Of a stretch of DNA of 64,000 bases, positions 1 through 64,000 are shown piece after piece; positions within the stretch are counted from its first letter, which is position 1, and every line of letters starts with the position of its first letter. Position numbers and translations under genes: made by a program. The notes beneath the pieces were generated by a model, which saw nothing but the letters and a program-made list of their open reading frames with translations, did not search any database and was not told the origin of the DNA. This stretch comes from Aeriscardovia sp. (GTDB lineage: Bacteria > Actinomycetota > Actinomycetes > Actinomycetales > Bifidobacteriaceae). The stretch is from NCBI GenBank assembly GCA_017538895.1, contig JAFYHY010000074.1:1-64000 (forward strand). The letters are read 5' to 3'.

Positions 1-2
1 CA

Positions 3-515
3 AAGCTTGCTGGTGGTGTTGCTGTCATCAAGGTTGGTGCTGCAACTGAAGTAGAAGCTAAGGAACGTAAGCATCGTATTGAAGATGCAGTTCGTAACGC
101 AAAAGCAGCAATTGAAGAAGGTCTTGTGCCTGGTGGCGGTGTTGCTTTGATCGAAGCTGCTAAAGAAGCAGAATCTGCCTTAGAATCTCTTGAAGGTGAT
201 GAAGCTACTGGCGCACAGATCGTTTTGAACGGCGTCAAGGCACCAATCAAGCAGATTGCTGAAAACTCTGGTGTCTCTGGTGATGTTGTCATTGATAAGG
301 TCCTTGCTCTTCCACTCGGTGAAGGCTACAACGCTGATAGTGGCGTTTATGAGGACCTTCTTGCAGCTGGCGTCGCTGACCCAGTCAAGGTGACTCGTTC
401 TGCTTTGCAGAATGCTGCATCTATTGCTGGTCTCTTCTTGACTACAGAAGCAGTTGTTGCAAATAAGCCAGAACCAAAGAATGATCAAGCTCAGCCAGCT
501 GGAATGGGATACTGA
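3..515 (+). CDS. groEL: Chaperonin GroEL, C-terminal fragment
   Basis: This is the 3' part of a 60-kDa chaperonin subunit, which folds proteins inside a double-ring ATP-driven cage in the cytoplasm. The reading frame is open from the first bases of the window, so the start lies upstream. The visible part carries typical GroEL sequence: '[20 protein letters not shown]', then '[12 protein letters not shown]', and near the end '[13 protein letters not shown]' and '[18 protein letters not shown]'. The protein ends in 'QPAGMGY' and lacks the GGM-repeat tail of many GroELs. No groES lies downstream, because a strong terminator follows at once, so this looks like the end of its transcript. Identification is secure; which paralogue it is cannot be told from this fragment. 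Confidence 0.97.
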
Positions 516-540
516 TCTTCATCTTTGATAAAAGATTATA

Positions 541-578
541 AAAAATGGTTAAGGGTTGATTGATCCTTAACCATTTTT
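541..578 (+). terminator. Intrinsic terminator after groEL
   Basis: A perfect 14-bp stem (arms 541-554 and 565-578) closes a 10-base loop, and the 3' arm ends in a T run. It begins 26 bases after the groEL stop. The A-tract on the 5' arm could also serve the other direction, but no minus-strand gene enters from the right. Confidence 0.9.
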
Positions 579-798
579 TATTATACAAATGAAAATAAAA
601 TACGTTTTTTAACGTTTTTATTCATATAAAACATGAATAAATTTTATATTACAATAATATGAATTGAATAATAATAAATATTATTTATCAATTAATAAAT
701 GAGTAAACAGATAATATAAAATGGTTATTCTTTTAACTCTATGGTAATGTTTTTTAAACATTCAGAAAACATTAAGAAGGGGAGGACACAATACGAAT

Positions 799-1530
799 AT
801 GACTAAGAAAGACGAAGTATCGATTGTTGTCGTTGATGATGAGCCTTCCATCCGTCAACTGCTTATGGCAGCGTTACATTTCCAGGGATTTAATGTAGTA
901 TCAGCAGCCACTGGTACAGAAGCAATAGAAGTAATTGAAAAAACAAAACCAGATTTGGTAGTTCTTGATGTCATGCTCCCAGATATCGACGGTTTTGCAG
1001 TTACACGTCGACTCCGCAAAGATAGTATTGATTCTCCTGTTCTTTTCTTAACAGCACGCGATGATACCCAAGATAAAATCATGGGTTTGACTGTTGGCGG
1101 AGACGACTACGTGACCAAGCCTTTCAGTCTTGAAGAAGTCGTAGCACGTATCCGCGCTATCCTTCGCCGTACATGTCAAGAAGGAGATGATAATCCTATC
1201 ATCCGTGTTGGCGATCTTGAAGTTAACGATGATTCTCATGATGTTATTCGACATGGTCAAGTTATCGATCTCAGTCCAACTGAATACAAATTACTCCGCT
1301 ACTTAATGGACAACGAAGGCCGTGTTGTTTCTAAAGCACAAATCTTAGACCACGTATGGCAGTACGACTGGGGTGGAGATGCAGCAATCGTAGAGTCATA
1401 CATCTCTTACCTTCGCAAGAAAATTGATGGCATTACTTTTATCAATGACCAAGGTGAAGAAGAAAAAGTAACACGCCTTATCCAAACAAAACGCGCTGTG
1501 GGATATATGATTCGTGCACCACGTGACTAA
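799..1530 (+). CDS. OmpR/PhoB-family response regulator (TrcR-like)
   Basis: A two-component response regulator of 243 residues. Residues 8-120 are the receiver domain, with acidic pocket D13/D14, phospho-acceptor D57 in 'VVLDVMLPD', T85 and K107 in 'VTKPFS'. Residues about 140-240 are an OmpR-type winged-helix DNA-binding domain, including 'LSPTEYKLLRYLMDN' and 'VVESYISYLRKKID'-like sequence near the end. The winged-helix end resembles mycobacterial TrcR, but orthology is inferred. The AAGGGGAGG-like ribosome site at about 776-785 supports the start. The partner kinase follows, but a strong hairpin at 1567-1606 separates the two. The upstream 220 bases are very AT-rich and presumably hold the promoter. 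Target genes cannot be told from sequence. Confidence 0.93.
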   Translation: MTKKDEVSIVVVDDEPSIRQLLMAALHFQGFNVVSAATGTEAIEVIEKTKPDLVVLDVMLPDIDGFAVTRRLRKDSIDSPVLFLTARDDTQDKIMGLTVGGDDYVTKPFSLEEVVARIRAILRRTCQEGDDNPIIRVGDLEVNDDSHDVIRHGQVIDLSPTEYKLLRYLMDNEGRVVSKAQILDHVWQYDWGGDAAIVESYISYLRKKIDGITFINDQGEEEKVTRLIQTKRAVGYMIRAPRD

Positions 1531-1566
1531 AAAGCACAAACTAATAATAAAAAGTTATAACAAATA

Positions 1567-1606
1567 AAAGGTTATAGCTATCTTCTCAAAGATAGCTATA
1601 ACCTTT
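1567..1606 (+). terminator. Strong hairpin between regulator and kinase genes
   Basis: A perfect 18-bp inverted repeat (arms 1567-1584 and 1589-1606) has a 4-base loop and is followed by 'TATAT' rather than a long T run. It lies 36 bases after the regulator stop and 34 bases before the kinase start. It could terminate most transcripts, act as a partial attenuator that makes kinase scarcer than regulator, or mark the end of a processed mRNA. Confidence 0.75.
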
Positions 1607-1640
1607 ATATGCACTGAAGACTATTTTCTAGGAGCTTGTT

Positions 1641-3452
1641 ATGCCGCAAACAATTGATCAAGAGCACCAAGATCAAAAAGGCACAGTCACAATAGAACAA
1701 AAAAACGAGCAAAAACAGCCTTCAGACCAAACAAAACGAAAAAAAAGTCTTTCATGGAAATACGCATCCGTACCACTATCCGCAAAATTAATTAGTACCT
1801 TACTCATCCTGCTCATCATTGGCTTCTCAGTAGCAGCATTTGCCACACGACAATTAATGCTCTCTTACATGGTCAACCGCACCGACGAACAACTAATGGA
1901 ACAAGCCCAACTTGTTCTCAACGACATGGGATTCCTCTCAGACCGCAACCGAGACGCAGGCCCAATGCCTACAAATTACTTCCTACAAATACGTAATGCC
2001 AGCAACGAAATCGTCAGCACACCACTAATACCAGTCATGCGCGATGGATCAGAATCTATTCCTGACCTACCAAAAAACGGTCAAGCAGGAGACCTTAAAA
2101 TTGGTATACCAACAACAGTCAAATCAGACGTCATCCGCACCGTTAGCTCTAAAAAATCTATCGCCATCGCCAAAGCCCCATGGCAAGTCGTTAAACTCCA
2201 ATGGCAACAACCAGCAACAGGACAATCAGGAATCCTCTACATTGGACTATCACTCAGTGATGCCATCGACACAGCATCAACAATCTCATGCTATTTCTTC
2301 ATCATCGCACTCGCGATCATTCTTATTGCTGTTGCTATTGGATCATTAGTCATTACGAACATGATTAAACCATTACAAAAAATAGAGAAAACAGCAGCTA
2401 AAATTGCAGGCGGAGACCTATCACAACGTTTGCCAGACTTACCACAAAATACAGAAGTCGGCTCACTATCTTCTTCCTTGAATACAATGCTCAGCAAAAT
2501 TGAGCAAAGCTTCAAAGAAAAAGAAAAGAATAACCAAAAGATGAAACGTTTTGTTTCAGATGCAAGCCATGAATTAAGGACACCATTAGCAGCAATACAT
2601 GGATATGCTGAACTCTATCGCATGCAACGCGAAGAGCCCGGAGCATTAGAACGTGCAGATACCACCATTGCTCGTATCGAAGCATCAAGTACACGCATGA
2701 CCAGTTTGGTAAACGACCTCTTAACCCTAGCACGTCTCGATGATGGGCATCGTGGAGCTGATATCACCAAACATGTTCAGATTGATTCTCTTATTTATGA
2801 TTCTTGCGAGGACTTGCACGCTCTGGACTCAGAACGACCAATCCAATTCGGATCATTAGTCTTCCCGAAGAAACACATGCGATTCAGCAAACGATCCAAT
2901 CGCAACAGTGATTTCAATACTACTGTTACATTTAAGGAAGGAAAATTCTCCAAAATTAAAACTTTTGGTGATCCATTACGGTTACACCAAGTTTTTACCA
3001 ATATTGTTGGCAATATTCATCGTTATACGCCAAGCGATTCACCTGTTGAAATTTCACTCAATCTTATACATTCAACCTTGCCATTTGATAAAACAGGACA
3101 ATTGAGTGCAACAACACATTCGTTCAATACCTTTATGAATAGTTTGACAACGAACGATGATGTAAAGAGTTTCCCATATGCATTAATACGGTTCATTGAC
3201 CATGGTCCTGGAGTAAAACCAGAAGCTCTTGATTTACTTTTTGAACGTTTCTACACTGCTGATGCGTCACGTGCACGTGAAAAAGGTGGAACAGGATTAG
3301 GAATGGCAATTGCGCAATCAGTAACTGCTGCACATTCTGGGTTTATTAGTGCAACAGCTACCCCTCATCATGGTCTTACTATTAATATTGTTTTACCAAT
3401 TCGTACTGAGTCTCCTATTCCTTCAAGTACTGAATATGCCCTTGGTAAATAA
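1641..3452 (+). CDS. Membrane sensor histidine kinase (HAMP-HisKA-HATPase)
   Basis: Likely partner kinase of the upstream regulator, 603 residues. After a charged N-terminal tail of about 45 residues come membrane segment 1 (about 49-68), an extracytoplasmic sensor region of about 145 residues, membrane segment 2 (about 215-240), a HAMP linker (about 241-290) and the dimerisation helix with phospho-acceptor H310 in 'SDASHELRTPLAAIHGY'. The ATPase domain shows an N-box around 451-459, 'DHGPGV' (D520), 'LFERFY' and 'GGTGLGMAIAQS'. Two stretches, about 400-440 and 475-512, are longer than usual for this fold and low in recognisable motifs; they sit on both sides of the N-box. A ribosome site (AGGAG, 1630-1634) precedes the ATG. 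The signal sensed is unknown. Confidence 0.93.
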   Translation: MPQTIDQEHQDQKGTVTIEQKNEQKQPSDQTKRKKSLSWKYASVPLSAKLISTLLILLIIGFSVAAFATRQLMLSYMVNRTDEQLMEQAQLVLNDMGFLSDRNRDAGPMPTNYFLQIRNASNEIVSTPLIPVMRDGSESIPDLPKNGQAGDLKIGIPTTVKSDVIRTVSSKKSIAIAKAPWQVVKLQWQQPATGQSGILYIGLSLSDAIDTASTISCYFFIIALAIILIAVAIGSLVITNMIKPLQKIEKTAAKIAGGDLSQRLPDLPQNTEVGSLSSSLNTMLSKIEQSFKEKEKNNQKMKRFVSDASHELRTPLAAIHGYAELYRMQREEPGALERADTTIARIEASSTRMTSLVNDLLTLARLDDGHRGADITKHVQIDSLIYDSCEDLHALDSERPIQFGSLVFPKKHMRFSKRSNRNSDFNTTVTFKEGKFSKIKTFGDPLRLHQVFTNIVGNIHRYTPSDSPVEISLNLIHSTLPFDKTGQLSATTHSFNTFMNSLTTNDDVKSFPYALIRFIDHGPGVKPEALDLLFERFYTADASRAREKGGTGLGMAIAQSVTAAHSGFISATATPHHGLTINIVLPIRTESPIPSSTEYALGK

Positions 3453-3557
3453 TGAGGGTAGAGTGGAAATAAGTAGAAATGAGCTAGGACATTCGTTAAA
3501 GTATTGAGAACAATAAACGAAACGAAATAGATTTTAGTGTGTAGCAAGAGGTGAATA

Positions 3558-3947
3558 ATGCCAAGCGGAAAAATTCGATGGTTTGATGCTAATCGTGGCT
3601 ACGGTTTTATCAGTGGTGATGATGGGAAAGATGTTTTTCTACCTGCAGCAGCATTGCCTTCTGGTATTACAACAGTACGTAAAGGTACAAAAGTAGAATA
3701 TTCTGAAGTTGACGGGCGTAAAGGTTTACAAGCAATGAGTGTCCAAGTTATTGGACCAAAACCATCAGTTGTGGCAGCAACACGTCCAAAACCTGACGAT
3801 ATGGCTGCTATCGTTGAAGACTTGATTAAACTACTTGATCTTGCTGGCGGTAGCTTACGACGTCACCATTATCCATCATCAAATGATTCACGTAAATTAG
3901 CAAAAATGTTACGTGCAGTTGCTGATGATTTTGATATTGAGGAATAA
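3558..3947 (+). CDS. Cold-shock domain protein with C-terminal extension
   Basis: Nucleic-acid-binding protein of 129 residues. The first 66 residues are a cold-shock domain: 'GKIRWFDANRGYGFI' carries RNP1 and 'KDVFL' is RNP2. Classic Csp proteins end there. This one adds about 60 residues with an acidic helix ('DDMAAIVEDLIKLLDLAGG') and a basic-then-acidic end. Long Csp proteins of this type occur in actinobacteria. Its stop codon lies directly before the ATG of the DUF3027 gene, whose ribosome site is inside the end of this gene, so the two are probably co-translated. A role as RNA chaperone is inferred from the domain only. Confidence 0.93.
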   Translation: MPSGKIRWFDANRGYGFISGDDGKDVFLPAAALPSGITTVRKGTKVEYSEVDGRKGLQAMSVQVIGPKPSVVAATRPKPDDMAAIVEDLIKLLDLAGGSLRRHHYPSSNDSRKLAKMLRAVADDFDIEE

Positions 3948-3948
3948 G

Positions 3949-4830
3949 ATGAAACCTACATCACCGATAGCTATTGCTCGTGCAGCAACGCTAACAATGG
4001 CTAAAGAACCTCAAGCTATTGGCGATTTTCTTTCACGTATACAAATCGATGAGAACGTATATGAATTTCGATTTGTATCCATGTTGTCCGGATATGAAGG
4101 GTGGCAGTGGGCTGTTACCCTTTATCACGATCAGGAGCTAAATGAATGGACTGTGAACGAGACAGTACTCATTCCGACAGACGACTCTATTCTTGCTCCT
4201 CCTTGGATTCCATGGCGTGAACGTTTACAACCTTCTGATGTTACTGTAACCGATGCTTTAGGTACTGCGCCAGAAGATTCACGTATTGAAGATGGCTTTG
4301 TTCATACGTATGTTGATCGTGATATGACAGAAGATGAAACAGAAGCAGTAGAAAGGTTTCGTCTCACACGACATCATGTGTTAACAGCACCAGCACGTCA
4401 AAAGATTGCTCAACGATGGTATGACGGTCCTCACGGAATGAAATCCTTGAGTACACAAATAGCTGCGGGACATATGTGCGAAAACTGTGCTTTCTTTATA
4501 CCAATCCGTGGTGATTTAGGCGAGTTATTTGGTGTGTGTGCTAATAAATGGAGTCCTGATGATGGGCGAGTAGTCGCTCTTGATCATGGGTGCGGTGAAC
4601 ATTCTGAAATTGAACCACAACAAAGTACTGGCATGTGGCCCGATCGACGCCCTTCATATGATGATTTATATATTGATATTATTCCGAAGAATAATACGGT
4701 TGAGTCTAAATACTCACGTGTTCTTGAAAATTTAGATGATACCGCATTAGAAGAAGAAAGTTCAGATAATATTTGCGCGATCAGCGCAATTACATCAGAA
4801 ATAACCGAATCATCGCCAAAAACTTTGTAA
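3949..4830 (+). CDS. DUF3027 family protein
   Basis: Actinobacterial protein of unknown function (DUF3027), 293 residues from the ATG at 3949. That start is chosen because GAGGA at 3939-3943 precedes it and it follows the cold-shock gene stop by one base. Visible hallmarks are a W-rich N-terminal half ('YEGWQWAVTLYHD', 'LAPPWIPWRERL') and a possible metal site in the second half: 'CENCAFF', then 'FGVCANKWSPDDGRVV', then 'HGCGEHSE', giving four cysteines and two histidines in zinc-knuckle-like spacing. The last 60 residues are acidic and low in structure. Being wedged between a cold-shock protein and ClpC suggests a stress or proteostasis link, which is inference. Confidence 0.85.
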   Translation: MKPTSPIAIARAATLTMAKEPQAIGDFLSRIQIDENVYEFRFVSMLSGYEGWQWAVTLYHDQELNEWTVNETVLIPTDDSILAPPWIPWRERLQPSDVTVTDALGTAPEDSRIEDGFVHTYVDRDMTEDETEAVERFRLTRHHVLTAPARQKIAQRWYDGPHGMKSLSTQIAAGHMCENCAFFIPIRGDLGELFGVCANKWSPDDGRVVALDHGCGEHSEIEPQQSTGMWPDRRPSYDDLYIDIIPKNNTVESKYSRVLENLDDTALEEESSDNICAISAITSEITESSPKTL

Positions 4831-4854
4831 AGTTTAAAAGTCGGAAGGAAATAT

Positions 4855-7443
4855 ATGTTCGAACGATTCACTGACCGTGCTAGAAGAGTGATCGTGTTCG
4901 CCCAGCAGGAGGCTCATACTCTTCAGCATAGTTATATAGGTACTGAGCATATTTTGCTGGGACTAATTCGTGAGGGCGATGGTATCGCTGCAAAAACTCT
5001 TGCCGCAAAAGGAATTGAACTTGATAAAACACGTGATCAAGTCATTGAAATGATCGGCAAAGGAACTGAAAGTCGTGATGGTCATATCCCATTTACGCCA
5101 CATGCACGTCAAGTTCTCGAATTAAGCCTACGCGAAGCATTACAGCTTGGACACAGTTATATAGGTACTGAGCATATTTTGCTGGGACTCATCCGTGAAG
5201 GCGAGGGTGTAGGCTCTCAAGTCTTAATTAAGATGGGTGTTGATCTCAATGACTTACGATCATCAGTCATTGATATGATTCGTGGAGTTTCCAGTGGAGA
5301 TGAAAACGGACAAGATAAATTAGCAAATGCTGGTGGAGTAGAAAATAAAGCTTCTCAGTCAGGTTCTGCTATGCTTAACCAGTTTGGCCGTAATCTGACC
5401 AATGAAGCTCGTGAAGGTAAACTCGATCCAGTCATTGGACGTCAAAAAGAAATCCTTCGTGTCATGACTGTCTTGAGTCGTAGGACAAAAAACAACCCAG
5501 TCCTCATTGGGGAACCAGGCGTAGGAAAGACAGCAGTCGTTGAAGGATTAGCTCAGCGTATTGTCGAGCAAGATGTTCCTGAAACATTAAAGAACAAACA
5601 AATATATTCACTTGATTTAGCTTCACTTGTTGCAGGTTCTCGCTATCGTGGTGATTTCGAAGAACGCTTAAAGAAAGTCATCAAAGAAGTTAAAACTCGT
5701 GGCGATATTATTCTTTTCATTGATGAGATCCATCAAATTGTTGGTGCTGGATCTGCTGATGGAGCTCTTGGAGCTGGCGACATGTTAAAGCCAATATTGG
5801 CACGTGGTGAACTCCAAACAATCGGCGCAACAACCAATGATGAATACCGTAAGTATATTGAAAAAGATGCTGCACTTGAACGTCGATTCCAACCAATTCA
5901 AGTACCAGAACCAACAATTGCAGAAACAATTGAGATTCTAAAAGGCCTTCGCAATCGTTACGAGAACCATCATAAAGTCACTATCACTGATGACGCCTTG
6001 CAAGCAGCTGCCGAATTATCAGCACGTTACATTCAAGATCGTAATTTGCCGGATAAGGCAATCGATCTTATTGATGAGGCAGGAGCACATCTTCGTATAC
6101 GTCGTTTGACAGCACCACCAGAACTCAAACAATTAGATCTCCAAATTGCTGCAGCAAAAGCAGATGAGGCAAAAGCAATTCAAGCACAGAATTTTGAGCA
6201 AGCTGCTCAGGCTCATGATAAAGATGAGAAGCTTTCTGCTCTTCGCGCTGAAAAAGAAAAAGCGTGGCAAGAAGGAGAATCTTCTGTCTCCATGGTGGTC
6301 ACAGAAGAAAATATTGCTCAAGTGATTTCTGACACAACAGGCATCCCTGTTTTCAAGCTTACTGAAGCTGAATCTCAGAAACTTCTTGGCATGGAAAAGG
6401 CTTTGCATGAGCGTGTTATTGGACAAGATGAGGCTATCAGCGCTATTTCTCGTTCTATTCGCCGTGCTCGCGTAGGATTAAAAGATCCTAAGCGTCCTTC
6501 AGGATCCTTCATTTTTGCAGGTCCAACCGGTGTTGGTAAAACAGAATTAGCAAAAGCTTTGGCTCAGTTCCTCTTCGAAGATGACAACGCATTAATACGT
6601 GTTGATATGTCTGAGTTCTCTGAAAAGTACTCAGTTTCTAGACTCTTTGGTGCACCTCCTGGATATGTTGGTTATGATGAGGGCGGCGAATTAACTGAGA
6701 AAGTTCGTCGCAAACCATTCTCAGTTGTTCTCTTTGACGAGATTGAGAAAGCACATCCTGATATCTTTAATACCTTGTTACAAGTTCTTGATGATGGTCA
6801 TCTCACTGATGGTCAAGGACGTGTTGTTGATTTCAAGAACACTATCATCATCATGACAACAAACATTGGTACAAAGGATATTACGCGTACTCAGAATATG
6901 GGCTTTACCTTAGGTAATTCACCTGAAAATGATTACCGTAATATGAAGGCGCAAGTTACTGCTGATTTACGTAAACAGTTCAGGCCTGAATTCTTGAACC
7001 GTTTAGACGATATCATTGTTTTCCAGCAGCTGACTCAACCTCAGGTACGACGAATTGCTGATTTGCAAATTGCAGATCTTGGTACCCGTCTTTTCGCACG
7101 TCAGATGTCAATTGAATTAACCGATGCAGCAAAGAACCTGCTCACTGAAAAAGGATTTGATCCTCTTCTTGGAGCACGTCCATTGCGTCGTGTCATTCAA
7201 AATGATATCGAGGATGCTATTGCAGAGAAGATTCTTCTTGGCGAATTGCATTCAGGTGAAACGATCAGAGTGGATGCTCAAGGTGAAGGTATTCTCGGAG
7301 AATTTATCTTCACCAGTGAGAAAATTCTTGATGAAGAAGATTCACTGCAACAAGATGCAGATAACCTTATTACAGATATGCCTATAGAAAATGATGAATT
7401 GGCATCATCGAACGACAATGTAATAGGTCAAGAAGAGAGTTGA
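4855..7443 (+). CDS. clpC: ATP-dependent Clp protease ATPase subunit ClpC
   Basis: AAA+ unfoldase of 862 residues that feeds substrates to the ClpP protease in the cytoplasm. Order of parts: two Clp-N repeats (residues about 5-75 and 80-150), first AAA module with Walker A 'GEPGVGKT' and Walker B 'ILFIDEIHQ', a short middle coiled coil with UVR-like character (about 425-465), second AAA module with 'GPTGVGKTE' and '[12 protein letters not shown]', then the ClpB-type C-terminal domain and an acidic tail. The short middle region separates it from ClpB. Ribosome site GGAAGGA precedes the start. The two Clp-N repeats share an exact 35-base stretch. No CtsR or McsAB gene is nearby, as in other actinobacteria. 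Confidence 0.97.
4930..5189 (+). repeat. Exact 35-base direct repeat inside clpC
   Basis: Positions 4930-4964 and 5155-5189 are identical over 35 bases, 225 bases (75 codons) apart and in frame. Both encode '[12 protein letters not shown]' in the two Clp-N repeats. The protein repeat is old and universal, but identity at every synonymous site is not expected from protein conservation alone. Confidence 0.9.
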
Positions 7444-7450
7444 TTTTAGA

Positions 7451-8950
7451 GTGCTTACTACACCCTTAGAAAAGAACCGAAAGGTAAAGAATCAGATGCG
7501 TAATCTTCAAAAGAAGATCATGCTGATGGTTCTTATGCTTTCGGCTTTTTTCTGCCTTTTTAACGAAACGTTACTATCTGTTGGCGATGATGTTGTCATG
7601 CAGGAATGGAAGCTTACTTATACAACCGTTGAATGGACAATGACCATTTTTCTTGTTGCCATGAGTATTTCTGTCCCATTGGCTGCTTTTGTTATTCGTC
7701 GATGGTCAACAAAATTAATCTTAATGATTGCTTTAGGATTAATTTCATTAGGATTACTGATTGATGCTTGTAGTCCTAATTTTGCAGTCCTCCTTATAGG
7801 ACGTACAGTTGAGGGACTTGGGGCTGGGTTCATTACCCCTCTGCTCTTCACATCTGTTATGAAACTTGTATCACCTCAAAAACGTGGTATTGCTACCGCG
7901 TTATGTGGAATTACATGCGGTTTAGGGCCATCATTCGCACCAACATATTCTGGGTGGATTCTAAATAACCACTTCAACTGGCATACAATTTTTGTTGCTC
8001 CACTCGTAATATGCCTTCTTCTCTGTCTCATAACACCATTAACAGTTTATGATATTTCTCCACACATTAAATTTGTTTTAGACCCATTATCCATTGTCGA
8101 ATCCATTGCCGGATTCCCATTCCTCATTGTGGGAATTGATCTAATTGCAACCTCATTAATATCAGTTATTGGCTGGGTTTGTGCAGGCATCGGATTAATC
8201 ATTTGTAGTCTTTGGGCATACCGTCAGTACTCCATTTCACAAAACTATAGCGATCAAAAAACTTCACGCGATACACACACAGTGCCTGTATTACCATTAA
8301 TTCATTTACCAGCACTGATTAATAAAATTGTTGGACCAGCGATGCTTATTATTATGTGTCTGCAGGTAGCCAACATGGACTTATCCGTTGTATATCCAAT
8401 GGCAGTACAACCAGCATTCCTACTGAATTCATTACAAGCATCATTAATGCTGATGGTTCCTTTGCTGATATCACAATTCTGCGCGATCTTTTCAGGACGA
8501 CTATTTGACCGATTCAAGTCACTTTGTATTATTTTTAGCGGCTTCTTGCTCTTAATTATCGGTTTTCTTCTGTTTGCTATTAACCGTCATATTAATTCCG
8601 CTGGCCTCACTATTGTGATTTGTGCCGCATTATGCACTTTTATTGGTGTATCACTCATCACACCTGCGGTAGAAGCCATTGCTTTTTCTGCAGTAGCAGA
8701 ACGGTTTATTGCTGATGTTTCTACCGGTATACAAACAATGATGCAAATTGGTGGTGCTATTGGAACAGCAGTAACAATGTCTATCTTCCAAATTTCATTA
8801 GCTTCGGAGCCAACTCAAAAAGATTATCTTGTCGCTTTCGGAAACATTTCATGGGTCATGATTATTTTGTATATAGGTTGTTTCTTCATGATCTGGAAAG
8901 TCTGGAAGAGTACTAGCTTTACTGCAAAACACCTTATTGTAAAGGAGTAA
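7451..8950 (+). CDS. MFS transporter, DHA2 (drug:H+) type
   Basis: Inner-membrane major facilitator protein of up to 499 residues with about 14 hydrophobic segments, the DHA2 (EmrB/QacA) layout. Segment 1 holds 'CLFNETLLSVGDDVVM', matching the position of the 'NETxLNVALP' motif of the family but with the second half replaced. Motif 'GRTVEGLGAGFITPLLF' and 'RGIATALCGITCGLGPSFAP' correspond to motifs B and C of DHA exporters. The start is uncertain: GTG at 7451 or ATG at 7496, neither with a strong ribosome site. The glycosyltransferase start follows 4 bases after the stop, so both share an mRNA. The substrate is unknown; the unusual segment 1 argues against assuming a drug. Confidence 0.85.
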   Translation: MLTTPLEKNRKVKNQMRNLQKKIMLMVLMLSAFFCLFNETLLSVGDDVVMQEWKLTYTTVEWTMTIFLVAMSISVPLAAFVIRRWSTKLILMIALGLISLGLLIDACSPNFAVLLIGRTVEGLGAGFITPLLFTSVMKLVSPQKRGIATALCGITCGLGPSFAPTYSGWILNNHFNWHTIFVAPLVICLLLCLITPLTVYDISPHIKFVLDPLSIVESIAGFPFLIVGIDLIATSLISVIGWVCAGIGLIICSLWAYRQYSISQNYSDQKTSRDTHTVPVLPLIHLPALINKIVGPAMLIIMCLQVANMDLSVVYPMAVQPAFLLNSLQASLMLMVPLLISQFCAIFSGRLFDRFKSLCIIFSGFLLLIIGFLLFAINRHINSAGLTIVICAALCTFIGVSLITPAVEAIAFSAVAERFIADVSTGIQTMMQIGGAIGTAVTMSIFQISLASEPTQKDYLVAFGNISWVMIILYIGCFFMIWKVWKSTSFTAKHLIVKE

Positions 8951-8954
8951 TACT

Positions 8955-9938
8955 GTGGACAAGCTTGCTATTGTTGTAGTAACATATAAACGTCAAGAAT
9001 TACTTCAGCAGTTATTTGAATCAATTTTGCAATCCACTGTTGCACCATGGCGCATCATTATTACTGATAACGAAAACTCAGCACAAACAGAAGAAATTGT
9101 TCAACAGTTTTCTAAGACAGTTGATGAGCAATGGGGGAGCACTGATCCGGATATAGAATCAAACATGCATCGTGTTATTTACCAGACCATGACTGAAAAT
9201 ACAGGTGGATCTGGTGGGTTCCATGCTGGTGTTCGTCGTGCTTATCAGCTAGGAGCTGAATGGTTCTGGCTCATGGACGATGATGTGGCTATTGAACCAG
9301 GTGGCATCGAATGCTTAAATAAATGGACTGACAAGCATGATGTTATTCAAGGACAACGATATAACTTCGATGGCACTCCATTTTATTGGCAATATAGTTT
9401 CTTAACCTCACTTGGAATACCAAATCCTATTGCACCAAGCAAATTCGCTCATGCCGGTTATAAAGTGATGAATACCGCCTGCTTTGAAGGCGGACTATTT
9501 AAACGATCCGTGATCCAAAAAATAGGATTACCTGACAAGCGCTTCTTCATTTATTGGGATGACACTATCTACGGTTATTTAGCAAGCAAAGTAACCAACC
9601 CCATTATCATTCCTGATTTTGTGATGCGTCGTACGCGAACAATTAATAATTGGGATATTGCAGGGAAACGAAAACTGAATTCTACCTCTGATATGAATAG
9701 GTACTATATCATGCGTAATCGCGGTTATATGGCACGCTATTTCATGGCACACGGTGATTTCTCCGCTTCATGCTTTGCTTTAGGAACTTTCTTAACATTT
9801 ATCAAAGAATGTATACGATTAGTCATGGTAGATAAGTCATATAAGACTGGTTTATCAGCATTATTCCGAGGGTGGTTCGATTCCCGTGCTATTTTCCATG
9901 ATGGAGATTGGAAACCAATGCCACCTTTAGAAAAGTAA
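8955..9938 (+). CDS. Family 2 glycosyltransferase (rhamnosyl/galactofuranosyl type)
   Basis: GT2-fold sugar transferase of 327 residues, starting at GTG with AAAGGAG at 8941-8947 inside the end of the MFS gene. N-terminal 'LAIVVVTYKRQELL' is the nucleotide-sugar-binding start of the fold. 'NTGGSGGFHAGVRRAY' and the metal-binding 'WFWLMDDDVAIEP' are typical of the WbbL/GlfT-like branch that adds rhamnose or galactofuranose. Later 'FFIYWDDTIYGYLA' supplies the probable acceptor-side acidic residues, and 'RYYIMRNRGYMARYF' is the amphipathic membrane-associating region seen in this branch. No other polysaccharide gene is nearby, so donor and acceptor remain unknown. Together with the MFS protein it could make and move an envelope glycan, which is speculation. 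Confidence 0.85.
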   Translation: MDKLAIVVVTYKRQELLQQLFESILQSTVAPWRIIITDNENSAQTEEIVQQFSKTVDEQWGSTDPDIESNMHRVIYQTMTENTGGSGGFHAGVRRAYQLGAEWFWLMDDDVAIEPGGIECLNKWTDKHDVIQGQRYNFDGTPFYWQYSFLTSLGIPNPIAPSKFAHAGYKVMNTACFEGGLFKRSVIQKIGLPDKRFFIYWDDTIYGYLASKVTNPIIIPDFVMRRTRTINNWDIAGKRKLNSTSDMNRYYIMRNRGYMARYFMAHGDFSASCFALGTFLTFIKECIRLVMVDKSYKTGLSALFRGWFDSRAIFHDGDWKPMPPLEK

Positions 9939-9981
9939 TCATCTTTTCGATATAAGTGTTCTATCAGAGAGGACAACAACG

Positions 9982-10752
9982 ATGATTCCCACAGCGCAAG
10001 CGTTTGGTATTGATATTGGCGGCTCCGGAATTAAAGGCGCACCAGTTGACCTCATTAATGGCAAATTTGCTACAGAACGAACTCGTATTCCTACGCCAGA
10101 AGAATCTACACCTGAAGCAGTCGCTGTCATCATTAAACAACTATTAGACCACTATGATGTTGAAGACGGTACACCAATCGGTATTACTTTTCCTGCACCA
10201 GTAAAACCAGGCAAACCACTTGATTTCATTGCTAACCTCGATCAAAGCTGGATTGGTATCGACATCAGCTTTATGATTAGCCAATTTGTAGGACGTCGAG
10301 TCTTTGTTCTCAATGATGCTGACGCAGCTGGTCTTGCAGAAGCACAATACGGAGCAGCAGCACAACATGACGGACTTGTTCTCGTCACCACACTAGGAAC
10401 CGGTATCGGATCAGCATTAATCGTTAATGGCCAACTGGTACCAAATACCGAACTCGGTCACCTTATTCTTAAAGGCAAAGATGCAGAAAAATACGCGTCA
10501 TCTGCAGCACGCGTACGCGATGGTTTAACCTGGAAGAAGTGGGGAAAGAGACTCACTAAATACTATCGTCTGCTTGAACACTACTTTAACCCAGATCTTT
10601 TTGTTATCGGCGGTGGCGTCAGTAAACATTCCGATAAATTCTTCCCATACATTGATATCGACACACCAATCGTATCGGCAGGACTCCATAATGATGCTGG
10701 AATCATTGGCGCAGCCTACTATGCCAATCAATGCATGAAAAAAGAACACTAA
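9982..10752 (+). CDS. ppgK: Polyphosphate glucokinase
   Basis: Phosphorylates glucose to glucose 6-phosphate using inorganic polyphosphate (often also ATP). The 256-residue length and sequence fit PPGK of actinobacteria. 'FGIDIGGSGIKGAPVD' is the N-terminal phosphate-binding loop of the ROK/hexokinase fold, 'LNDADAAGLAEA' holds the catalytic Asp, 'TTLGTGIGSALIVNGQLVPN' and 'ELGHL' are the glucose/phosphate-binding segments diagnostic of PPGK, and 'VIGGGVSK' is the adenosine motif. Ribosome site GAGAGGA precedes the ATG. The aminotransferase gene follows after about 20 bases. Identification is strong; physiologically it would spare ATP during sugar entry. Confidence 0.92.
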   Translation: MIPTAQAFGIDIGGSGIKGAPVDLINGKFATERTRIPTPEESTPEAVAVIIKQLLDHYDVEDGTPIGITFPAPVKPGKPLDFIANLDQSWIGIDISFMISQFVGRRVFVLNDADAAGLAEAQYGAAAQHDGLVLVTTLGTGIGSALIVNGQLVPNTELGHLILKGKDAEKYASSAARVRDGLTWKKWGKRLTKYYRLLEHYFNPDLFVIGGGVSKHSDKFFPYIDIDTPIVSAGLHNDAGIIGAAYYANQCMKKEH

Positions 10753-10770
10753 GATGAATCGAGAGTGAGT

Positions 10771-11982
10771 ATGAGCGAGTATTTTTCTCATCGTGTTGAT
10801 ATCAGCGAACCTAATATTATTACGAAAAAACAAGAAGAATTAAAAGCACAAGGTATCCCTGTATATCAACTAAACGATTCAAACCCTACTCATCACCATC
10901 TCACTCTCGAAGGTCTACCAGATCGCTACGACGCTGATCCAAAAGGCCAACTATTCGCACGTCAAGCACTCGCAGAATTCTTATCATTACGATACCAGAA
11001 TGATGGTTTTGATAAACAGTCAACTGGAATACAGGCGATTAGTCAGCATGTGAATCCTGCAGATTTATATTTGACCAGTTCAACATCACAAGCGTACTCA
11101 TGGTTAATGAAACTGTTATGTGATCCAGGAGAATCAGTTCTATGCCCAACACCTGGATACCCATTAATCTCTTCTTTAAGTGGTCTCGAATGCATTCATG
11201 CAATCCCATATAATTTGCATTACGATGGAACCTGGTATATCGATGTAAATGAAATCGAAGACTTGCTTCAACAGAACACAGGAATTCGTGCTCTCATCTT
11301 AATTAGCCCAAATAATCCAACTGGATCATATGTCGCTTCAGTAGATTATGAACGATTAATTACCTTATGCCAGGAATATCATCTGGCAATTATTGCGGAT
11401 GAAGTATTCTTTAACTTTGTTCTCGATCCACAACAAACCCCATTCCGTATTTCTGGTGAAAATCGTATTCTCACGTTTGGTTTAGACGGATTCTCAAAAC
11501 TTCTTTCTGCACCGCATGCCAAAGTAGGGTGGATTTATGTCAGTGGACCAGAAAACCTGGTTTGTGACGCAAAACTGCGTCTTGATGTTATTGCTGATGA
11601 TTATTTACCAATGTCAGGAATTTTAGCAGAACAAATCCCTTCCTTATTACAAGCAGTTCCTGCACAAATTCAACGAACACAGCACCGTGTCCAACAGAAT
11701 TTCATGCTCTTACAGCAGCTTCTTCAACAGAGTAATCTCCATCTTCTTTCCTTGCTACATGCTGATGGGGGATGGAATGTACTTCTACGTTTCCCTGAAT
11801 CTCTCGATGAAAATGATTTAGTAACCTATTTGATTGATACATACTTGATGACTGTTCAACCTGGGTATTTCTTTGATATGCCATCCAACGGGTATATTTG
11901 CATATCCTTATTACCAGAACAAGAAGAATTTAGTCAGCATGTCTCAATTTTGATTCACGCGATTGAACATTTCTACGAATAA
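10771..11982 (+). CDS. PLP-dependent aminotransferase class I/II
   Basis: Cytoplasmic fold-type I aminotransferase of about 403 residues. Key pieces: 'TSSTSQAYSWLMKLLCDPGE' (PLP-phosphate region), 'CPTPGYPL', 'LISPNNPTGSYV' (substrate carboxylate and PLP ring), 'AIIADEVFFNFV' (Asp and Tyr-equivalent region) and 'DGFSKLLSAPHAKVGWIY', where the Lys of 'SK' forms the Schiff base. ATG at 10771 is preferred; GTG at 10765 is also possible, and the ribosome site is weak either way. Substrate cannot be fixed from sequence: alanine/valine-type or aspartate-type are both open. It probably shares an mRNA with ppgK. Confidence 0.88.
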   Translation: MSEYFSHRVDISEPNIITKKQEELKAQGIPVYQLNDSNPTHHHLTLEGLPDRYDADPKGQLFARQALAEFLSLRYQNDGFDKQSTGIQAISQHVNPADLYLTSSTSQAYSWLMKLLCDPGESVLCPTPGYPLISSLSGLECIHAIPYNLHYDGTWYIDVNEIEDLLQQNTGIRALILISPNNPTGSYVASVDYERLITLCQEYHLAIIADEVFFNFVLDPQQTPFRISGENRILTFGLDGFSKLLSAPHAKVGWIYVSGPENLVCDAKLRLDVIADDYLPMSGILAEQIPSLLQAVPAQIQRTQHRVQQNFMLLQQLLQQSNLHLLSLLHADGGWNVLLRFPESLDENDLVTYLIDTYLMTVQPGYFFDMPSNGYICISLLPEQEEFSQHVSILIHAIEHFYE

Positions 11983-12070
11983 TCAATACCATTAGTTTTT
12001 TCAGTGGTTAAAGTAGTGTAATAAAATTCACTCGAAGGGATTAGTCTCAATCTTAAACAAGGAGTTTGTG

Positions 12071-13009
12071 ATGGCTACTGAAAAGATCATTCTTGACTGT
12101 GACCCAGGTCATGATGACGCGGTTGCAATTCTTCTCGCTGTTGGTGATCCTCGTATTGATTTACTCGGTGTTACTACTATCGGCGGTAATCAGAGTCTTG
12201 ATAAAGTCACATATAATGCGCGTGCCATGCTGGAATTAGCAGGAGCAACGGATATCCCAGTTCACGCTGGTTGTGTTCGTCCTCTTGTTCGAAAGCTCCA
12301 AACAGCCGCTTATATCCATGGCGAAACAGGACTCGACGGTGTTGATTTACCAGAACCAAGTAGACCACTCGATGACGGTCATGCAGTGTCATGGATCATT
12401 GACACGATCATGAACAATGAGCCACAAACAATCACAGTAGTACCAACAGGACCATTAACCAACATTGCTTTAGCAGCACGTCTCGAACCATGCATCGTTC
12501 ACCGTGTCAAGCAAGTGGTACTCATGGGTGGCGCCTATAACACAGGTAACTCATCTCCATGCACTGAATTCAACATTCAATGTGATCCTGAAGCTGCCCA
12601 TATCGTGTTTAACGAAGATTGGCCACTCACCATGATTGGCCTTGATCTCACACATCAAGCATTATGCACACATGAGTATCAACAAATGATTGCAGATGCC
12701 AACCCACGATTAGCACCAGCACTAAACGGATTAATGGATTACTTCCGCCTATCGTACCAAGATGAAGAAGCGTTCCTAGATCCTCCAACCCACGATCCAT
12801 GCGCAGTCGCTTACGTCATTGATCCATCATTAATCACAACACGCAAGTGCAAGATCGATGTTGAATTATCTGGAGCTTTAACAACAGGAATGACAGTTGC
12901 AGATCTCAGAGCACAAGCCGCAAACGATTGTACTAGCCAAGTTGCTGTAAAACTAGACGTCGACGGTTTCTGGAAACTCATTGCATCAGCAGTGAGCAAC
13001 CTTCACTAA
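12071..13009 (+). CDS. Nucleoside hydrolase, copy 1
   Basis: Hydrolyses the N-glycosidic bond of ribonucleosides to base and ribose. The 312-residue protein starts at ATG 12071 with AAGGAG at 12059-12064. The calcium-binding Asp cluster is 'DCDPGHDDAVAI', followed by 'GVTTIGGNQSLDKVTYNA', 'ETGLDG', 'VPTGPLTNIALA', 'VLMGGAYNTGN' with 'EFNIQCDPEAA', and the C-terminal catalytic-site 'THDPCAVAYVIDP'. All expected active-site Asp and Asn residues appear to be present. A CNT transporter and a second hydrolase follow in the same direction with short gaps, so this is a nucleoside uptake and salvage operon. The N-terminal and 'HDP' motifs fit the RihA/B/C-like family; base preference is not readable. 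Confidence 0.94.
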   Translation: MATEKIILDCDPGHDDAVAILLAVGDPRIDLLGVTTIGGNQSLDKVTYNARAMLELAGATDIPVHAGCVRPLVRKLQTAAYIHGETGLDGVDLPEPSRPLDDGHAVSWIIDTIMNNEPQTITVVPTGPLTNIALAARLEPCIVHRVKQVVLMGGAYNTGNSSPCTEFNIQCDPEAAHIVFNEDWPLTMIGLDLTHQALCTHEYQQMIADANPRLAPALNGLMDYFRLSYQDEEAFLDPPTHDPCAVAYVIDPSLITTRKCKIDVELSGALTTGMTVADLRAQAANDCTSQVAVKLDVDGFWKLIASAVSNLH

Positions 13010-13044
13010 CTTCCATCATCGTACACAAAAGAAAGTAGACTTCA

Positions 13045-14400
13045 ATGTATCTCGCTATCAATATATTAGGTTTGCTATTATTCATCGGGCTAGGCTGGGT
13101 ATTCTCCCATGATCGCAAGAAAATTGATTGGGCATCCGTAGGAATTATGGTAGTCCTCAACCTTCTAATTGCATGGCTCTTAACCAGCTTCGAATGGGGA
13201 CGTATTGCAGTACAAGATGCTGCAAACGGCTTCACATGGCTTGTTTCTGTCGCTGATAAAGGTATCTCATTCGCCTTCGGCTGGTGGGCACTACCAGATA
13301 AAGGATCAGTAACATTCATCGTAAGCGCACTTTTACCAATCCTACTCGTCGTCCCACTATTCGATATCCTGACATACATTGGTATACTCCCATGGATCAT
13401 CAAATGGATCGGACGCGGACTCAGCTTCATTACACGCCAACCTCGATTCGAAACCTTCTTCGCTGTCGAGATGATGTTCCTAGGTAACACAGAAGCACTC
13501 GCCGTTTCTAAAATCCAACTTCAAAAGATGAAACCGGCACGTACCGTTGTCATCGGATTAATGTCAATGAGCTGCGTTACTGCTGCTATCCTTGCTTCCT
13601 ATATTCAAATGGTTCCAGGCCAGTTCGTTTTAACAGCTGTACCATTAAACTGCATTAATGCTCTAATTATTGCAAACATGTTATATCCAGCCGATGTTCA
13701 CGCAGATGAAGATATCATTTACCACATCGGTGATGAGGATAAAACTGTTGCAGAACTCATTGCAGATGAAAAACGCGAAAAGGAAGAACGCACTATCGTT
13801 CGCCAGTGCAAGAAGGAAGGTAAACCAATCCCATCTGACATCGAATATAAACCATGGTATAAAAAGATGTTCAGTAAAGATCCACACAAGGCAAAGAAGG
13901 AACCATTCTTCTCATTCCTTGGTGACTCCATCCTTAGCGCTGGTAAATTGATCCTAATCATCATCGCTAATGTTATTGCATTCGTTGCACTTGCTGGACT
14001 GATTGATAAAGTTCTTGGCGCTATCTGGAAACCACTGTCACTCGAATCTATTTTGGGTGTCGTCATGTATATTCCAGCATTACTCCTCGGACTCCCACCA
14101 CATACAGCATGGGCTATGTCACAGCTAATGGGCTTAAAGCTTGTCACCAACGAGTTCGTCGTTATGGGACAAGTCAGCTCTACAATTGCAACCTTTGCAC
14201 CTCACTATAAGGCTGTCTTAACTGTCTTCTTAACTTCATTTGCTAACTTCGGTACATTAGGCATGATTATTGGTGCCTTTAAAGGATTAGTAAACAAAGA
14301 AAAGAATGACTTAATGTCTCAGAATGTAGGAAGAATGCTTATCTCAGGTATTCTTGTCTCCCTTTTGAGTGCAGCCATGGTTGGAATCTTTGTGTGGTAA
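13045..14400 (+). CDS. Concentrative nucleoside transporter-like protein (CNT family)
   Basis: Ion-coupled inner-membrane transporter of 451 residues, similar to the NupC/CNT fold. N-terminal helices are followed by a gate-domain region and by 'RFETFFAVEMMFLGNTEALA', which corresponds to the CNT substrate-binding segment usually written 'ESFFAAxxxFLGQ/NxEAP'. A long charged loop (about residues 215-285) holds acidic and Lys-rich sequence. The C-terminal half has 'LGLPPHTAWAMSQLMGLK' and 'NEFVVMGQVSS', the latter matching the CNT 'NEFVAY' motif. It sits between two nucleoside hydrolases, which supports nucleosides as substrate. Members with the large charged loop are less studied, so subfamily is uncertain. 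Confidence 0.85.
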   Translation: MYLAINILGLLLFIGLGWVFSHDRKKIDWASVGIMVVLNLLIAWLLTSFEWGRIAVQDAANGFTWLVSVADKGISFAFGWWALPDKGSVTFIVSALLPILLVVPLFDILTYIGILPWIIKWIGRGLSFITRQPRFETFFAVEMMFLGNTEALAVSKIQLQKMKPARTVVIGLMSMSCVTAAILASYIQMVPGQFVLTAVPLNCINALIIANMLYPADVHADEDIIYHIGDEDKTVAELIADEKREKEERTIVRQCKKEGKPIPSDIEYKPWYKKMFSKDPHKAKKEPFFSFLGDSILSAGKLILIIIANVIAFVALAGLIDKVLGAIWKPLSLESILGVVMYIPALLLGLPPHTAWAMSQLMGLKLVTNEFVVMGQVSSTIATFAPHYKAVLTVFLTSFANFGTLGMIIGAFKGLVNKEKNDLMSQNVGRMLISGILVSLLSAAMVGIFVW

Positions 14401-14422
14401 ATCTCTGATTTGAAGGAGAATT

Positions 14423-15379
14423 ATGACTAAAAAGTTAATTCTTGATCTTGACACGGGTATAGATGACACATTGGCAATTGCCTACGCGTTAGGAAGCCCC
14501 GAAGTCGAATTGATTGGTATTGTGGGCACCTACGGTAATGTTCTCCTTAAACAAGGTGTTCGTAATGACTTAGCCATTACAGACTTACTCGGACATCCTG
14601 AAGTTAAGGTATATGCTGGTTTACCACATGCCTTAAAAAAAGATTCTTTTGAAGTCTTGCCAGTTTCAGCATTCATTCACGGTGATAATGGTATTGGTAA
14701 CGTATCGATCCCAGATTCATCTCGATCTGTCGAAAGCGAATCGGGTGTTGATTTCATTATTGATGCAGTAAAAACATACGGTAAAGATTTAATTTATGTG
14801 CCAACAGGACCACAAACGAATCTTGCTGCTGCTATCAAGAAAGCACCAGAAATCGTTAATGAAATTGGTAAAGTCGTCTTAATGGGAGGCGCTCTAACTG
14901 TTCCTGGTAATGTTTCTCCATGGTCAGAAGCAAATATCAGCCAAGATCCAGATGCTGCAAATGATGTTTTCCGTTCTGGAATCACAGCAACAATGGTAGG
15001 CCTTGATGTCACTCTACAAACTCTTTTAACATATAAAGAAACACAGCAATGGCGTGACTTTGATACACCAGCAGGACGTTTCCTTGCTGATGTCACTGAT
15101 TTCTATATCAAGGCTTATGAGACAACAGCCCCCGGTCTTGGTGGCTGCGGTCTTCATGATCCTCTTGCTGTCGGTGTTGCAGTAGACCCAACATTAGTAA
15201 CAACCTTGCCAATTAATATGCAAGTTGATGTTGAAGGAGCTACACGCGGTCGTACCATCGGCGACGGAGATCGCTTAAACGATCCACAGAAAACAATGCA
15301 AGTTGCTGTCGGTGTTGATGTTCAGAGATTCCTCTCTGAATTTATGACACGTATTACTTCTGTTGCTCAAAACAAGTGA
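14423..15379 (+). CDS. Nucleoside hydrolase, copy 2
   Basis: Second ribonucleoside hydrolase of the operon, 318 residues, with AAGGAG at 14413-14418 before the ATG. The Asp cluster reads 'DLDTGIDDTLAI', keeping the three metal ligands but with Thr where most relatives have Pro. Other motifs: 'GIVGTYGNVLLKQG', 'FIHGDNGIG', 'VPTGPQTNLAAA', 'VLMGGALTVPGNVSP', 'EANISQDPDAA' and 'GLHDPLAVGVAVDP'. It is clearly diverged from copy 1, so the pair probably splits substrates (for example purine and pyrimidine nucleosides) rather than being a recent duplication. A long palindromic terminator follows 11 bases after the stop. Confidence 0.94.
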   Translation: MTKKLILDLDTGIDDTLAIAYALGSPEVELIGIVGTYGNVLLKQGVRNDLAITDLLGHPEVKVYAGLPHALKKDSFEVLPVSAFIHGDNGIGNVSIPDSSRSVESESGVDFIIDAVKTYGKDLIYVPTGPQTNLAAAIKKAPEIVNEIGKVVLMGGALTVPGNVSPWSEANISQDPDAANDVFRSGITATMVGLDVTLQTLLTYKETQQWRDFDTPAGRFLADVTDFYIKAYETTAPGLGGCGLHDPLAVGVAVDPTLVTTLPINMQVDVEGATRGRTIGDGDRLNDPQKTMQVAVGVDVQRFLSEFMTRITSVAQNK

Positions 15380-15390
15380 GCTCATTGAAC

Positions 15391-15444
15391 TGAGATGAGT
15401 TTGGGGTGATATTCCCACGGGAATATCACCCCAAACTCATCTCA
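15391..15444. terminator. 26-bp palindromic terminator between convergent genes
   Basis: Arms 15391-15416 and 15419-15444 are perfectly complementary with only two bases between them. It separates the nucleoside operon (plus strand) from the acyl-CoA synthetase (minus strand, ending at 15458). There is no clean T run directly after either arm, so it may act partly as an RNA end stabiliser. Confidence 0.8.
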
Positions 15445-15457
15445 TATTCATCATCCA

Positions 15458-17281
15458 TTATTTTTTATGAGGAGCGTAAATAACATTTTGAATCAAATCT
15501 TTATAATATTCCTCAATTGGTTTACGTCGTGTCTTCAATGATGGTGTTAACATACCATTCTCAACAGTGAATTGTTCAGGAAGAATCTCAAAGCGACGGA
15601 TAGATTCCGCACGCGACACACTTTGATTTGCCTGATCAATAATACGTTGTACTTCGGCAATAACAATTGGATTCTTCGCAGCTTCAGATAGAGAAGAGCA
15701 TGGTTTAACACCCTTTGTTGATAACCAACCATTTACTTCATGAAGATCAAGAGTTACTAATGCGGATACAAAACGTTGATGATCGCCAATAACAAGAACT
15801 TGATCAACGACAGGGGAGGTCATAATGGTTGCAGAGAGTGGTCCTGGAGCAACATTAATACCACCAGCGGTGATAATCAGTTCCTTTTTACGATCAGTTA
15901 AATATAAGAAACCATCATCATCAATATCACCGATATCACCAGTATGAAGCCAACCATCGGTAATTAATTCATCTGTATCTTCTGGTCGGTTGAGATATCC
16001 TTTGCAAATATTTGGAGCTTTGATCAGGATCTCATGATCCGGAGCGATACCAATAGTAATACCAGAGATTGATGTTCCTACAGTACCAATACGATTATTT
16101 TGTGGTAATGAAACACAAACAGGACCTCCGCTTTCGGTCATTCCATAACCCTCGAGAAGTGGCATGCCAATTCCATTGAAATAGTGAGCAACAAGAGGAT
16201 CCATTGGAGCTCCACCAGTAATGCAGAAGTCTGCATTTTCACCAAAAATATTCCTAATTTTTGAGTAAATTACTTTGTCATAGAAAGCATAACGGAGACG
16301 TTTTCCAAAACTGAGCTTTTTGCCATCTTGTTCTGCATATGACCATTCTCGAGCAAGTAAAGTAGCTTTAGCAAAAAGATATCCGCCTAAACCAGTACCA
16401 GCTTTTTGAGAAGCAGCATTATAAACTTTTTCAAAAATACGAGGAACACTCATCAAAAGCGTTGGTTTAAACGTATGAAAATCTTGAATAATTGATGAAA
16501 AATCACTAGTTAAACCAAGCTCAATAGTGCCAGCAAATGAGATGAATTCCATATAACGAGCAAAAACATGGCTCAATGGAAGGAACATTAACAAACGACG
16601 ATGGGGAAGCATACATGCGCGTGGCATATATTGCAATCCTGCTAAACACAGATAAGCAAAATTAGCATGTGTTAATTCCACACCTTTTGGATCACCAGTT
16701 GATCCAGAAGTATAAACAACGGTTGCTAAGACATCACCGTGAATCGCATTTTTTCTTTCATAAAATTGTTCATCAGTAACAGTTGCCCCAAATGCTTGAA
16801 TGACATCAAGAGCATGATCTTCAATGTTATAAATATCACGTAATGTTGGAATTTCAGAATGAACAGCTTCAATACGTTGAGCTAAATCATCATTTTCTGC
16901 AAAAGCAATTGTCACCTTGGAGTCATTAAAGATGTGTTGTACTTGCGCTGGCGAATTTGTTTCGTAGACAGGAACAACAACCGCACCAATACTCATTAAA
17001 GCAACATCAAGAGCAACCCATTCCCATCGAGTATGGGAAAAGATAGAAACACATTCACCCGCTTTGACACCACGTACAATAAGTCCCTTAGCTATTTGAC
17101 GAACGATTTTTTCAAATTGAACAGCTGTAAAAGTAACCCACTTACCATTCTCCTTATACTCCACCATAGAAGTATCTGGTAAGCGTTTCACACGGTCGGT
17201 AAGAAAATCATATAAATTAATATCCGTATCAATAGGATTCTCTAATGGGGCCGTAAATTGTTTAATGACTGTCTGACTCAT
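15458..17281 (-). CDS. Long-chain acyl-CoA synthetase (FadD15-like)
   Basis: AMP-forming ligase of 607 residues that activates fatty acids to acyl-CoA. The P-loop motif is 'VVYTSGSTGDPKGVELTH', followed by 'FLPLSHVFARYME', 'ITGGAPMDPLVAHYFN', 'EGYGMTESGGP' and the hinge 'GWLHTGDIGDIDDDGFLYLTDRKKELI'-type region. The C-terminal motif reads 'TAGGINVAP' where relatives usually have 'GGKNVAP'. In organisms without beta-oxidation such enzymes feed exogenous fatty acids into lipid synthesis, an inference here. It is a single-gene transcript read away from the lipoprotein gene, with a 270-base AT-rich divergent spacer. Confidence 0.93.
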   Translation of the reverse strand: MSQTVIKQFTAPLENPIDTDINLYDFLTDRVKRLPDTSMVEYKENGKWVTFTAVQFEKIVRQIAKGLIVRGVKAGECVSIFSHTRWEWVALDVALMSIGAVVVPVYETNSPAQVQHIFNDSKVTIAFAENDDLAQRIEAVHSEIPTLRDIYNIEDHALDVIQAFGATVTDEQFYERKNAIHGDVLATVVYTSGSTGDPKGVELTHANFAYLCLAGLQYMPRACMLPHRRLLMFLPLSHVFARYMEFISFAGTIELGLTSDFSSIIQDFHTFKPTLLMSVPRIFEKVYNAASQKAGTGLGGYLFAKATLLAREWSYAEQDGKKLSFGKRLRYAFYDKVIYSKIRNIFGENADFCITGGAPMDPLVAHYFNGIGMPLLEGYGMTESGGPVCVSLPQNNRIGTVGTSISGITIGIAPDHEILIKAPNICKGYLNRPEDTDELITDGWLHTGDIGDIDDDGFLYLTDRKKELIITAGGINVAPGPLSATIMTSPVVDQVLVIGDHQRFVSALVTLDLHEVNGWLSTKGVKPCSSLSEAAKNPIVIAEVQRIIDQANQSVSRAESIRRFEILPEQFTVENGMLTPSLKTRRKPIEEYYKDLIQNVIYAPHKK

Positions 17282-17552
17282 TCTATAACTTTAGTTCTTT
17301 TATACGATTTCAAAAAATATGAAATAAATCTGATAAAAGTAGCATGATTTTGATGATTCTGATTGTTTTATAGATAAGTTATATAAAAATTTTAATAAAA
17401 TTGTTTCTTTTTCAATAAAATTCCCATACACGGCAGTTAATTAAGGTAACTAATTAAATAGAGAGATTCTAATATTCAGCAATACAGTGCCTACTCCTGT
17501 TTCTGTTGGGTATTGAGATATAGCCGTAGTTATGGTGGAAAAGGAAAATAAT

Positions 17553-18419
17553 ATGAAGACGAAATGGGTGAAGAAAGCAGTAATGTTAGCATCTGCTGCA
17601 GCAATGCTTGTCGTTATTGCAGCCTGCGGTAATTCAAAAGCTCATTCTACTTCAACCTCAGTGGCAGCAAGCAGCAAAACCCACGATGGGGAAGTAACTA
17701 TGGCAAAAGCTTTTGAAAAAGGAACAAGCATTTGGTATCTTTCAGCTCAACCATCTGAAAATGCTCGTATTTCACAAGCATTCTACTTCCATGGTGGTGA
17801 AGTGACAGTATTCCAATATGTTGGTGATGATAATCTCACTTATCATGACGTTGAAAATGAAACAACTAGCCAGATAGTACAGACTTTATACCAGTACGAT
17901 AGAGCCGGATGGAATAACGCATTCCCAGATACGTCCTATACTATTCCACAAGCTACTAAGTTTTCTTTCGAAATTCATACTGATGATTCAGGAAAAATGA
18001 CCACTGAAGAAACTTTAATTGATAAATCAGTCATTGATCCTGTTGATGGTCCTCGTTCTATGATTGAAGCAAACCAGAATTCTGATTATGAAGATCCACA
18101 AGGCGATTCCCTATACCTTCCATTAGTCACTATTAAAGACGTTAATAAAGTAAGCCAAATGGGTAAATTACCAGATAATTTCTCTATTGATGGTCAACGC
18201 TATGATGGTTACGCTAATTGGAATAGCGTCATGGGTAATGTTGTTCAGGATATTCAGCTCAGTAACGAAAGTATTGATGTTGATCGCGGTTACATGGTTA
18301 CAGCAGTGCCATCATCAGTCAAAGGATACATTCTCGACGCTCCTAAGACCGATAGTATTAAAACAACAGGAAAGATTTCCCTATCATACTGCTTACAAAA
18401 GAACACACGTACAGCGTAA
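17553..18419 (+). CDS. Predicted lipoprotein of unknown function
   Basis: Not recognised. The start at 17553 is chosen because AAAGGA lies 6-9 bases upstream; an in-frame ATG at 17532 has none. The 288-residue protein has a lipoprotein signal peptide: positive 'MKTKWVKK', a hydrophobic run and lipobox 'VIAAC' with the lipidated Cys at about residue 25. A Ser/Thr/Ala-rich linker follows. The mature part is acidic and polar, rich in aromatic residues ('SIWYLSAQP', 'FYFHGGEVTVFQY'), and predicted mostly beta. It looks like a surface lipoprotein binding domain, but no family motif was found. It is a single-gene unit ended by the hairpin at 18429-18478. Confidence 0.8.
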   Translation: MKTKWVKKAVMLASAAAMLVVIAACGNSKAHSTSTSVAASSKTHDGEVTMAKAFEKGTSIWYLSAQPSENARISQAFYFHGGEVTVFQYVGDDNLTYHDVENETTSQIVQTLYQYDRAGWNNAFPDTSYTIPQATKFSFEIHTDDSGKMTTEETLIDKSVIDPVDGPRSMIEANQNSDYEDPQGDSLYLPLVTIKDVNKVSQMGKLPDNFSIDGQRYDGYANWNSVMGNVVQDIQLSNESIDVDRGYMVTAVPSSVKGYILDAPKTDSIKTTGKISLSYCLQKNTRTA

Positions 18420-18428
18420 TAAGAAATA

Positions 18429-18478
18429 AAAAGAGATGAGGGAAACACAATAGATATTGTATTTCCCTCATCTCTTTT
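18429..18478. terminator. Bidirectional terminator (lipoprotein gene and tRNA-Arg)
   Basis: Perfect 17-bp arms at 18429-18445 and 18462-18478, A-rich on the left and T-rich on the right. An inner ACAAT/ATTGT pair extends the stem. It lies between the lipoprotein stop and the 3' end of the convergent tRNA, so it serves both. Confidence 0.88.
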
Positions 18479-18480
18479 AG

Positions 18481-18553
18481 TGCCCCGAATGCGATTCGAA
18501 CGCACGACACCCGCTTTAGGAGAGCGGTGCTCTATCCCCTGAGCTATCGAGGC
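18481..18553 (-). tRNA. tRNA-Arg (anticodon CCT)
   Basis: On the minus strand a 73-base cloverleaf can be folded. The 7-bp acceptor stem is GCCTCGA with TCGGGGC (one G-U), discriminator A. The anticodon stem is CCGCT/AGCGG around the loop CTCCTAA, giving anticodon CCT, which reads AGG. The T-loop is TTCGAAT. The 3' CCA is not encoded. AGG is a rare arginine codon in the neighbouring genes. Confidence 0.95.
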
Positions 18554-18572
18554 AAATCAACACTAATAGTAC

Positions 18573-18578
18573 ATTATA
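18573..18578 (-). promoter_or_regulatory. -10 box of the tRNA-Arg promoter
   Basis: The minus strand reads a perfect TATAAT, 20 bases upstream of the tRNA 5' end, which leaves a leader of about 13 bases. No good -35 match is seen at the expected distance. Confidence 0.5.
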
Positions 18579-18660
18579 TCCTGGATAAAAGTATAGAGAA
18601 TTTCTACATCGTCCCCTTTGTCTCGTAATCTAACATAGGTATGATGTTGAGGAGGATAGA

Positions 18661-20061
18661 ATGAGTCAGCGGCACAACAGTCAGCAAAACACAGCAAATG
18701 ATGAATATGATATTGATCGCGTAAACAGCCGCAAATGGGGATACAATATCGCTCAAGTGGATGAATTCTTAACTCATATTCCTGATTTATCAACTCATAC
18801 ACAACCATCATTAACTGAACATGATGTCCAAGTTATCGCTTTTGACTTGGAAAAAGGCGGGTACTCTATCCGAGACGTTGATCGTCTTCTCTTAGAAACT
18901 CAACAACGCATTGTTGATGCACACACACAATGGGTTTTTGACCATAATGAAACACCACAATGGGTGCAGGAAACATATCAGCTAGCATCCACAGTACAAC
19001 CACGTGCAGAACTTGATAAAACACATCGTTTTACACGAGGTTCTAAAAAAGAACCAGCATACGATATTCGTCAAGTAGATCAAGTAGTTGATGATGCATG
19101 GAAAGTCATTTCTGAAACATTACACATCCGTACATCAGCATCACTCAAGAATGCAGAAAATATTACTGCTAAAAAAGTTTCTAACGCACTCTTTACACAA
19201 CGTAAAGCTGCTAACGGATATAAAGAAGAACCAGTTGATGCGTACTTAAACCGTATTATTCAAATCCTTGAACGTTTTGAATCTATCCAACGGTTAGGTT
19301 TAACGGTTCACTTTACTTCTCAACAGTTAGAACAACAGTCGCAATACACACAACAAGCATCACAAAGAACAGAACTAAAACCATTAATGAAGCCTCTTAG
19401 CGTACAACCAGTAGCAGAAAACGAGAAGACGCAAATCTTTAAACCTGTCAAAGAATCACACGTCCAATCGCCTGAAGTTGCGCCAGATGTGACATCCGTT
19501 TTCCCTAAAGATATGTTCGTAAGCACCTCATTACAGCCTATGAATAATAATGATAATGATGTTATACCAACACCATCTGCGCTTGTTATACCTCCATCTT
19601 TTGCAACTGGACACCCGCTTCCAGACCCAACAATCAGTGATAAAACAACTGATATCACAGAAGAAAAAACTTCATCACAAGAATTTGCAACACAATACTT
19701 TGCTAATAAAGTTGATCATTTCACAGATGCTGCTCCCACGCAGGAGAAAGAAGAGTCTCAGCAACCAACCTCAGTAGGAATGCATACCTATCAAACAAAC
19801 CTCTCAACAGACAATTCATACATGACAGGGACACTCAGTGATTTAATGTCTCAGCAAAGTATTCCACCAACAACACATCATGCGCCACGTCACTCAAAGC
19901 AAGCAGAAGAAGAAAACTTGCTTACCACGCAACATGACCATGAACAGATTGATCCTGATCAGTATCTCGCAGAGATCATGAAACCAAGTGTGACAACAAC
20001 TTTTAATTTTGATATTCCAGATTTACAATTCCCTCAATCAAATACTAGGGAGAGAGAGTAA
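18661..20061 (+). CDS. DivIVA-domain repeat protein
   Basis: Protein of 466 residues with several copies of the short DivIVA N-terminal motif (F-x-GYxxxxVDxFL), which in DivIVA binds curved membrane. Copies: 'VNSRKWGYNIAQVDEFL' (about 20-37), 'FDLEKGGYSIRDVDRLLLE' (about 60-80), 'SKKEPAYDIRQVDQVVDDAW' (about 125-145) and a weaker one, 'RKAANGYKEEPVDAYLNRI' (about 180-198). Residues 220-466 are Gln/Thr/Pro/Ser-rich and look disordered. A DivIVA-repeat family (TIGR03543, as recalled) exists in actinobacteria; its function is not established. GAGGAGG at 18649-18655 gives a very strong ribosome site. Membrane hydrolase, recO and uppS genes follow. A polar or septal location is inferred from the motif. 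Confidence 0.85.
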   Translation: MSQRHNSQQNTANDEYDIDRVNSRKWGYNIAQVDEFLTHIPDLSTHTQPSLTEHDVQVIAFDLEKGGYSIRDVDRLLLETQQRIVDAHTQWVFDHNETPQWVQETYQLASTVQPRAELDKTHRFTRGSKKEPAYDIRQVDQVVDDAWKVISETLHIRTSASLKNAENITAKKVSNALFTQRKAANGYKEEPVDAYLNRIIQILERFESIQRLGLTVHFTSQQLEQQSQYTQQASQRTELKPLMKPLSVQPVAENEKTQIFKPVKESHVQSPEVAPDVTSVFPKDMFVSTSLQPMNNNDNDVIPTPSALVIPPSFATGHPLPDPTISDKTTDITEEKTSSQEFATQYFANKVDHFTDAAPTQEKEESQQPTSVGMHTYQTNLSTDNSYMTGTLSDLMSQQSIPPTTHHAPRHSKQAEEENLLTTQHDHEQIDPDQYLAEIMKPSVTTTFNFDIPDLQFPQSNTRERE

Positions 20062-20134
20062 AGTATAAGGATCATTATTCTGATCACAGGAGATACATGC
20101 GGTACCTGAAACAATAAGGAACATAAGGAGTGAG

Positions 20135-21877
20135 ATGTCTACAGAGCAAAATACGCGTCAATTTAAACATCGATGGTCATATCGCACACGCATTCTTGCC
20201 AGCATTCCTGTTTTCCTTATCCTGATTGGTATCCTTACCTTCGCATCAGGTATGTCTGCCGTATCATGGAGCGACCAACCAATGAACAGAACCATACAAA
20301 CAATGACTGGTAACACAGCTGTAAAAATGGTTCCAACATCCCATTCACTGCACTGCAATACGCAGGAATCTGTTGTTGGGCAACCTGGTTTATGTTCAGT
20401 GTCGCTCACTTCAGGAGTGTATAAAGTTGCCACTAAAATGTTAACGTTTATGGCAACAGAACCACACACGCATGATACTCAACTGATCCATCTGCTGCTT
20501 CATTACCCGATTGGTGATACTGGAAAAATGCCAGGCATCATCTTTATTTCTGGTGCTGGAACCGGATCAGCAACTGGAGCCTATCAAGATCAAGCAGACT
20601 ATTATGCTTCTGCAGGTTTCATGGCAGCAACAGTTGATAAACCAGTATGGAATACAACTGCTCTTACGCGTAACTATCCTGCCATGGCACACGTATACGA
20701 TCACGCAATTAGTATTATGGCACAACAAAAAAATATTGATCCTAATGCCATTGGTATTCACATCGATTCCGAATCAGGGTGGATTGACCCATATATGCAA
20801 GACTTTGATCACAAGATCGATTTCCAAGTTCTCGCATCACCAATGCTGTTCGAACCACGTGAAGCAGTCGCCTTCTTCGTTGCACAAGACTTTTCAATCG
20901 TCGGCGCTAACCCAGGTTATCAAGCAATGGTACGACACATTTTCAGCGCCAACTTTGACATGTTTGGATTAACCAACGCTACTATCAACCCATTTACTGA
21001 TAAAACCTTCACCATTCCAACATTTCTAGCCTACGGATCCAGAGATGTTCTCACCAGCCAAGTTGACGGCATGATGAAAATCATGGAAATGGCACAAAAA
21101 GCCGGTAACACCAACTTCGTGCTCAGAGATTACCCATTTGCAGACCATATTCTTCGTATCGGTAATGGAGCAGCAGGAGATACCACTCTTGCCGATCATT
21201 ATTTACAAGAAACCCTTGAATGGAGTGCTGGAATCGTCAAAGGCTACAAGCAAGTTGCTCCAAAGGTTGCAGGACACGAAATATATCAATCAATCGGATT
21301 ACCAAAAATCCATGCCACAAAAGTAGGTACCCTCTACTTTGTTATCCTTCACTGCCTACTAATTTTAGCGCTCTTCACCTCAATCATTTTCTCACTCATC
21401 GTTCTAGTAAAAAAGATCGTTGCACTTGTCAAAAAACAAAAAGACCCTATCGCCTTCGTAAACGGATTTGGACGCGTCACCCTCTTCATGGTTATCGATA
21501 GCCTGCTAGCCTTCTTACTCTTTATCGCAGCAGTCGCACAAATCATTTGGCGTGTCTCACTACTCGGATGGGGAGCAGCACCAATACAACCAGCAGGAAT
21601 GATCTACTGGAGCTGGTACGTCATCCAAATCGCCTGTGTTATCGTCGTCTGGACATGGGCACGCGTCATTGTCAACGTCATCGAAGCTGGAGCAGACAGA
21701 GGCTGGTTCCACTGGTTTAAACGCATCGCCCATGAACCAATCGAACCAACAGTACAAAGCCATAATGAACCATTCTTCGCTACCACAAAACTAGGCGTCA
21801 CCTATTTCATTATCCTTGCTGTCACCATGCTCCTTATCCTTCTCTGCTTCGCTTTCTGGGGACTCTTCCTCTACTAA
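20135..21877 (+). CDS. Membrane-anchored alpha/beta-hydrolase-like protein
   Basis: Protein of 580 residues: an N-terminal membrane segment (about 22-44), an outside domain of about 320 residues with alpha/beta-hydrolase character, then four C-terminal membrane segments (about 397-425, 445-472, 485-515, 552-578). In the hydrolase part, 'PGIIFISGAGTGS' fits an oxyanion loop, 'GSRDVLTS' the acid-residue loop and 'YPFADHILR' the catalytic His loop. The nucleophile elbow should read G-x-S-x-G but is 'IGIHIDSESGW', so the catalytic Ser is in a degenerate context. It could be an acyl-transfer or dipeptidyl-peptidase-like enzyme on envelope lipids, or an inactive relative. recO starts 12 bases after its stop. 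Confidence 0.7.
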   Translation: MSTEQNTRQFKHRWSYRTRILASIPVFLILIGILTFASGMSAVSWSDQPMNRTIQTMTGNTAVKMVPTSHSLHCNTQESVVGQPGLCSVSLTSGVYKVATKMLTFMATEPHTHDTQLIHLLLHYPIGDTGKMPGIIFISGAGTGSATGAYQDQADYYASAGFMAATVDKPVWNTTALTRNYPAMAHVYDHAISIMAQQKNIDPNAIGIHIDSESGWIDPYMQDFDHKIDFQVLASPMLFEPREAVAFFVAQDFSIVGANPGYQAMVRHIFSANFDMFGLTNATINPFTDKTFTIPTFLAYGSRDVLTSQVDGMMKIMEMAQKAGNTNFVLRDYPFADHILRIGNGAAGDTTLADHYLQETLEWSAGIVKGYKQVAPKVAGHEIYQSIGLPKIHATKVGTLYFVILHCLLILALFTSIIFSLIVLVKKIVALVKKQKDPIAFVNGFGRVTLFMVIDSLLAFLLFIAAVAQIIWRVSLLGWGAAPIQPAGMIYWSWYVIQIACVIVVWTWARVIVNVIEAGADRGWFHWFKRIAHEPIEPTVQSHNEPFFATTKLGVTYFIILAVTMLLILLCFAFWGLFLY

Positions 21878-21888
21878 AGGATCATGAA

Positions 21889-22620
21889 ATGTCACTATAC
21901 AGTGATGAAGGACTCGTTCTTAAAACAGTAAAATTAGGTGAAGCCGACCGAATAATCACCATCCTTACTGCACACCACGGTAAAATTCGAGCTGTCGCAA
22001 AAGGAATACGCCGAACACGATCCCGCTTCGGAGCACGTCTAGAGCCCTTTATGAGAAACCAACTCCTCATCGCACAAGGCAGAAATCTCGACGTTATTTT
22101 ACAAGCATCATGCATCGGCAGCTACGCTAACAACATCATCACCAATTACGAAGCTTATATCACCGCAGAAGTCATGTGCGAAACCGCTGATAAGTTATGT
22201 ACCCTAGAAGGAATAGCACAACAAGACCAATACACACTCCTTCTCGGAGCTATTATCGCACTCGCTCAAAAACGATACGTTACTTGGCAAATACGGTTAT
22301 CCTACATTCTTCAAGCTATGGCACTCGCTGGATGGAGACCACAATTAGATGCGTGTGTTATCTGTGGAGCACATACTCAACTGAATTATTTTTCTGTCGC
22401 TCACGGAGGGCTGCTTTGTCAGTATGATGCTGTATCCGGCGCATATCGTGTATCGGGAGCGCAAATAGGCCTCTTACAAGCATTACAACATGCCCCAATA
22501 AAAGGCTATCAAGGGGAAAACGACCCGCAAATTTCTCGAATAGTGGAGACCTGGGCACAATACTATTTAGAACGACCAATTCGGTCGACACAATTAGTAA
22601 ATTTCAAGTATGAGTTTTAA
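21889..22620 (+). CDS. recO: DNA repair protein RecO
   Basis: Recombination mediator of 243 residues that helps load RecA on SSB-coated gaps (RecFOR pathway). The N-terminal OB fold starts 'YSDEGLVLKTVKLGEADRII', followed by 'VAKGIRRTRSRFGARLEPF', a classic RecO stretch. The C-terminal part has a zinc-type cluster, 'CVICGAH' and a later 'GGLLCQYD'. AAGGA lies just before the ATG. The 3' end overlaps the uppS start by 11 bases, so the two are translated together; recO-uppS linkage is common in actinobacteria. Confidence 0.94.
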   Translation: MSLYSDEGLVLKTVKLGEADRIITILTAHHGKIRAVAKGIRRTRSRFGARLEPFMRNQLLIAQGRNLDVILQASCIGSYANNIITNYEAYITAEVMCETADKLCTLEGIAQQDQYTLLLGAIIALAQKRYVTWQIRLSYILQAMALAGWRPQLDACVICGAHTQLNYFSVAHGGLLCQYDAVSGAYRVSGAQIGLLQALQHAPIKGYQGENDPQISRIVETWAQYYLERPIRSTQLVNFKYEF

Positions 22621-23395
22621 GAACGTGGACTATACGTCTTTAGATATTCCGGCTGCTCCTTTTTCCGATCCTTCTATCATCCCTCATTTTGCACATGGTA
22701 AGGTTCCACGCCACGTTGGTGTCATTATGGATGGAAACGGTCGTTGGGCAAAACAGCAAGGGCTTGTTCGGACTGAAGGACATAAGGCTGCTGAGCCAGT
22801 TGTCTTTGATACGATTGCTGGCGCCATTGAAGCAGGTGTCCGTTATCTTACCCTCTATACCTTTTCAACGGAAAACTGGAACCGTTCTCCTTCCGAAGTT
22901 CGTTTTCTCATGGGATTCTCACGAGATATCATCCATCGTCGTGTCCAACAAATGAATGATTGGGGTGTTCGTGTCCGATGGGCAGGACGACGCCCGCGCC
23001 TCTGGAAATCAGTCATCGATGAGCTCGAAGATGCTATGGAAAAAACCAAAAATAATAAAGTCATTGATGTTGTTTTCGCCATTAACTACGGTGGCCGCGC
23101 TGAAATAGCTGATGCAGCTGCAGCAATCGCCCGTGATGTTCGCGACAGAAAAATCTCTGGAGACCGTGTCACCGAAAAAATGATCCAAGAACATCTATAT
23201 AACCCTGATATCCCTAATGTTGATCTTGTCATGCGTACATCAGGAGAGATGCGTACCAGCAATTTCTTACCATGGGAAATCGCGTATTCAGAATTTGATT
23301 TTGAACCTGAGCTATGGCCAGATTGTGGGCGAGAAGTTCTCTGGCGAGCAATTCAAAAATACACTGAACGTAATCGCCGATTCGGAAAAGCGTAA
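22610..23395 (+). CDS. uppS: Undecaprenyl (polyprenyl) diphosphate synthase
   Basis: Cis-prenyltransferase of 261 residues that elongates farnesyl diphosphate with isopentenyl units into the lipid carrier used for peptidoglycan. Signature 'VGVIMDGNGRWAKQQGL' carries the catalytic Asp at about residue 41. 'LTLYTFSTENWNRS' and 'VDLVMRTSGEMRTSNFLPWE' hold the substrate-binding Trp, Arg and Ser residues, and 'YSEFDFEPELWPD' closes the domain. One detail: relatives usually have 'TSGE-RLSNF', here the loop reads 'GEMRTSN'. The start lies inside recO. The enzyme connects the mevalonate genes at 47-51 kb with MraY at 60 kb. Confidence 0.95.
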   Translation: MSFKNVDYTSLDIPAAPFSDPSIIPHFAHGKVPRHVGVIMDGNGRWAKQQGLVRTEGHKAAEPVVFDTIAGAIEAGVRYLTLYTFSTENWNRSPSEVRFLMGFSRDIIHRRVQQMNDWGVRVRWAGRRPRLWKSVIDELEDAMEKTKNNKVIDVVFAINYGGRAEIADAAAAIARDVRDRKISGDRVTEKMIQEHLYNPDIPNVDLVMRTSGEMRTSNFLPWEIAYSEFDFEPELWPDCGREVLWRAIQKYTERNRRFGKA

Positions 23396-23467
23396 AACAA
23401 TTAGCGTTTATCAAACAAAATGGCATAAGTTTATGTACAACATATCATTAGATGAAAGAAGGATATG

Positions 23468-25042
23468 ATGAGCGATACCGAAAAAAATTCTTCACCAACC
23501 GAGAAGAAAGATCCAACCATTATCACTCCTGAAGATCTTCCACAGGATTCCTCACATCGTACTCGTCATACATGGAGCTACAAAGGAAAAACAATTGACT
23601 ATGATGCCATTGTAGGAACACTCCGCATCAATACTCCAAAAGTTAAACCAGCAGCCAGCATTTTCTATTCCATGTTCGTTGTAGTTGACGCCGATGGTAA
23701 CAACGATCCAACACGACCAGTCACCTTCGTATTTAACGGCGGTCCAGGATCATCATCAACCTTCTTAATGATGGGATCCTTCGGTCCAAAACGAATCTCT
23801 ATCCCAGATCTCGCTCCAGGTGAAGGCGCACCATACACTCTTATTGAAAACAATGAATATTGCCTCTTGCCAGTCTCAGACATTGTTTTCATCGATGCTG
23901 CAGGAGCAGGCTTCTCTCAGATCGCTGACAAAGCAAAAGCTGAATTATGGAGCGTTGACGGTGACGTTGCAGGATTCAGCCAATTCATTCAACGCTGGTG
24001 CACCAAGTACGGTCGCTGGAACTCACCAAAATACCTCTTTGGCGAATCCTACGGAACAACACGTGGATCACTACTCACCCTCAAGATGGAACAAGATGGC
24101 ATCTCCTTAACCGGCGCCACCTTAATCAGCAACATCCTTGATTACGCATACACTTTTGATCTCAACGACCAGTACTATATCGGTTACATGCCAACATATG
24201 CTATGATTTCCCAATTCCATCACAAAGCAGGTCAAGAAAAAACCATCAAAGAACATGCTATGGACGCACGCATCTTCGCAGAAGAATACCGTAAAGCACT
24301 TTCGCGCGGTGACGCACTCGACTCTGAATCCAAAGAACGCGTTGCACAAGCATATGCTCAACTAACCGGACTACCAGCAACCTATATCGAAGACTCCAAC
24401 CTCCGTGTCCCAGACGGACGCTACCGCAAACAGATACTTCGCAAAGAAGAAAAAATCGTTGGCCGCTATGATGGTCGCGTCTCTGGATACGACATGGACC
24501 CAATCAGCGATGATGAAACATTCATCGTTGATGACGCCTATCTCAGCCCAGAATACAGTGCACTTGCCAACGAATATCTCCGTAAAGAACTCGGGTGGGA
24601 AACCGATGAAGAACGCATCGCTTTCGCACCATTCGATTGGACAACCACCGAACCAGGAAAAGGCTGGGTATGGACACACAAGACCCCATATCACATGAAA
24701 GCTGATGAATGGGGATACATGCCATTTCCTAACACTCTAGGCGACCTTGCCGATGCTATCGTCCAAGAACCAAAGCTAAAAGTCCTTATTGGCAACGGAT
24801 ACTACGATCTCGCAACCCCATTCTTCCAAACAGAATACGATATCGACCATCTCGCTCTACCACAAGCACTACGCAAGAACATTGCATTAACCTACTACGA
24901 ATCCGGACACATGATTTACACAGCACCACAAGCGCTCGATAAGTTATATAACGACCTCGTCAAGTTCTATACAACAGACGCCGATCACATGAGCGAACTC
25001 GATGAACGTGAAAATCTACCATCCCTACAACTCAACCTCTAA
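23468..25042 (+). CDS. S10-family serine carboxypeptidase
   Basis: Serine carboxypeptidase-like protein of 524 residues. Catalytic features in order: 'VFNGGPGSSSTFLMMG' (oxyanion region), 'LFGESYGTTRGS' (nucleophile Ser), 'LIGNGYYDLATPF' (Asp) and 'YESGHMIYT' (His). ATG 23468 is preferred over 23465 because of its distance from AGGA at 23460-23463. No signal peptide is present, so the enzyme is predicted cytoplasmic, unlike secreted or vacuolar eukaryotic S10 enzymes. It would remove C-terminal residues from imported peptides; the substrate is unknown. Synonymous codons here favour C-ending forms more than in nearby genes such as dusB. Confidence 0.9.
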   Translation: MSDTEKNSSPTEKKDPTIITPEDLPQDSSHRTRHTWSYKGKTIDYDAIVGTLRINTPKVKPAASIFYSMFVVVDADGNNDPTRPVTFVFNGGPGSSSTFLMMGSFGPKRISIPDLAPGEGAPYTLIENNEYCLLPVSDIVFIDAAGAGFSQIADKAKAELWSVDGDVAGFSQFIQRWCTKYGRWNSPKYLFGESYGTTRGSLLTLKMEQDGISLTGATLISNILDYAYTFDLNDQYYIGYMPTYAMISQFHHKAGQEKTIKEHAMDARIFAEEYRKALSRGDALDSESKERVAQAYAQLTGLPATYIEDSNLRVPDGRYRKQILRKEEKIVGRYDGRVSGYDMDPISDDETFIVDDAYLSPEYSALANEYLRKELGWETDEERIAFAPFDWTTTEPGKGWVWTHKTPYHMKADEWGYMPFPNTLGDLADAIVQEPKLKVLIGNGYYDLATPFFQTEYDIDHLALPQALRKNIALTYYESGHMIYTAPQALDKLYNDLVKFYTTDADHMSELDERENLPSLQLNL

Positions 25043-25054
25043 ATAAATACAAAC

Positions 25055-25089
25055 AGTAGGGATGTCCCTCAAAAAGAGACGTCCCCACT
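25055..25089 (+). terminator. Probable terminator after S10 peptidase
   Basis: Imperfect hairpin: AGTAGGGATGTCCCTC pairs with GAGACGTCCCCACT through two G-U pairs and a 2-base bulge, around an AAAAA loop. It lies 13 bases after the stop. No T run follows, so confidence is moderate. Confidence 0.5.
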
Positions 25090-25157
25090 AAACTGTCACA
25101 ATACATTTATAAAATCTCTATACGTCTACTAATAATTAATTGAATGGAAGGTCTGTC

Positions 25158-26675
25158 GTGTCAGAGTCAAAACTTGATGCAGTAATTTCTTTGGCAAAAC
25201 GTCGAGGATTCGTTTTCCCTGCAGGAGAAATTTATGGTGGAACACGTTCCGCATGGGACTACGGCCCACTTGGTGTCGCACTAAAAGACAACATCAAGCA
25301 CGAGTGGTGGCACTCAATGGTCACAACACGATGCGATGTTGAAGGAGTAGATACCTCCATTATTCTTCCATCCGATGTATGGGTTGCCTCCGGCCACGTC
25401 AAAGTCTTCAATGACCCATTAATCGAATGCCTCAACTGCCATAAACGCTTCCGCGCAGACACCCTTGAAGAAGCCTTCGCAGAGAAAAAAGGACGTAACC
25501 CATCAGGCCTCGAAGAAATTGCCTGCCCAGCATGCGGAATCACCGGAAACTGGACAGAACCACGCGACTTCAACATGATGCTCCGCACTAACCTTGGCCC
25601 AGTAGAAGACGACCATAGCCTCCACTACTTACGACCAGAAACCGCACAAGGCATGTTTGTCGACTTCCAACAAGTCCTCACTTCATCACGCAAAAAGCCA
25701 CCATTCGGCATCGCCAACATCGGCAAATCATTCCGTAACGAAATCACCCCAGGAAACTTCATCTTCCGCACTCGCGAGTTTGAACAGATGGAAATGGAAT
25801 TCTTCGTCGTTCCAGGAACAGATGAAGAATGGCAACAATACTGGATTGATACACGTACACGCTGGTATACCGATCTTGGTATTAAAAAAGAAAATCTCCG
25901 CCATTATGAACATCCAAAAGCAAAGCTTGCTCACTATTCCAAACGAACTGTTGATATTGAGTATCGTTTTGGCTTTGATGGATCTAATTGGGGTGAGCTT
26001 GAAGGCATCGCTAACCGAACTGATTTCGATTTAAGGGCACACTCTGATCACTCCGGCAAAGACTTGAGCTATTTCGATCAAGTTAATGGCGAACGCTATA
26101 TTCCATATGTTATTGAGCCAGCAGCAGGTTTAACTCGTTCCCTCATGGCATTCCTTGTTGATGCGTATGATGTTGATGAAGCACCAAACACTAAAGGTGG
26201 TGTCGATCGTCGTACTGTTTTGCACTTGGATCCTCGTTTAGCTCCAGTGAAGGCAGCTGTCTTACCACTCAGTAAGAAAGAACCATTGCAGTCTATTGCT
26301 CATAATCTTGCTGCAGATCTCCGTGAACAAGACTGGAATATTGATTACGATGAATCTGGTGCAATCGGACGTCGCTACCGTCGTGAAGACGAAATTGGTA
26401 CACCATTATGTATCACCGTTGATTTCGATACAGTAGATGATCACTCTGTCACTATTCGTAATCGTGATACGATGCAGCAAGAACGTATCAATATTGATAA
26501 AGTTGTCAATTATGTTCGTGATCATATTGTTCCGCAGCGCACGAAGCACGCATTAGGTCCAGTTTCAGTCGTTGGATCTATGTCAGCTGATGGTGCTGCT
26601 GATCTTGCACAAGAAGATGGTATCGATATTTCAGCTCCAGTAGCAGTCACTGAAGCTTCCGGCGAAGAGGAATAA
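25158..26675 (+). CDS. glyS: Glycyl-tRNA synthetase (single-chain alpha2 type)
   Basis: Charges tRNA-Gly. The start is taken at GTG 25158 with GGAAGG at 25146-25151; an upstream in-frame TTG at 25140 has no site. Class II synthetase of 505 residues: motif 1 region '[20 protein letters not shown]', zinc-like 'CLNCHKRF' and 'CPACGITG', motif 2 '[20 protein letters not shown]', motif 3 '[14 protein letters not shown]', then a C-terminal anticodon-binding domain beginning near '[16 protein letters not shown]'. Codon choice changes sharply at about 25850, in the middle of the gene. dusB follows 3 bases after the stop. Confidence 0.96.
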
Positions 26676-26678
26676 TTC

Positions 26679-28001
26679 TTGGATCAGCTAGCAAAAGATA
26701 TGATGTCGACTAGCGAAGAGAAAGATGGCGCCGCTGACGCAAAAAAGCGTCAGCTACGCCATCTTCGTAATGCGCAGACAATCCTTTCAGAAAAACCTCA
26801 TGTTGAGAATCAACTCATTTCTGAAGAGAAAACAGTAACATCAGTTACTCCTGTTCACTTAAACCCAGTACATTTAGGTGATTTAACAGTTCGCACCCCA
26901 GTTGTGCTTTCACCAATGGCTGGAGTAACAAATTGGCCATTCAGAGTGGTCTGTGAACAATATGGGGGAGACGGATTATACGTAGCTGAGATGGTCACTG
27001 CACGTGCTTTGATCGCGCACAATCCAAAAGCATTACGTTTAGTACGTTTTGCTCCAAGTGAGAAGATACGGTCATTGCAACTCTATGGTGTCAATCCAGA
27101 TGCTATTGAAAAAGCCGCTCGCATGGTCATGGATAATCATTGGGCGGACCATATTGATTTGAATTTTGGTTGCCCAGTACCAAAGATTACACGTCGTGGT
27201 GGTGGATCAGCTTTACCATGGAAAACTGATCTTTTTGCTGAAGTCTTGAAACGAGTAGTGACCGTCTGCAGCGAGTATCAAGTTCCGGTTACTGCTAAGA
27301 TTCGTGTTGGTATCGATCACGATCATGAAACATTCTTAGAAGCAGGTCATATTGCACAAGAAGAAGGTGTTGCAGCAGTAACCTTACATGCACGTACAAC
27401 CGCAGAATACTATGGTGGGCATTCAGACTGGTCTCGTATCGCAGAATTAAAACAAGCATTAAATATCCCTGTTTTTGGTAATGGAGATATTTGGAGTGCA
27501 GATGATGCGCTTGATATGGTCCGTCAAACACAATGCGATGGTATAGCAATCGGACGTGGTTGCCAAGGCCGCCCATGGCTCTTTGCTGATATTCAGAACG
27601 CATTCTCTGGTAATTCAGACCGTGTTAATCCAACACTCAAAGATGTGACAGACACCATTCTGAATCATGTCATGATGTTAGTTGATTTTTACGACGGTGA
27701 TGAGCATATGGCTGCTCATGATATTCGTAAACATATTGCATGGTACCTTAAAGGTTTCCCTGTTGGTGGAGAAATCAGACATCAATTTATGACGTCAGAA
27801 AGCATCGCTGATATTACAAAGGTTGTCGATCAATTAGATTTATCAGCGCATATGCTACCAGAAATGGTCAATAAGCCACGTGGACGCATCAAATACCAAA
27901 AGAAAGTTCATGTTCCATATGGGTGGTTAGATTCACGATCAACTAGCAAAGAAGAACGTGAAATTCTTTTTGGAAATGATCCAATGGATGCTTCATATTA
28001 A
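26679..28001 (+). CDS. dusB: tRNA-dihydrouridine synthase
   Basis: FMN-dependent enzyme that reduces uridines in tRNA to dihydrouridine. It starts at TTG 26679, using GAGGA at 26667-26671 in the end of glyS. The product of 440 residues has an N-terminal tail of about 65 residues before the TIM barrel. Motifs: 'VVLSPMAGVTNWPFRVVCEQ' (FMN site), 'HIDLNFGCPVPKITRRGGGS' with the catalytic Cys, 'VTAKIRVGIDHDHETF', 'VTLHARTTAEYY' and 'PVFGNGDIWSADDAL'. The C-terminal helical domain includes 'HIAWYLKGFP', diagnostic of the DusB branch. Confidence 0.93.
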   Translation: MDQLAKDMMSTSEEKDGAADAKKRQLRHLRNAQTILSEKPHVENQLISEEKTVTSVTPVHLNPVHLGDLTVRTPVVLSPMAGVTNWPFRVVCEQYGGDGLYVAEMVTARALIAHNPKALRLVRFAPSEKIRSLQLYGVNPDAIEKAARMVMDNHWADHIDLNFGCPVPKITRRGGGSALPWKTDLFAEVLKRVVTVCSEYQVPVTAKIRVGIDHDHETFLEAGHIAQEEGVAAVTLHARTTAEYYGGHSDWSRIAELKQALNIPVFGNGDIWSADDALDMVRQTQCDGIAIGRGCQGRPWLFADIQNAFSGNSDRVNPTLKDVTDTILNHVMMLVDFYDGDEHMAAHDIRKHIAWYLKGFPVGGEIRHQFMTSESIADITKVVDQLDLSAHMLPEMVNKPRGRIKYQKKVHVPYGWLDSRSTSKEEREILFGNDPMDASY

Positions 28002-28100
28002 AGTACTAACAATAAAAATGTAGCTTTTACTGTGTGTTTTATAAATATCGTGCGATACAGTTATTTTGTTATAAGCATGACCAAAGAGGAGTAAATCGTG

Positions 28101-29336
28101 ATGGATGGGACCCTGTCTGAAAATCTAAGAAGTGATGAAACTGTTATTCGTGTTGTTGGCGTCGGCGGTGGTGGCGGTAATGCTGTCAACCGAATGATTG
28201 AATCTGGCGCCATGCAAGGTGTTGAGTTCATTGCTGTCAATACTGATGCAAAAGATCTTTTACGTTCTGAAGCAAATATTAAAATTTCCTTATCAGATGA
28301 AACGAGTCGTGGTTTAGGAGCTGGAGCAGATCCTGAACGTGGTGCCAAAGCTGCTCAAGACCATCAAGATGAGATCGAACAAGCCTTAAAAGGCTCTGAT
28401 ATGGTCTTTGTTACTTGCGGTGAAGGTGGTGGAACAGGTACAGGTGCTAGCCCAGTTGTAGCTCACATTGCTCGTGAACTTGGTGCTTTGACAGTAGCTG
28501 TTGTTACACGCCCATTCTCCTTCGAAGGACCACGACGTGCTGAATCAGCCGATTCTGGAATTGAAAAATTACGCAAAGAAGTTGACGCTATTATTATCAT
28601 TCCGAATGATCGTTTGCTGAGCATGAGTGATAGTAATGTCACTCTCATTGATGCTTTCAAGACAGCTGATAGTGCATTGAATGATGGTGTCGGTGGCATT
28701 ACCTTCTTGGTTAATTCTAATTCCTATATTGATGCCGATTTCAATGATATTAAGGCAATTTTGAAAGATTCCGGTACTGCATTGTTCGGTGTTGGTCAAG
28801 CTCGTGGTGATGATCGTGCTGTTAAGGCAGCTGAATTGGCTATCAGTTCTCCTTTGCTTGAAGAATCAATTGAAGGCGCTCATGGTGTCTTGATTAATAT
28901 TGCTTCTTCTATGGATGTTCAGCTGAGTGAAGTTTCAGCCATTAACAATTTGATTTTCAAGGCATCTAGCCCAGAAGCACAAATCATTTGGGGTCAGACC
29001 TTTGATGATGCTTTAGGTGATGAATTGAAAGTTACTGTCATTGCAGCTGGCTTTGATGAAAAAAAAGACTCATCTGATGAGTTAAAAGAACAGAGCTTAC
29101 CTTTTAACCAAGATATTACTGATGCGCCAGTAATATCAAAACCAGCAATGATGCCTCACGATGTTCCAACATTAAATGCTGTTCATCTGAATCAGCATGC
29201 TGAATCTGCACAACCAGTATCTTCGTCTTCAGCAACAACATCATCTCCATCCACAGTTTCTCATCTACGTTATGAAGAAAATCAAGATGAAGAAGATGCT
29301 ACTGGCGATATTGATATTCCACCATTTTTACGTTGA
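28101..29336 (+). CDS. ftsZ: Cell division protein FtsZ
   Basis: Tubulin-like GTPase that forms the division ring, 411 residues from ATG 28101 (GTG 28098 is also possible; AGAGGAG is at 28085-28091). 'VGVGGGGGNAVNRMIESG' starts the GTP-binding domain, the tubulin signature is 'GEGGGTGTGASPVVA', and the T7 region is 'NDGVGGITFLVNSN'-like. A variable linker of about 60 residues leads to the conserved C-terminal peptide 'DIDIPPFLR', the docking site for SepF and other partners. About 97 AT-rich bases upstream probably hold its promoter. First gene of the ftsZ-sepF-yggT-wag31 block. Confidence 0.98.
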   Translation: MDGTLSENLRSDETVIRVVGVGGGGGNAVNRMIESGAMQGVEFIAVNTDAKDLLRSEANIKISLSDETSRGLGAGADPERGAKAAQDHQDEIEQALKGSDMVFVTCGEGGGTGTGASPVVAHIARELGALTVAVVTRPFSFEGPRRAESADSGIEKLRKEVDAIIIIPNDRLLSMSDSNVTLIDAFKTADSALNDGVGGITFLVNSNSYIDADFNDIKAILKDSGTALFGVGQARGDDRAVKAAELAISSPLLEESIEGAHGVLINIASSMDVQLSEVSAINNLIFKASSPEAQIIWGQTFDDALGDELKVTVIAAGFDEKKDSSDELKEQSLPFNQDITDAPVISKPAMMPHDVPTLNAVHLNQHAESAQPVSSSSATTSSPSTVSHLRYEENQDEEDATGDIDIPPFLR

Positions 29337-29382
29337 GATTTTGCGCTAAAAGGTAGAATCCATAGATATGGAAGGATAATCA

Positions 29383-29841
29383 ATGGGACATTTCAAGAAT
29401 GCAATGTCATACCTCGGTATGGCAGATGTTAGCGAAACTGATGATCAGCAAGTCGACGATGAGGAAGAACTTGATTCTTTCAATACTGATCTTGCAGTAA
29501 CACCAGCAAGCTCAGCAACTACACCTGCAATACGTCAACAGTCGTCATATACTCGTTCTCAGTTGAATCGTATTACAACAATTCATCCGAAATCATATGA
29601 TGATGCTCAGTTAGTTGGCCGAGCTATTCGTGAAGGCGTACCAGTTGTTCTTAATCTCACAGATGTTACTGAATCAATTGCGTATCGAATTGTTGATTTT
29701 TCTGCAGGAGTCGTCTTTGGTTTACGTGGATCAATTGAACGCGTAACACCACGAGTTTTCTTACTGAGCCCAGCGCAAGTCAGTATCAGCGTAGAAGATA
29801 ATCGTGCACAGTCTTCTCAGCATGATCTATTTGCTAACTAA
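29383..29841 (+). CDS. sepF: Cell division protein SepF
   Basis: FtsZ anchor of 152 residues. The amphipathic N-terminus 'MGHFKNAMSYLGM' is the membrane-binding helix, followed by an acidic linker and the SepF core starting at 'ITTIHPKSYDDAQLVGRAI', with 'GVPVVLNLTD', 'YRIVDFSAGVVFGL' and 'RVTPRVFLLSP'. In actinobacteria without FtsA/ZipA, SepF is the main membrane tether of FtsZ. GGAAGGA lies before the ATG. Confidence 0.96.
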   Translation: MGHFKNAMSYLGMADVSETDDQQVDDEEELDSFNTDLAVTPASSATTPAIRQQSSYTRSQLNRITTIHPKSYDDAQLVGRAIREGVPVVLNLTDVTESIAYRIVDFSAGVVFGLRGSIERVTPRVFLLSPAQVSISVEDNRAQSSQHDLFAN

Positions 29842-29861
29842 CAAAACATGAAAGAACCTTA

Positions 29862-30140
29862 ATGATTTTCCTACTTTTAGCATTTATACATTGGCTAATT
29901 AGTGTTTATCTCACCATCCTTGTTATTCGGATGATTATCGATTGGGTTCTTGTTTTAGCGCGTAACTGGCATCCTAATGGGTTTATTATGGGATTCATAC
30001 GTCTTATTTATCAGGTAACTGAACCACCGTTGCGATGGTTAAGGCGCTGGATCCCATCGATCCCATTAGGACCAATACAATTAGACGTTAGTTTTTTAGT
30101 TTTATATTTTGCTTTAGGTTTAATCCAAGCATTTATTTGA
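29862..30140 (+). CDS. YggT family membrane protein
   Basis: Small integral membrane protein of 92 residues with two membrane segments and the family signature 'VTEPPLRWLRRWIP' followed by 'LDVSFLVLYFAL'. It lies 20 bases after sepF, the conserved place for YggT in Gram-positive division clusters. Its role is not firmly known; osmotic or septal functions have been proposed. Confidence 0.9.
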   Translation: MIFLLLAFIHWLISVYLTILVIRMIIDWVLVLARNWHPNGFIMGFIRLIYQVTEPPLRWLRRWIPSIPLGPIQLDVSFLVLYFALGLIQAFI

Positions 30141-30180
30141 TATGAAAAGAGAGCATGCTAGAAAAAGAAAATACAGTATG

Positions 30181-30208
30181 TTGTGATACAGTAAACTGAG
30201 TTTAGAGT
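30181..30208 (+). promoter_or_regulatory. Candidate promoter of wag31
   Basis: TTGTGA (30181-30186) and TAGAGT (30203-30208) are 16 bases apart, 39 bases before the wag31 start. The gap between yggT and wag31 is otherwise empty, so a separate promoter for the polar scaffold protein is plausible. Confidence 0.4.
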
Positions 30209-30247
30209 ATCGTTTTCTGGCATAGCTGAAAAGAAGTGGAGATTCTG

Positions 30248-31573
30248 ATGGCATTGCTGACGCCAAACGACATTAGGAATCATCGGTTCAATACCACAAG
30301 GTTCCGCGAAGGATACGATATTGATGAAGTCGATAGCTTCCTTGATGAAGTAACAAAGACTGTAGATGCATTAAGTCGTAATGCATTAGGTGCAGATACG
30401 AAGTCATCTGTACAGTCTTCTGACGATTCTGCACAGTACGAGAAGAAAATTGCTGATTTAACCGCTCGTAATTCTGAATTAGAACAGCAGCTTAAGTCTG
30501 CTCGTTCCGATAATCAGTCCTCAGAAGCATCACATAATCTTGTTGTTGCTCAAGGTGAAGTCAAGAATTTAACAGACCAAAATAGTCAGCTTAAAACTCA
30601 GCTTTCTCAACTTAATAAGCAGCTTGACGATATGACACGTCAAGCAGCTAAGGGTAGTGACTCACAAGCATTAAAGGGACAGCTTGATGAGACACGTAAG
30701 CAGCTGCGTGATGCTTTTGCTGAACGTGATCAGATGCGTGAACAAGGAACTCGTCTTGAAGTTCAACTTGTTGATATGCGTCATAAGCTTGAAGATGCAC
30801 AAGAACAGATTGAACGCTTCAATGTTCTTGCACAGCAAGAAGAAGAGACTCACAAGCAGATCTCTGACCTCAAGCGCCAATTAGCTGATTCACAAAAGCG
30901 TGAAGAAGACCTCCGTAGCCAAGTTGCTAAGATAGAACCTTCTGCTGAAACTGGTAGCTTAAAGAAGATTAGTAGCGCAGGACAAGGCAGTGACTCGGAA
31001 GCTGAACGTGCAACCGCAATGCTTGCGTTGGCAATGCAATTACATGATCAGTATGTTGACAAGGGTAAGGCTCAACGCGCACAGTTAATTGCTGAAGCAG
31101 AAACCGCACGTCAAAGCTACATCGACGAAGGCCAACAGAAGCTTAGCGATGCTATTGCTGAAGGCGATGCATACAAGAAGAAGGTTCGCGGCGAAGCCGA
31201 TAAGTACAGCCAAGAAACCCGTACTGCAGCCGATCGTTATGCTCAAGATCTCCGTACAAAGACTGACAACGAAACCTCACGTCAGCGTACCGAGGCAGAA
31301 AACTATGCTAACGCCTTGCGCACTAACGCAAAAGCCTATGATGAGAAAACTCGTACTGAAGCAGATCAATACAGTGAATCTGTTAAGAACAAGCTCTTCA
31401 ATGATGTTAAGGTCATCGAAGGTAATATCACAAGCTTAAAGAAATTCGAAGATGAATATCGTAGCCGCCTGAAGGACTTCTTAGGACAGCTCATTAATCA
31501 GGTTTCAACATCTGATAACTATCAAGATATTCATGCTATTGCAGATGATAAGAACACTCGCTCCAACAAATAG
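30248..31573 (+). CDS. wag31: DivIVA/Wag31 polar growth scaffold
   Basis: Coiled-coil protein of 441 residues that assembles at curved membrane (poles, septum) and directs wall synthesis. The start is ATG 30248 with AAGTGGAG at 30233-30241. The N-terminal DivIVA domain reads 'LTPNDIRNHRFNTTRFREGY' then 'DIDEVDSFLDEV', with the basic/aromatic residues used for membrane contact. Two long coiled-coil stretches follow, about 70-230 and 265-420. The second has a repeating pattern of 'RTxADxYAxxL' units ('TRTAADRYAQDLRT', 'QRTEAENYANALRT', 'TRTEADQYSESVKN'), apparently tandemly expanded. It is longer than the about 260-residue mycobacterial Wag31. Confidence 0.95.
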   Translation: MALLTPNDIRNHRFNTTRFREGYDIDEVDSFLDEVTKTVDALSRNALGADTKSSVQSSDDSAQYEKKIADLTARNSELEQQLKSARSDNQSSEASHNLVVAQGEVKNLTDQNSQLKTQLSQLNKQLDDMTRQAAKGSDSQALKGQLDETRKQLRDAFAERDQMREQGTRLEVQLVDMRHKLEDAQEQIERFNVLAQQEEETHKQISDLKRQLADSQKREEDLRSQVAKIEPSAETGSLKKISSAGQGSDSEAERATAMLALAMQLHDQYVDKGKAQRAQLIAEAETARQSYIDEGQQKLSDAIAEGDAYKKKVRGEADKYSQETRTAADRYAQDLRTKTDNETSRQRTEAENYANALRTNAKAYDEKTRTEADQYSESVKNKLFNDVKVIEGNITSLKKFEDEYRSRLKDFLGQLINQVSTSDNYQDIHAIADDKNTRSNK

Positions 31574-31597
31574 TCATTAGCAGCTATCGTTAAAAGC

Positions 31598-32104
31598 GTG
31601 AGTACAAAATATCGCATGTGGAAACAGTCACGAACTCATTTGATTGTTTCCACATGCTTAATTTTCGGTTTACTTTTTTTGGATCAGAGTACAAAGTATT
31701 TAGCTCTGACATACCTTAGCAACGGGAATGTCATTCCACTTATTCCACATTTCTTGTCTTTAAGATTATTATTTAATCCTGGAGCAACATTAGGTTTTGG
31801 ATCATCGGAGACACCGCTTGTTGCTCTTATAGAATTTTTAGCTTGTGTGATCTCCCTTATTCTAGACACACGAACTAAAACGATTTTATGGACAATAGCT
31901 TTTAACTTCGCTTTTGCTGGATCTTTAGGCAATTTAATTGATCGTATTATCTATGCCCACTCATTTTTAAATGGATCAGTAGTTGATTTTCTTGATTATG
32001 GATGGTCAATTGGAAACATAGCTGATATAGAATTAACAGTTGCTGCAGTATTGATTATTTATTGTATTGTTTTCTCGATTCCATTGAAAAATAAAGATCA
32101 CTGA
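31598..32104 (+). CDS. lspA: Lipoprotein signal peptidase
   Basis: Aspartic protease in the membrane that removes signal peptides of lipidated prolipoproteins, such as the one at 17553. The 168-residue protein has four membrane segments. 'LLFNPGATLGFG' is the conserved loop, 'SLGNLIDRI' carries catalytic Asp 1 and 'VVDFLDYGWSIGNIADIELT' has the second Asp in the N-x-A-D context. It starts at GTG 31598; a later in-frame ATG at 31616 is also possible, and no ribosome site is convincing for either. Confidence 0.94.
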   Translation: MSTKYRMWKQSRTHLIVSTCLIFGLLFLDQSTKYLALTYLSNGNVIPLIPHFLSLRLLFNPGATLGFGSSETPLVALIEFLACVISLILDTRTKTILWTIAFNFAFAGSLGNLIDRIIYAHSFLNGSVVDFLDYGWSIGNIADIELTVAAVLIIYCIVFSIPLKNKDH

Positions 32105-32139
32105 TCTTATAAACAATGCTTAACGGAGGAGTAAAAACA

Positions 32140-33075
32140 ATGGAAAAGATAATGCCTGTTCCAGATGGCCTCATTAATATGCGATTAGACCAAGCAATTT
32201 CAAAAATGTTAGGAATATCGCGTACGAAAGCTGATACTTTCATTGCTGATGGCCAAATTACAATTCTTGGTAATCCCGAAACACAAAAATCAGTGAAATT
32301 AACTTCCTCCGATATCTTATCGATCAATATCACAGAGCCAAAACCAGTCGTTGAGCCTGAAGCAACTGATATGGAAATCATCTACGAAGATGAGGATATT
32401 GTCGTTGTCAACAAGCCAGTAGGAGTGGCTGCACATCCCTCAGACGGGTGGACAGGACCAACTGTTGTTGGCAGTCTAATGAAACGTGGAATTCAACTTT
32501 GTAGTTACGGTCCACCATTACGACGTGGTGTTGTCAGTCGCCTTGATGTTGGTACCTCTGGATGTATGCTACTCTGCAAATCTAATCTCGCCTATGTGCG
32601 CATGCGAAAACAGTTTGCAGAACACTCCATCGATAAAATTTACCACGCAGTCACGCAAGGACGTTTAAAACAAGAAAAAGCAACAATCGACGCTCCAATC
32701 GGCCGCGCAAAAACTATGGACTTCCGTTTCACTGTTTCACCTATTGGTAAACCAGCAGTGACCCACTATGATGTGCTAGAACACTTTGGATCACTCGCCA
32801 CTTTCGTCACAGTAAAACTAGAAACAGGGCGAACCCATCAAATCAGAGTACATTTTTCTTCCATTGGGCATCCACTTGTCGGAGACCCAATGTATGGATC
32901 TAACCCAAAAATTAACGTTGAACTTGGATTAGAACGCCAATGGCTCCACGCAACAAAACTAGGATTTAAACATCCACGTACATCAATATGGACTACAGTG
33001 GAATCACCATATCCACCAGATTTGATGCATGCATTAACAGTATTACGTTCACACGAAAGAGATTACAAAGGATAA
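32140..33075 (+). CDS. rluD: Pseudouridine synthase RluA/RluD family
   Basis: Converts uridines in 23S rRNA to pseudouridine. ATG 32140 follows GGAGGAG at 32125-32131, which rules out the in-frame ATG at 32116. The 311-residue protein has an N-terminal S4 RNA-binding domain ('MRLDQAISKMLGISRTKAD') and a catalytic domain with 'VVVNKPVGVAAHPSDGW', 'GVVSRLDVGTSGCMLL' (catalytic Asp in RLD) and 'VKLETGRTHQIRVH'. Linkage to lspA is conserved widely. Confidence 0.94.
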   Translation: MEKIMPVPDGLINMRLDQAISKMLGISRTKADTFIADGQITILGNPETQKSVKLTSSDILSINITEPKPVVEPEATDMEIIYEDEDIVVVNKPVGVAAHPSDGWTGPTVVGSLMKRGIQLCSYGPPLRRGVVSRLDVGTSGCMLLCKSNLAYVRMRKQFAEHSIDKIYHAVTQGRLKQEKATIDAPIGRAKTMDFRFTVSPIGKPAVTHYDVLEHFGSLATFVTVKLETGRTHQIRVHFSSIGHPLVGDPMYGSNPKINVELGLERQWLHATKLGFKHPRTSIWTTVESPYPPDLMHALTVLRSHERDYKG

Positions 33076-33078
33076 AAT

Positions 33079-33801
33079 ATGCCAACATATGATCACCAGA
33101 ATGGTATGCATGCATCATCTGTACAGCCAAACCATGGTCATCTTTTTCCAAAAATCGTAGCTGCTTTCTTGGTATGCATACTTGCTTTTATTGTTGCTGT
33201 TTTCTTACGTGATAAAAGAAATAGCGAATATCAAGCCTTGTTGCATAAAGAAGAAACGATCGCATTAGTACGTCATGCTGTACCAGCTCCAGTAGCAAAT
33301 TGGCATGATCCTACTGGGGGAGTACAACCACGATTATCTAACTACACTAACTTAGCTCTATTCGTTAATCTCCAAACCAATATTGTTGCTGTTGAATCCA
33401 ACGGTACTATTATTTATCGCATGCTCACCAGTCCAGGCATCGATAATGAAACACCAACAGGATATTGGCGCACAGGTGTTAAAGGATTACATTTCTATTC
33501 AGCATCTGAAGACGAAGGCGCAGACTATTACACCGTTATCCACGGTAACTACCTCTTCCATACCGTTCCAACCAAACAAGCCTTCGGCAGCTATATTCCA
33601 TCACAAGGCGATATCTTAGGACAACCAGGATCACACGGATGCTGTCGTCTATCTATCGCTGATGCATACTGGCTCTGGACTGAATGCCCAAGCGGCACAC
33701 CTGTCTATATCTATAACTCAAAATCTGATTTACAATCGTTGTTAACAACCCATCCATATGCTGATGGCAACATCAATATGACTAGGCTCTTTGAAGCATA
33801 A
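33079..33801 (+). CDS. L,D-transpeptidase (YkuD domain)
   Basis: Envelope crosslinking enzyme of 240 residues. A short cytoplasmic N-terminus and one membrane anchor (about 25-43) place the YkuD domain (about 85-225) outside. The active-site motif is 'GSHGCCRLS', where C188 matches the catalytic Cys of the [S/T]HGC motif and H161 may be the upstream family His. Such enzymes make 3-3 crosslinks or attach proteins to peptidoglycan. AAAGGA precedes the ATG; rluD ends 4 bases before and dnaE starts 15 bases after. A second Cys (C189) next to the nucleophile is uncommon. Confidence 0.88.
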   Translation: MPTYDHQNGMHASSVQPNHGHLFPKIVAAFLVCILAFIVAVFLRDKRNSEYQALLHKEETIALVRHAVPAPVANWHDPTGGVQPRLSNYTNLALFVNLQTNIVAVESNGTIIYRMLTSPGIDNETPTGYWRTGVKGLHFYSASEDEGADYYTVIHGNYLFHTVPTKQAFGSYIPSQGDILGQPGSHGCCRLSIADAYWLWTECPSGTPVYIYNSKSDLQSLLTTHPYADGNINMTRLFEA

Positions 33802-33815
33802 CTAGGTGAAAAATA

Positions 33816-36800
33816 ATGAGTGATGAAATAATTGTTCCAGATAGTGGATTCGTTAACCTTCATAATCACACGCATTATTCAATGCTTGATGGAGCTTCAA
33901 AAATCCCCGATCTTGTTCAACGCGTCAAAAAACTGGGTCAAAAGGCTGTAGCTATCACAGACCATGGCAATATGCATGGCGCATATGAACTCTGGAGTGA
34001 AGCAGTTAAACAAGACATAAAACCAATCATTGGTATTGAAGCGTACGTTACTCCAGGAACCTCACGTTTTGACAAAACACGAGTGTATTGGGGAACTGAA
34101 GATCAACGTAAAGACGATGTTTCTGCTCGAGGTGAATATAATCACTTAACCATGTGGGCTGAAAATGATGCAGGATTAAAAAACCTCATCAAAATGAGCT
34201 CTCGAGCAAGTCTCGATGCCAGTACTTCCCATCCACGTATGGATCAAGCCCTCTTCGAAGAATATCATTCAGGAATCATTGTCGGATCAGGATGCCCATC
34301 TGGAGCAATTCAAACACATCTTCGCCTCGGACAATTTGATGAAGCATTAAAATATGCAGAATACCTCCAAGATGTCTTTGGTAAAGATAACTTCTACGTA
34401 GAATTGATGCAACACGGATTAAGTATCGAAGAACGTGTTGCTAATGATCTTCTGAAAATTTCTAAAATTCTTCATGCTCCTGTTATTGCTACAAATGATG
34501 CCCATTACGTCAGTCCAGAAGACGCTGACGCACAAGACTCACTCTGCTGCATTAATTCAGGTAAACATTTAGATGATCCTAAACGCTTCAAACTTGATGG
34601 ATCAGGATACTATATTAAATCCGCGCAAGAAATGCGTGAACTTTTTAAAGAAATACCAGAAGCAGTATCCAACACACTAGAAGTTGCTGAACGATGCAAC
34701 ATCATGTTTGACGACCATGAAGATGGCGCCTACATGCCAACATTCGACTGTCCAGAAGGATGGGATGAAACCTCACTTTTCCTCAAGAAAGTTCAAGACG
34801 GCCTCGAAGAACGATATCCCGATGGTGTACCAGAAGAAGTTTCCGAACAGGCAGACTATGAATGCGGCGTTATCTGCCAAATGCAGTTCCCAGGATACTT
34901 CCTTGTCGTCTCTGATTACATTCTCTGGGCTAAAAAACACGGTATTCAGGTAGGACCAGGACGAGGCTCATCAGGTGGAGCAATTGTCACCTACGCATTA
35001 GGTATTACAGAAATCGACCCATTACCACACGGATTGATTTTCGAACGATTCCTCAACCCTGAACGTGTCTCACTCCCAGATATTGATTGCGACTTCGATC
35101 CTGACGGACGTGCAAAAGTTATTCAATATGTTTCTGATAAGTACGGTGCCGATAAAGTTGCACAGTGCACCATCTACGGCACAATCAAAACAAAACAAGC
35201 GATCAAAGATGCTGCACGCATTATGGGCTATGAATTTTCCATGGGTGAAAAGATCACTAAAGCTTTACCACCTGGGAAAAACGGTCATGATATTAGCTTA
35301 AAAGATATCTTTGATCCTGAATCAAAACGGTATGCAGAAGCACGTGAATTCCGTGAACTATATGATGATGATATTGATGTCCATCGTATCGTTGACAGAG
35401 CACGCGGTATTGAAGGCCTTGTCCGTCAAACAGGTGTTCATGCCTGCGCTACCATCATGGCATCAGTCCCAATTACCGATATCTCACCAATGATGAAACG
35501 TTCCGATGGAACAATCACCACTGTTTTTGAATATCATACATGCGAAACACTGGGATTAGTCAAAAACGATTTCCTTGGTCTTTCTAATCTCTCAGTCATC
35601 CGAGATACCTTAATCAATATTCAAGATAATCAACATCAGACTATTGAAATTGAAAAAGTACCTATCGATGATAAGCAAACCTATCAGCTCTTATCACGAG
35701 GGGACACGTTAGGCGTTTTCCAGCTTGATTCCGATGGTATGAGATCACTTCTACGTCAACTCAAGCCAGATAACTTTAATGATATTTCTGCTTTGATTGC
35801 GTTATACCGACCAGGTCCAATGGATATGAATTCGCATACCAATTATGCGAAACGAAAAAATGGTCTCCAAGAGATCACACCAATCAATCGTGAAGTCGCA
35901 CAACCATTAGCACCAGTCCTCGATGAAACGTACGGTTTAATCGTTTATCAGGAACAGGTACAGTCAGCAGCTCGAATTCTTGCAGGCTACTCTTTAGGCA
36001 AAGCAGACGTTCTACGACGTGCTATGGGAAAGAAAAAACCAGAAGTACTAGCACAAGAAAAAATACCATTTTTCCAAGGTATGAAAGAACGCGGATATTC
36101 CGAACAAGCAGCACAAGATGTTTGGGATATTTTCGTACCATTCTCTGGATATGCTTTCAACAAATCTCATTCAGCATGCTATGCTTTAATCTCATACTGG
36201 ACTGCGTACTTGAAAGCTCATTATCCAGTCGAATTCATGGCTGCACTCTTACAAAATGAAAAAAACAATAAAGATAAGAGCGCAATCTATATCGCTGAAT
36301 CCCGCAAAATGGGCATCAAAATTCTTCCACCAGACGTCAACGAGTCAGTTGGAGCCTATTCAGCTGTCGATGATGTCATTCGTTTCGGTTTAGGTGCAGT
36401 ACGCAATGTGGGAGATAAAGTTGTCGAGGAAATTATTAAAACCAGACAACCAGAAAACGGTGGACGATACACAAGCTTCATCAACTTCATCAAACGTGTT
36501 CCAATCACAGCATTAAATAAACGAACAGTTGAATCTCTGATAAAAAGTGGTGCTTTCGACTCAATCGAATTAAATCGACGCGCACTCTTCAGCATTCATA
36601 AGATAGCAATCGACCAAGTTGTCCCACTTCGTCGTAAAGAAGAAGAAGGACAATTTGATCTTTTCGCCGATGAAGAAGATATGGATGATATTTCACTCGG
36701 AGATGCAGAAATTTCAGTCCCAGATATTGATGAATGGGATAAAAAAACAAAACTCAACTTTGAACGTGAAATGTTAGGACTTTATGTTTCAGACCACCCA

Positions 36801-37382
36801 TTATCCAACATGGCTTCTGTCTTGAGCGAACTCTCTAGTATTTCGATTGCTAAGCTCAATAACCAAGCTGAAAAAATGGATTCACGAACATCAGTGTCTC
36901 TTGCAGGCGTCATTACCGATGTTGAACGTAAAGTATCAAAATCCGGTAATCCATGGGCAATTGTCACTATTGAAGATCTTGGCTCAAGCATTCAATGCTT
37001 GTTCTTCAGTAAAGCATATAAAGAACATGCTAACGAAATGCATGTGGATGAAATCGTAAAAATCACTGGTACACCAAGCGTTCGAGATGACCAAGTCAGT
37101 TTACGAGCTACCGATATGGAAATACCTCATATCGAAGCAGGTAACGTAACCCCACTAATACTCTCAGTGACCTTATCAGCAATCCAACAAAAAAGTAACG
37201 CCAATCATTTGAAGGCTATCTTAGGAACCTTCCCAGGGTACAGTGAAGTGCGTTTAAGGATTACACAACCAAATAATGTCATAACTGAACTTGTATTAGG
37301 CGATGAATTCCGCGTAACAAAAGATACATCACTCATCGCAGCACTCAAATCCATTTTTGGTGCTCGTTGTATCACTAACTAA
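33816..37382 (+). CDS. dnaE: DNA polymerase III alpha subunit
   Basis: Replicative polymerase of 1188 residues. The N-terminal PHP domain begins 'FVNLHNHTHYSMLDGASK' and keeps metal-type residues in 'AITDHGNMHGAYEL', 'VGSGCPSGA' and 'IATNDAHYVS', so it may still proofread, as established for mycobacterial DnaE1. The palm has 'VGPGRGSSGGAIVTYALG' and 'LPDIDCDFDPDGR' with the catalytic Asp residues. 'GYAFNKSHSACYALISYWTA' lies in the fingers, and an OB fold follows near residues 1000-1080 ('VSLAGVITDVERKVSKSGNP'). A terminator hairpin follows. Confidence 0.97.
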   Translation: MSDEIIVPDSGFVNLHNHTHYSMLDGASKIPDLVQRVKKLGQKAVAITDHGNMHGAYELWSEAVKQDIKPIIGIEAYVTPGTSRFDKTRVYWGTEDQRKDDVSARGEYNHLTMWAENDAGLKNLIKMSSRASLDASTSHPRMDQALFEEYHSGIIVGSGCPSGAIQTHLRLGQFDEALKYAEYLQDVFGKDNFYVELMQHGLSIEERVANDLLKISKILHAPVIATNDAHYVSPEDADAQDSLCCINSGKHLDDPKRFKLDGSGYYIKSAQEMRELFKEIPEAVSNTLEVAERCNIMFDDHEDGAYMPTFDCPEGWDETSLFLKKVQDGLEERYPDGVPEEVSEQADYECGVICQMQFPGYFLVVSDYILWAKKHGIQVGPGRGSSGGAIVTYALGITEIDPLPHGLIFERFLNPERVSLPDIDCDFDPDGRAKVIQYVSDKYGADKVAQCTIYGTIKTKQAIKDAARIMGYEFSMGEKITKALPPGKNGHDISLKDIFDPESKRYAEAREFRELYDDDIDVHRIVDRARGIEGLVRQTGVHACATIMASVPITDISPMMKRSDGTITTVFEYHTCETLGLVKNDFLGLSNLSVIRDTLINIQDNQHQTIEIEKVPIDDKQTYQLLSRGDTLGVFQLDSDGMRSLLRQLKPDNFNDISALIALYRPGPMDMNSHTNYAKRKNGLQEITPINREVAQPLAPVLDETYGLIVYQEQVQSAARILAGYSLGKADVLRRAMGKKKPEVLAQEKIPFFQGMKERGYSEQAAQDVWDIFVPFSGYAFNKSHSACYALISYWTAYLKAHYPVEFMAALLQNEKNNKDKSAIYIAESRKMGIKILPPDVNESVGAYSAVDDVIRFGLGAVRNVGDKVVEEIIKTRQPENGGRYTSFINFIKRVPITALNKRTVESLIKSGAFDSIELNRRALFSIHKIAIDQVVPLRRKEEEGQFDLFADEEDMDDISLGDAEISVPDIDEWDKKTKLNFEREMLGLYVSDHPLSNMASVLSELSSISIAKLNNQAEKMDSRTSVSLAGVITDVERKVSKSGNPWAIVTIEDLGSSIQCLFFSKAYKEHANEMHVDEIVKITGTPSVRDDQVSLRATDMEIPHIEAGNVTPLILSVTLSAIQQKSNANHLKAILGTFPGYSEVRLRITQPNNVITELVLGDEFRVTKDTSLIAALKSIFGARCITN

Positions 37383-37404
37383 GTACCAGTAGGTATATAA
37401 TCTC

Positions 37405-37445
37405 ACTCTGGTTTGGTCTATGATTATCATAGGCTAGACCAGAGT
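37405..37445 (+). terminator. Probable terminator after dnaE
   Basis: ACTCTGGT (37405-37412) pairs with ACCAGAGT (37438-37445), and an inner TATGAT/ATCATA pair closes the hairpin. An alternative inner pairing, TGGTCTA (37414-37420) with TAGACCA (37435-37441), excludes part of the outer one. TTTTT follows at 37453-37457. Confidence 0.6.
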
Positions 37446-37476
37446 AGATAACTTTTTCTAAGAATGATGAGTAATT

Positions 37477-38094
37477 ATGAGTCTCAATACCTTTGATGAT
37501 GATTTTAACGATGATGACATTAATGATGCATTATCTGAATACGTTGATGACTTTAAAGATTTAGACGATGAAGCAAAACAACTTGATGATCTTGAAGACC
37601 TCCGACAAGAAGTCAACAAGAGTGATTCGTTTGCTACACAACTCGATGAAATTCTTGGAGAAAAAGCAAAATCAGCTTTACTCTTATCACCTTTTCAAGA
37701 TGGTAAATTATTAGCTGCCTTTTGTGCAGTTGCAGATATTCAAGCATCCTGCATCAGCAGTAACACCGGATCGGTTGCTTTCCTGAAGGACTGTGATGGT
37801 CAACAGCCAGAAAAATCAGCACAATCCTTAACTGAAATGGTAGCAGGATTATCTGTTATTTTAATTACTAATCGTGCTGATCAACTCTCTGCATATATTT
37901 GGGATGATGGTAAACAAGGGGAGTCCTGCGTACCACCACTCCTCTTTATGCAAGTTGATGATTATGTTGAAGACTATATGATCGGTGCTCTTGATCTCAC
38001 CACACTTGATCAAATTGGCTCACCAATCTACCAATCATCAGACTATACAAAAGAACAAGCCTTCGAAATTATCCAACACTATACAGGATGTTAA
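37477..38094 (+). CDS. Hypothetical acidic protein downstream of dnaE
   Basis: Not recognised. A cytoplasmic protein of 205 residues without membrane segments or signal peptide. Residues 1-50 are extremely acidic and highly charged ('FDDDFNDDDINDALSEYVDD', then 'DLDDEAKQLDDLEDL'), probably helical or disordered. Residues 65-205 look like a small alpha/beta domain ('LLAAFCAVADIQASCISS', 'GLSVILITNRADQLSAYIW'). Its own terminator-bounded location, just after dnaE and before an MFS gene, suggests a single-gene unit. The acidic head could mimic nucleic acid or bind a basic partner; this is only a guess. Confidence 0.75.
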   Translation: MSLNTFDDDFNDDDINDALSEYVDDFKDLDDEAKQLDDLEDLRQEVNKSDSFATQLDEILGEKAKSALLLSPFQDGKLLAAFCAVADIQASCISSNTGSVAFLKDCDGQQPEKSAQSLTEMVAGLSVILITNRADQLSAYIWDDGKQGESCVPPLLFMQVDDYVEDYMIGALDLTTLDQIGSPIYQSSDYTKEQAFEIIQHYTGC

Positions 38095-38220
38095 TCACGC
38101 ATCCCCTAGGCCAGTAACATTATCAAAACAATAATAATCTGATAAATAGTTGTGAGAATACATAAGACAGCTTATATACTATCTCTTATTTAACTTATGA
38201 AAACCTATAACTATATTTGG

Positions 38221-38226
38221 TATAAT
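38221..38226 (+). promoter_or_regulatory. -10 box upstream of the broken MFS gene
   Basis: A perfect TATAAT lies 22 bases before the first ATG at 38248 in an AT-rich 150-base gap. TGAAAA at 38198-38203 is the best, weak, -35 candidate at 17 bases. Confidence 0.4.
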
Positions 38227-38247
38227 TAAAGTGAAGTAAGAGAAAAA

Positions 38248-39679
38248 ATGATAGTGTCACATTTAAGGTATCTCATGAGTCTCACAAAAAATGATTCTTC
38301 AAACCCTGTTTCGATATGGAATCCACGATATAAACGCAATGTTTATCTCTATATGGTAATTTATGGGCTTCTAGGATTTGCAACAGGAGTGACAAATAAT
38401 ACTCTCATATCCTATCTTGATCTCACTGCTAATAAAGTTGTCACAGGCATGGCAATGTATTCAGCATTCAGCTCATTGCTCTTAGCAGTACTACTAGTAT
38501 GGATCAAACACATTGGATACAAGAAAATGCTTCTCCTCGTATCCATTTTATCCGTCTTATCATTACTTGTTTTTAACGTCACTCATACCTTCTGGCTTAT
38601 GGTATTAGCCTACATTATTATGGGCACCGGTCTCAAGTATGTATGATTGCGTTTACCCATTAATGTACTTCGTCTATACTCCACAAGATCGACGTACCAA
38701 ATATTTCACTGCTGTCATGATGATCAACCTCATCACACAAGCAATCATGACTTTCTTCGGTGGCAAAATCGTTGTTGCTGTTTTTGCTCACATGATCCAT
38801 GTCCCATACGCCACTGCTGACACTATGTCCGCTGACACAGAAAAAATAAGCGGAACCATCCTCAGCATGTATGAACAATCATACAAATCTGTTATCTGGA
38901 TCGCTCTCTGCTTCGTAGTAATCGCTTTCATTATTGCACTCTTCTTAAAAGAAAAGAAAGAAGATTATCAAGAAACTGTGGAAGAACGTGCCACCCGTCA
39001 CGCTCAATCACAACAGTTCAAAATAAAAGATCTGATCAACCGTGATGTTGTCTGCTGGATTATCTTCGTCATCCTCAGCGCTTTCGGCGCCGCATTAGTC
39101 ACACCATACTTCCCAATCTTCTTAAGCCATTACTTACACATCGCACGCGGCATGGTATCAACCATCGTATCATTACAAACCCTTGCCATGTTTATCGGAT
39201 ACTTCTTCGCCGATTGGCTTGAAAAGAAACTCGGATCCGTCATTGCCATTGCTGGAGCAGTCATCATTTGCATTCCACTCATGCTTCTCATGCCAAATAT
39301 CAGTCACATCGCCAAAGCAATAAGCATCAGTGTTGCCATGACTGTCGGCGTTATTCTCTTCCTCCGTTCTGGAGTCGCTAACATGACCACTCCAGTAAAA
39401 CAAGCATTCCAAATGTATCTTGTTTCAAAAGACTACCGACCAGCATTCAGCTCATTAATGACAATCCTGACAGCAGCACTCGGCATCATTGAAGGACTTT
39501 TCACAGAATACGTCCTCTTCACAACTCCACAAGGTTATGCCATTGCTTACTACATCGCCTCCGGCTGCTACCTTGTCGCCTCCGTCTTCCTTATCGTTAC
39601 CATGCGCAAGAAATACAACCGTATTACGCAGAATCAACAAACTGAAGACACAACAGAACAAACTGAAAAACAAAACTAA
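38248..39679 (+). pseudogene. MFS transporter split by a frameshift
   Basis: One major-facilitator gene read in two frames. Bases 38248-38646 encode the first about 130 residues (about four membrane segments, ending 'MGTGLKYV' and TGA). Bases 38639-39679 continue in the +1 frame with the remaining about 345 residues, including the family-type loop 'TPQDRRTKYFTAVMM' and eight further hydrophobic segments. The break falls at TATGTATG (38638-38645): removing one TATG copy restores a continuous reading '...GTGLKYDCVYPLMY'. The second part opens with an ATG overlapping the first part's stop region, so reinitiation is possible. Sugar or metabolite transport is likely but unproven. Start ATG 38248 or 38275. 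Confidence is high for the frameshift, lower for loss of function. Confidence 0.85.
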
Positions 39680-39697
39680 ATTACGTATAAAACATGA

Positions 39698-39735
39698 AAA
39701 AATGGGTGAAACCATTAAAGGTCACACCCATTTTT
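39698..39735. terminator. Bidirectional terminator between MFS gene and hrpA
   Basis: AAAAATGGGTG (39698-39708) pairs perfectly with CACCCATTTTT (39725-39735) around a 16-base loop. A-run on one side and T-run on the other make it usable from both strands. Confidence 0.85.
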
Positions 39736-39740
39736 CCAAT

Positions 39741-42700
39741 CTAGATCTTTTTCATTCTCTTAATACTCGGATGCCCCTTAGCACCTAATTCTTGAGCCCA
39801 TAACGATACTCGAAACTCCTCATACATGCATCTCATTGCATCCGCACGAACAAACGCTTGATCACGCAAAGGACCAGCAGGAGATTGATGAGCTGCTTGA
39901 TATGCCTGATCAACAAGCTGGTGCGCCTCTGTATCCTCCCACATCCACCGAGCAGCACGAGCCTTATCGCTAATCGCTTTTTGCAAGCAAAGCCCATCAG
40001 CATGCAGATATCTTGCACCTTCTACAAGCAAAGTAGGCGGCAACTCTTTAATGAAGCGTGGGTACACTAGCGTCAATATATGTGATCGGATTTCTTGTAT
40101 TATGGCTAACAATGATAGTTGAGCAGAATGAGAAAGATGATTTTCTAATTCTCCTTGCTGTTTTAAGAGTGCAACAACATCATGTGTTACCGCATAAACA
40201 GTATCCTCATATATATCTCTTAATGCTGCACATTGTTCCATTAACTGTTCATCAGTTTTTATTAATGAGATTGATGGTAAGAGTCGTTTCACTGCGGCAT
40301 ATTGCATGTCGGTAGTAAGATCATTAGTTGATTTATATGGTGCAGATGCGAGGAGAAGTGCTTCTGTTCCTAACCATCGAGAACTAATACGTTCATTAGG
40401 TAAATGGAGAATTTTAAAAGCAGCATCCCATAACATATCTTGCCGTAGTTGTGTTGTTGCTCCTGCTGTATTAAGGATCGTCACGCCTTTAACTGTTTTG
40501 CCTTGACGTATTGCCTCTTGTGCTGCTAATCCTATAGCGTGATGGGAAGCAATAGTAGCCTGATCTTTTAGTTTTTGTTGTAGGTCATGCAAAGAAGATC
40601 CTGTGGCGATTACTTTTGGTTTCAGGTGTTGAAGATCAATATTTTGAAGTTTTTTCTGTTGATGTTGTGGGAGAGAGAGTCGTGGTGTTTCCTCGATTGA
40701 ATAAAAAACTGTTAAGTAGTGAGGAAGATGTTTCAATTGCTCTGCAGTGAATACTGTTGGATCAAGTTGAAGTCCTTTACATGCAGCAATAGCAGAAGAA
40801 AAAATGTCAAAGAATGAGGTGTATGACGGGTTGATTGTATCGTTTTCTCCGGTACCTAAGACAACATGTTGATTGAACCATGTATTAATTTCATCAGCTG
40901 TTGTTGATGCTGGAACTAATTGTACGCGAAGTTGTTTCGGTAATATTTTAATGAGACCAATGATGTAATCTCGGCGGAAGCCTGGAACAAGCCATGTAAA
41001 CGGAGTGTCTGATATATGTTCTAAGTATTCCAGAGGAATATGTATGGTGATGCCATCATCTTGTTGGCCTGGTTGATAACGATACGTTACTTTTACTGTT
41101 ACTGTACGATGCGTATCTGTAGTAACGTGTATTTCGTCTGGATATTGTGTGTTATCAGTGAGATTGATGGTATCAATGCGTTCTACATATTGTTGTGGAT
41201 TGAAATCACAATAATGAGGATTCTTGGTTCGTTTGTTTTTCCACCATTTTGCTAAATCAGCTATTGAGGTAATTTCTTGTGGAAGAACTGTATCATAGAA
41301 TTTGAATAGATCATCATCATTGACTGTATCGATAACATGACGTTGTTTCTCAATATCAGCTTGGTATGATTCAACAATATTGCGATTCTGTTTAATGAAG
41401 GTATCGCCAGGGAAATGGTGGTTAATTTGTCCTTCCACTAATCCTGATCGAATAAGAAAAGCGCGTGCTTCTCTAGGGTTAACTTTTTTCCATTGGACTG
41501 TTTTTTGTGAGACGACTGGTAATCCATAAAACAGTACTGTGGCTTGTGCGATCGCTGCCCCGTGAGTGATTGACCAATGAGGAGCAGAATACACTGTTTT
41601 AGTGAGATCTCGTCCTAAAGACATAACCCACGTTGGATCAATTTCCGCCACCATATGTGCCCATAATCGTGATGTTTCAACCAATGTACTTGACATAATC
41701 CATTGTGGAGTGGTGGATGCAACAGTCGAGGAAGGGAAAATTGCAAACCGCGTATTATGCGTACCTTGATAATTATTCTTTGATTGTTTCTTTGCACGTC
41801 GTAAAGCACGAAGACGAGCAGGACCATGCAAGGATGAGAAGTCAGACGCTTTTGGTTCTTCAATCAGTTGCATTCCTAAATTCGATAAGAAGCCAGATAA
41901 CAGAGCATAGTGAATCGCATGAGCATCCCAAACACAACATAAACTGTGTGCTGCCTGCTGATCTAAGGGGAGACAACGAATCTCCTCAGCTACACCTTCT
42001 TTAGGTAATGGATCAGTGACCTTAAAATGCAAGATATCGCATATCTGCACAAGCTGATTATATAAATCACGCCATTGACGAATATGCAAAAAATTCAAAT
42101 ATTCTTTTTCGCAACGCTTACGCAGAGCAGAATTACTTGGCTGATCATCAGCAATAAACAGTGAATACCATAAATTCAGAATGGTCAAAAAATCGCTTGT
42201 TTGATCCGCAAAACGTTTATGAATACGTTCCGCATCATCACGCTTTTCTAATGGTCGTTCACGTGGATCAGCAATACTTAAAAAGGCGACAATGATTAAT
42301 ATTTGAGAAACAACATCAGATGTAAATGACTGATGCGCCGTGACAATTACACGACTCAAGCGTTCATCAACAGGGAAATACGCAATTTGACGTCCTATTT
42401 TTGTTAACGATAAAGACCTCTGTTGCTGGCGAATTGCACCTAATTCCTTTAGTTCTGTAATACCAGCAGAAATTGCGCTCATATTCGGAGAATCAATAAA
42501 ACCAAACCCAGTAATATCAGAGACTGTATGCGCAATACCAGTAGCAAGCATATGAAGAATAACTGATCCCAGTGAGGTTCTCAGAATTTCTGGTTCTGTA
42601 AACCGTTCACGAGACAAATAGTCTTCTTCAGAATATAAACGGATTGCAATACCATCAGCAACACGACCTGTTCGACCAGATCGTTGATCAGCACTCGCTT

Positions 42701-43739
42701 GTGAGATAGGTTCGATTGGTAGTCGTTGGACTTTTGCTGTTTTGGAATAGCGTGAGATACGTGCCATTCCTGGGTCGACGACGTAGCGTATTCCTGGAAC
42801 GGTTAATGAGGTTTCTGCGATATTTGTTGCGATGATGATTCGCTGTTGGATATGTGTTTCAAAAATTCGATGTTGTTCTGCGTTGGATAGTCGTGCAAAT
42901 AGGGTGAGGATTTCGACAGATTGTGATGGACGTAATGAGTGTCGTATGGCTGTTTCAAAGTCTTTAATGTCTTTTTCACCTGAGGCAAAGATAAGGATAT
43001 CACGGTCGCCTTCTACATGTTTTGATACGGTAAGGAATTCTTGGACAGCTCGTGCTACTTGTATTGCTGAATCATTGGATGAATATTCTCCGTCTTGATC
43101 TGGGATAGTGACTGGGCATAATGCTGGTGCTGATCCTGCTGGCTCATAGAGGATTTGTACGGGGAAGGTGCGTCCGGATACTTCGATAACTGGGACAGTT
43201 GAGTGAGTGATGTTTTGGAAGTGTTCTTGGAATTTCTCAGAATCGATGGTTGCTGAGGTGATAATGAGTTTGAGGTCTGGTCGTTGTGGGAGGAGTGCGC
43301 TGAGGTATCCGAGGAGGAAATCAATATTGAGACTTCGTTCGTGTGCTTCATCGATGATGATGGTGTCGTATCTCATTAAGAGTGGGTCTTGTTGGATTTG
43401 TGTGAGGAGAATACCGTCTGTGACGACTTTAAGCCGGGTATGATCTGCGCTTTTATCGATGAATCGGATTTGGTATCCGATCTCTTTACCAAGTGTTGTT
43501 TCTGTTTCTTGGCACAACCGTTCGGCTACAGTTCTTGCGGCGAGACGTCGTGGTTGTGTATGAACGATCTGTTTACCATGGCATCCACGTCCTATTTCTA
43601 AGAGCATTTTTGGAATTTGTGTTGTTTTTCCTGATCCTGTTTGACCAGAAATGATCACAACTTGCGATTCATGTATGGCAGTCAGAATACGATCTTTAGC
43701 TGCTGAAATAGGAAGATGAGAAGGATATGTAAATTTCAT
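39741..43739 (-). CDS. hrpA: ATP-dependent RNA helicase HrpA
   Basis: DEAH-box helicase of 1332 residues, the usual long HrpA size. Motif I 'IISGQTGSGKTTQIPKMLLE', motif II 'DEAHERS', motif III 'ITSATID', motif V 'IATNIAETSLTVPGI' and motif VI 'QRSGRTGR' lie in the first about 380 residues. Winged-helix and ratchet domains follow, then an OB fold and the long C-terminal HrpA-specific domain (DUF3418-like, 'VARW'-type ending 'ELGAKGHPSIKRMKK'). HrpA rescues stalled ribosomes in E. coli. Its ATG overlaps the stop of the upstream methyltransferase gene by one base (TAATG), so translation is coupled. Confidence 0.94.
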   Translation of the reverse strand: MKFTYPSHLPISAAKDRILTAIHESQVVIISGQTGSGKTTQIPKMLLEIGRGCHGKQIVHTQPRRLAARTVAERLCQETETTLGKEIGYQIRFIDKSADHTRLKVVTDGILLTQIQQDPLLMRYDTIIIDEAHERSLNIDFLLGYLSALLPQRPDLKLIITSATIDSEKFQEHFQNITHSTVPVIEVSGRTFPVQILYEPAGSAPALCPVTIPDQDGEYSSNDSAIQVARAVQEFLTVSKHVEGDRDILIFASGEKDIKDFETAIRHSLRPSQSVEILTLFARLSNAEQHRIFETHIQQRIIIATNIAETSLTVPGIRYVVDPGMARISRYSKTAKVQRLPIEPISQASADQRSGRTGRVADGIAIRLYSEEDYLSRERFTEPEILRTSLGSVILHMLATGIAHTVSDITGFGFIDSPNMSAISAGITELKELGAIRQQQRSLSLTKIGRQIAYFPVDERLSRVIVTAHQSFTSDVVSQILIIVAFLSIADPRERPLEKRDDAERIHKRFADQTSDFLTILNLWYSLFIADDQPSNSALRKRCEKEYLNFLHIRQWRDLYNQLVQICDILHFKVTDPLPKEGVAEEIRCLPLDQQAAHSLCCVWDAHAIHYALLSGFLSNLGMQLIEEPKASDFSSLHGPARLRALRRAKKQSKNNYQGTHNTRFAIFPSSTVASTTPQWIMSSTLVETSRLWAHMVAEIDPTWVMSLGRDLTKTVYSAPHWSITHGAAIAQATVLFYGLPVVSQKTVQWKKVNPREARAFLIRSGLVEGQINHHFPGDTFIKQNRNIVESYQADIEKQRHVIDTVNDDDLFKFYDTVLPQEITSIADLAKWWKNKRTKNPHYCDFNPQQYVERIDTINLTDNTQYPDEIHVTTDTHRTVTVKVTYRYQPGQQDDGITIHIPLEYLEHISDTPFTWLVPGFRRDYIIGLIKILPKQLRVQLVPASTTADEINTWFNQHVVLGTGENDTINPSYTSFFDIFSSAIAACKGLQLDPTVFTAEQLKHLPHYLTVFYSIEETPRLSLPQHQQKKLQNIDLQHLKPKVIATGSSLHDLQQKLKDQATIASHHAIGLAAQEAIRQGKTVKGVTILNTAGATTQLRQDMLWDAAFKILHLPNERISSRWLGTEALLLASAPYKSTNDLTTDMQYAAVKRLLPSISLIKTDEQLMEQCAALRDIYEDTVYAVTHDVVALLKQQGELENHLSHSAQLSLLAIIQEIRSHILTLVYPRFIKELPPTLLVEGARYLHADGLCLQKAISDKARAARWMWEDTEAHQLVDQAYQAAHQSPAGPLRDQAFVRADAMRCMYEEFRVSLWAQELGAKGHPSIKRMKKI

Positions 43740-44380
43740 TATTTCTTTCGTTGGACAAGAATAAGTCGATAGCCTTTAGAACTTGCATACTTAGACGCTA
43801 TGAGATCAGACAGCGTGTTATTGATCCAGGTGATGAGTGAATCAGATCCCAAATTTTTTTGTACGACTAAGTAAGCGATTCCATTGGCTGACAGACGCGA
43901 TAAATACTGTTCGAGTAATTCATGGAGAGCATTTTTCCCAATGCGGATTGGTGGGTTGGACCAAATCAGGTCGAAGGAAATGTCTTCTGGTAATTGGTCA
44001 GCAGTGACCGCATGAATGTTAGTGAGATGGTATTGTATTGCATTCTCTTGCGTGAGTTGAATAGCACGTTCGTTGACGTCTAAAGCCCAGATTGTTGATT
44101 GTGGAGATTCAAAACCTAAGGTGATTGCAATTGGCCCCCATCCGCATCCAAGATCAAGGAAGGTACCTTGTTCTGGTGGAGTTGGTGTTTGTTTGAGTAA
44201 TACAGAGGTACCTAAATCAAGCTTATTCATCGAAAAAACACCGAGTGATGTTTCTAAATCAAGTTCCCGTCCGCGAGCAGTAATATGAATGCGTTTACGT
44301 TTATCAGGAACTGTTGGATTAGCAACAAAATATTGTTCTCCAGCTTGTGTAGATGGGTCAGATTGTGGGGGTTCTCCCAT
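43739..44380 (-). CDS. Class I SAM methyltransferase, RsmC-like
   Basis: Probable 16S rRNA guanine-N2 methyltransferase, 213 residues. The start is taken at the internal ATG (44380) preceded by AGGAG at 9 bases; a start at 44410 has no ribosome site. 'FLDLGCGWGPIAITLG' binds SAM, 'ALDVNERAIQLT' gives the acidic ribose contact, and 'DLIWSNPPIRIGK' is the catalytic NPP[I/Y] motif for amino-group methylation. It is only the C-terminal half of E. coli RsmC, the single-domain form common in Gram-positives. Coupled to hrpA downstream; both act on ribosomes. Confidence 0.88.
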   Translation of the reverse strand: MGEPPQSDPSTQAGEQYFVANPTVPDKRKRIHITARGRELDLETSLGVFSMNKLDLGTSVLLKQTPTPPEQGTFLDLGCGWGPIAITLGFESPQSTIWALDVNERAIQLTQENAIQYHLTNIHAVTADQLPEDISFDLIWSNPPIRIGKNALHELLEQYLSRLSANGIAYLVVQKNLGSDSLITWINNTLSDLIASKYASSKGYRLILVQRKK

Positions 44381-44478
44381 ACTATTTTCTCCTACGTGTG
44401 TATGAGGCATTTTTCTATGAATATATCAATAATATAATTCTATAAAATTGAGGTGGATGATAAGAGAAAAAGAATGCT

Positions 44479-46014
44479 TTGAAAAGTTTCTCTCTATTCG
44501 CCAGTGGAGGAGATTCTTCACTATCTTCTAAGATAGTTGTTATGGCTGATGAAGAAGAGTATGAAGAGAATCCACGCTCAATTTTTGCAGTACAGAGTCA
44601 TTTATTGAACAATCCTGAACAGGAACTATTTGGTACAGATCATTCGCAAGAATTATGGGATGAGCGTGAAACACATAATGCGCTTCGACATGTTTCGCAT
44701 TTATCAGGATCATCTGAAAATGGTCATAAGACAGGAACAGAACGAACGATCCTTATTGGTGTATATTCAACGTATACAAGTTCTTTATTATCGGCAGAAG
44801 AATCGTTGCGAGAATTAGCAGCATTGGTTCAAACGGATGGTGCTGTTGTCTGTGATGGTATTCTTCAACAACGTACTCAACCTGATGCGCTTACCTATTT
44901 TGGTTCTGGTAAGGCAAAAGAGCTTGCTAGTCTTGTTGCAGCTCATGATATTGATACTATTGTTGTGAATGCTGAAATTACCCCAGCACAACGAAAAAAT
45001 CTTGAGGATATTACCCATGTGAAGGTTATTGATCGTACCGCGATTATCCTTGATATTTTTGCACAGAATGCTTCTAGCCGCGAAGGAAAAGCACAGGCTG
45101 AATTAGCTCAGTTAGAATATACGTTGCCACGATTGCAAGATTTACAACGATCATTAAGCCGACAGGGTGGAGGAACCTCTGCTCAAAATGGTGGCATTGG
45201 TAGCCGTGGTCCAGGAGAAACCAGATTAGAGCTTGATCGACGTATTATTCATAATCGTATTAATAAATTAAAAAAAGATATTAAAATGATGGAATTGACT
45301 CGTCAGACTAAACGAAATCGACGAGAAAAAAATAATATTCCTGTTGTAGCACTTATTGGTTATACGAATGCTGGAAAATCAAGTTTATTGAATACCTTAA
45401 CGCATGCTGATGAGCTAATTGGTAATGCGTTGTTTGCCACATTGGATACTGCAGTACGTCAAGCGATAACGAGTACAGGACGATTATTCACTATTGTTGA
45501 TACCGTCGGTTTTATTCAGGATCTTCCAACACAGTTGATTGAATCGTTTAAATCGACATTAGAAGAAATGCTGTGTGCTGATACTCTTGTGTATGTTGTT
45601 GATATATCTAGTTCTACCTATTTATCTCAGTTAGAGACCGTTCAATCCGTGGTGCATAGCCTTGATATGACAGTTTCCGAAGAGAAAACGCTGCTCGTTT
45701 TTACGAAAATTGATCTTATTCCAGAGGATCAATTGCACCGATTACAGTACCAATATCCTCATGCTTTGTTTATTTCAACGAAAAAGAATATTGGTATCGC
45801 TGAACTACAAACAGCTCTTGAGAAGTCTTTACCGTGTCCTTCTCATCATTATGAGGGCACTATTGATTATCATGACGGTAATCTTATTCCTAAAATTCAG
45901 AAAACTGGCGTCTTACACAGTGTTTCCTATACGTATGATGGCATTAAAATTAATGCGGATGTTGATGATCAATTGTATGAACACATTCAGTTGGCACAGT
46001 GTAACGATAAGTAA
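44479..46014 (+). CDS. hflX: GTPase HflX
   Basis: Ribosome-binding GTPase of up to 511 residues, involved in splitting stalled or heat-damaged ribosomes. The N-terminal HflX domain includes 'LTYFGSGKAKELASLV' and 'VVNAEITPAQRKNLED', with the linker signature 'GSRGPGETRLELDRR'. GTPase motifs are G1 'GYTNAGKSSLLN', G3 'DTVGFIQDLPTQLIESF' and G4 'FTKIDLI'. The start is uncertain: TTG at 44479 has no good ribosome site, and ATG at 44542 is preceded directly by an 8-bp hairpin (44520-44537). It is divergent from the RsmC-like/hrpA pair across 98 bases. ldh follows. Confidence 0.93.
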   Translation: MKSFSLFASGGDSSLSSKIVVMADEEEYEENPRSIFAVQSHLLNNPEQELFGTDHSQELWDERETHNALRHVSHLSGSSENGHKTGTERTILIGVYSTYTSSLLSAEESLRELAALVQTDGAVVCDGILQQRTQPDALTYFGSGKAKELASLVAAHDIDTIVVNAEITPAQRKNLEDITHVKVIDRTAIILDIFAQNASSREGKAQAELAQLEYTLPRLQDLQRSLSRQGGGTSAQNGGIGSRGPGETRLELDRRIIHNRINKLKKDIKMMELTRQTKRNRREKNNIPVVALIGYTNAGKSSLLNTLTHADELIGNALFATLDTAVRQAITSTGRLFTIVDTVGFIQDLPTQLIESFKSTLEEMLCADTLVYVVDISSSTYLSQLETVQSVVHSLDMTVSEEKTLLVFTKIDLIPEDQLHRLQYQYPHALFISTKKNIGIAELQTALEKSLPCPSHHYEGTIDYHDGNLIPKIQKTGVLHSVSYTYDGIKINADVDDQLYEHIQLAQCNDK

Positions 46015-46035
46015 CAATTGCTTATTTTCTAGTAA

Positions 46036-47037
<1,002 letters not shown>

Positions 47038-47051
47038 AAACAATCAGTAAC

Positions 47052-47091
47052 CCATACTGTGGGAAATCACCAATCATTTCCCACAGTATGG
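47052..47091 (+). terminator. Terminator after ldh
   Basis: Perfect 16-bp arms (47052-47067, 47076-47091) with an 8-base loop, 15 bases after the ldh stop. The following bases are A-rich, not T-rich. It ends 12 bases before the mvk start, so the mvk transcript must begin inside or after it. Confidence 0.75.
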
Positions 47092-47103
47092 CACAATAAA
47101 ACT

Positions 47104-48018
47104 ATGCCAGATCTTGTACAGAGCATTGGTCAATCAAATGCAAAAGCAATTTTATTAGGTGAACATTCAGTGGTATATGGGTATCCAGCTATTGCTATTC
47201 CACTGACATCTCTTCAATTGACAGTGACGATCAGCCCATCTGAAACTACTAATGAACCGTATCTCATTACTGATTCGTATCAAGGTCTTTTTTCAGAAGC
47301 ACCACAAGAATTTTCTGGTATTCATTTCCTTGTTCATACCTTTTTAAAGAACCAGCCATGTTATCTTACCTACACTAGTTCTATCCCACAGGGGAGAGGC
47401 CTTGGGTCATCAGCAGCTTCCTCGTACGCTACCTTGCGTGCTTTAAACCGTTATTGTCATCTTCAGCTCACACTCGAGCAAATGACACAATATGGTAACC
47501 AGGCAGAAGATATTACGCATGGAAAAGCAAGCGGATTAGATTTAGCGACGATTATGCATGAACAGCCAATTTACTTTGATGAGCATAATCACTTTTACCC
47601 ACTGCTACAGCATATTGGAGCATGGCTCGTTATTGCTGATAGTGGTACGTATGGGCATACCAAAGAAGCTGTTCTTTCTGTTCATGATCAAATCTTGCAT
47701 GATGGAAAACAAAAAGAGTGTGACCGTTTAGGATCTCTCGCGCGTTATGGTAAAGAAGCGTGGGATCATCATAATATTCCTGAACTGGGGAAATTATTCA
47801 ATCAAGCGCATCAGATTCTTACAGACTTTCATCTCTCCACGCCAGTATTAGAAACATTAATTCATGCAGCACAAGAATCTGGAGCTCTTGGCGCCAAACT
47901 GAGTGGATCAGGGCTTGGTGGAATTATCATTGCTTTAGCAGATACCGCAGAAAAAGCACAACACATTTATTATGCGTTACAACCATTAGCTGCTCACGTA
48001 TGGATTGAAGAAATCTAG
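47104..48018 (+). CDS. mvk: Mevalonate kinase
   Basis: First step of the lower mevalonate pathway: mevalonate to 5-phosphomevalonate. The start is ATG 47104; frame continues upstream but runs through the ldh terminator. The 304-residue GHMP kinase has 'AKAILLGEHSVVYGYPAIA' (motif 1 with the catalytic-pocket His/Ser region), 'SIPQGRGLGSSAASSYATL' (motif 2, P-loop) and 'GAKLSGSGLGGIIIALAD' (motif 3). No ribosome site is visible in the 12 bases between hairpin and ATG, so the mRNA may be leaderless or nearly so. mvaD follows with 7 bases between. Confidence 0.93.
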   Translation: MPDLVQSIGQSNAKAILLGEHSVVYGYPAIAIPLTSLQLTVTISPSETTNEPYLITDSYQGLFSEAPQEFSGIHFLVHTFLKNQPCYLTYTSSIPQGRGLGSSAASSYATLRALNRYCHLQLTLEQMTQYGNQAEDITHGKASGLDLATIMHEQPIYFDEHNHFYPLLQHIGAWLVIADSGTYGHTKEAVLSVHDQILHDGKQKECDRLGSLARYGKEAWDHHNIPELGKLFNQAHQILTDFHLSTPVLETLIHAAQESGALGAKLSGSGLGGIIIALADTAEKAQHIYYALQPLAAHVWIEEI

Positions 48019-48025
48019 GAGAATT

Positions 48026-49003
48026 ATGAGTCACACAGCAGTAGCAAAAGCACACGCTAACATTGCTCTTGTTAAATATTGGGGTAAAAAGAATGATGAT
48101 CTTCGTATTCCATGGTGTTCTAATATCTCAATGACTCTCCAAGATTATTGGACAGAAACACGCTTCATCCCACAGCCACAGAAGTCGTCTCGCACATTCT
48201 TTTTAAATGGCGAAGAAATACATGATGATGCAGCTTCCCGCGTTATACGGTATATTGATCGATTACAACAACACTACCATCTTACGGGCGGATACACCAT
48301 CATTTCCAACAATCATGTTCCGCTATCTGCTGGATTCGCAAGCTCAGCTTCTGGATTTGCTGCTTTAGCCGGATCATTCGCTGCAGCCTATGAGCTTGAT
48401 GTTACTCAACGAGAACTCACACGATTAGCACGCTTAGGATCAGGATCAGCCTCACGATCTATCTACGGTGGATTCGTTAAATGGGTTGCTGGCACTGATC
48501 ATCAGTCATCATTCGCCTACCCATTAGATGAATATCCTTCCTGTAATATCACTGTCATCTCCGTTACTCTCAATACAAGAGGAAAGAAAATTTCATCAAC
48601 CGAAGCAATGAGACGATCAGTAGCCTCACCATACTTCCCAACATGGGTCACAGAATGTAACCAATGCTGCACATTCATGGAAACAGCAATCCACAACAAT
48701 GATTTCACAACCATTGGCCAACTCGCACAACAAAATGCTATTGAGATGCATGCAATGACCTTATGCACTCAACCAGGCTTCACCTATTTCACACCACAAA
48801 CACTCGCTATTACCAACTTCATACAGCAGCTATGTGATAACGGATTAGAATGCTACTGGACCTGTGACGCAGGACCTAATCCAAAAATCCTTGTGCAAGC
48901 ATCACACCAACAAGAAGTAATCACTCAACTGACCGCAGCTTTCCCACACCTCACCTACGAAACCACCACCTTCGGTCCAGGAATAGAGATACGCCATGAA
49001 TAA
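48026..49003 (+). CDS. mvaD: Diphosphomevalonate decarboxylase
   Basis: Converts diphosphomevalonate to isopentenyl diphosphate with ATP. ATG 48026 follows AGGAG at 48017-48021 that overlaps the mvk stop. The 325-residue protein shows 'AHANIALVKYWGKKNDDLRI' and 'LPCSNISMTL'-type sequence ('IPWCSNISMTL'), the decarboxylase hallmark separating it from other GHMP enzymes. 'SAGFASSASGFAALA' is the ATP loop and 'RLGSGSASRSIYGGF' the catalytic segment. The 3' end overlaps pmk by 8 bases. Confidence 0.95.
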   Translation: MSHTAVAKAHANIALVKYWGKKNDDLRIPWCSNISMTLQDYWTETRFIPQPQKSSRTFFLNGEEIHDDAASRVIRYIDRLQQHYHLTGGYTIISNNHVPLSAGFASSASGFAALAGSFAAAYELDVTQRELTRLARLGSGSASRSIYGGFVKWVAGTDHQSSFAYPLDEYPSCNITVISVTLNTRGKKISSTEAMRRSVASPYFPTWVTECNQCCTFMETAIHNNDFTTIGQLAQQNAIEMHAMTLCTQPGFTYFTPQTLAITNFIQQLCDNGLECYWTCDAGPNPKILVQASHQQEVITQLTAAFPHLTYETTTFGPGIEIRHE

Positions 49004-50075
49004 TCACCAAACCGTACCAGGCAAACTCTACCTCGCCGGAGAATACGCTGCACTCCATCCAGGATCACCAGCAGTCATCATGAGCGTCAACCGATATCTC
49101 ACCGCCACCTTCCAACACACCACATACCACCAAGGACTCACCTTTACCTCCAGCCAATTCCCCAATCAACACAGCACTCTTATATCAGAACAATCCTTCA
49201 CATCACTAAACCTATATGACCCTTTCATCTTCGCTCAATCAGCGGCATTATGCGCACTACATTATTGCTATCAACACCACGCAACAGCCACACCATTACA
49301 TGGAGATATTTCCATCACCAGTACACTCAACAACGCCAACGGAACCAAACTCGGATTAGGATCATCAGCAGCCGTCACCGTTGCCATCATCAAAGTCATA
49401 CTCCACGAATACGGTTACCCCGTCGATAACTCATTACCCAGCAGACTACGCCTCTTCAAACTAGCAGCACTCGCACACTATCGCGTTCAACAGAATGGGT
49501 CTTGTGGTGATATTGCTGCTTGCACCGGAGAAGGGTTAATCGAGTATCACACCTTTGATTCCGAATGGTTAAAAGATCAACTCAAGCATTTCTCATTAAG
49601 CCATATTATTGATGATCTTCAGTGGCCAGGATTATCAATTCGTTGCCTTCCACCAGTAGAAGATCTACGCATTGTACCTGCTTGGACTGGCAAACCAGCA
49701 TCAACTTCTGCACTGATTCGGCAATGCCAACCAGTAGATCCTTTACTGATGGATGATTTTTACCGTCATACTGCTCTTTGTGTTGCGCAAATTGTGGATG
49801 GCTTTTACAAAAATAATAAAGAGTCTATATATACTGGAATCATCAGTAACAGAGAAAACTTGGAGTCTTTCGCCCAACATACTGGAATTATGTTAGAAAC
49901 ACCATTAATACAAAAAGCTTTACATATTTCTGATGATTATCAGATTGCAGCAAAGACTTCAGGTGCCGGTGGTGGTGACTGTATTATTGCAGTCAATGAA
50001 TCATCAGACCAACTCAACCAGATGATTCAAGCGTGGAAAAAAATTAGTGTCATCCCTCTTAATGAAATCATATAA
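48996..50075 (+). CDS. Phosphomevalonate kinase
   Basis: Phosphorylates 5-phosphomevalonate to the diphosphate. GHMP kinase of 359 residues: 'PGKLYLAGEYAALHPGSPAV' (motif 1), 'KLGLGSSAAVTVAI' (motif 2) and 'AAKTSGAGGGDCIIAV' (motif 3, the 'SGAGGGD' form typical of bacterial phosphomevalonate kinase). The reading frame starts inside mvaD, so they are coupled. Codon use changes within the gene: the first about 500 bases favour C-ending codons, the rest T-ending codons. Confidence 0.93.
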   Translation: MNNHQTVPGKLYLAGEYAALHPGSPAVIMSVNRYLTATFQHTTYHQGLTFTSSQFPNQHSTLISEQSFTSLNLYDPFIFAQSAALCALHYCYQHHATATPLHGDISITSTLNNANGTKLGLGSSAAVTVAIIKVILHEYGYPVDNSLPSRLRLFKLAALAHYRVQQNGSCGDIAACTGEGLIEYHTFDSEWLKDQLKHFSLSHIIDDLQWPGLSIRCLPPVEDLRIVPAWTGKPASTSALIRQCQPVDPLLMDDFYRHTALCVAQIVDGFYKNNKESIYTGIISNRENLESFAQHTGIMLETPLIQKALHISDDYQIAAKTSGAGGGDCIIAVNESSDQLNQMIQAWKKISVIPLNEII

Positions 50076-50110
50076 ATGTACATAAGTAGGGAAGTTATGG
50101 AGATATATGT

Positions 50111-51241
50111 ATGAATTTAAGTGGACAAGCTGCACAACGAAAAAATGACCATATTCGTCTTGCAAACAAACAACAGTCTGTACAACACAGTAACGATTTT
50201 GACCGTGTCAAATTGTTACGCCCAACACTGCCTGAAACACATGTACAGCAACGATCTTTACTGACTGATTTCTTTAGTCATCATGTATCAGCACCATTTT
50301 TCATTAATGCAATTACTGGTGGTACTGATACCGCCACAAAAATTAATTGTGCTTTATCACGTATTGCCCGTAAGCATCATCTTGTAATGGCTTTTGGTTC
50401 CGCTAATATCGTTGGAAAAGACCCTCAACGTTTACAAGGATTCCTTCAAGCACGACAAGAAAATCCTGATGGTCCAATCATCATTAATGTGAATCCAACA
50501 ACTCCAATTGAAACAATCCAAACTTTAATCAAACAATTAAAACCAGTAGCCTTACAAATTCATGTCAATGCTGTTCAAGAAATCGTTATGCCCGAAGGTG
50601 AACGAGACTTCCGTTGGATTACGCACATTAAACAAGTTAAGGATGCAGTTACTCTTCCAGTTATTGTCAAAGAAGTTGGTTTTGGTTTTGATATTGCATC
50701 TATTGGCCTTTTAGCACAATTAGGTGTTGATGCCATTGATATTTCTGGTCAAGGTGGAACTAATTTCGCCCTCATCGAAAATTCACGTCGTACCGAAGAA
50801 GACGATTTTAGTTATCTTGCCGATAGTGGTTTTTCAACAGTCCAATCGCTTATTAACGCGCAACTTGTTCGCCGTCTTTTTACTGAGGAAACACAACAAT
50901 CTGATCATGCGCGTAATACAGCGGCAGATACACCACAAACCATGCCATTTATTATCGCCTCTGGAGGCGTACGCAACCCTCTCGATGTTCTCAAATCTCT
51001 TGTTCTTGGAGCCCAATGGGTTGGTGTTAGCGGATCCTTCCTCCATACACTGTTATCCTACGGTGAAGACGCTCTCGATAAGCGTCTCACCACATGGAAA
51101 CAACAATTACGCAGTCTTCTCGCATTATATGGAATCCAACGACTCTCGTCAGTACATACTATTGATTGGATTACTGATAATGAACTCGAAAGTTATATGA
51201 GACAAATGAACCATAAATGCGGTTTTACATCACTTGATTAA
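50111..51241 (+). CDS. fni: Type 2 isopentenyl-diphosphate isomerase
   Basis: FMN/NADPH-dependent isomerase interconverting isopentenyl and dimethylallyl diphosphate, 376 residues. 'APFFINAITGGTDTATKINC' is the FMN loop, 'MAFGSANIV', 'VIVKEVGFGFD', 'DISGQGGTNFALIENSRR' and 'IIASGGVRNPLDVLKSLVLG' follow the TIM-barrel order. Last gene of mvk-mvaD-pmk-fni, the order known from lactic acid bacteria and some Streptomyces. The upstream mevalonate genes (HMG-CoA synthase and reductase) are not in this window. Confidence 0.95.
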   Translation: MNLSGQAAQRKNDHIRLANKQQSVQHSNDFDRVKLLRPTLPETHVQQRSLLTDFFSHHVSAPFFINAITGGTDTATKINCALSRIARKHHLVMAFGSANIVGKDPQRLQGFLQARQENPDGPIIINVNPTTPIETIQTLIKQLKPVALQIHVNAVQEIVMPEGERDFRWITHIKQVKDAVTLPVIVKEVGFGFDIASIGLLAQLGVDAIDISGQGGTNFALIENSRRTEEDDFSYLADSGFSTVQSLINAQLVRRLFTEETQQSDHARNTAADTPQTMPFIIASGGVRNPLDVLKSLVLGAQWVGVSGSFLHTLLSYGEDALDKRLTTWKQQLRSLLALYGIQRLSSVHTIDWITDNELESYMRQMNHKCGFTSLD

Positions 51242-51279
51242 AAAGAACGTAAAAGCAACTATAAGAAGAAGGGGTGCGG

Positions 51280-51285
51280 TATAGT
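51280..51285 (+). promoter_or_regulatory. -10 box predicting a leaderless nrdR mRNA
   Basis: TATAGT ends 6 bases before the nrdR ATG (51292), the spacing at which transcription would begin at or next to the start codon. A purine-rich AAGAAGGGG at 51264-51274 lies too far upstream to be the ribosome site of this ATG. No clear -35 is seen. Confidence 0.45.
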
Positions 51286-51291
51286 CAGAGT

Positions 51292-51765
51292 ATGCGTTGT
51301 CCGTTTTGCCAGAATATAGATACAAAAGTAATTGATACCCGTGAAAGTGCCCATGGCAACTCAATTCGTCGACGTCGTGTTTGCCTCCAATGCGGTCGCC
51401 GATTCACCACCATTGAATCTACTCAATTACTTGTCCTCAAAAATAATGGGGAAGTTGAGCCATTCAGCCGTGACAAAGTTATTAATGGTGTACGACGTGC
51501 ATGCAAAGGCAGAAACATTAGCGAAGCTGATTTGAATCAGCTGGGTCGACAAGTTGAAGAGAAATTACGACAATCTGGTACTGCTCAAGTTACCAGTGAT
51601 GAAGTGGGGACAGCTGTTCTCGAACCATTGCGTAATGTTGATGAAATTGCTTACTTGCGTTTTGCTAGTGTTTATCGTAACTTTTCAACGCTAGACGATT
51701 TCGAAGATGCGATTCAATGGCTTCGAAATAATACGAACCATAATGCTCCGTCAGAAGACAGATAA
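51292..51765 (+). CDS. nrdR: Transcriptional repressor NrdR
   Basis: Zinc-ribbon/ATP-cone repressor of ribonucleotide reductase genes, 157 residues. The universally conserved 'MRCPFC' fixes the start at ATG 51292. The zinc ribbon uses 'CPFC' and 'CLQC'. The ATP-cone begins around 'LVLKNNGEVEPFSRDKVI' and ends 'VGTAVLEPLRNVDEIAYLRF'. dATP/ATP binding controls DNA binding at paired NrdR boxes; no nrd gene or such box is in the window. The bidirectional terminator overlaps its stop. Confidence 0.96.
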   Translation: MRCPFCQNIDTKVIDTRESAHGNSIRRRRVCLQCGRRFTTIESTQLLVLKNNGEVEPFSRDKVINGVRRACKGRNISEADLNQLGRQVEEKLRQSGTAQVTSDEVGTAVLEPLRNVDEIAYLRFASVYRNFSTLDDFEDAIQWLRNNTNHNAPSEDR

Positions 51766-51809
51766 TCAATTCTTCATTATGCTTTCATCAGAATGATTAT
51801 CTGTCTTCT
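51753..51809. terminator. Bidirectional terminator between nrdR and helD
   Basis: Perfect 16-bp arms (51753-51768, 51794-51809) with an extra inner TTCT/AGAA pair. The left arm contains the nrdR stop codon. helD ends at 51821 on the other strand. Confidence 0.8.
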
Positions 51810-51820
51810 AGCAATGAGCA

Positions 51821-54097
51821 TTATCTGCATAAATTAATGATCTGCTGATCTCCTGCTGATTGCATGATCATTAATTTTTGTGTTGCACGCGTGATAGCAA
51901 CATATAAATCAGAGGCAAACGTCAGATGGTTGCTGCTTTTTTCTTGAATTTGTCCTGGATTGATTAAGATGACCTCATCATATTCCAACCCTTTTGCCTC
52001 TTGAGGAGTGATAAAGTCAAGCTGTTTTTCCCATTTATTCTGATTCTGCAGGTAATCAATCAGCGAATGATCAAGAAGAGATGAGCATGAGTTATAGAAT
52101 TTCTTCTCTAGATCTTTATAGCAAGAAGGAGATGCAATAACTGCAATACGTCCTGATCCATCGGTTGAAATATATGTTTCAATACCATGAATAATTTGCT
52201 GCGTAAGCTGGGTAAATAACTCATCGGTATGAGTAGTAGAAATGAACTCGACGGCATTCTGAAGAGATCGGGCTGCAGTTACTGTGGAGACATATAATCC
52301 TTCACTTTTTGCAAACTTTGAGGCTAAAGTAGCTACTTCTTGTGGATTACGATAATCCACTGTTAGCTCTTTGATGTCCCATCCTGATGGTCCGAAAACA
52401 GATGTCATCGTTTTTTCCCATGATCGTGTACCACCTAAAGCACTTGTTTGTGCAATATCACCGACGATAGTAAACGATCGTGATGGGCAACGACGCTTTA
52501 GCATTCGCCATTCCATCTGTGTTAATTCTTGAGCTTCATCAACAACAACATGACCGAAGGTCCATGTTCTATCTAAGGCAGCTTGATCAATAATAGAAGA
52601 GGTATCATCCAATCCTTCCATCGTATTAACAAGCTGTTGCACATCCACTAATCCTTTTGCAACGCCATAGGTAGCTAATGATTGCTTTGCAAACTGTTCT
52701 GCTTCAGCACGTTCAGAGGTTTGTTGAGGTGTGGTCGCAGACCCGAGCAGTTCCATAGCTTCATCAAGTAATGGGATATCAGAAACGGTCCATGAAACAT
52801 CTTGAGGTCGATACAATTGACTGATCTCATCTTCTGATAACCATGGAGCACAAATTTTTAATCGTTGTGGTTTAGCCCATAGGTCTTTTAGTAACCATTC
52901 TGCGGTCATTGGTAACCAGGATAAGTTCAGTGTCTTTTTTACTTTGTCATCCAGTAAGAGCATGTGACGGATGTGGTCTAAATCTGATTGACTTGGCGTA
53001 TATGTTAGCTTTTTTACGTAATGATGTAAGAGAGTACGGATCATTGTATTAACAAAAACAATACGTGCTTCGTTATGCGGTGTATGTGTTTGTAAAGCCA
53101 CTTCCTGCGCATGATGAATATCATCAGCGGTGATCTGTAATCGAACTGTTCCGATTGGAATCTCAGGAAGAGAGTGTGGAATGTGAATGTGTGATCGAAT
53201 AGCACGTTTAATTACTTTGGCCATTCGACGATCACCTTTTAGTTGAGCAACTGTCGGTGTATCAGTTTCAGATACGCTGAAACCTGGTAAGAGAGTTCCG
53301 ATTGTTCGTGTTAAAACACCTGTTTCACCTAAACTAGGTAACACTTGTTCAATATAACGAAGAAATGTTTGAGATGGTCCGACGATCAGAACACCAGAAT
53401 GTGTCATACGTTGACGGTGCGTATAAAGGAGATATGCTGCACGATGTAAAGCAACGGCAGTTTTACCAGTTCCTGGACCACCCTGAACAACTAATACCTT
53501 ATTCAGTGGGGAGCGAATAATTTTATCCTGTTCCGATTGAATAGTGGATACAATATCCGACATTTTACTGGTACGACGAGCAGCTAAAGACGCTAATAAT
53601 GATCCTTCACCATTTAACGTACCATTTTCAACCGCCTGTTGAGCAAGAGGAGAGTGGAGATCTAAAACATCATCTTCAATGCTTTTTACCTGACGTCCTT
53701 GTAAAGAAACATGGCGACGTACCACAATATTCATTGGATCTTCGGCTGTTGCTTCATAAAAAGGTCGAGCAGCATCAGCACGCCAATCAGTTAATAAATG
53801 TGATCGATTCTCATCTAATAGACCAAGACGACCAATATAATTTGATGTTCCATCGCTACTATATAAACGTCCAAAAACCAGACGATCCTGAACAGCTCGT
53901 AACTGTATTAAACGATCCTCATACATTGCTGCAAAAGAATCTCTTTCAGCTTGATATGTTGGTGACCCCTTACCACCATTACTACGTACTTTATTTAGAC
54001 GAGATTTCGTAATATTAGAAATCTCATCCAAACGATCATAAATAACTTCGATATTTTTTTGCTCCTGATTCAGCTGAGCAGAATAATTGTTAGCCAT
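51821..54097 (-). CDS. helD: HelD-like RNA polymerase recycling ATPase
   Basis: UvrD/Rep-like superfamily 1 protein of 758 residues that removes stalled RNA polymerase from DNA. ATG 54097 is chosen for GGAG just upstream; an in-frame TTG at 54115 is an alternative. Residues 1-40 form the N-terminal coiled coil that reaches into RNA polymerase ('QLNQEQKNIEVIYDRLDE'). Motif I is 'VVQGGPGTGKTAVALHR', motif II 'HVVVDEAQELTQME', motif III 'IVGDIAQTSA', motif IV 'VDYRNPQEVA', and motifs V/VI 'AKGLEYDEVILINP' and 'YVAITRATQKL'. In mycobacteria HelD/HelR protects against rifampicin, a known family property, not shown here. Confidence 0.93.
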   Translation of the reverse strand: MANNYSAQLNQEQKNIEVIYDRLDEISNITKSRLNKVRSNGGKGSPTYQAERDSFAAMYEDRLIQLRAVQDRLVFGRLYSSDGTSNYIGRLGLLDENRSHLLTDWRADAARPFYEATAEDPMNIVVRRHVSLQGRQVKSIEDDVLDLHSPLAQQAVENGTLNGEGSLLASLAARRTSKMSDIVSTIQSEQDKIIRSPLNKVLVVQGGPGTGKTAVALHRAAYLLYTHRQRMTHSGVLIVGPSQTFLRYIEQVLPSLGETGVLTRTIGTLLPGFSVSETDTPTVAQLKGDRRMAKVIKRAIRSHIHIPHSLPEIPIGTVRLQITADDIHHAQEVALQTHTPHNEARIVFVNTMIRTLLHHYVKKLTYTPSQSDLDHIRHMLLLDDKVKKTLNLSWLPMTAEWLLKDLWAKPQRLKICAPWLSEDEISQLYRPQDVSWTVSDIPLLDEAMELLGSATTPQQTSERAEAEQFAKQSLATYGVAKGLVDVQQLVNTMEGLDDTSSIIDQAALDRTWTFGHVVVDEAQELTQMEWRMLKRRCPSRSFTIVGDIAQTSALGGTRSWEKTMTSVFGPSGWDIKELTVDYRNPQEVATLASKFAKSEGLYVSTVTAARSLQNAVEFISTTHTDELFTQLTQQIIHGIETYISTDGSGRIAVIASPSCYKDLEKKFYNSCSSLLDHSLIDYLQNQNKWEKQLDFITPQEAKGLEYDEVILINPGQIQEKSSNHLTFASDLYVAITRATQKLMIMQSAGDQQIINLCR

Positions 54098-54203
54098 ACC
54101 TCTCCAAATGAGCAAACAGAACTGTCTAAAAATAAAGCATTTTATTTTACGCTTCGTCTTTCGACAAAAAATACATTGATCAAAAAAATAGTCTGTTTCA
54201 GGA

Positions 54204-54209
54204 TAAAAT
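54204..54209 (+). promoter_or_regulatory. Candidate -10 box of the dcw cluster
   Basis: TAAAAT lies 57 bases before the rsmH ATG in the 168-base divergent gap with helD. The nearest TTGATC (54176-54181) is 22 bases upstream, longer than ideal. No mraZ gene or clear mraZ-type direct repeats are present. Confidence 0.3.
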
Positions 54210-54265
54210 AGCTACTATTAGTTCGTACATTACTAGATATTTCTGCTGTTATAAATGAGGTTCAC

Positions 54266-55360
54266 ATGAAACAAAAAAATAGTGCTCCACACCGTCATCA
54301 GATACAAGAATTTGCACCAGGAACTATCAACTCAGCAGATACCATTACGACAGATGATGCGCAAAACATTCATCAACCAGTATTATTACAGCAATGCATT
54401 GATCTTATGCTTCCTGTATTACAAAAAGACAATGCAATCATTGTTGATGGAACGTTAGGATTAGCTGGACATGCTCAGGCTTTTCTTCATGCAGCATCTT
54501 CTTTTCATCTCATTGGAATTGATCAAGATGAAGAAGCTCTTGCTTTAGCAACACAACGATTAGATGAATTCCATGACAGGTTCACGCCTGTTCATTCATC
54601 GTTTGGACATTTTACACAAGTTATTCGAAATCTCGGGTATCAGAAAATTGATGCGGTTTTTCTTGACTTAGGACTGTCAAGTCTTCAAATTGATGAGAAA
54701 GATCGCGGATTCTCATACCTTATTGATGAGCCTCTTGATATGAGAATGGACACTAGCAAAGTAACCACGGCAGCTGATATTTTGCTGACTTATTCTGAAA
54801 AAGATTTAGTACGAATTTTCCGTGATTATGGTCAAGAACGGTGGGCGCAGAAAATAGCGCATGCTATTGTTACTGACCGTGTGATACAACCTTTTACCAC
54901 TACCACGCAATTAGCCCATTTAGTTGATTATGTTATTCCTCGTAAAAATCGTCCAGCAGGTAACCCAGCTAAACGTGTCTTCCAAGCGTTACGTATTGAA
55001 GTAAATGGAGAACTTGATCAGCTTCGAAGTGTTCTTCCGCAGATTGCATTACATCTGAACGTTGGAGGGCGAATTGTCATTGAGTCCTATCATTCTCTTG
55101 AAGATACAATCGTTAAACATTTCTTTACTAGTGGTTCACGCGTAGATGTGCCGCGTGGTATCCCAGAAATTCCTCCGGAACTACAACCTTATTTCAAGGA
55201 TATTACTCATGGTGCGCTTAAAGCGGATCAAAATGAAGTAGATACCAATCCACGATCACGTTCTGTACGTTTACGTGCAATAGAATTAGTAAAAGAGATA
55301 CCTCTGAAAGAACGTAATAAAATGAAACATAGCCTGCATGCAGAGGGAATGGTGGAGTAG
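54266..55360 (+). CDS. rsmH: 16S rRNA m4C1402 methyltransferase RsmH (MraW)
   Basis: SAM-dependent methyltransferase of 364 residues that modifies the ribosomal P site; conserved first gene of many dcw clusters. After about 35 extra N-terminal residues: 'HQPVLLQQCIDLM', 'IVDGTLGLAGHAQAFL' (SAM loop), 'GIDQDEEALALA', 'VFLDLGLSSLQIDEKDRGFS', 'PLDMRMD' and 'RVFQALRIEVNGELDQL'. GAGG at 54254-54257 precedes the ATG. ftsL starts 3 bases after the stop. Confidence 0.96.
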   Translation: MKQKNSAPHRHQIQEFAPGTINSADTITTDDAQNIHQPVLLQQCIDLMLPVLQKDNAIIVDGTLGLAGHAQAFLHAASSFHLIGIDQDEEALALATQRLDEFHDRFTPVHSSFGHFTQVIRNLGYQKIDAVFLDLGLSSLQIDEKDRGFSYLIDEPLDMRMDTSKVTTAADILLTYSEKDLVRIFRDYGQERWAQKIAHAIVTDRVIQPFTTTTQLAHLVDYVIPRKNRPAGNPAKRVFQALRIEVNGELDQLRSVLPQIALHLNVGGRIVIESYHSLEDTIVKHFFTSGSRVDVPRGIPEIPPELQPYFKDITHGALKADQNEVDTNPRSRSVRLRAIELVKEIPLKERNKMKHSLHAEGMVE

Positions 55361-55362
55361 TC

Positions 55363-55803
55363 ATGGATCATCAAAAGTGGTCACGGACAAAGAAAACTAG
55401 CAAAAAAATAACGAGGTCAGATACTGCTCATAGGTCTAATACTAGTAGACAACATCATACGACACATGTCTTGTCGTTTGTCTCGCGTTTACATCCAGTT
55501 GCCTGGTTTTTTATTGGTATTGCCTTTCTTCTTCTGTCCGCTTTAGGATCACTTTTCCTCCATGTCAAAATGGATCAAAACTCATTCAAAATGGCAACAA
55601 TACAGACAAATATCGGTGTTTTAACACAAAACGTTCAGGATGAGCAGACTATTCTAGATAAAGATCAATACGATTTGCCTAATAAAGCTCAAAAGTTAGG
55701 CATGGTTCTTGGATCTAATGCAATTACTATTAATCTATCCAAGCCAGTTGGCACACCAGTGAATAAAGGTGCAACTAATGTTCTTGAACCTAATCAAACA
55801 TGA
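55363..55803 (+). CDS. ftsL: FtsL-like septum protein
   Basis: Bitopic membrane protein of 146 residues in the ftsL position. A basic cytoplasmic tail of about 42 residues, one membrane segment (about 48-68), then an external coiled-coil region ('MATIQTNIGVLTQNVQDEQT') and a short C-terminal tail. This matches the FtsL/DivIC layout that binds FtsB and FtsQ and activates FtsWI. Sequence is poorly conserved in this family; position and layout are the main evidence. GGTGGAG lies before the ATG. Confidence 0.8.
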   Translation: MDHQKWSRTKKTSKKITRSDTAHRSNTSRQHHTTHVLSFVSRLHPVAWFFIGIAFLLLSALGSLFLHVKMDQNSFKMATIQTNIGVLTQNVQDEQTILDKDQYDLPNKAQKLGMVLGSNAITINLSKPVGTPVNKGATNVLEPNQT

Positions 55804-55861
55804 TGAGAAGACAGTATGACATCTATAGGTTTTAAGAACATAAATGTAGTTGAGGAGTATT

Positions 55862-57754
55862 ATGCCGCAAAACGATCCAAGAAAACAACGGCGCGCATCA
55901 TCACAACCACAACCAGTTCATGAGGTGACGTCTGGTTCTACTTGGTGGACACGTCATGCCGATAATTCTCTTTTTAAGAAACGTACCATCATTATCGCTA
56001 TGATCTTAGTCGTTGCTTTAGTTTTTTGCATCGTTCGTTTAGTTGACGTGCAAATAATTCAAGGACCTAATATTGCTCAAGATGCACGAAATTCTCGCAC
56101 CGTATCGGAAGTATTACCTGCCGAACGTGGAGAAATTATTAGTAGCAATGGTGCTGTACTTGCTCAAAGTGTCCAACGATATACCATCTTTGGTGACCAA
56201 AAAACAGCAGCAACTTTTATCCCAACACCATGCACAGGTGATAATTCAGACGTTTGTAATGAAGTCAACGGGAAAACAGTTACTGGTCAAGGACCTCAAG
56301 CAGTTGCTGAACTCTTATCTCCAATTATTGGAATCAGTGTTAAAACATTAACACAAGAATTAACAGGAACAAGCGGATATGTCGTCTTAAAACGTGATGT
56401 CGTGCCTGCCATTGAACGGAACATTGAAAAATTAAATATTTCGAACATTATCGGAGCCACATTAACCACACAACGCGTGTATCCAAATAAAAAAGATATG
56501 GGCGCACTCATTGGTCTTGTCAATGCTGAAAACAAAGGTGTCGCTGGCGTTGAGGAAATGGAAAATTCTGTTCTCAGTGGTAAAGACGGGAAAGTAACCT
56601 ATCAGGAAGGTGCTGACGGTCAAGTCATCCCAGGAACAAAGAAAATTCTACAACAAGTCGAAAATGGTGGAACGGTTAAGCTCACTATTAACTCTAATGT
56701 TCAATGGTATGTTGAAAAAATGATTCGTCAAGGCGAACAAGATTACCATGCTAAATGGAGTATTGGCGTTGTCCAAGATGTTAAAACTGGACAACTTTTA
56801 GCTGTTGCTGATGGTGATGCTGACCAATTATCAGCTGAAGAAGAAGGACCACGCGCCTTTTCAACTGTCTTTGAACCAGGTTCCATTGGTAAACTCATTA
56901 CTGCATCAAACTTGCTAGAAAATAATGATATTTCTATCAATACTCAGTTCGAAGTTCCTCACGATTTTAACTTTGAAGGACAACACTATCAAGATGCAGA
57001 AGACCATCCTGTTGAACCTTGGACTCTCGCAGGCATTATCCAACATTCTTCTAACGTCGGCATCATTATGGCCTCCACAAAGTTATCGTCCGAACAACGA
57101 TACAACTGGATCAAAAAATTCGGTATTGGCGAACCATCAGGCATTGATATGCCAGGATCTTCTATTGGTATTCTTCACCCATGGCAAACATGGAGTGGAC
57201 GTATGAAACAAACTGTTCTCTTCGGCCAAGGTTATGCAACCACTGCATTACAGCTCACCAATATTGCAGCTACTATTGCCAACGGTGGAGTAATGAACGA
57301 ACAAAGCCTGATTGATTCAGTTACCGTTAATGGTAAGACAACATCCATGCTTCACCATAAACAAACACGAATCATCAGTACCAAAGTTGCCTCCGAAGTA
57401 CTCAATATGATGGCCTCGGTTGATGACCTTTACGCCAAAATGGAAAACGTCAAAGGATATGTTCTTGCAGGTAAATCTGGTACAGCGCAGGTGTGGAATC
57501 CAAAAACGAAACAGCTATCTAATACCATTGGTGACATGCTTGACGTTGTTCCATACGAGAACCCACGATATGTTGTCTTCGTCGCCTATCTAAATCCTGA
57601 CAATACCTGGGCATGTGCTAATGCTGGTCTCACAGCAATGCAAATTAGTGCATTCCTTATGCAGAAATACGCTGTTCCAGAATCTGTCCCCCGTACAGGT
57701 GCTATTCCTACTAATTGGGCAGATGAAAATTTGCTAGACAAACAACAACAATAA
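55862..57754 (+). CDS. ftsI: Septal peptidoglycan transpeptidase FtsI (PBP3-type)
   Basis: Class B penicillin-binding protein of 630 residues crosslinking septal peptidoglycan. ATG 55862 follows GAGGAG at 55852-55857. One membrane anchor (about 45-65), a pedestal domain starting 'RTVSEVLPAERGEIISSNGA', then the transpeptidase domain with 'EPGSIGKLITAS' (S-x-x-K, active Ser), 'QHSSNVGIIMA' (SxN) and 'GKSGTAQVW' (K[S/T]G). No PASTA domain follows. Unusual: the SxxK motif reads 'SIGK' rather than 'STFK' or 'SVMK', still a valid form. Confidence 0.96.
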   Translation: MPQNDPRKQRRASSQPQPVHEVTSGSTWWTRHADNSLFKKRTIIIAMILVVALVFCIVRLVDVQIIQGPNIAQDARNSRTVSEVLPAERGEIISSNGAVLAQSVQRYTIFGDQKTAATFIPTPCTGDNSDVCNEVNGKTVTGQGPQAVAELLSPIIGISVKTLTQELTGTSGYVVLKRDVVPAIERNIEKLNISNIIGATLTTQRVYPNKKDMGALIGLVNAENKGVAGVEEMENSVLSGKDGKVTYQEGADGQVIPGTKKILQQVENGGTVKLTINSNVQWYVEKMIRQGEQDYHAKWSIGVVQDVKTGQLLAVADGDADQLSAEEEGPRAFSTVFEPGSIGKLITASNLLENNDISINTQFEVPHDFNFEGQHYQDAEDHPVEPWTLAGIIQHSSNVGIIMASTKLSSEQRYNWIKKFGIGEPSGIDMPGSSIGILHPWQTWSGRMKQTVLFGQGYATTALQLTNIAATIANGGVMNEQSLIDSVTVNGKTTSMLHHKQTRIISTKVASEVLNMMASVDDLYAKMENVKGYVLAGKSGTAQVWNPKTKQLSNTIGDMLDVVPYENPRYVVFVAYLNPDNTWACANAGLTAMQISAFLMQKYAVPESVPRTGAIPTNWADENLLDKQQQ

Positions 57755-57781
57755 TAGAACTGTCAAACTAGGGAAGAAACA

Positions 57782-58741
57782 ATGGCTATACTTAGCAATG
57801 ATCGTAACCATCATTTGACAATAGACTATCTCCAACGCACTTTTAATGCGATTACAACTGAACCATTTACCAGCAGTGTAACGTTTACCTCTGTTGCCAC
57901 ATCATTAAAGAATGTTTCCCCAGGCTCTTTATTCGCACCATTAGATCCCCAAGAACACAATGAGACTGTTTACCGTCAAGCCATGTTCCGTGGAGCATAC
58001 GGTATCCTCCTAGAAAACACGCATCATTTTGCTACTCGTAGTGACCAGAACCAACCACAGTATCCTCAACACCATATTGGTATTCCAGTGATTTTAATGC
58101 GTGATGTCGCAAAGAACATTGGTTTAATCTGCTCATTTTTAGAGCAAGACCCATCACTCAAAGTAGCAATGTTTATTTGCTTTGGCATAGAAGTAAAAGA
58201 CGTTGCCGAGAAACTAGCATCACTTCTTCATATGCTTGGCAATCCAGTAGGGTTAATCTCTCAAAGCGGCCAATCATATTCCGTGAATCGGCCTCTTAAT
58301 TTGTCTTTCCCACTTGATTCATCCGCACTACAAGAAACAGAATCAATCATTGCTGAAGATGGTGCAGCAGCTCTTGTAATCGCAGCGAATGACAAAACCC
58401 TTCTACCATGGGCTTTATCAGGAACTCAAGTAGATATTTGCTGCGGATATCGTGCACTTCTTGATACAGATCAACCAGTAGAGAAATCTCATTTCCAATC
58501 ATCAGTCATTTCTGTCCAATCTCACTCATTATTTGGCGCAGTTTTTGATAATGAAACACGTATTATTGGTGATCATTCACCATATGACGTCTTAGTTGGT
58601 AGTGATATCTTTAATTATTTAATTGACGTTATTCCACTTGGTGATGCGGCTACTCGTATTGCAATTTCAATGGTTTTAGCCGCTGGAATTACACCTGAAT
58701 CGATTAAAAAGGCTGTATCTGTTTCACAAGAGTTTTCATGA
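57782..58741 (+). CDS. MurE-position Mur-ligase-like protein without P-loop
   Basis: Protein of 319 residues in the dcw slot where murE normally lies. Its N-terminal part matches the Mur ligase nucleotide-sugar domain ('VATSLKNVSPGSLFAPLDP', then 'AMFRGAYGILLE'). The next segment lines up with the central ATPase start, 'LKVAMFICFGIEVKDVAEKL' then 'LGNPVGLISQSG', but the GTNGKT phosphate-binding loop is replaced by 'CFGIEVK' (about 133-139). The protein ends where other Mur ligases still have about 160-200 residues, so it lacks most of the central and all of the C-terminal ligase domain. It therefore cannot be a normal UDP-MurNAc-tripeptide ligase. A binding or scaffold role is possible, or slow decay. 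The frame is intact. murF follows after about 50 bases. Confidence 0.72.
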   Translation: MAILSNDRNHHLTIDYLQRTFNAITTEPFTSSVTFTSVATSLKNVSPGSLFAPLDPQEHNETVYRQAMFRGAYGILLENTHHFATRSDQNQPQYPQHHIGIPVILMRDVAKNIGLICSFLEQDPSLKVAMFICFGIEVKDVAEKLASLLHMLGNPVGLISQSGQSYSVNRPLNLSFPLDSSALQETESIIAEDGAAALVIAANDKTLLPWALSGTQVDICCGYRALLDTDQPVEKSHFQSSVISVQSHSLFGAVFDNETRIIGDHSPYDVLVGSDIFNYLIDVIPLGDAATRIAISMVLAAGITPESIKKAVSVSQEFS

Positions 58742-58791
58742 ATTAAATACAATATTTTAGACCTTAATTAAATTGTGGAGGATGATCATTC

Positions 58792-60279
58792 ATGATCACA
58801 ATGGATATAAAAGAAATCGCTGAAGCTATCAACGGGCAGATTAATTTAGATGCTTTCTCTGGTGATGCCTCATCACTTCTTATTACAAATGTCAGTACTG
58901 ATTCTCGACAGGTTGTACACAATGGTCTTTTTGTGGCTATCAAAGGTGAACGTGTTGATGGCCATAATTTCTTAAATGTTGCGAAAGAAAATGGATATAT
59001 TGTTGCTCTTGTCGATCATGATATGCCTCACGCACCATTACCATACATTGTTGTTGATAATACAATAGAGGCTCTTGGACAATTAGCACAACATAATATT
59101 GATGTCCGTTACCATAATGAATCTCCTTTCACGCTGATAGGTCTGACTGGTTCGGTTGGTAAAACCACGACAAAAGATCTTCTGAAAACTATTTTGAGTG
59201 AAGAAGCACCAACAGTTGCCCCTGTTGGATCATTCAATAATGAAATTGGTCTTCCATTAACTGCGTTACATGTGAACAATGACACACGCTATTTTGTTGC
59301 TGAAATGGGAGCTAACCATCTCGGCGAAATCCGTTCCTTGACTCAGATTGCTCCTCCTACTGTCGGTATTGAATTGAAAGTCGGTACAGCGCATGTTGGT
59401 GAATTTGGAGGTGTTGAAAATATTTATGAAGCAAAATCTGAATTAGTAGAAGCACTCCCAGAACAGGGGTTTGCTTTACTGAATGCTAACGATCCTCATA
59501 TTGTTCATATGGCACAACGCACTTCCGCAGCAGTCCGCTGGTTTGGCATTATTGATGATGAATCAATGCCACTACAAACCACTGAACCACTATCCGTATA
59601 TGCTTCACACATCACATTAGATGATTTTGGACAACCGCAATTCCGCTTAACGTTTACTTCAACATCTGAAGAATATGATATTCATCTTGGTCTTGTTGGA
59701 CGCCATAATGTCATGAATGCTGTGGCTGCCGCAACAGCAGCCTATATTATTAGTGTACCAACACCAACCATTGTTCATACGTTAAATACCAGTACAGCAC
59801 TCAGCCCGCATCGTATGGCAGTACAAAATATTCATCTGAACGACCGATCCTTCACTATTCTGGATGATACATTCAACGCTAATCCAGATTCAATGCGTGC
59901 AGCACTCAACGGTCTTTTATCCTTGAAAAAAAATAAAGATACCTACACCATTGCAATCTTAGGACCAATGTTTGAATTAGGTGCTGGATCAGAACAAATG
60001 CACGCAGATATTGGTTATACCACTGCGCAATTAGGAGTCAATACACTCCTAGCAGTTGGTGTTAAAGGTAACCAATTTGGACAAGAATTAGCCCATTCCT
60101 ATGCTGAAGGAGCTCAAAAAGCGCATACCAATACTCAAATATTCTGCGTAGAAGATATCCAACAAGCTGAAACTCAACTCATGCAGTTACTCCAGGAACA
60201 TGATGATTCTATTGTTCTTTTCAAAGGGTCTCATGCCTCACAACTCAGTGAATTCGTTAATCATTTATTGTCGTTATAA
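58792..60279 (+). CDS. murF: UDP-MurNAc-tripeptide:D-Ala-D-Ala ligase MurF
   Basis: Adds D-Ala-D-Ala to the peptidoglycan precursor, 495 residues, all three Mur domains. 'STDSRQVVHNGLFVAIKGER' is the N-terminal UDP-binding part, 'LTGSVGKTTTKDLLKTIL' the P-loop, 'GSFNNEIGLPLTAL' and 'EMGANHLGEIRSLTQIA' the MurF-specific core, 'DDTFNANPDSMRAALNGL' and 'GPMFELGAGSEQMHADIG' the C-terminal domain. GGAGG lies 11 bases before the ATG. Confidence 0.96.
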   Translation: MITMDIKEIAEAINGQINLDAFSGDASSLLITNVSTDSRQVVHNGLFVAIKGERVDGHNFLNVAKENGYIVALVDHDMPHAPLPYIVVDNTIEALGQLAQHNIDVRYHNESPFTLIGLTGSVGKTTTKDLLKTILSEEAPTVAPVGSFNNEIGLPLTALHVNNDTRYFVAEMGANHLGEIRSLTQIAPPTVGIELKVGTAHVGEFGGVENIYEAKSELVEALPEQGFALLNANDPHIVHMAQRTSAAVRWFGIIDDESMPLQTTEPLSVYASHITLDDFGQPQFRLTFTSTSEEYDIHLGLVGRHNVMNAVAAATAAYIISVPTPTIVHTLNTSTALSPHRMAVQNIHLNDRSFTILDDTFNANPDSMRAALNGLLSLKKNKDTYTIAILGPMFELGAGSEQMHADIGYTTAQLGVNTLLAVGVKGNQFGQELAHSYAEGAQKAHTNTQIFCVEDIQQAETQLMQLLQEHDDSIVLFKGSHASQLSEFVNHLLSL

Positions 60280-60294
60280 TGACGGCTCTATAAT
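60265..60294 (+). promoter_or_regulatory. Possible internal promoter(s) for mraY
   Basis: Two perfect TATAAT hexamers (60275-60280 and 60289-60294) lie at the murF stop. TTATTG (60265-60270) is 18 bases before the second. A start just downstream would give a very short leader for mraY (ATG 60313). Confidence 0.35.
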
Positions 60295-60312
60295 ACAGAA
60301 TGGGAAGTATTC

Positions 60313-61416
60313 ATGAAAGGCTATATCATTGCTTTTATTGTGTCATTAGTAGCGGCATTTACCCTGACACCATTAACAATCCATACAGTCCAAAAATTAC
60401 ATTACGGACAATATATTCGTCAAGATGGTCCTCAAACTCATTTAATGAAACGCGGAACACCAACACTGGGTGGTGTCGCCATTGTTTTATCAATCATCCT
60501 TGGATGGGGAATAGCAGCACTCTACCGTTACTATTCACGACACATTATTCCATCATGGGCAGCAGTCCTAACCCTCTTCTGCATGACCGGATTCGGCCTT
60601 ATCGGATTCATCGATGATTTCTTAAAAGTCAAAAAGAAAAATAACCTTGGACTCACCATCCACGCAAAACTGATTGGCCAATTCGTCATCGCAACCGTCT
60701 ACGCGGTAGCCTCACTTGTTCTCCCATTACATTCCTCATTCCACGTTGCACGCTTCGGAATCTCATGGGTAGAAACCCCAATTATCAACCTTGCCTTCGC
60801 AGGAAAAACATTAGGATTAATTCTCTTCATCATCTGGGTAAACTTCCTCATGACAGCATGGACTAACGCCATCAACCTCACCGATGGATTAGATGGCCTT
60901 GCAGCAGGAAGCTCCATGATTGCATTTTCTGGTTTCGCTGTCATCGCTTTCTGGGAAAGCTACCATATTATCGGAAGCCACAATAGTGGATTCGAATACA
61001 CTTCATCTGATCCACAAGACCTAGCCCTCATCGCACTTGCAGCCGTTGCAGCATGCCTCGGATTCTTATGGTATAACACCAATCCTGCAGAAATCTTCAT
61101 GGGGGACACCGGCTCTTTAGCTTTAGGCGGACTCTTTGCTGCAATGTCAGTCAACCTTCATATTGAACTTCTTGCTATTATCCTTGGTGGCCTGTTTATT
61201 CTTGAAGTTTCATCCGATGTTATTCAAATTTTCTCATTCCATGTCTTCCATAAACGTGTCTTTAAAATGGCCCCATTACACCATCACTTTGAACTTTTAG
61301 GATGGAAAGAAACACGAGTCGTTGTACGATTCTGGATGATTGAATTTGGTTTCACTCTTATTGCAGTCATTCTCTTTTATGTTGATTGGCTCGTTAAATC
61401 AGGTCAATTACATTAA
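60313..61416 (+). CDS. mraY: Phospho-MurNAc-pentapeptide translocase MraY
   Basis: Multi-pass membrane enzyme of 367 residues that transfers phospho-MurNAc-pentapeptide to undecaprenyl phosphate, giving lipid I. 'QDGPQTHLMKRGTPTLGGV' holds the loop with TPTMGG-type residues, 'FIDDFLKVKKKNNLGL' the metal-binding Asp pair, 'NAINLTDGLDGLAAGSSMIA' the signature, and 'FKMAPLHHHFELLGWKE' the His-rich loop. GGGAAG precedes the ATG. TTC/TTT choice switches sharply inside the gene. Confidence 0.97.
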   Translation: MKGYIIAFIVSLVAAFTLTPLTIHTVQKLHYGQYIRQDGPQTHLMKRGTPTLGGVAIVLSIILGWGIAALYRYYSRHIIPSWAAVLTLFCMTGFGLIGFIDDFLKVKKKNNLGLTIHAKLIGQFVIATVYAVASLVLPLHSSFHVARFGISWVETPIINLAFAGKTLGLILFIIWVNFLMTAWTNAINLTDGLDGLAAGSSMIAFSGFAVIAFWESYHIIGSHNSGFEYTSSDPQDLALIALAAVAACLGFLWYNTNPAEIFMGDTGSLALGGLFAAMSVNLHIELLAIILGGLFILEVSSDVIQIFSFHVFHKRVFKMAPLHHHFELLGWKETRVVVRFWMIEFGFTLIAVILFYVDWLVKSGQLH

Positions 61417-61444
61417 TAAAACATCAAAGGAAACTTGATTTATT

Positions 61445-62893
61445 ATGGACAAATATATTGGTCGATATAATTTCAATGATAAGAATGTTCTTGTTGCTGG
61501 ACTAGGATTATCTGGTACTCAAGTTGTCCGTGTCCTTCAAGAACATGATGTGCCAGTTATCACTGTCGATGAGAAAAAAGACAATGCTGATTATCAGTCA
61601 TTTAAAGATATTAACTGGGATCTTATTAATCTCATCATTATTTCCCCCGTGTTCTCACCATACGAGCCATGGGTTCAAGAAGCTCTCAAACGTCATATAC
61701 CAATCTGGAGTGAAATTGAATTCGCATGGAGAACACAGGCTACCAATACAATCCTAGGAAAAGAATCACCATGGATTGGTATTACAGGAACAAACGGTAA
61801 AACCACCACAACAAAAATGATCGCCGCTTTATTCCATGCTGCTCATAAGAAAGCTCCAGCAGTAGGAAACACAGGAGTATCATTAACCAACGCTGCACAA
61901 GAACAAGATAATGATGTTCTATGCGTAGAACTCAGTAGTTTCGAATTACATTTCACCAATACAATGAACCTAGATATTGCTGTCTGGATGAATGTTGACC
62001 AGGATCATCTTGATTGGCACCATGGGTTTGATAACTATTGCTACGATAAATCAAAGATCTTTAACAATGCTCAAAAAGCAATTATTTACAATAATGATGA
62101 TCCAACAGTCGCTGCACTCGCACAAACAGCAGTTGTTGGACCTCACTGCCAAAAAATTGGTTTCACCCTTCACAATCCAGAAACAGGAATGATTGGTATC
62201 CATGATGGATGGGTTATCGATAAAGCTTTAGATTCTTCACCTGAAGGACGTAAACTTATTGCACTCGCTGATTTCAACAACGCTTTGAAAAATAATCAAG
62301 GCGATGTTTATCCTCATTTGCAATCAGATGCTTTAGCAGCTATTACTGCAGGACTCGTTTATGGACTCAGCATTGACAATATTAAGCAAGCATTATCCGC
62401 TTTTCATACTGATCGTCATCGCCTTGAATTTGTTACAGAAGTCACCTTATCTCCAGGAGAACCAACATTACGATTCATTGACGATTCCAAAGCAACTAAC
62501 GCACATGCAACTAAAGCTTCATTAATGAGTTTCCCAGATCATTCCGTTATTTGGATTGCTGGAGGACTTGCTAAAGGCGCTCACTTTGAAGAATTACTCC
62601 ACGACTGCAAAGCAAAGATCAAAGCAGTTGTCCTGATCGGCAAAGACAAGACAGCTTTCCTTGACGCCATCCACCAAGAATTAGGCACCATACCTTGCAT
62701 CTCTATTGACGATAATCATATAGAACATTCTCTCATGGAAGATACCGTTAATAATGCAATGCGTTTTGGAAAACCAGGGGATACGGTTCTCTTAGCACCA
62801 GCAGCAGCATCAATGGATCAGTTTAAGAATATGGGAGATCGTGGAGATCAGTTCGTTGATGCTGCACGAGCATGGGTACAACAACATGAGTAG
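61445..62893 (+). CDS. murD: UDP-MurNAc-alanine:D-glutamate ligase MurD
   Basis: Adds D-glutamate to UDP-MurNAc-L-Ala, 482 residues. The N-terminal domain has 'VLVAGLGLSGTQVVRVL', the P-loop 'WIGITGTNGKTTTTKMIAAL', then 'VELSSFELHF', 'DHLDWHHGFDNYCYDKSKIF' and the C-terminal 'IDDSKATNAHATKASLMSF' with 'WIAGGLAKGAHFEELL'. The end 'LLAPAAASMDQFKNMGDRGD' is a typical MurD segment. ftsW begins 8 bases before its stop ends. Confidence 0.96.
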   Translation: MDKYIGRYNFNDKNVLVAGLGLSGTQVVRVLQEHDVPVITVDEKKDNADYQSFKDINWDLINLIIISPVFSPYEPWVQEALKRHIPIWSEIEFAWRTQATNTILGKESPWIGITGTNGKTTTTKMIAALFHAAHKKAPAVGNTGVSLTNAAQEQDNDVLCVELSSFELHFTNTMNLDIAVWMNVDQDHLDWHHGFDNYCYDKSKIFNNAQKAIIYNNDDPTVAALAQTAVVGPHCQKIGFTLHNPETGMIGIHDGWVIDKALDSSPEGRKLIALADFNNALKNNQGDVYPHLQSDALAAITAGLVYGLSIDNIKQALSAFHTDRHRLEFVTEVTLSPGEPTLRFIDDSKATNAHATKASLMSFPDHSVIWIAGGLAKGAHFEELLHDCKAKIKAVVLIGKDKTAFLDAIHQELGTIPCISIDDNHIEHSLMEDTVNNAMRFGKPGDTVLLAPAAASMDQFKNMGDRGDQFVDAARAWVQQHE

Positions 62894-64000
62894 ATTCCAT
62901 TCATCTTTTCTTTCGCATTCGCCAAAAGAAAAGAAAACTACCTCACCATGGAATCGATTGTTCTCCTATATAGAAGACCCATTAGTCTGCTATTACACCT
63001 TCATCGCCCTAGTCCTGATTCTGACAGGACTAGGCGTGATCATGGTGTTCTCATCATCAGCAGTTGATTTGATGTCAGATGGACAATCCCCATATACAGA
63101 ACTAATTATGCAAGGACTCTATGCTGTTATCGGCATCGCAGCAGCAGTAGGACTTTCCTTCGTTAATGCAAAACATTTCCCACGATGGGCTTTCATCATC
63201 TTAGTCATTGCATTACTCCTACAAGTTCTTACCCTCACACATTTAGGTCGTGACGCCGGCGGTAACGGTGGTTGGCTCAAACTCGGTCCAGTCGAATTTG
63301 AACCAGCAGAAGTCCTCAAGTTCTCCCTATGCCTATGGATGCCATACGCTATCCACGTCGGGAAAACAAAAACCATCAGTATGAATAAACATACTGATGG
63401 CATACGATCCTACATACCAGCCTTAGCTGTCTGCCTCTTCACCTTCTTCCTCGTTATGCTCGGCGGAGACTTAGGTACAGGCGTCATTCTCCTCATGATT
63501 TGCGTCGCAGTCATTTTTACCGGCGGTATCGACGGCAAAAAATTCACCCTAGGAATCATTACCATCGCTATCATGGTCGTCTCTGTATTCGTTATCCACA
63601 GCTCCAACCGTATGAAACGTATTATGGCAACCTACAGCGGTTGCAATACAACAACCGCAGCCCAAGGAATCTGTTACCAAACCATCCACGGCAAATACGC
63701 ACTCGCTTCAGGCGGATTATTTGGCGTCGGATTAGGAGCTTCTAAGGAAAAATGGGATTATCTGCCAGAAGCTCGTAATGATTTTATCTTTGCTATTATT
63801 GGCGAAGAACTTGGTTTTGTTGGCTGCTTATTCATTCTTATTTGTTTTGTTCTAATTGGCTGGTGTCTCATTAATATTGCTTTCCACATGAAACATCGAC
63901 CGTATGAACAATTAGTACTGATTTGTGTCATGGTGTGGACTTGTGGCCAAGCATTAATCAATGTCATGGTTGTCTTACAAATCCTCCCAGTCATTGGTTT
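62886..64000 (+). CDS. ftsW: Septal peptidoglycan polymerase FtsW, partial at window end
   Basis: SEDS-family glycosyltransferase with FtsI partner; about 371 residues are visible and the gene runs off the window. ATG 62886 lies inside murD and opens the only long frame here. After a 35-residue cytoplasmic tail come membrane segments, 'GNGGWLKLGPVEFEPAEVLK' (catalytic-core region, matching the 'GxxRWIxLGPxxxQPSE' motif), 'MLGGDLGTGVILL' and 'LPEARNDFIFAIIGEELGF'. The middle periplasmic loop 'TYSGCNTTTAAQGICYQTI' has two Cys. murG is expected next. Confidence 0.95.
   Translation, partial: MSRFHSSFLSHSPKEKKTTSPWNRLFSYIEDPLVCYYTFIALVLILTGLGVIMVFSSSAVDLMSDGQSPYTELIMQGLYAVIGIAAAVGLSFVNAKHFPRWAFIILVIALLLQVLTLTHLGRDAGGNGGWLKLGPVEFEPAEVLKFSLCLWMPYAIHVGKTKTISMNKHTDGIRSYIPALAVCLFTFFLVMLGGDLGTGVILLMICVAVIFTGGIDGKKFTLGIITIAIMVVSVFVIHSSNRMKRIMATYSGCNTTTAAQGICYQTIHGKYALASGGLFGVGLGASKEKWDYLPEARNDFIFAIIGEELGFVGCLFILICFVLIGWCLINIAFHMKHRPYEQLVLICVMVWTCGQALINVMVVLQILPVIG

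Follow-up and report, generated by a model that had tools for sequence, protein, structure and literature searches.

A MurE descendant without catalytic residues is retained in the dcw cluster of the Bifidobacteriaceae

Gene layout of the locus

The window analyzed in this work, a 64,000-nucleotide stretch of contig JAFYHY010000074.1 from Aeriscardovia sp., contains a dcw cluster in which an open reading frame, here termed ORFX, is located between ftsI and murF on the same strand (Table 1). The frame starts 27 bases after the end of ftsI, and murF starts 50 bases after its end. When analyzed alone, the ORFX protein of the window has no match to any Pfam or NCBIfam model and no significant sequence match in PDB, and none of 25 orthologues was matched in a Pfam scan (0/25). 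A scan of genome contigs with this single sequence recovered no relatives; with an alignment as the query, 98 relatives were identified.

Two further features of the window concern the surroundings of the cluster. The ftsZ gene is located at positions 28122-29090, ~25 kb upstream of mraW and not downstream of ftsQ. The region 48996-51241 carries genes that resemble, as judged by reading their sequences, those for a GHMP kinase and a type 2 isopentenyl-diphosphate isomerase; this mevalonate-pathway-like pair directly precedes an nrdR-like gene and the dcw cluster.

Table 1. Features of the ORFX locus in the window
Feature	Position	Strand	Description and basis
ftsI (PBP transpeptidase)	55850..57754	+	Upstream neighbour of ORFX; ORF reading; best rate-covariation partner
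Shine-Dalgarno-like GGGAAG	57771..57776	+	5 bases 5' of the ORFX ATG; sequence reading
ORFX (MurE-derived, very probable pseudoenzyme)	57782..58741	+	319 aa, ATG start; read from sequence, orthologues and model match
Domain 1 of ORFX	57815..58147	+	Residues ~12-122, MurE UDP-binding fold; alignment to 20 outgroup dcw MurE, model
Former P-loop of ORFX	58184..58201	+	Residues 135-140, GTNGKT replaced by GIEVKD; outgroup alignment
ORFX signature LHxLGNPVG	58226..58252	+	Residues 149-157; conservation in 93 orthologues
Remnant of the central-domain end of ORFX	58646..58738	+	Residues 289-319; model and alignment; outgroup MurE runs on into domain 3
murF	58792..60279	+	Downstream neighbour of ORFX; P-loop intact (GSVGKT)

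Descent from murE and changes in the protein

The murE model TIGR01085 matches the ORFX proteins of two relatives and, in an alignment of 25 orthologues (A1, with 25 invariant columns), 16 of the 25 rows at E < 0.01; the best score seen, 42.5 bits, is far under the cut-off of 257. In PDB, the ORFX profile matches the plant protein PAP11 best (E = 2e-16), and the MurE proteins of M. tuberculosis (2wtz; E = 6.9e-15) and E. coli (E = 3e-8) are also detected. The orthologues thereby establish with certainty the MurE likeness that the initial annotation had recognized from a protein with no database match of its own. A search with the A1 profile over 297 genomes of the order identified long frames outside the family, with E-values down to 1e-27 and lengths that are in nearly all cases ~490 aa or more. 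All 20 of the extra-family matches that were fetched contain GTNGKT, and 19 of them sit between ftsI and murF in a recognizable dcw cluster, so that ORFX indeed occupies the murE position, as the initial annotation had claimed.

In a tree based on 196 shared columns and rooted with MurF as the outgroup, all ORFX proteins form one clade on the MurE side with support of 100/100. The stem of this clade is long (2.3 changes per site), and the tree does not settle where the clade branches among the outgroup MurE proteins. An origin from MurF, considered as a candidate, is rejected both by this grouping and by the fold comparison (Z of 23 for MurE versus 14.7 for MurF). ORFX is a descendant of the dcw murE that other Actinomycetales have in this slot.

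The AlphaFold model of ORFX (pLDDT 83.8, pTM 0.83) superimposes with its residues 7-316 on residues 29-373 of M. tuberculosis MurE (Z = 23.2, rmsd 3.6, 274 residues), which provides the structural match to MurE that had been proposed as a check. According to the model and the alignment, domains 1 and 2 are complete and the C-terminal domain 3, which carries the amino-acid specificity loop in MurE, is absent. The claimed loss of the C-terminal ligase domain is thus borne out, the model ending at M. tuberculosis MurE residue 373 in agreement with the alignment. Retention of the Mur N-terminal fold was rightly proposed for domain 1, and its extent was understated, since the central domain is kept too.

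The GTNGKT loop of 20 outgroup dcw MurE proteins is aligned with G135-I-E-V-K-D140 of ORFX, and GxxGK[ST] is found in 0/93 distinct orthologues, as expected from the initial description of a destroyed ATP loop. Among the other elements invariant in the 20 outgroup proteins, ORFX has lost the HGA loop, the remainder of TGTNGKT after its first G, and the TT of TTP, as well as the E and S of MEVSSH, FTN, DHLD, the catalytic (carbamylated) lysine, and the N of NVxNA. The outgroup-invariant catalytic columns (the lysine, DHLD, the E of MEVSSH, and TTP, which keeps only its P) are preserved in at most 5 of 25 orthologues. A split enzyme, with domain 3 supplied by another protein, was considered and rejected, as the P-loop of ORFX is itself lost.

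A different set of residues is strictly conserved among the 93 orthologues, namely T36, G48, L50, G71, Y73, P102, A129, F131, L149, H150, G153, N154, P155, R170, P177, E192, G194, D218, A301, and A311. The signature LHxLGNPVG contributes L149, H150, G153, N154, and P155 to this set. MurE rarely or never carries Y73, H150, N154, P155, or L212, and such ORFX-specific positions are a sign of changed function and not of erosion. Some orthologues also differ in length: a long variable insertion follows residue ~222 in ORFX of two loci (L090 and L091 of groups g14 and g15) and probably in genomes G071 and G119 as well, near the position of the catalytic lysine segment of MurE.

Family-wide retention, selection, and a second MurE

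By protein search, ORFX was found in 177 of 189 Bifidobacteriaceae genomes, including all 161 genomes of good quality (completeness of at least 90% and contamination of at most 5%); the 12 genomes without a match are incomplete (57-89%). The motif scan of genome contigs left 80 loci, all of them from Bifidobacteriaceae, with named loci in Bifidobacterium, Gardnerella, Pseudoscardovia, and Aeriscardovia. The nearest relatives of ORFX from the window are found in Aeriscardovia metagenome-assembled genomes from ruminants. The order ftsI-ORFX-murF was read directly at 69 of the 80 named loci and mraW-ORFX-murF at seven, and at the other four the sorting was probably disturbed by overlapping frames. 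Across the core family, ORFX has not moved from its dcw position ahead of murF. With regard to neighbouring genes, the reduced Aeriscardovia genomes G175-G181 (group g13) appear to lack dcw ftsI, ftsL, ftsW, and ftsQ, yet keep FtsZ.

Seven genomes without ORFX form the sister clade of the core Bifidobacteriaceae. In three genomes of group g11 and in g16, ftsI is directly beside murF, ORFX is absent, and another MurE, with GTDGKT, is encoded elsewhere; in g11 it is inverted between ftsW and murG. The origin of ORFX is on the stem of the core family, or the gene was lost in the sister lineage. In G167 and G169 of the ORFX-less sister lineage (loci L080 and L082), the GTDGKT MurE gene lies in reverse orientation between ftsW and murG; no murD was detected within the dcw cluster.

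The dN/dS ratio of ORFX (Nei-Gojobori) is 0.04-0.22 in 16 species pairs, the 17th pair having saturated dS, and is similar to that of murF and ftsI in the same pairs. ORFX is among the faster-evolving proteins of the dcw cluster. Both evolutionary checks proposed with the initial annotation, the search for orthologues in the family and the measurement of dN/dS, which is not near 1, agree with its view that plain decay is not the explanation, as do the single origin and the new invariant residues. Loss of catalytic residues, preservation of the fold, purifying selection, and family-wide retention are the marks of a pseudoenzyme, and we conclude with high confidence that ORFX is a family-wide pseudoenzyme derived from MurE, arisen once, and not a product of decay.

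The initial annotation had predicted that a true murE must be present elsewhere in the genome. One other full-length protein of the MurE class is indeed encoded in the same genome (C87:74918-76486, minus strand, 522 aa), 11 kb past the end of the window and beside folC. It retains GTKGKT, TTP, MEISS, SPDH, and the YSKRR lysine, and scores best with the PRK00139.2 models (595 bits), followed by 381 bits for PRK14022 (L-lysine type) and 252 bits for TIGR01085, just below the cut-off. Because its motifs are intact, this protein, related to the L-lysine-adding type, presumably performs the ligase step. Its relatives (T-type MurE) were found in all 164 genomes searched, including 161/161 of good quality. 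Many Bifidobacterium genomes have two tandem T-type MurE genes (e.g., G019:C1:716187-719313 and G041:C1:1699010-1702161, and also G065, G043, G094, G111, and others), the second copy having ~51-55% identity to the query.

Candidate partners and role of ORFX

The reduced Aeriscardovia genomes (group g13, 0.6-0.9 Mb), with their seven named loci of the order mraW-ORFX-murF, bear on the choice of partner. In six of these genomes the PBP transpeptidases number two, not three, and there is a single SEDS protein, not two; the two remaining genes are adjacent, like a rodA-pbpA pair, and FtsZ is present. The examined dcw stretch of one g13 genome (G180, locus L040) yielded no ftsI, ftsL, ftsW, or ftsQ. 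ORFX is retained in the group with dN/dS of 0.04-0.12, together with murF, mraY, murD, murG, and murC. Its persistence where dcw ftsI and ftsW have been lost implies that FtsI is not the sole partner of ORFX.

Rate covariation was analyzed for 11 genes (55 gene pairs) in 51 genomes with the tree fixed; ftsI-ORFX ranks first of all pairs (rho = 0.51, p = 9e-8), followed by ftsI-ftsW (rho = 0.49). FtsI and FtsW form a known complex, and this pair serves as a positive control. The correlation of ORFX with mraY is 0.43 over all branches and 0.01 over terminal branches. In the same 51 genomes, rho is -0.02 for murF and -0.17 for the true murE, and near zero or slightly negative for murG and murC. 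The ftsI-ORFX pair remains first without the Aeriscardovia-side branches (0.45) and also without groups g6 and g15 (0.47), and 74% of resamplings of half of the branches keep it in the top three. Adjacency is an unlikely source of this signal, as the equally adjacent ORFX-murF pair has a rho of -0.02. In a second sample of 57 named genomes and six genes, ORFX correlates with ftsI at 0.41 (terminal branches, 0.48) and with murF at 0.25 (terminal branches, 0.55). In a set of 17 genomes with out-of-cluster genes added, the ftsI-ORFX rho was 0.30 and not significant.

The covariation with ftsI is thus an indirect lead and not proof. With respect to the partners named initially, binding to FtsI is supported by covariation, and binding to MurF or MurD has little such support. 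The results from the reduced genomes and from covariation conflict, but they can be reconciled if ORFX has a broader range of membrane partners (MraY, or RodA-PbpA in the dwarf genomes), a reading that we favour with modest confidence.

The best explanation of the data as a whole, which we hold tentatively and at a little under an even chance, is that a dead MurE has turned into an adaptor. As the analyses show, the dcw murE ancestral to ORFX lost its ATP loop, catalytic residues, and third domain a single time, on the core-family stem, and a different full-length MurE (PRK00139.2 class) at another locus presumably performs the ligase step. The dead copy was kept under purifying selection as a folded two-domain protein and gained the invariant LHxLGNP; it may now be a cytoplasmic non-catalytic adaptor that joins or regulates membrane wall synthesis, with FtsI-FtsW, MraY, and perhaps RodA-PbpA in reduced genomes as candidate targets. 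That ORFX is a non-catalytic adaptor on the membrane-synthase side, and neither a soluble Mur ligase subunit nor a store of UDP-MurNAc, is plausible and somewhat short of probable. More speculative is the proposal that, once another MurE type had assumed the chemistry, the ligase was converted a single time, at the bifidobacterial root, into a dedicated non-catalytic regulator linking precursor synthesis with the wall synthases of the membrane.

The main rival to the adaptor reading is that ORFX acts in a complex of soluble Mur ligases, as a scaffold or an allosteric subunit, its old docking surfaces holding MurF, MurG, or the relocated MurE together for channelling. Several observations are in its favour: the ORFX gene immediately precedes murF; MurE-MurF fusions are known, the Bordetella fusion binding MurG (PMC6420597; review PMC4929429); and the reduced genomes retain ORFX with the Mur genes listed above, minus dcw ftsI and ftsW. 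The co-occurrence of ORFX and T-type MurE in 161/161 genomes, with another MurE type in the ORFX-less lineages, also fits this proposal, but it represents a single phylogenetic event and therefore counts once. Given the near-zero covariation of ORFX with murF, murG, murC, and the true murE in the 51 genomes, we consider such a scaffold rather unlikely.

A moonlighting role outside wall synthesis, comparable to that of PAP11 in the plastid RNA polymerase, appears improbable. PAP11 is a close fold match of ORFX in addition to being the best PDB match of its profile; however, it is longer and keeps GTNGKT, so the likeness reflects common MurE ancestry and not common loss, and the constant position of ORFX before murF across the core family also speaks against a role elsewhere.

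The substrate cleft of MurE is formed by domain 1 and the central domain and is lined by HGA, TTP, MEVSSH, and the catalytic lysine. ORFX could on this basis bind a wall precursor (UDP-MurNAc-dipeptide or tripeptide) without ATP and, as a sensor, signal its supply to the synthesis machinery, since both domains are folded and conserved and P177 (of TTP), E192, and D218 are still invariant. We regard this as quite improbable: nearly all orthologues have lost these cleft-lining motifs (HGA, the TT of TTP, MEVSSH, and the catalytic lysine), and the fold topology suggests that the new invariant residues, which occupy helix ends and turns, are remote from the former nucleotide site. The earlier suggestion that the protein holds UDP-MurNAc precursors is disfavoured by the same losses, including that of SSH. 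Finally, plain decay, by which ORFX would be a remnant pseudogene awaiting erasure, could account for the disappearance of all catalytic residues and one domain and for the very long stem branch, but it is rejected as extremely improbable because the dN/dS of an open frame over the whole family and the ~20 residues invariant in 93 orthologues contradict it, as does retention of ORFX in 0.6-0.9 Mb genomes.

The dcw cluster is among the most conserved bacterial gene neighbourhoods, and Mur ligases are treated as pure enzymes. Enzymes that have turned structural are already known. We found no description of a bifidobacterial dcw MurE or Mur-ligase pseudoenzyme in the open-access literature. The retention of a dead MurE across a family of gut bacteria that includes Gardnerella indicates that a Mur ligase can change its role within its home operon, and it calls for caution in annotation, as the working murE of bifidobacteria is not the one located between ftsI and murF. 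ORFX offers a small testable protein for studying how precursor supply is coordinated with the FtsI-FtsW synthase. If the proposed explanation is true, ORFX would be a family-wide bacterial MurE pseudoenzyme and would give a major gut group a division or wall factor specific to its lineage.

Among known systems, the closest by position is the dcw MurE of other Actinomycetales, which occupies the same slot between ftsI and murF. M. tuberculosis MurE (2wtz/2xja) shares the fold of domains 1 and 2 with ORFX (Z of 23); in contrast to MurE, ORFX has no P-loop, carbamylated lysine, DHLD, SSH, or third domain. The true bifidobacterial MurE (PRK00139.2-3) belongs to the same fold family and is encoded in the same genomes, but it is full length, with GTKGKT, TTP, and SS intact, and is located at another locus and in a separate clade. 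The Bordetella MurE-MurF fusion (8f5d), which shows that the neighbourhood of MurE and MurF can mean physical association (PMC6420597), matches the fold of ORFX with a Z of 18.6, although its MurE part, unlike ORFX, is a full-length ligase with a P-loop. A MurE homologue with another role is already known in plants: PAP11 belongs to the plastid RNA polymerase as a peripheral component (PMC12681378); it is much longer than ORFX and keeps the GTNGKT loop that ORFX has lost.
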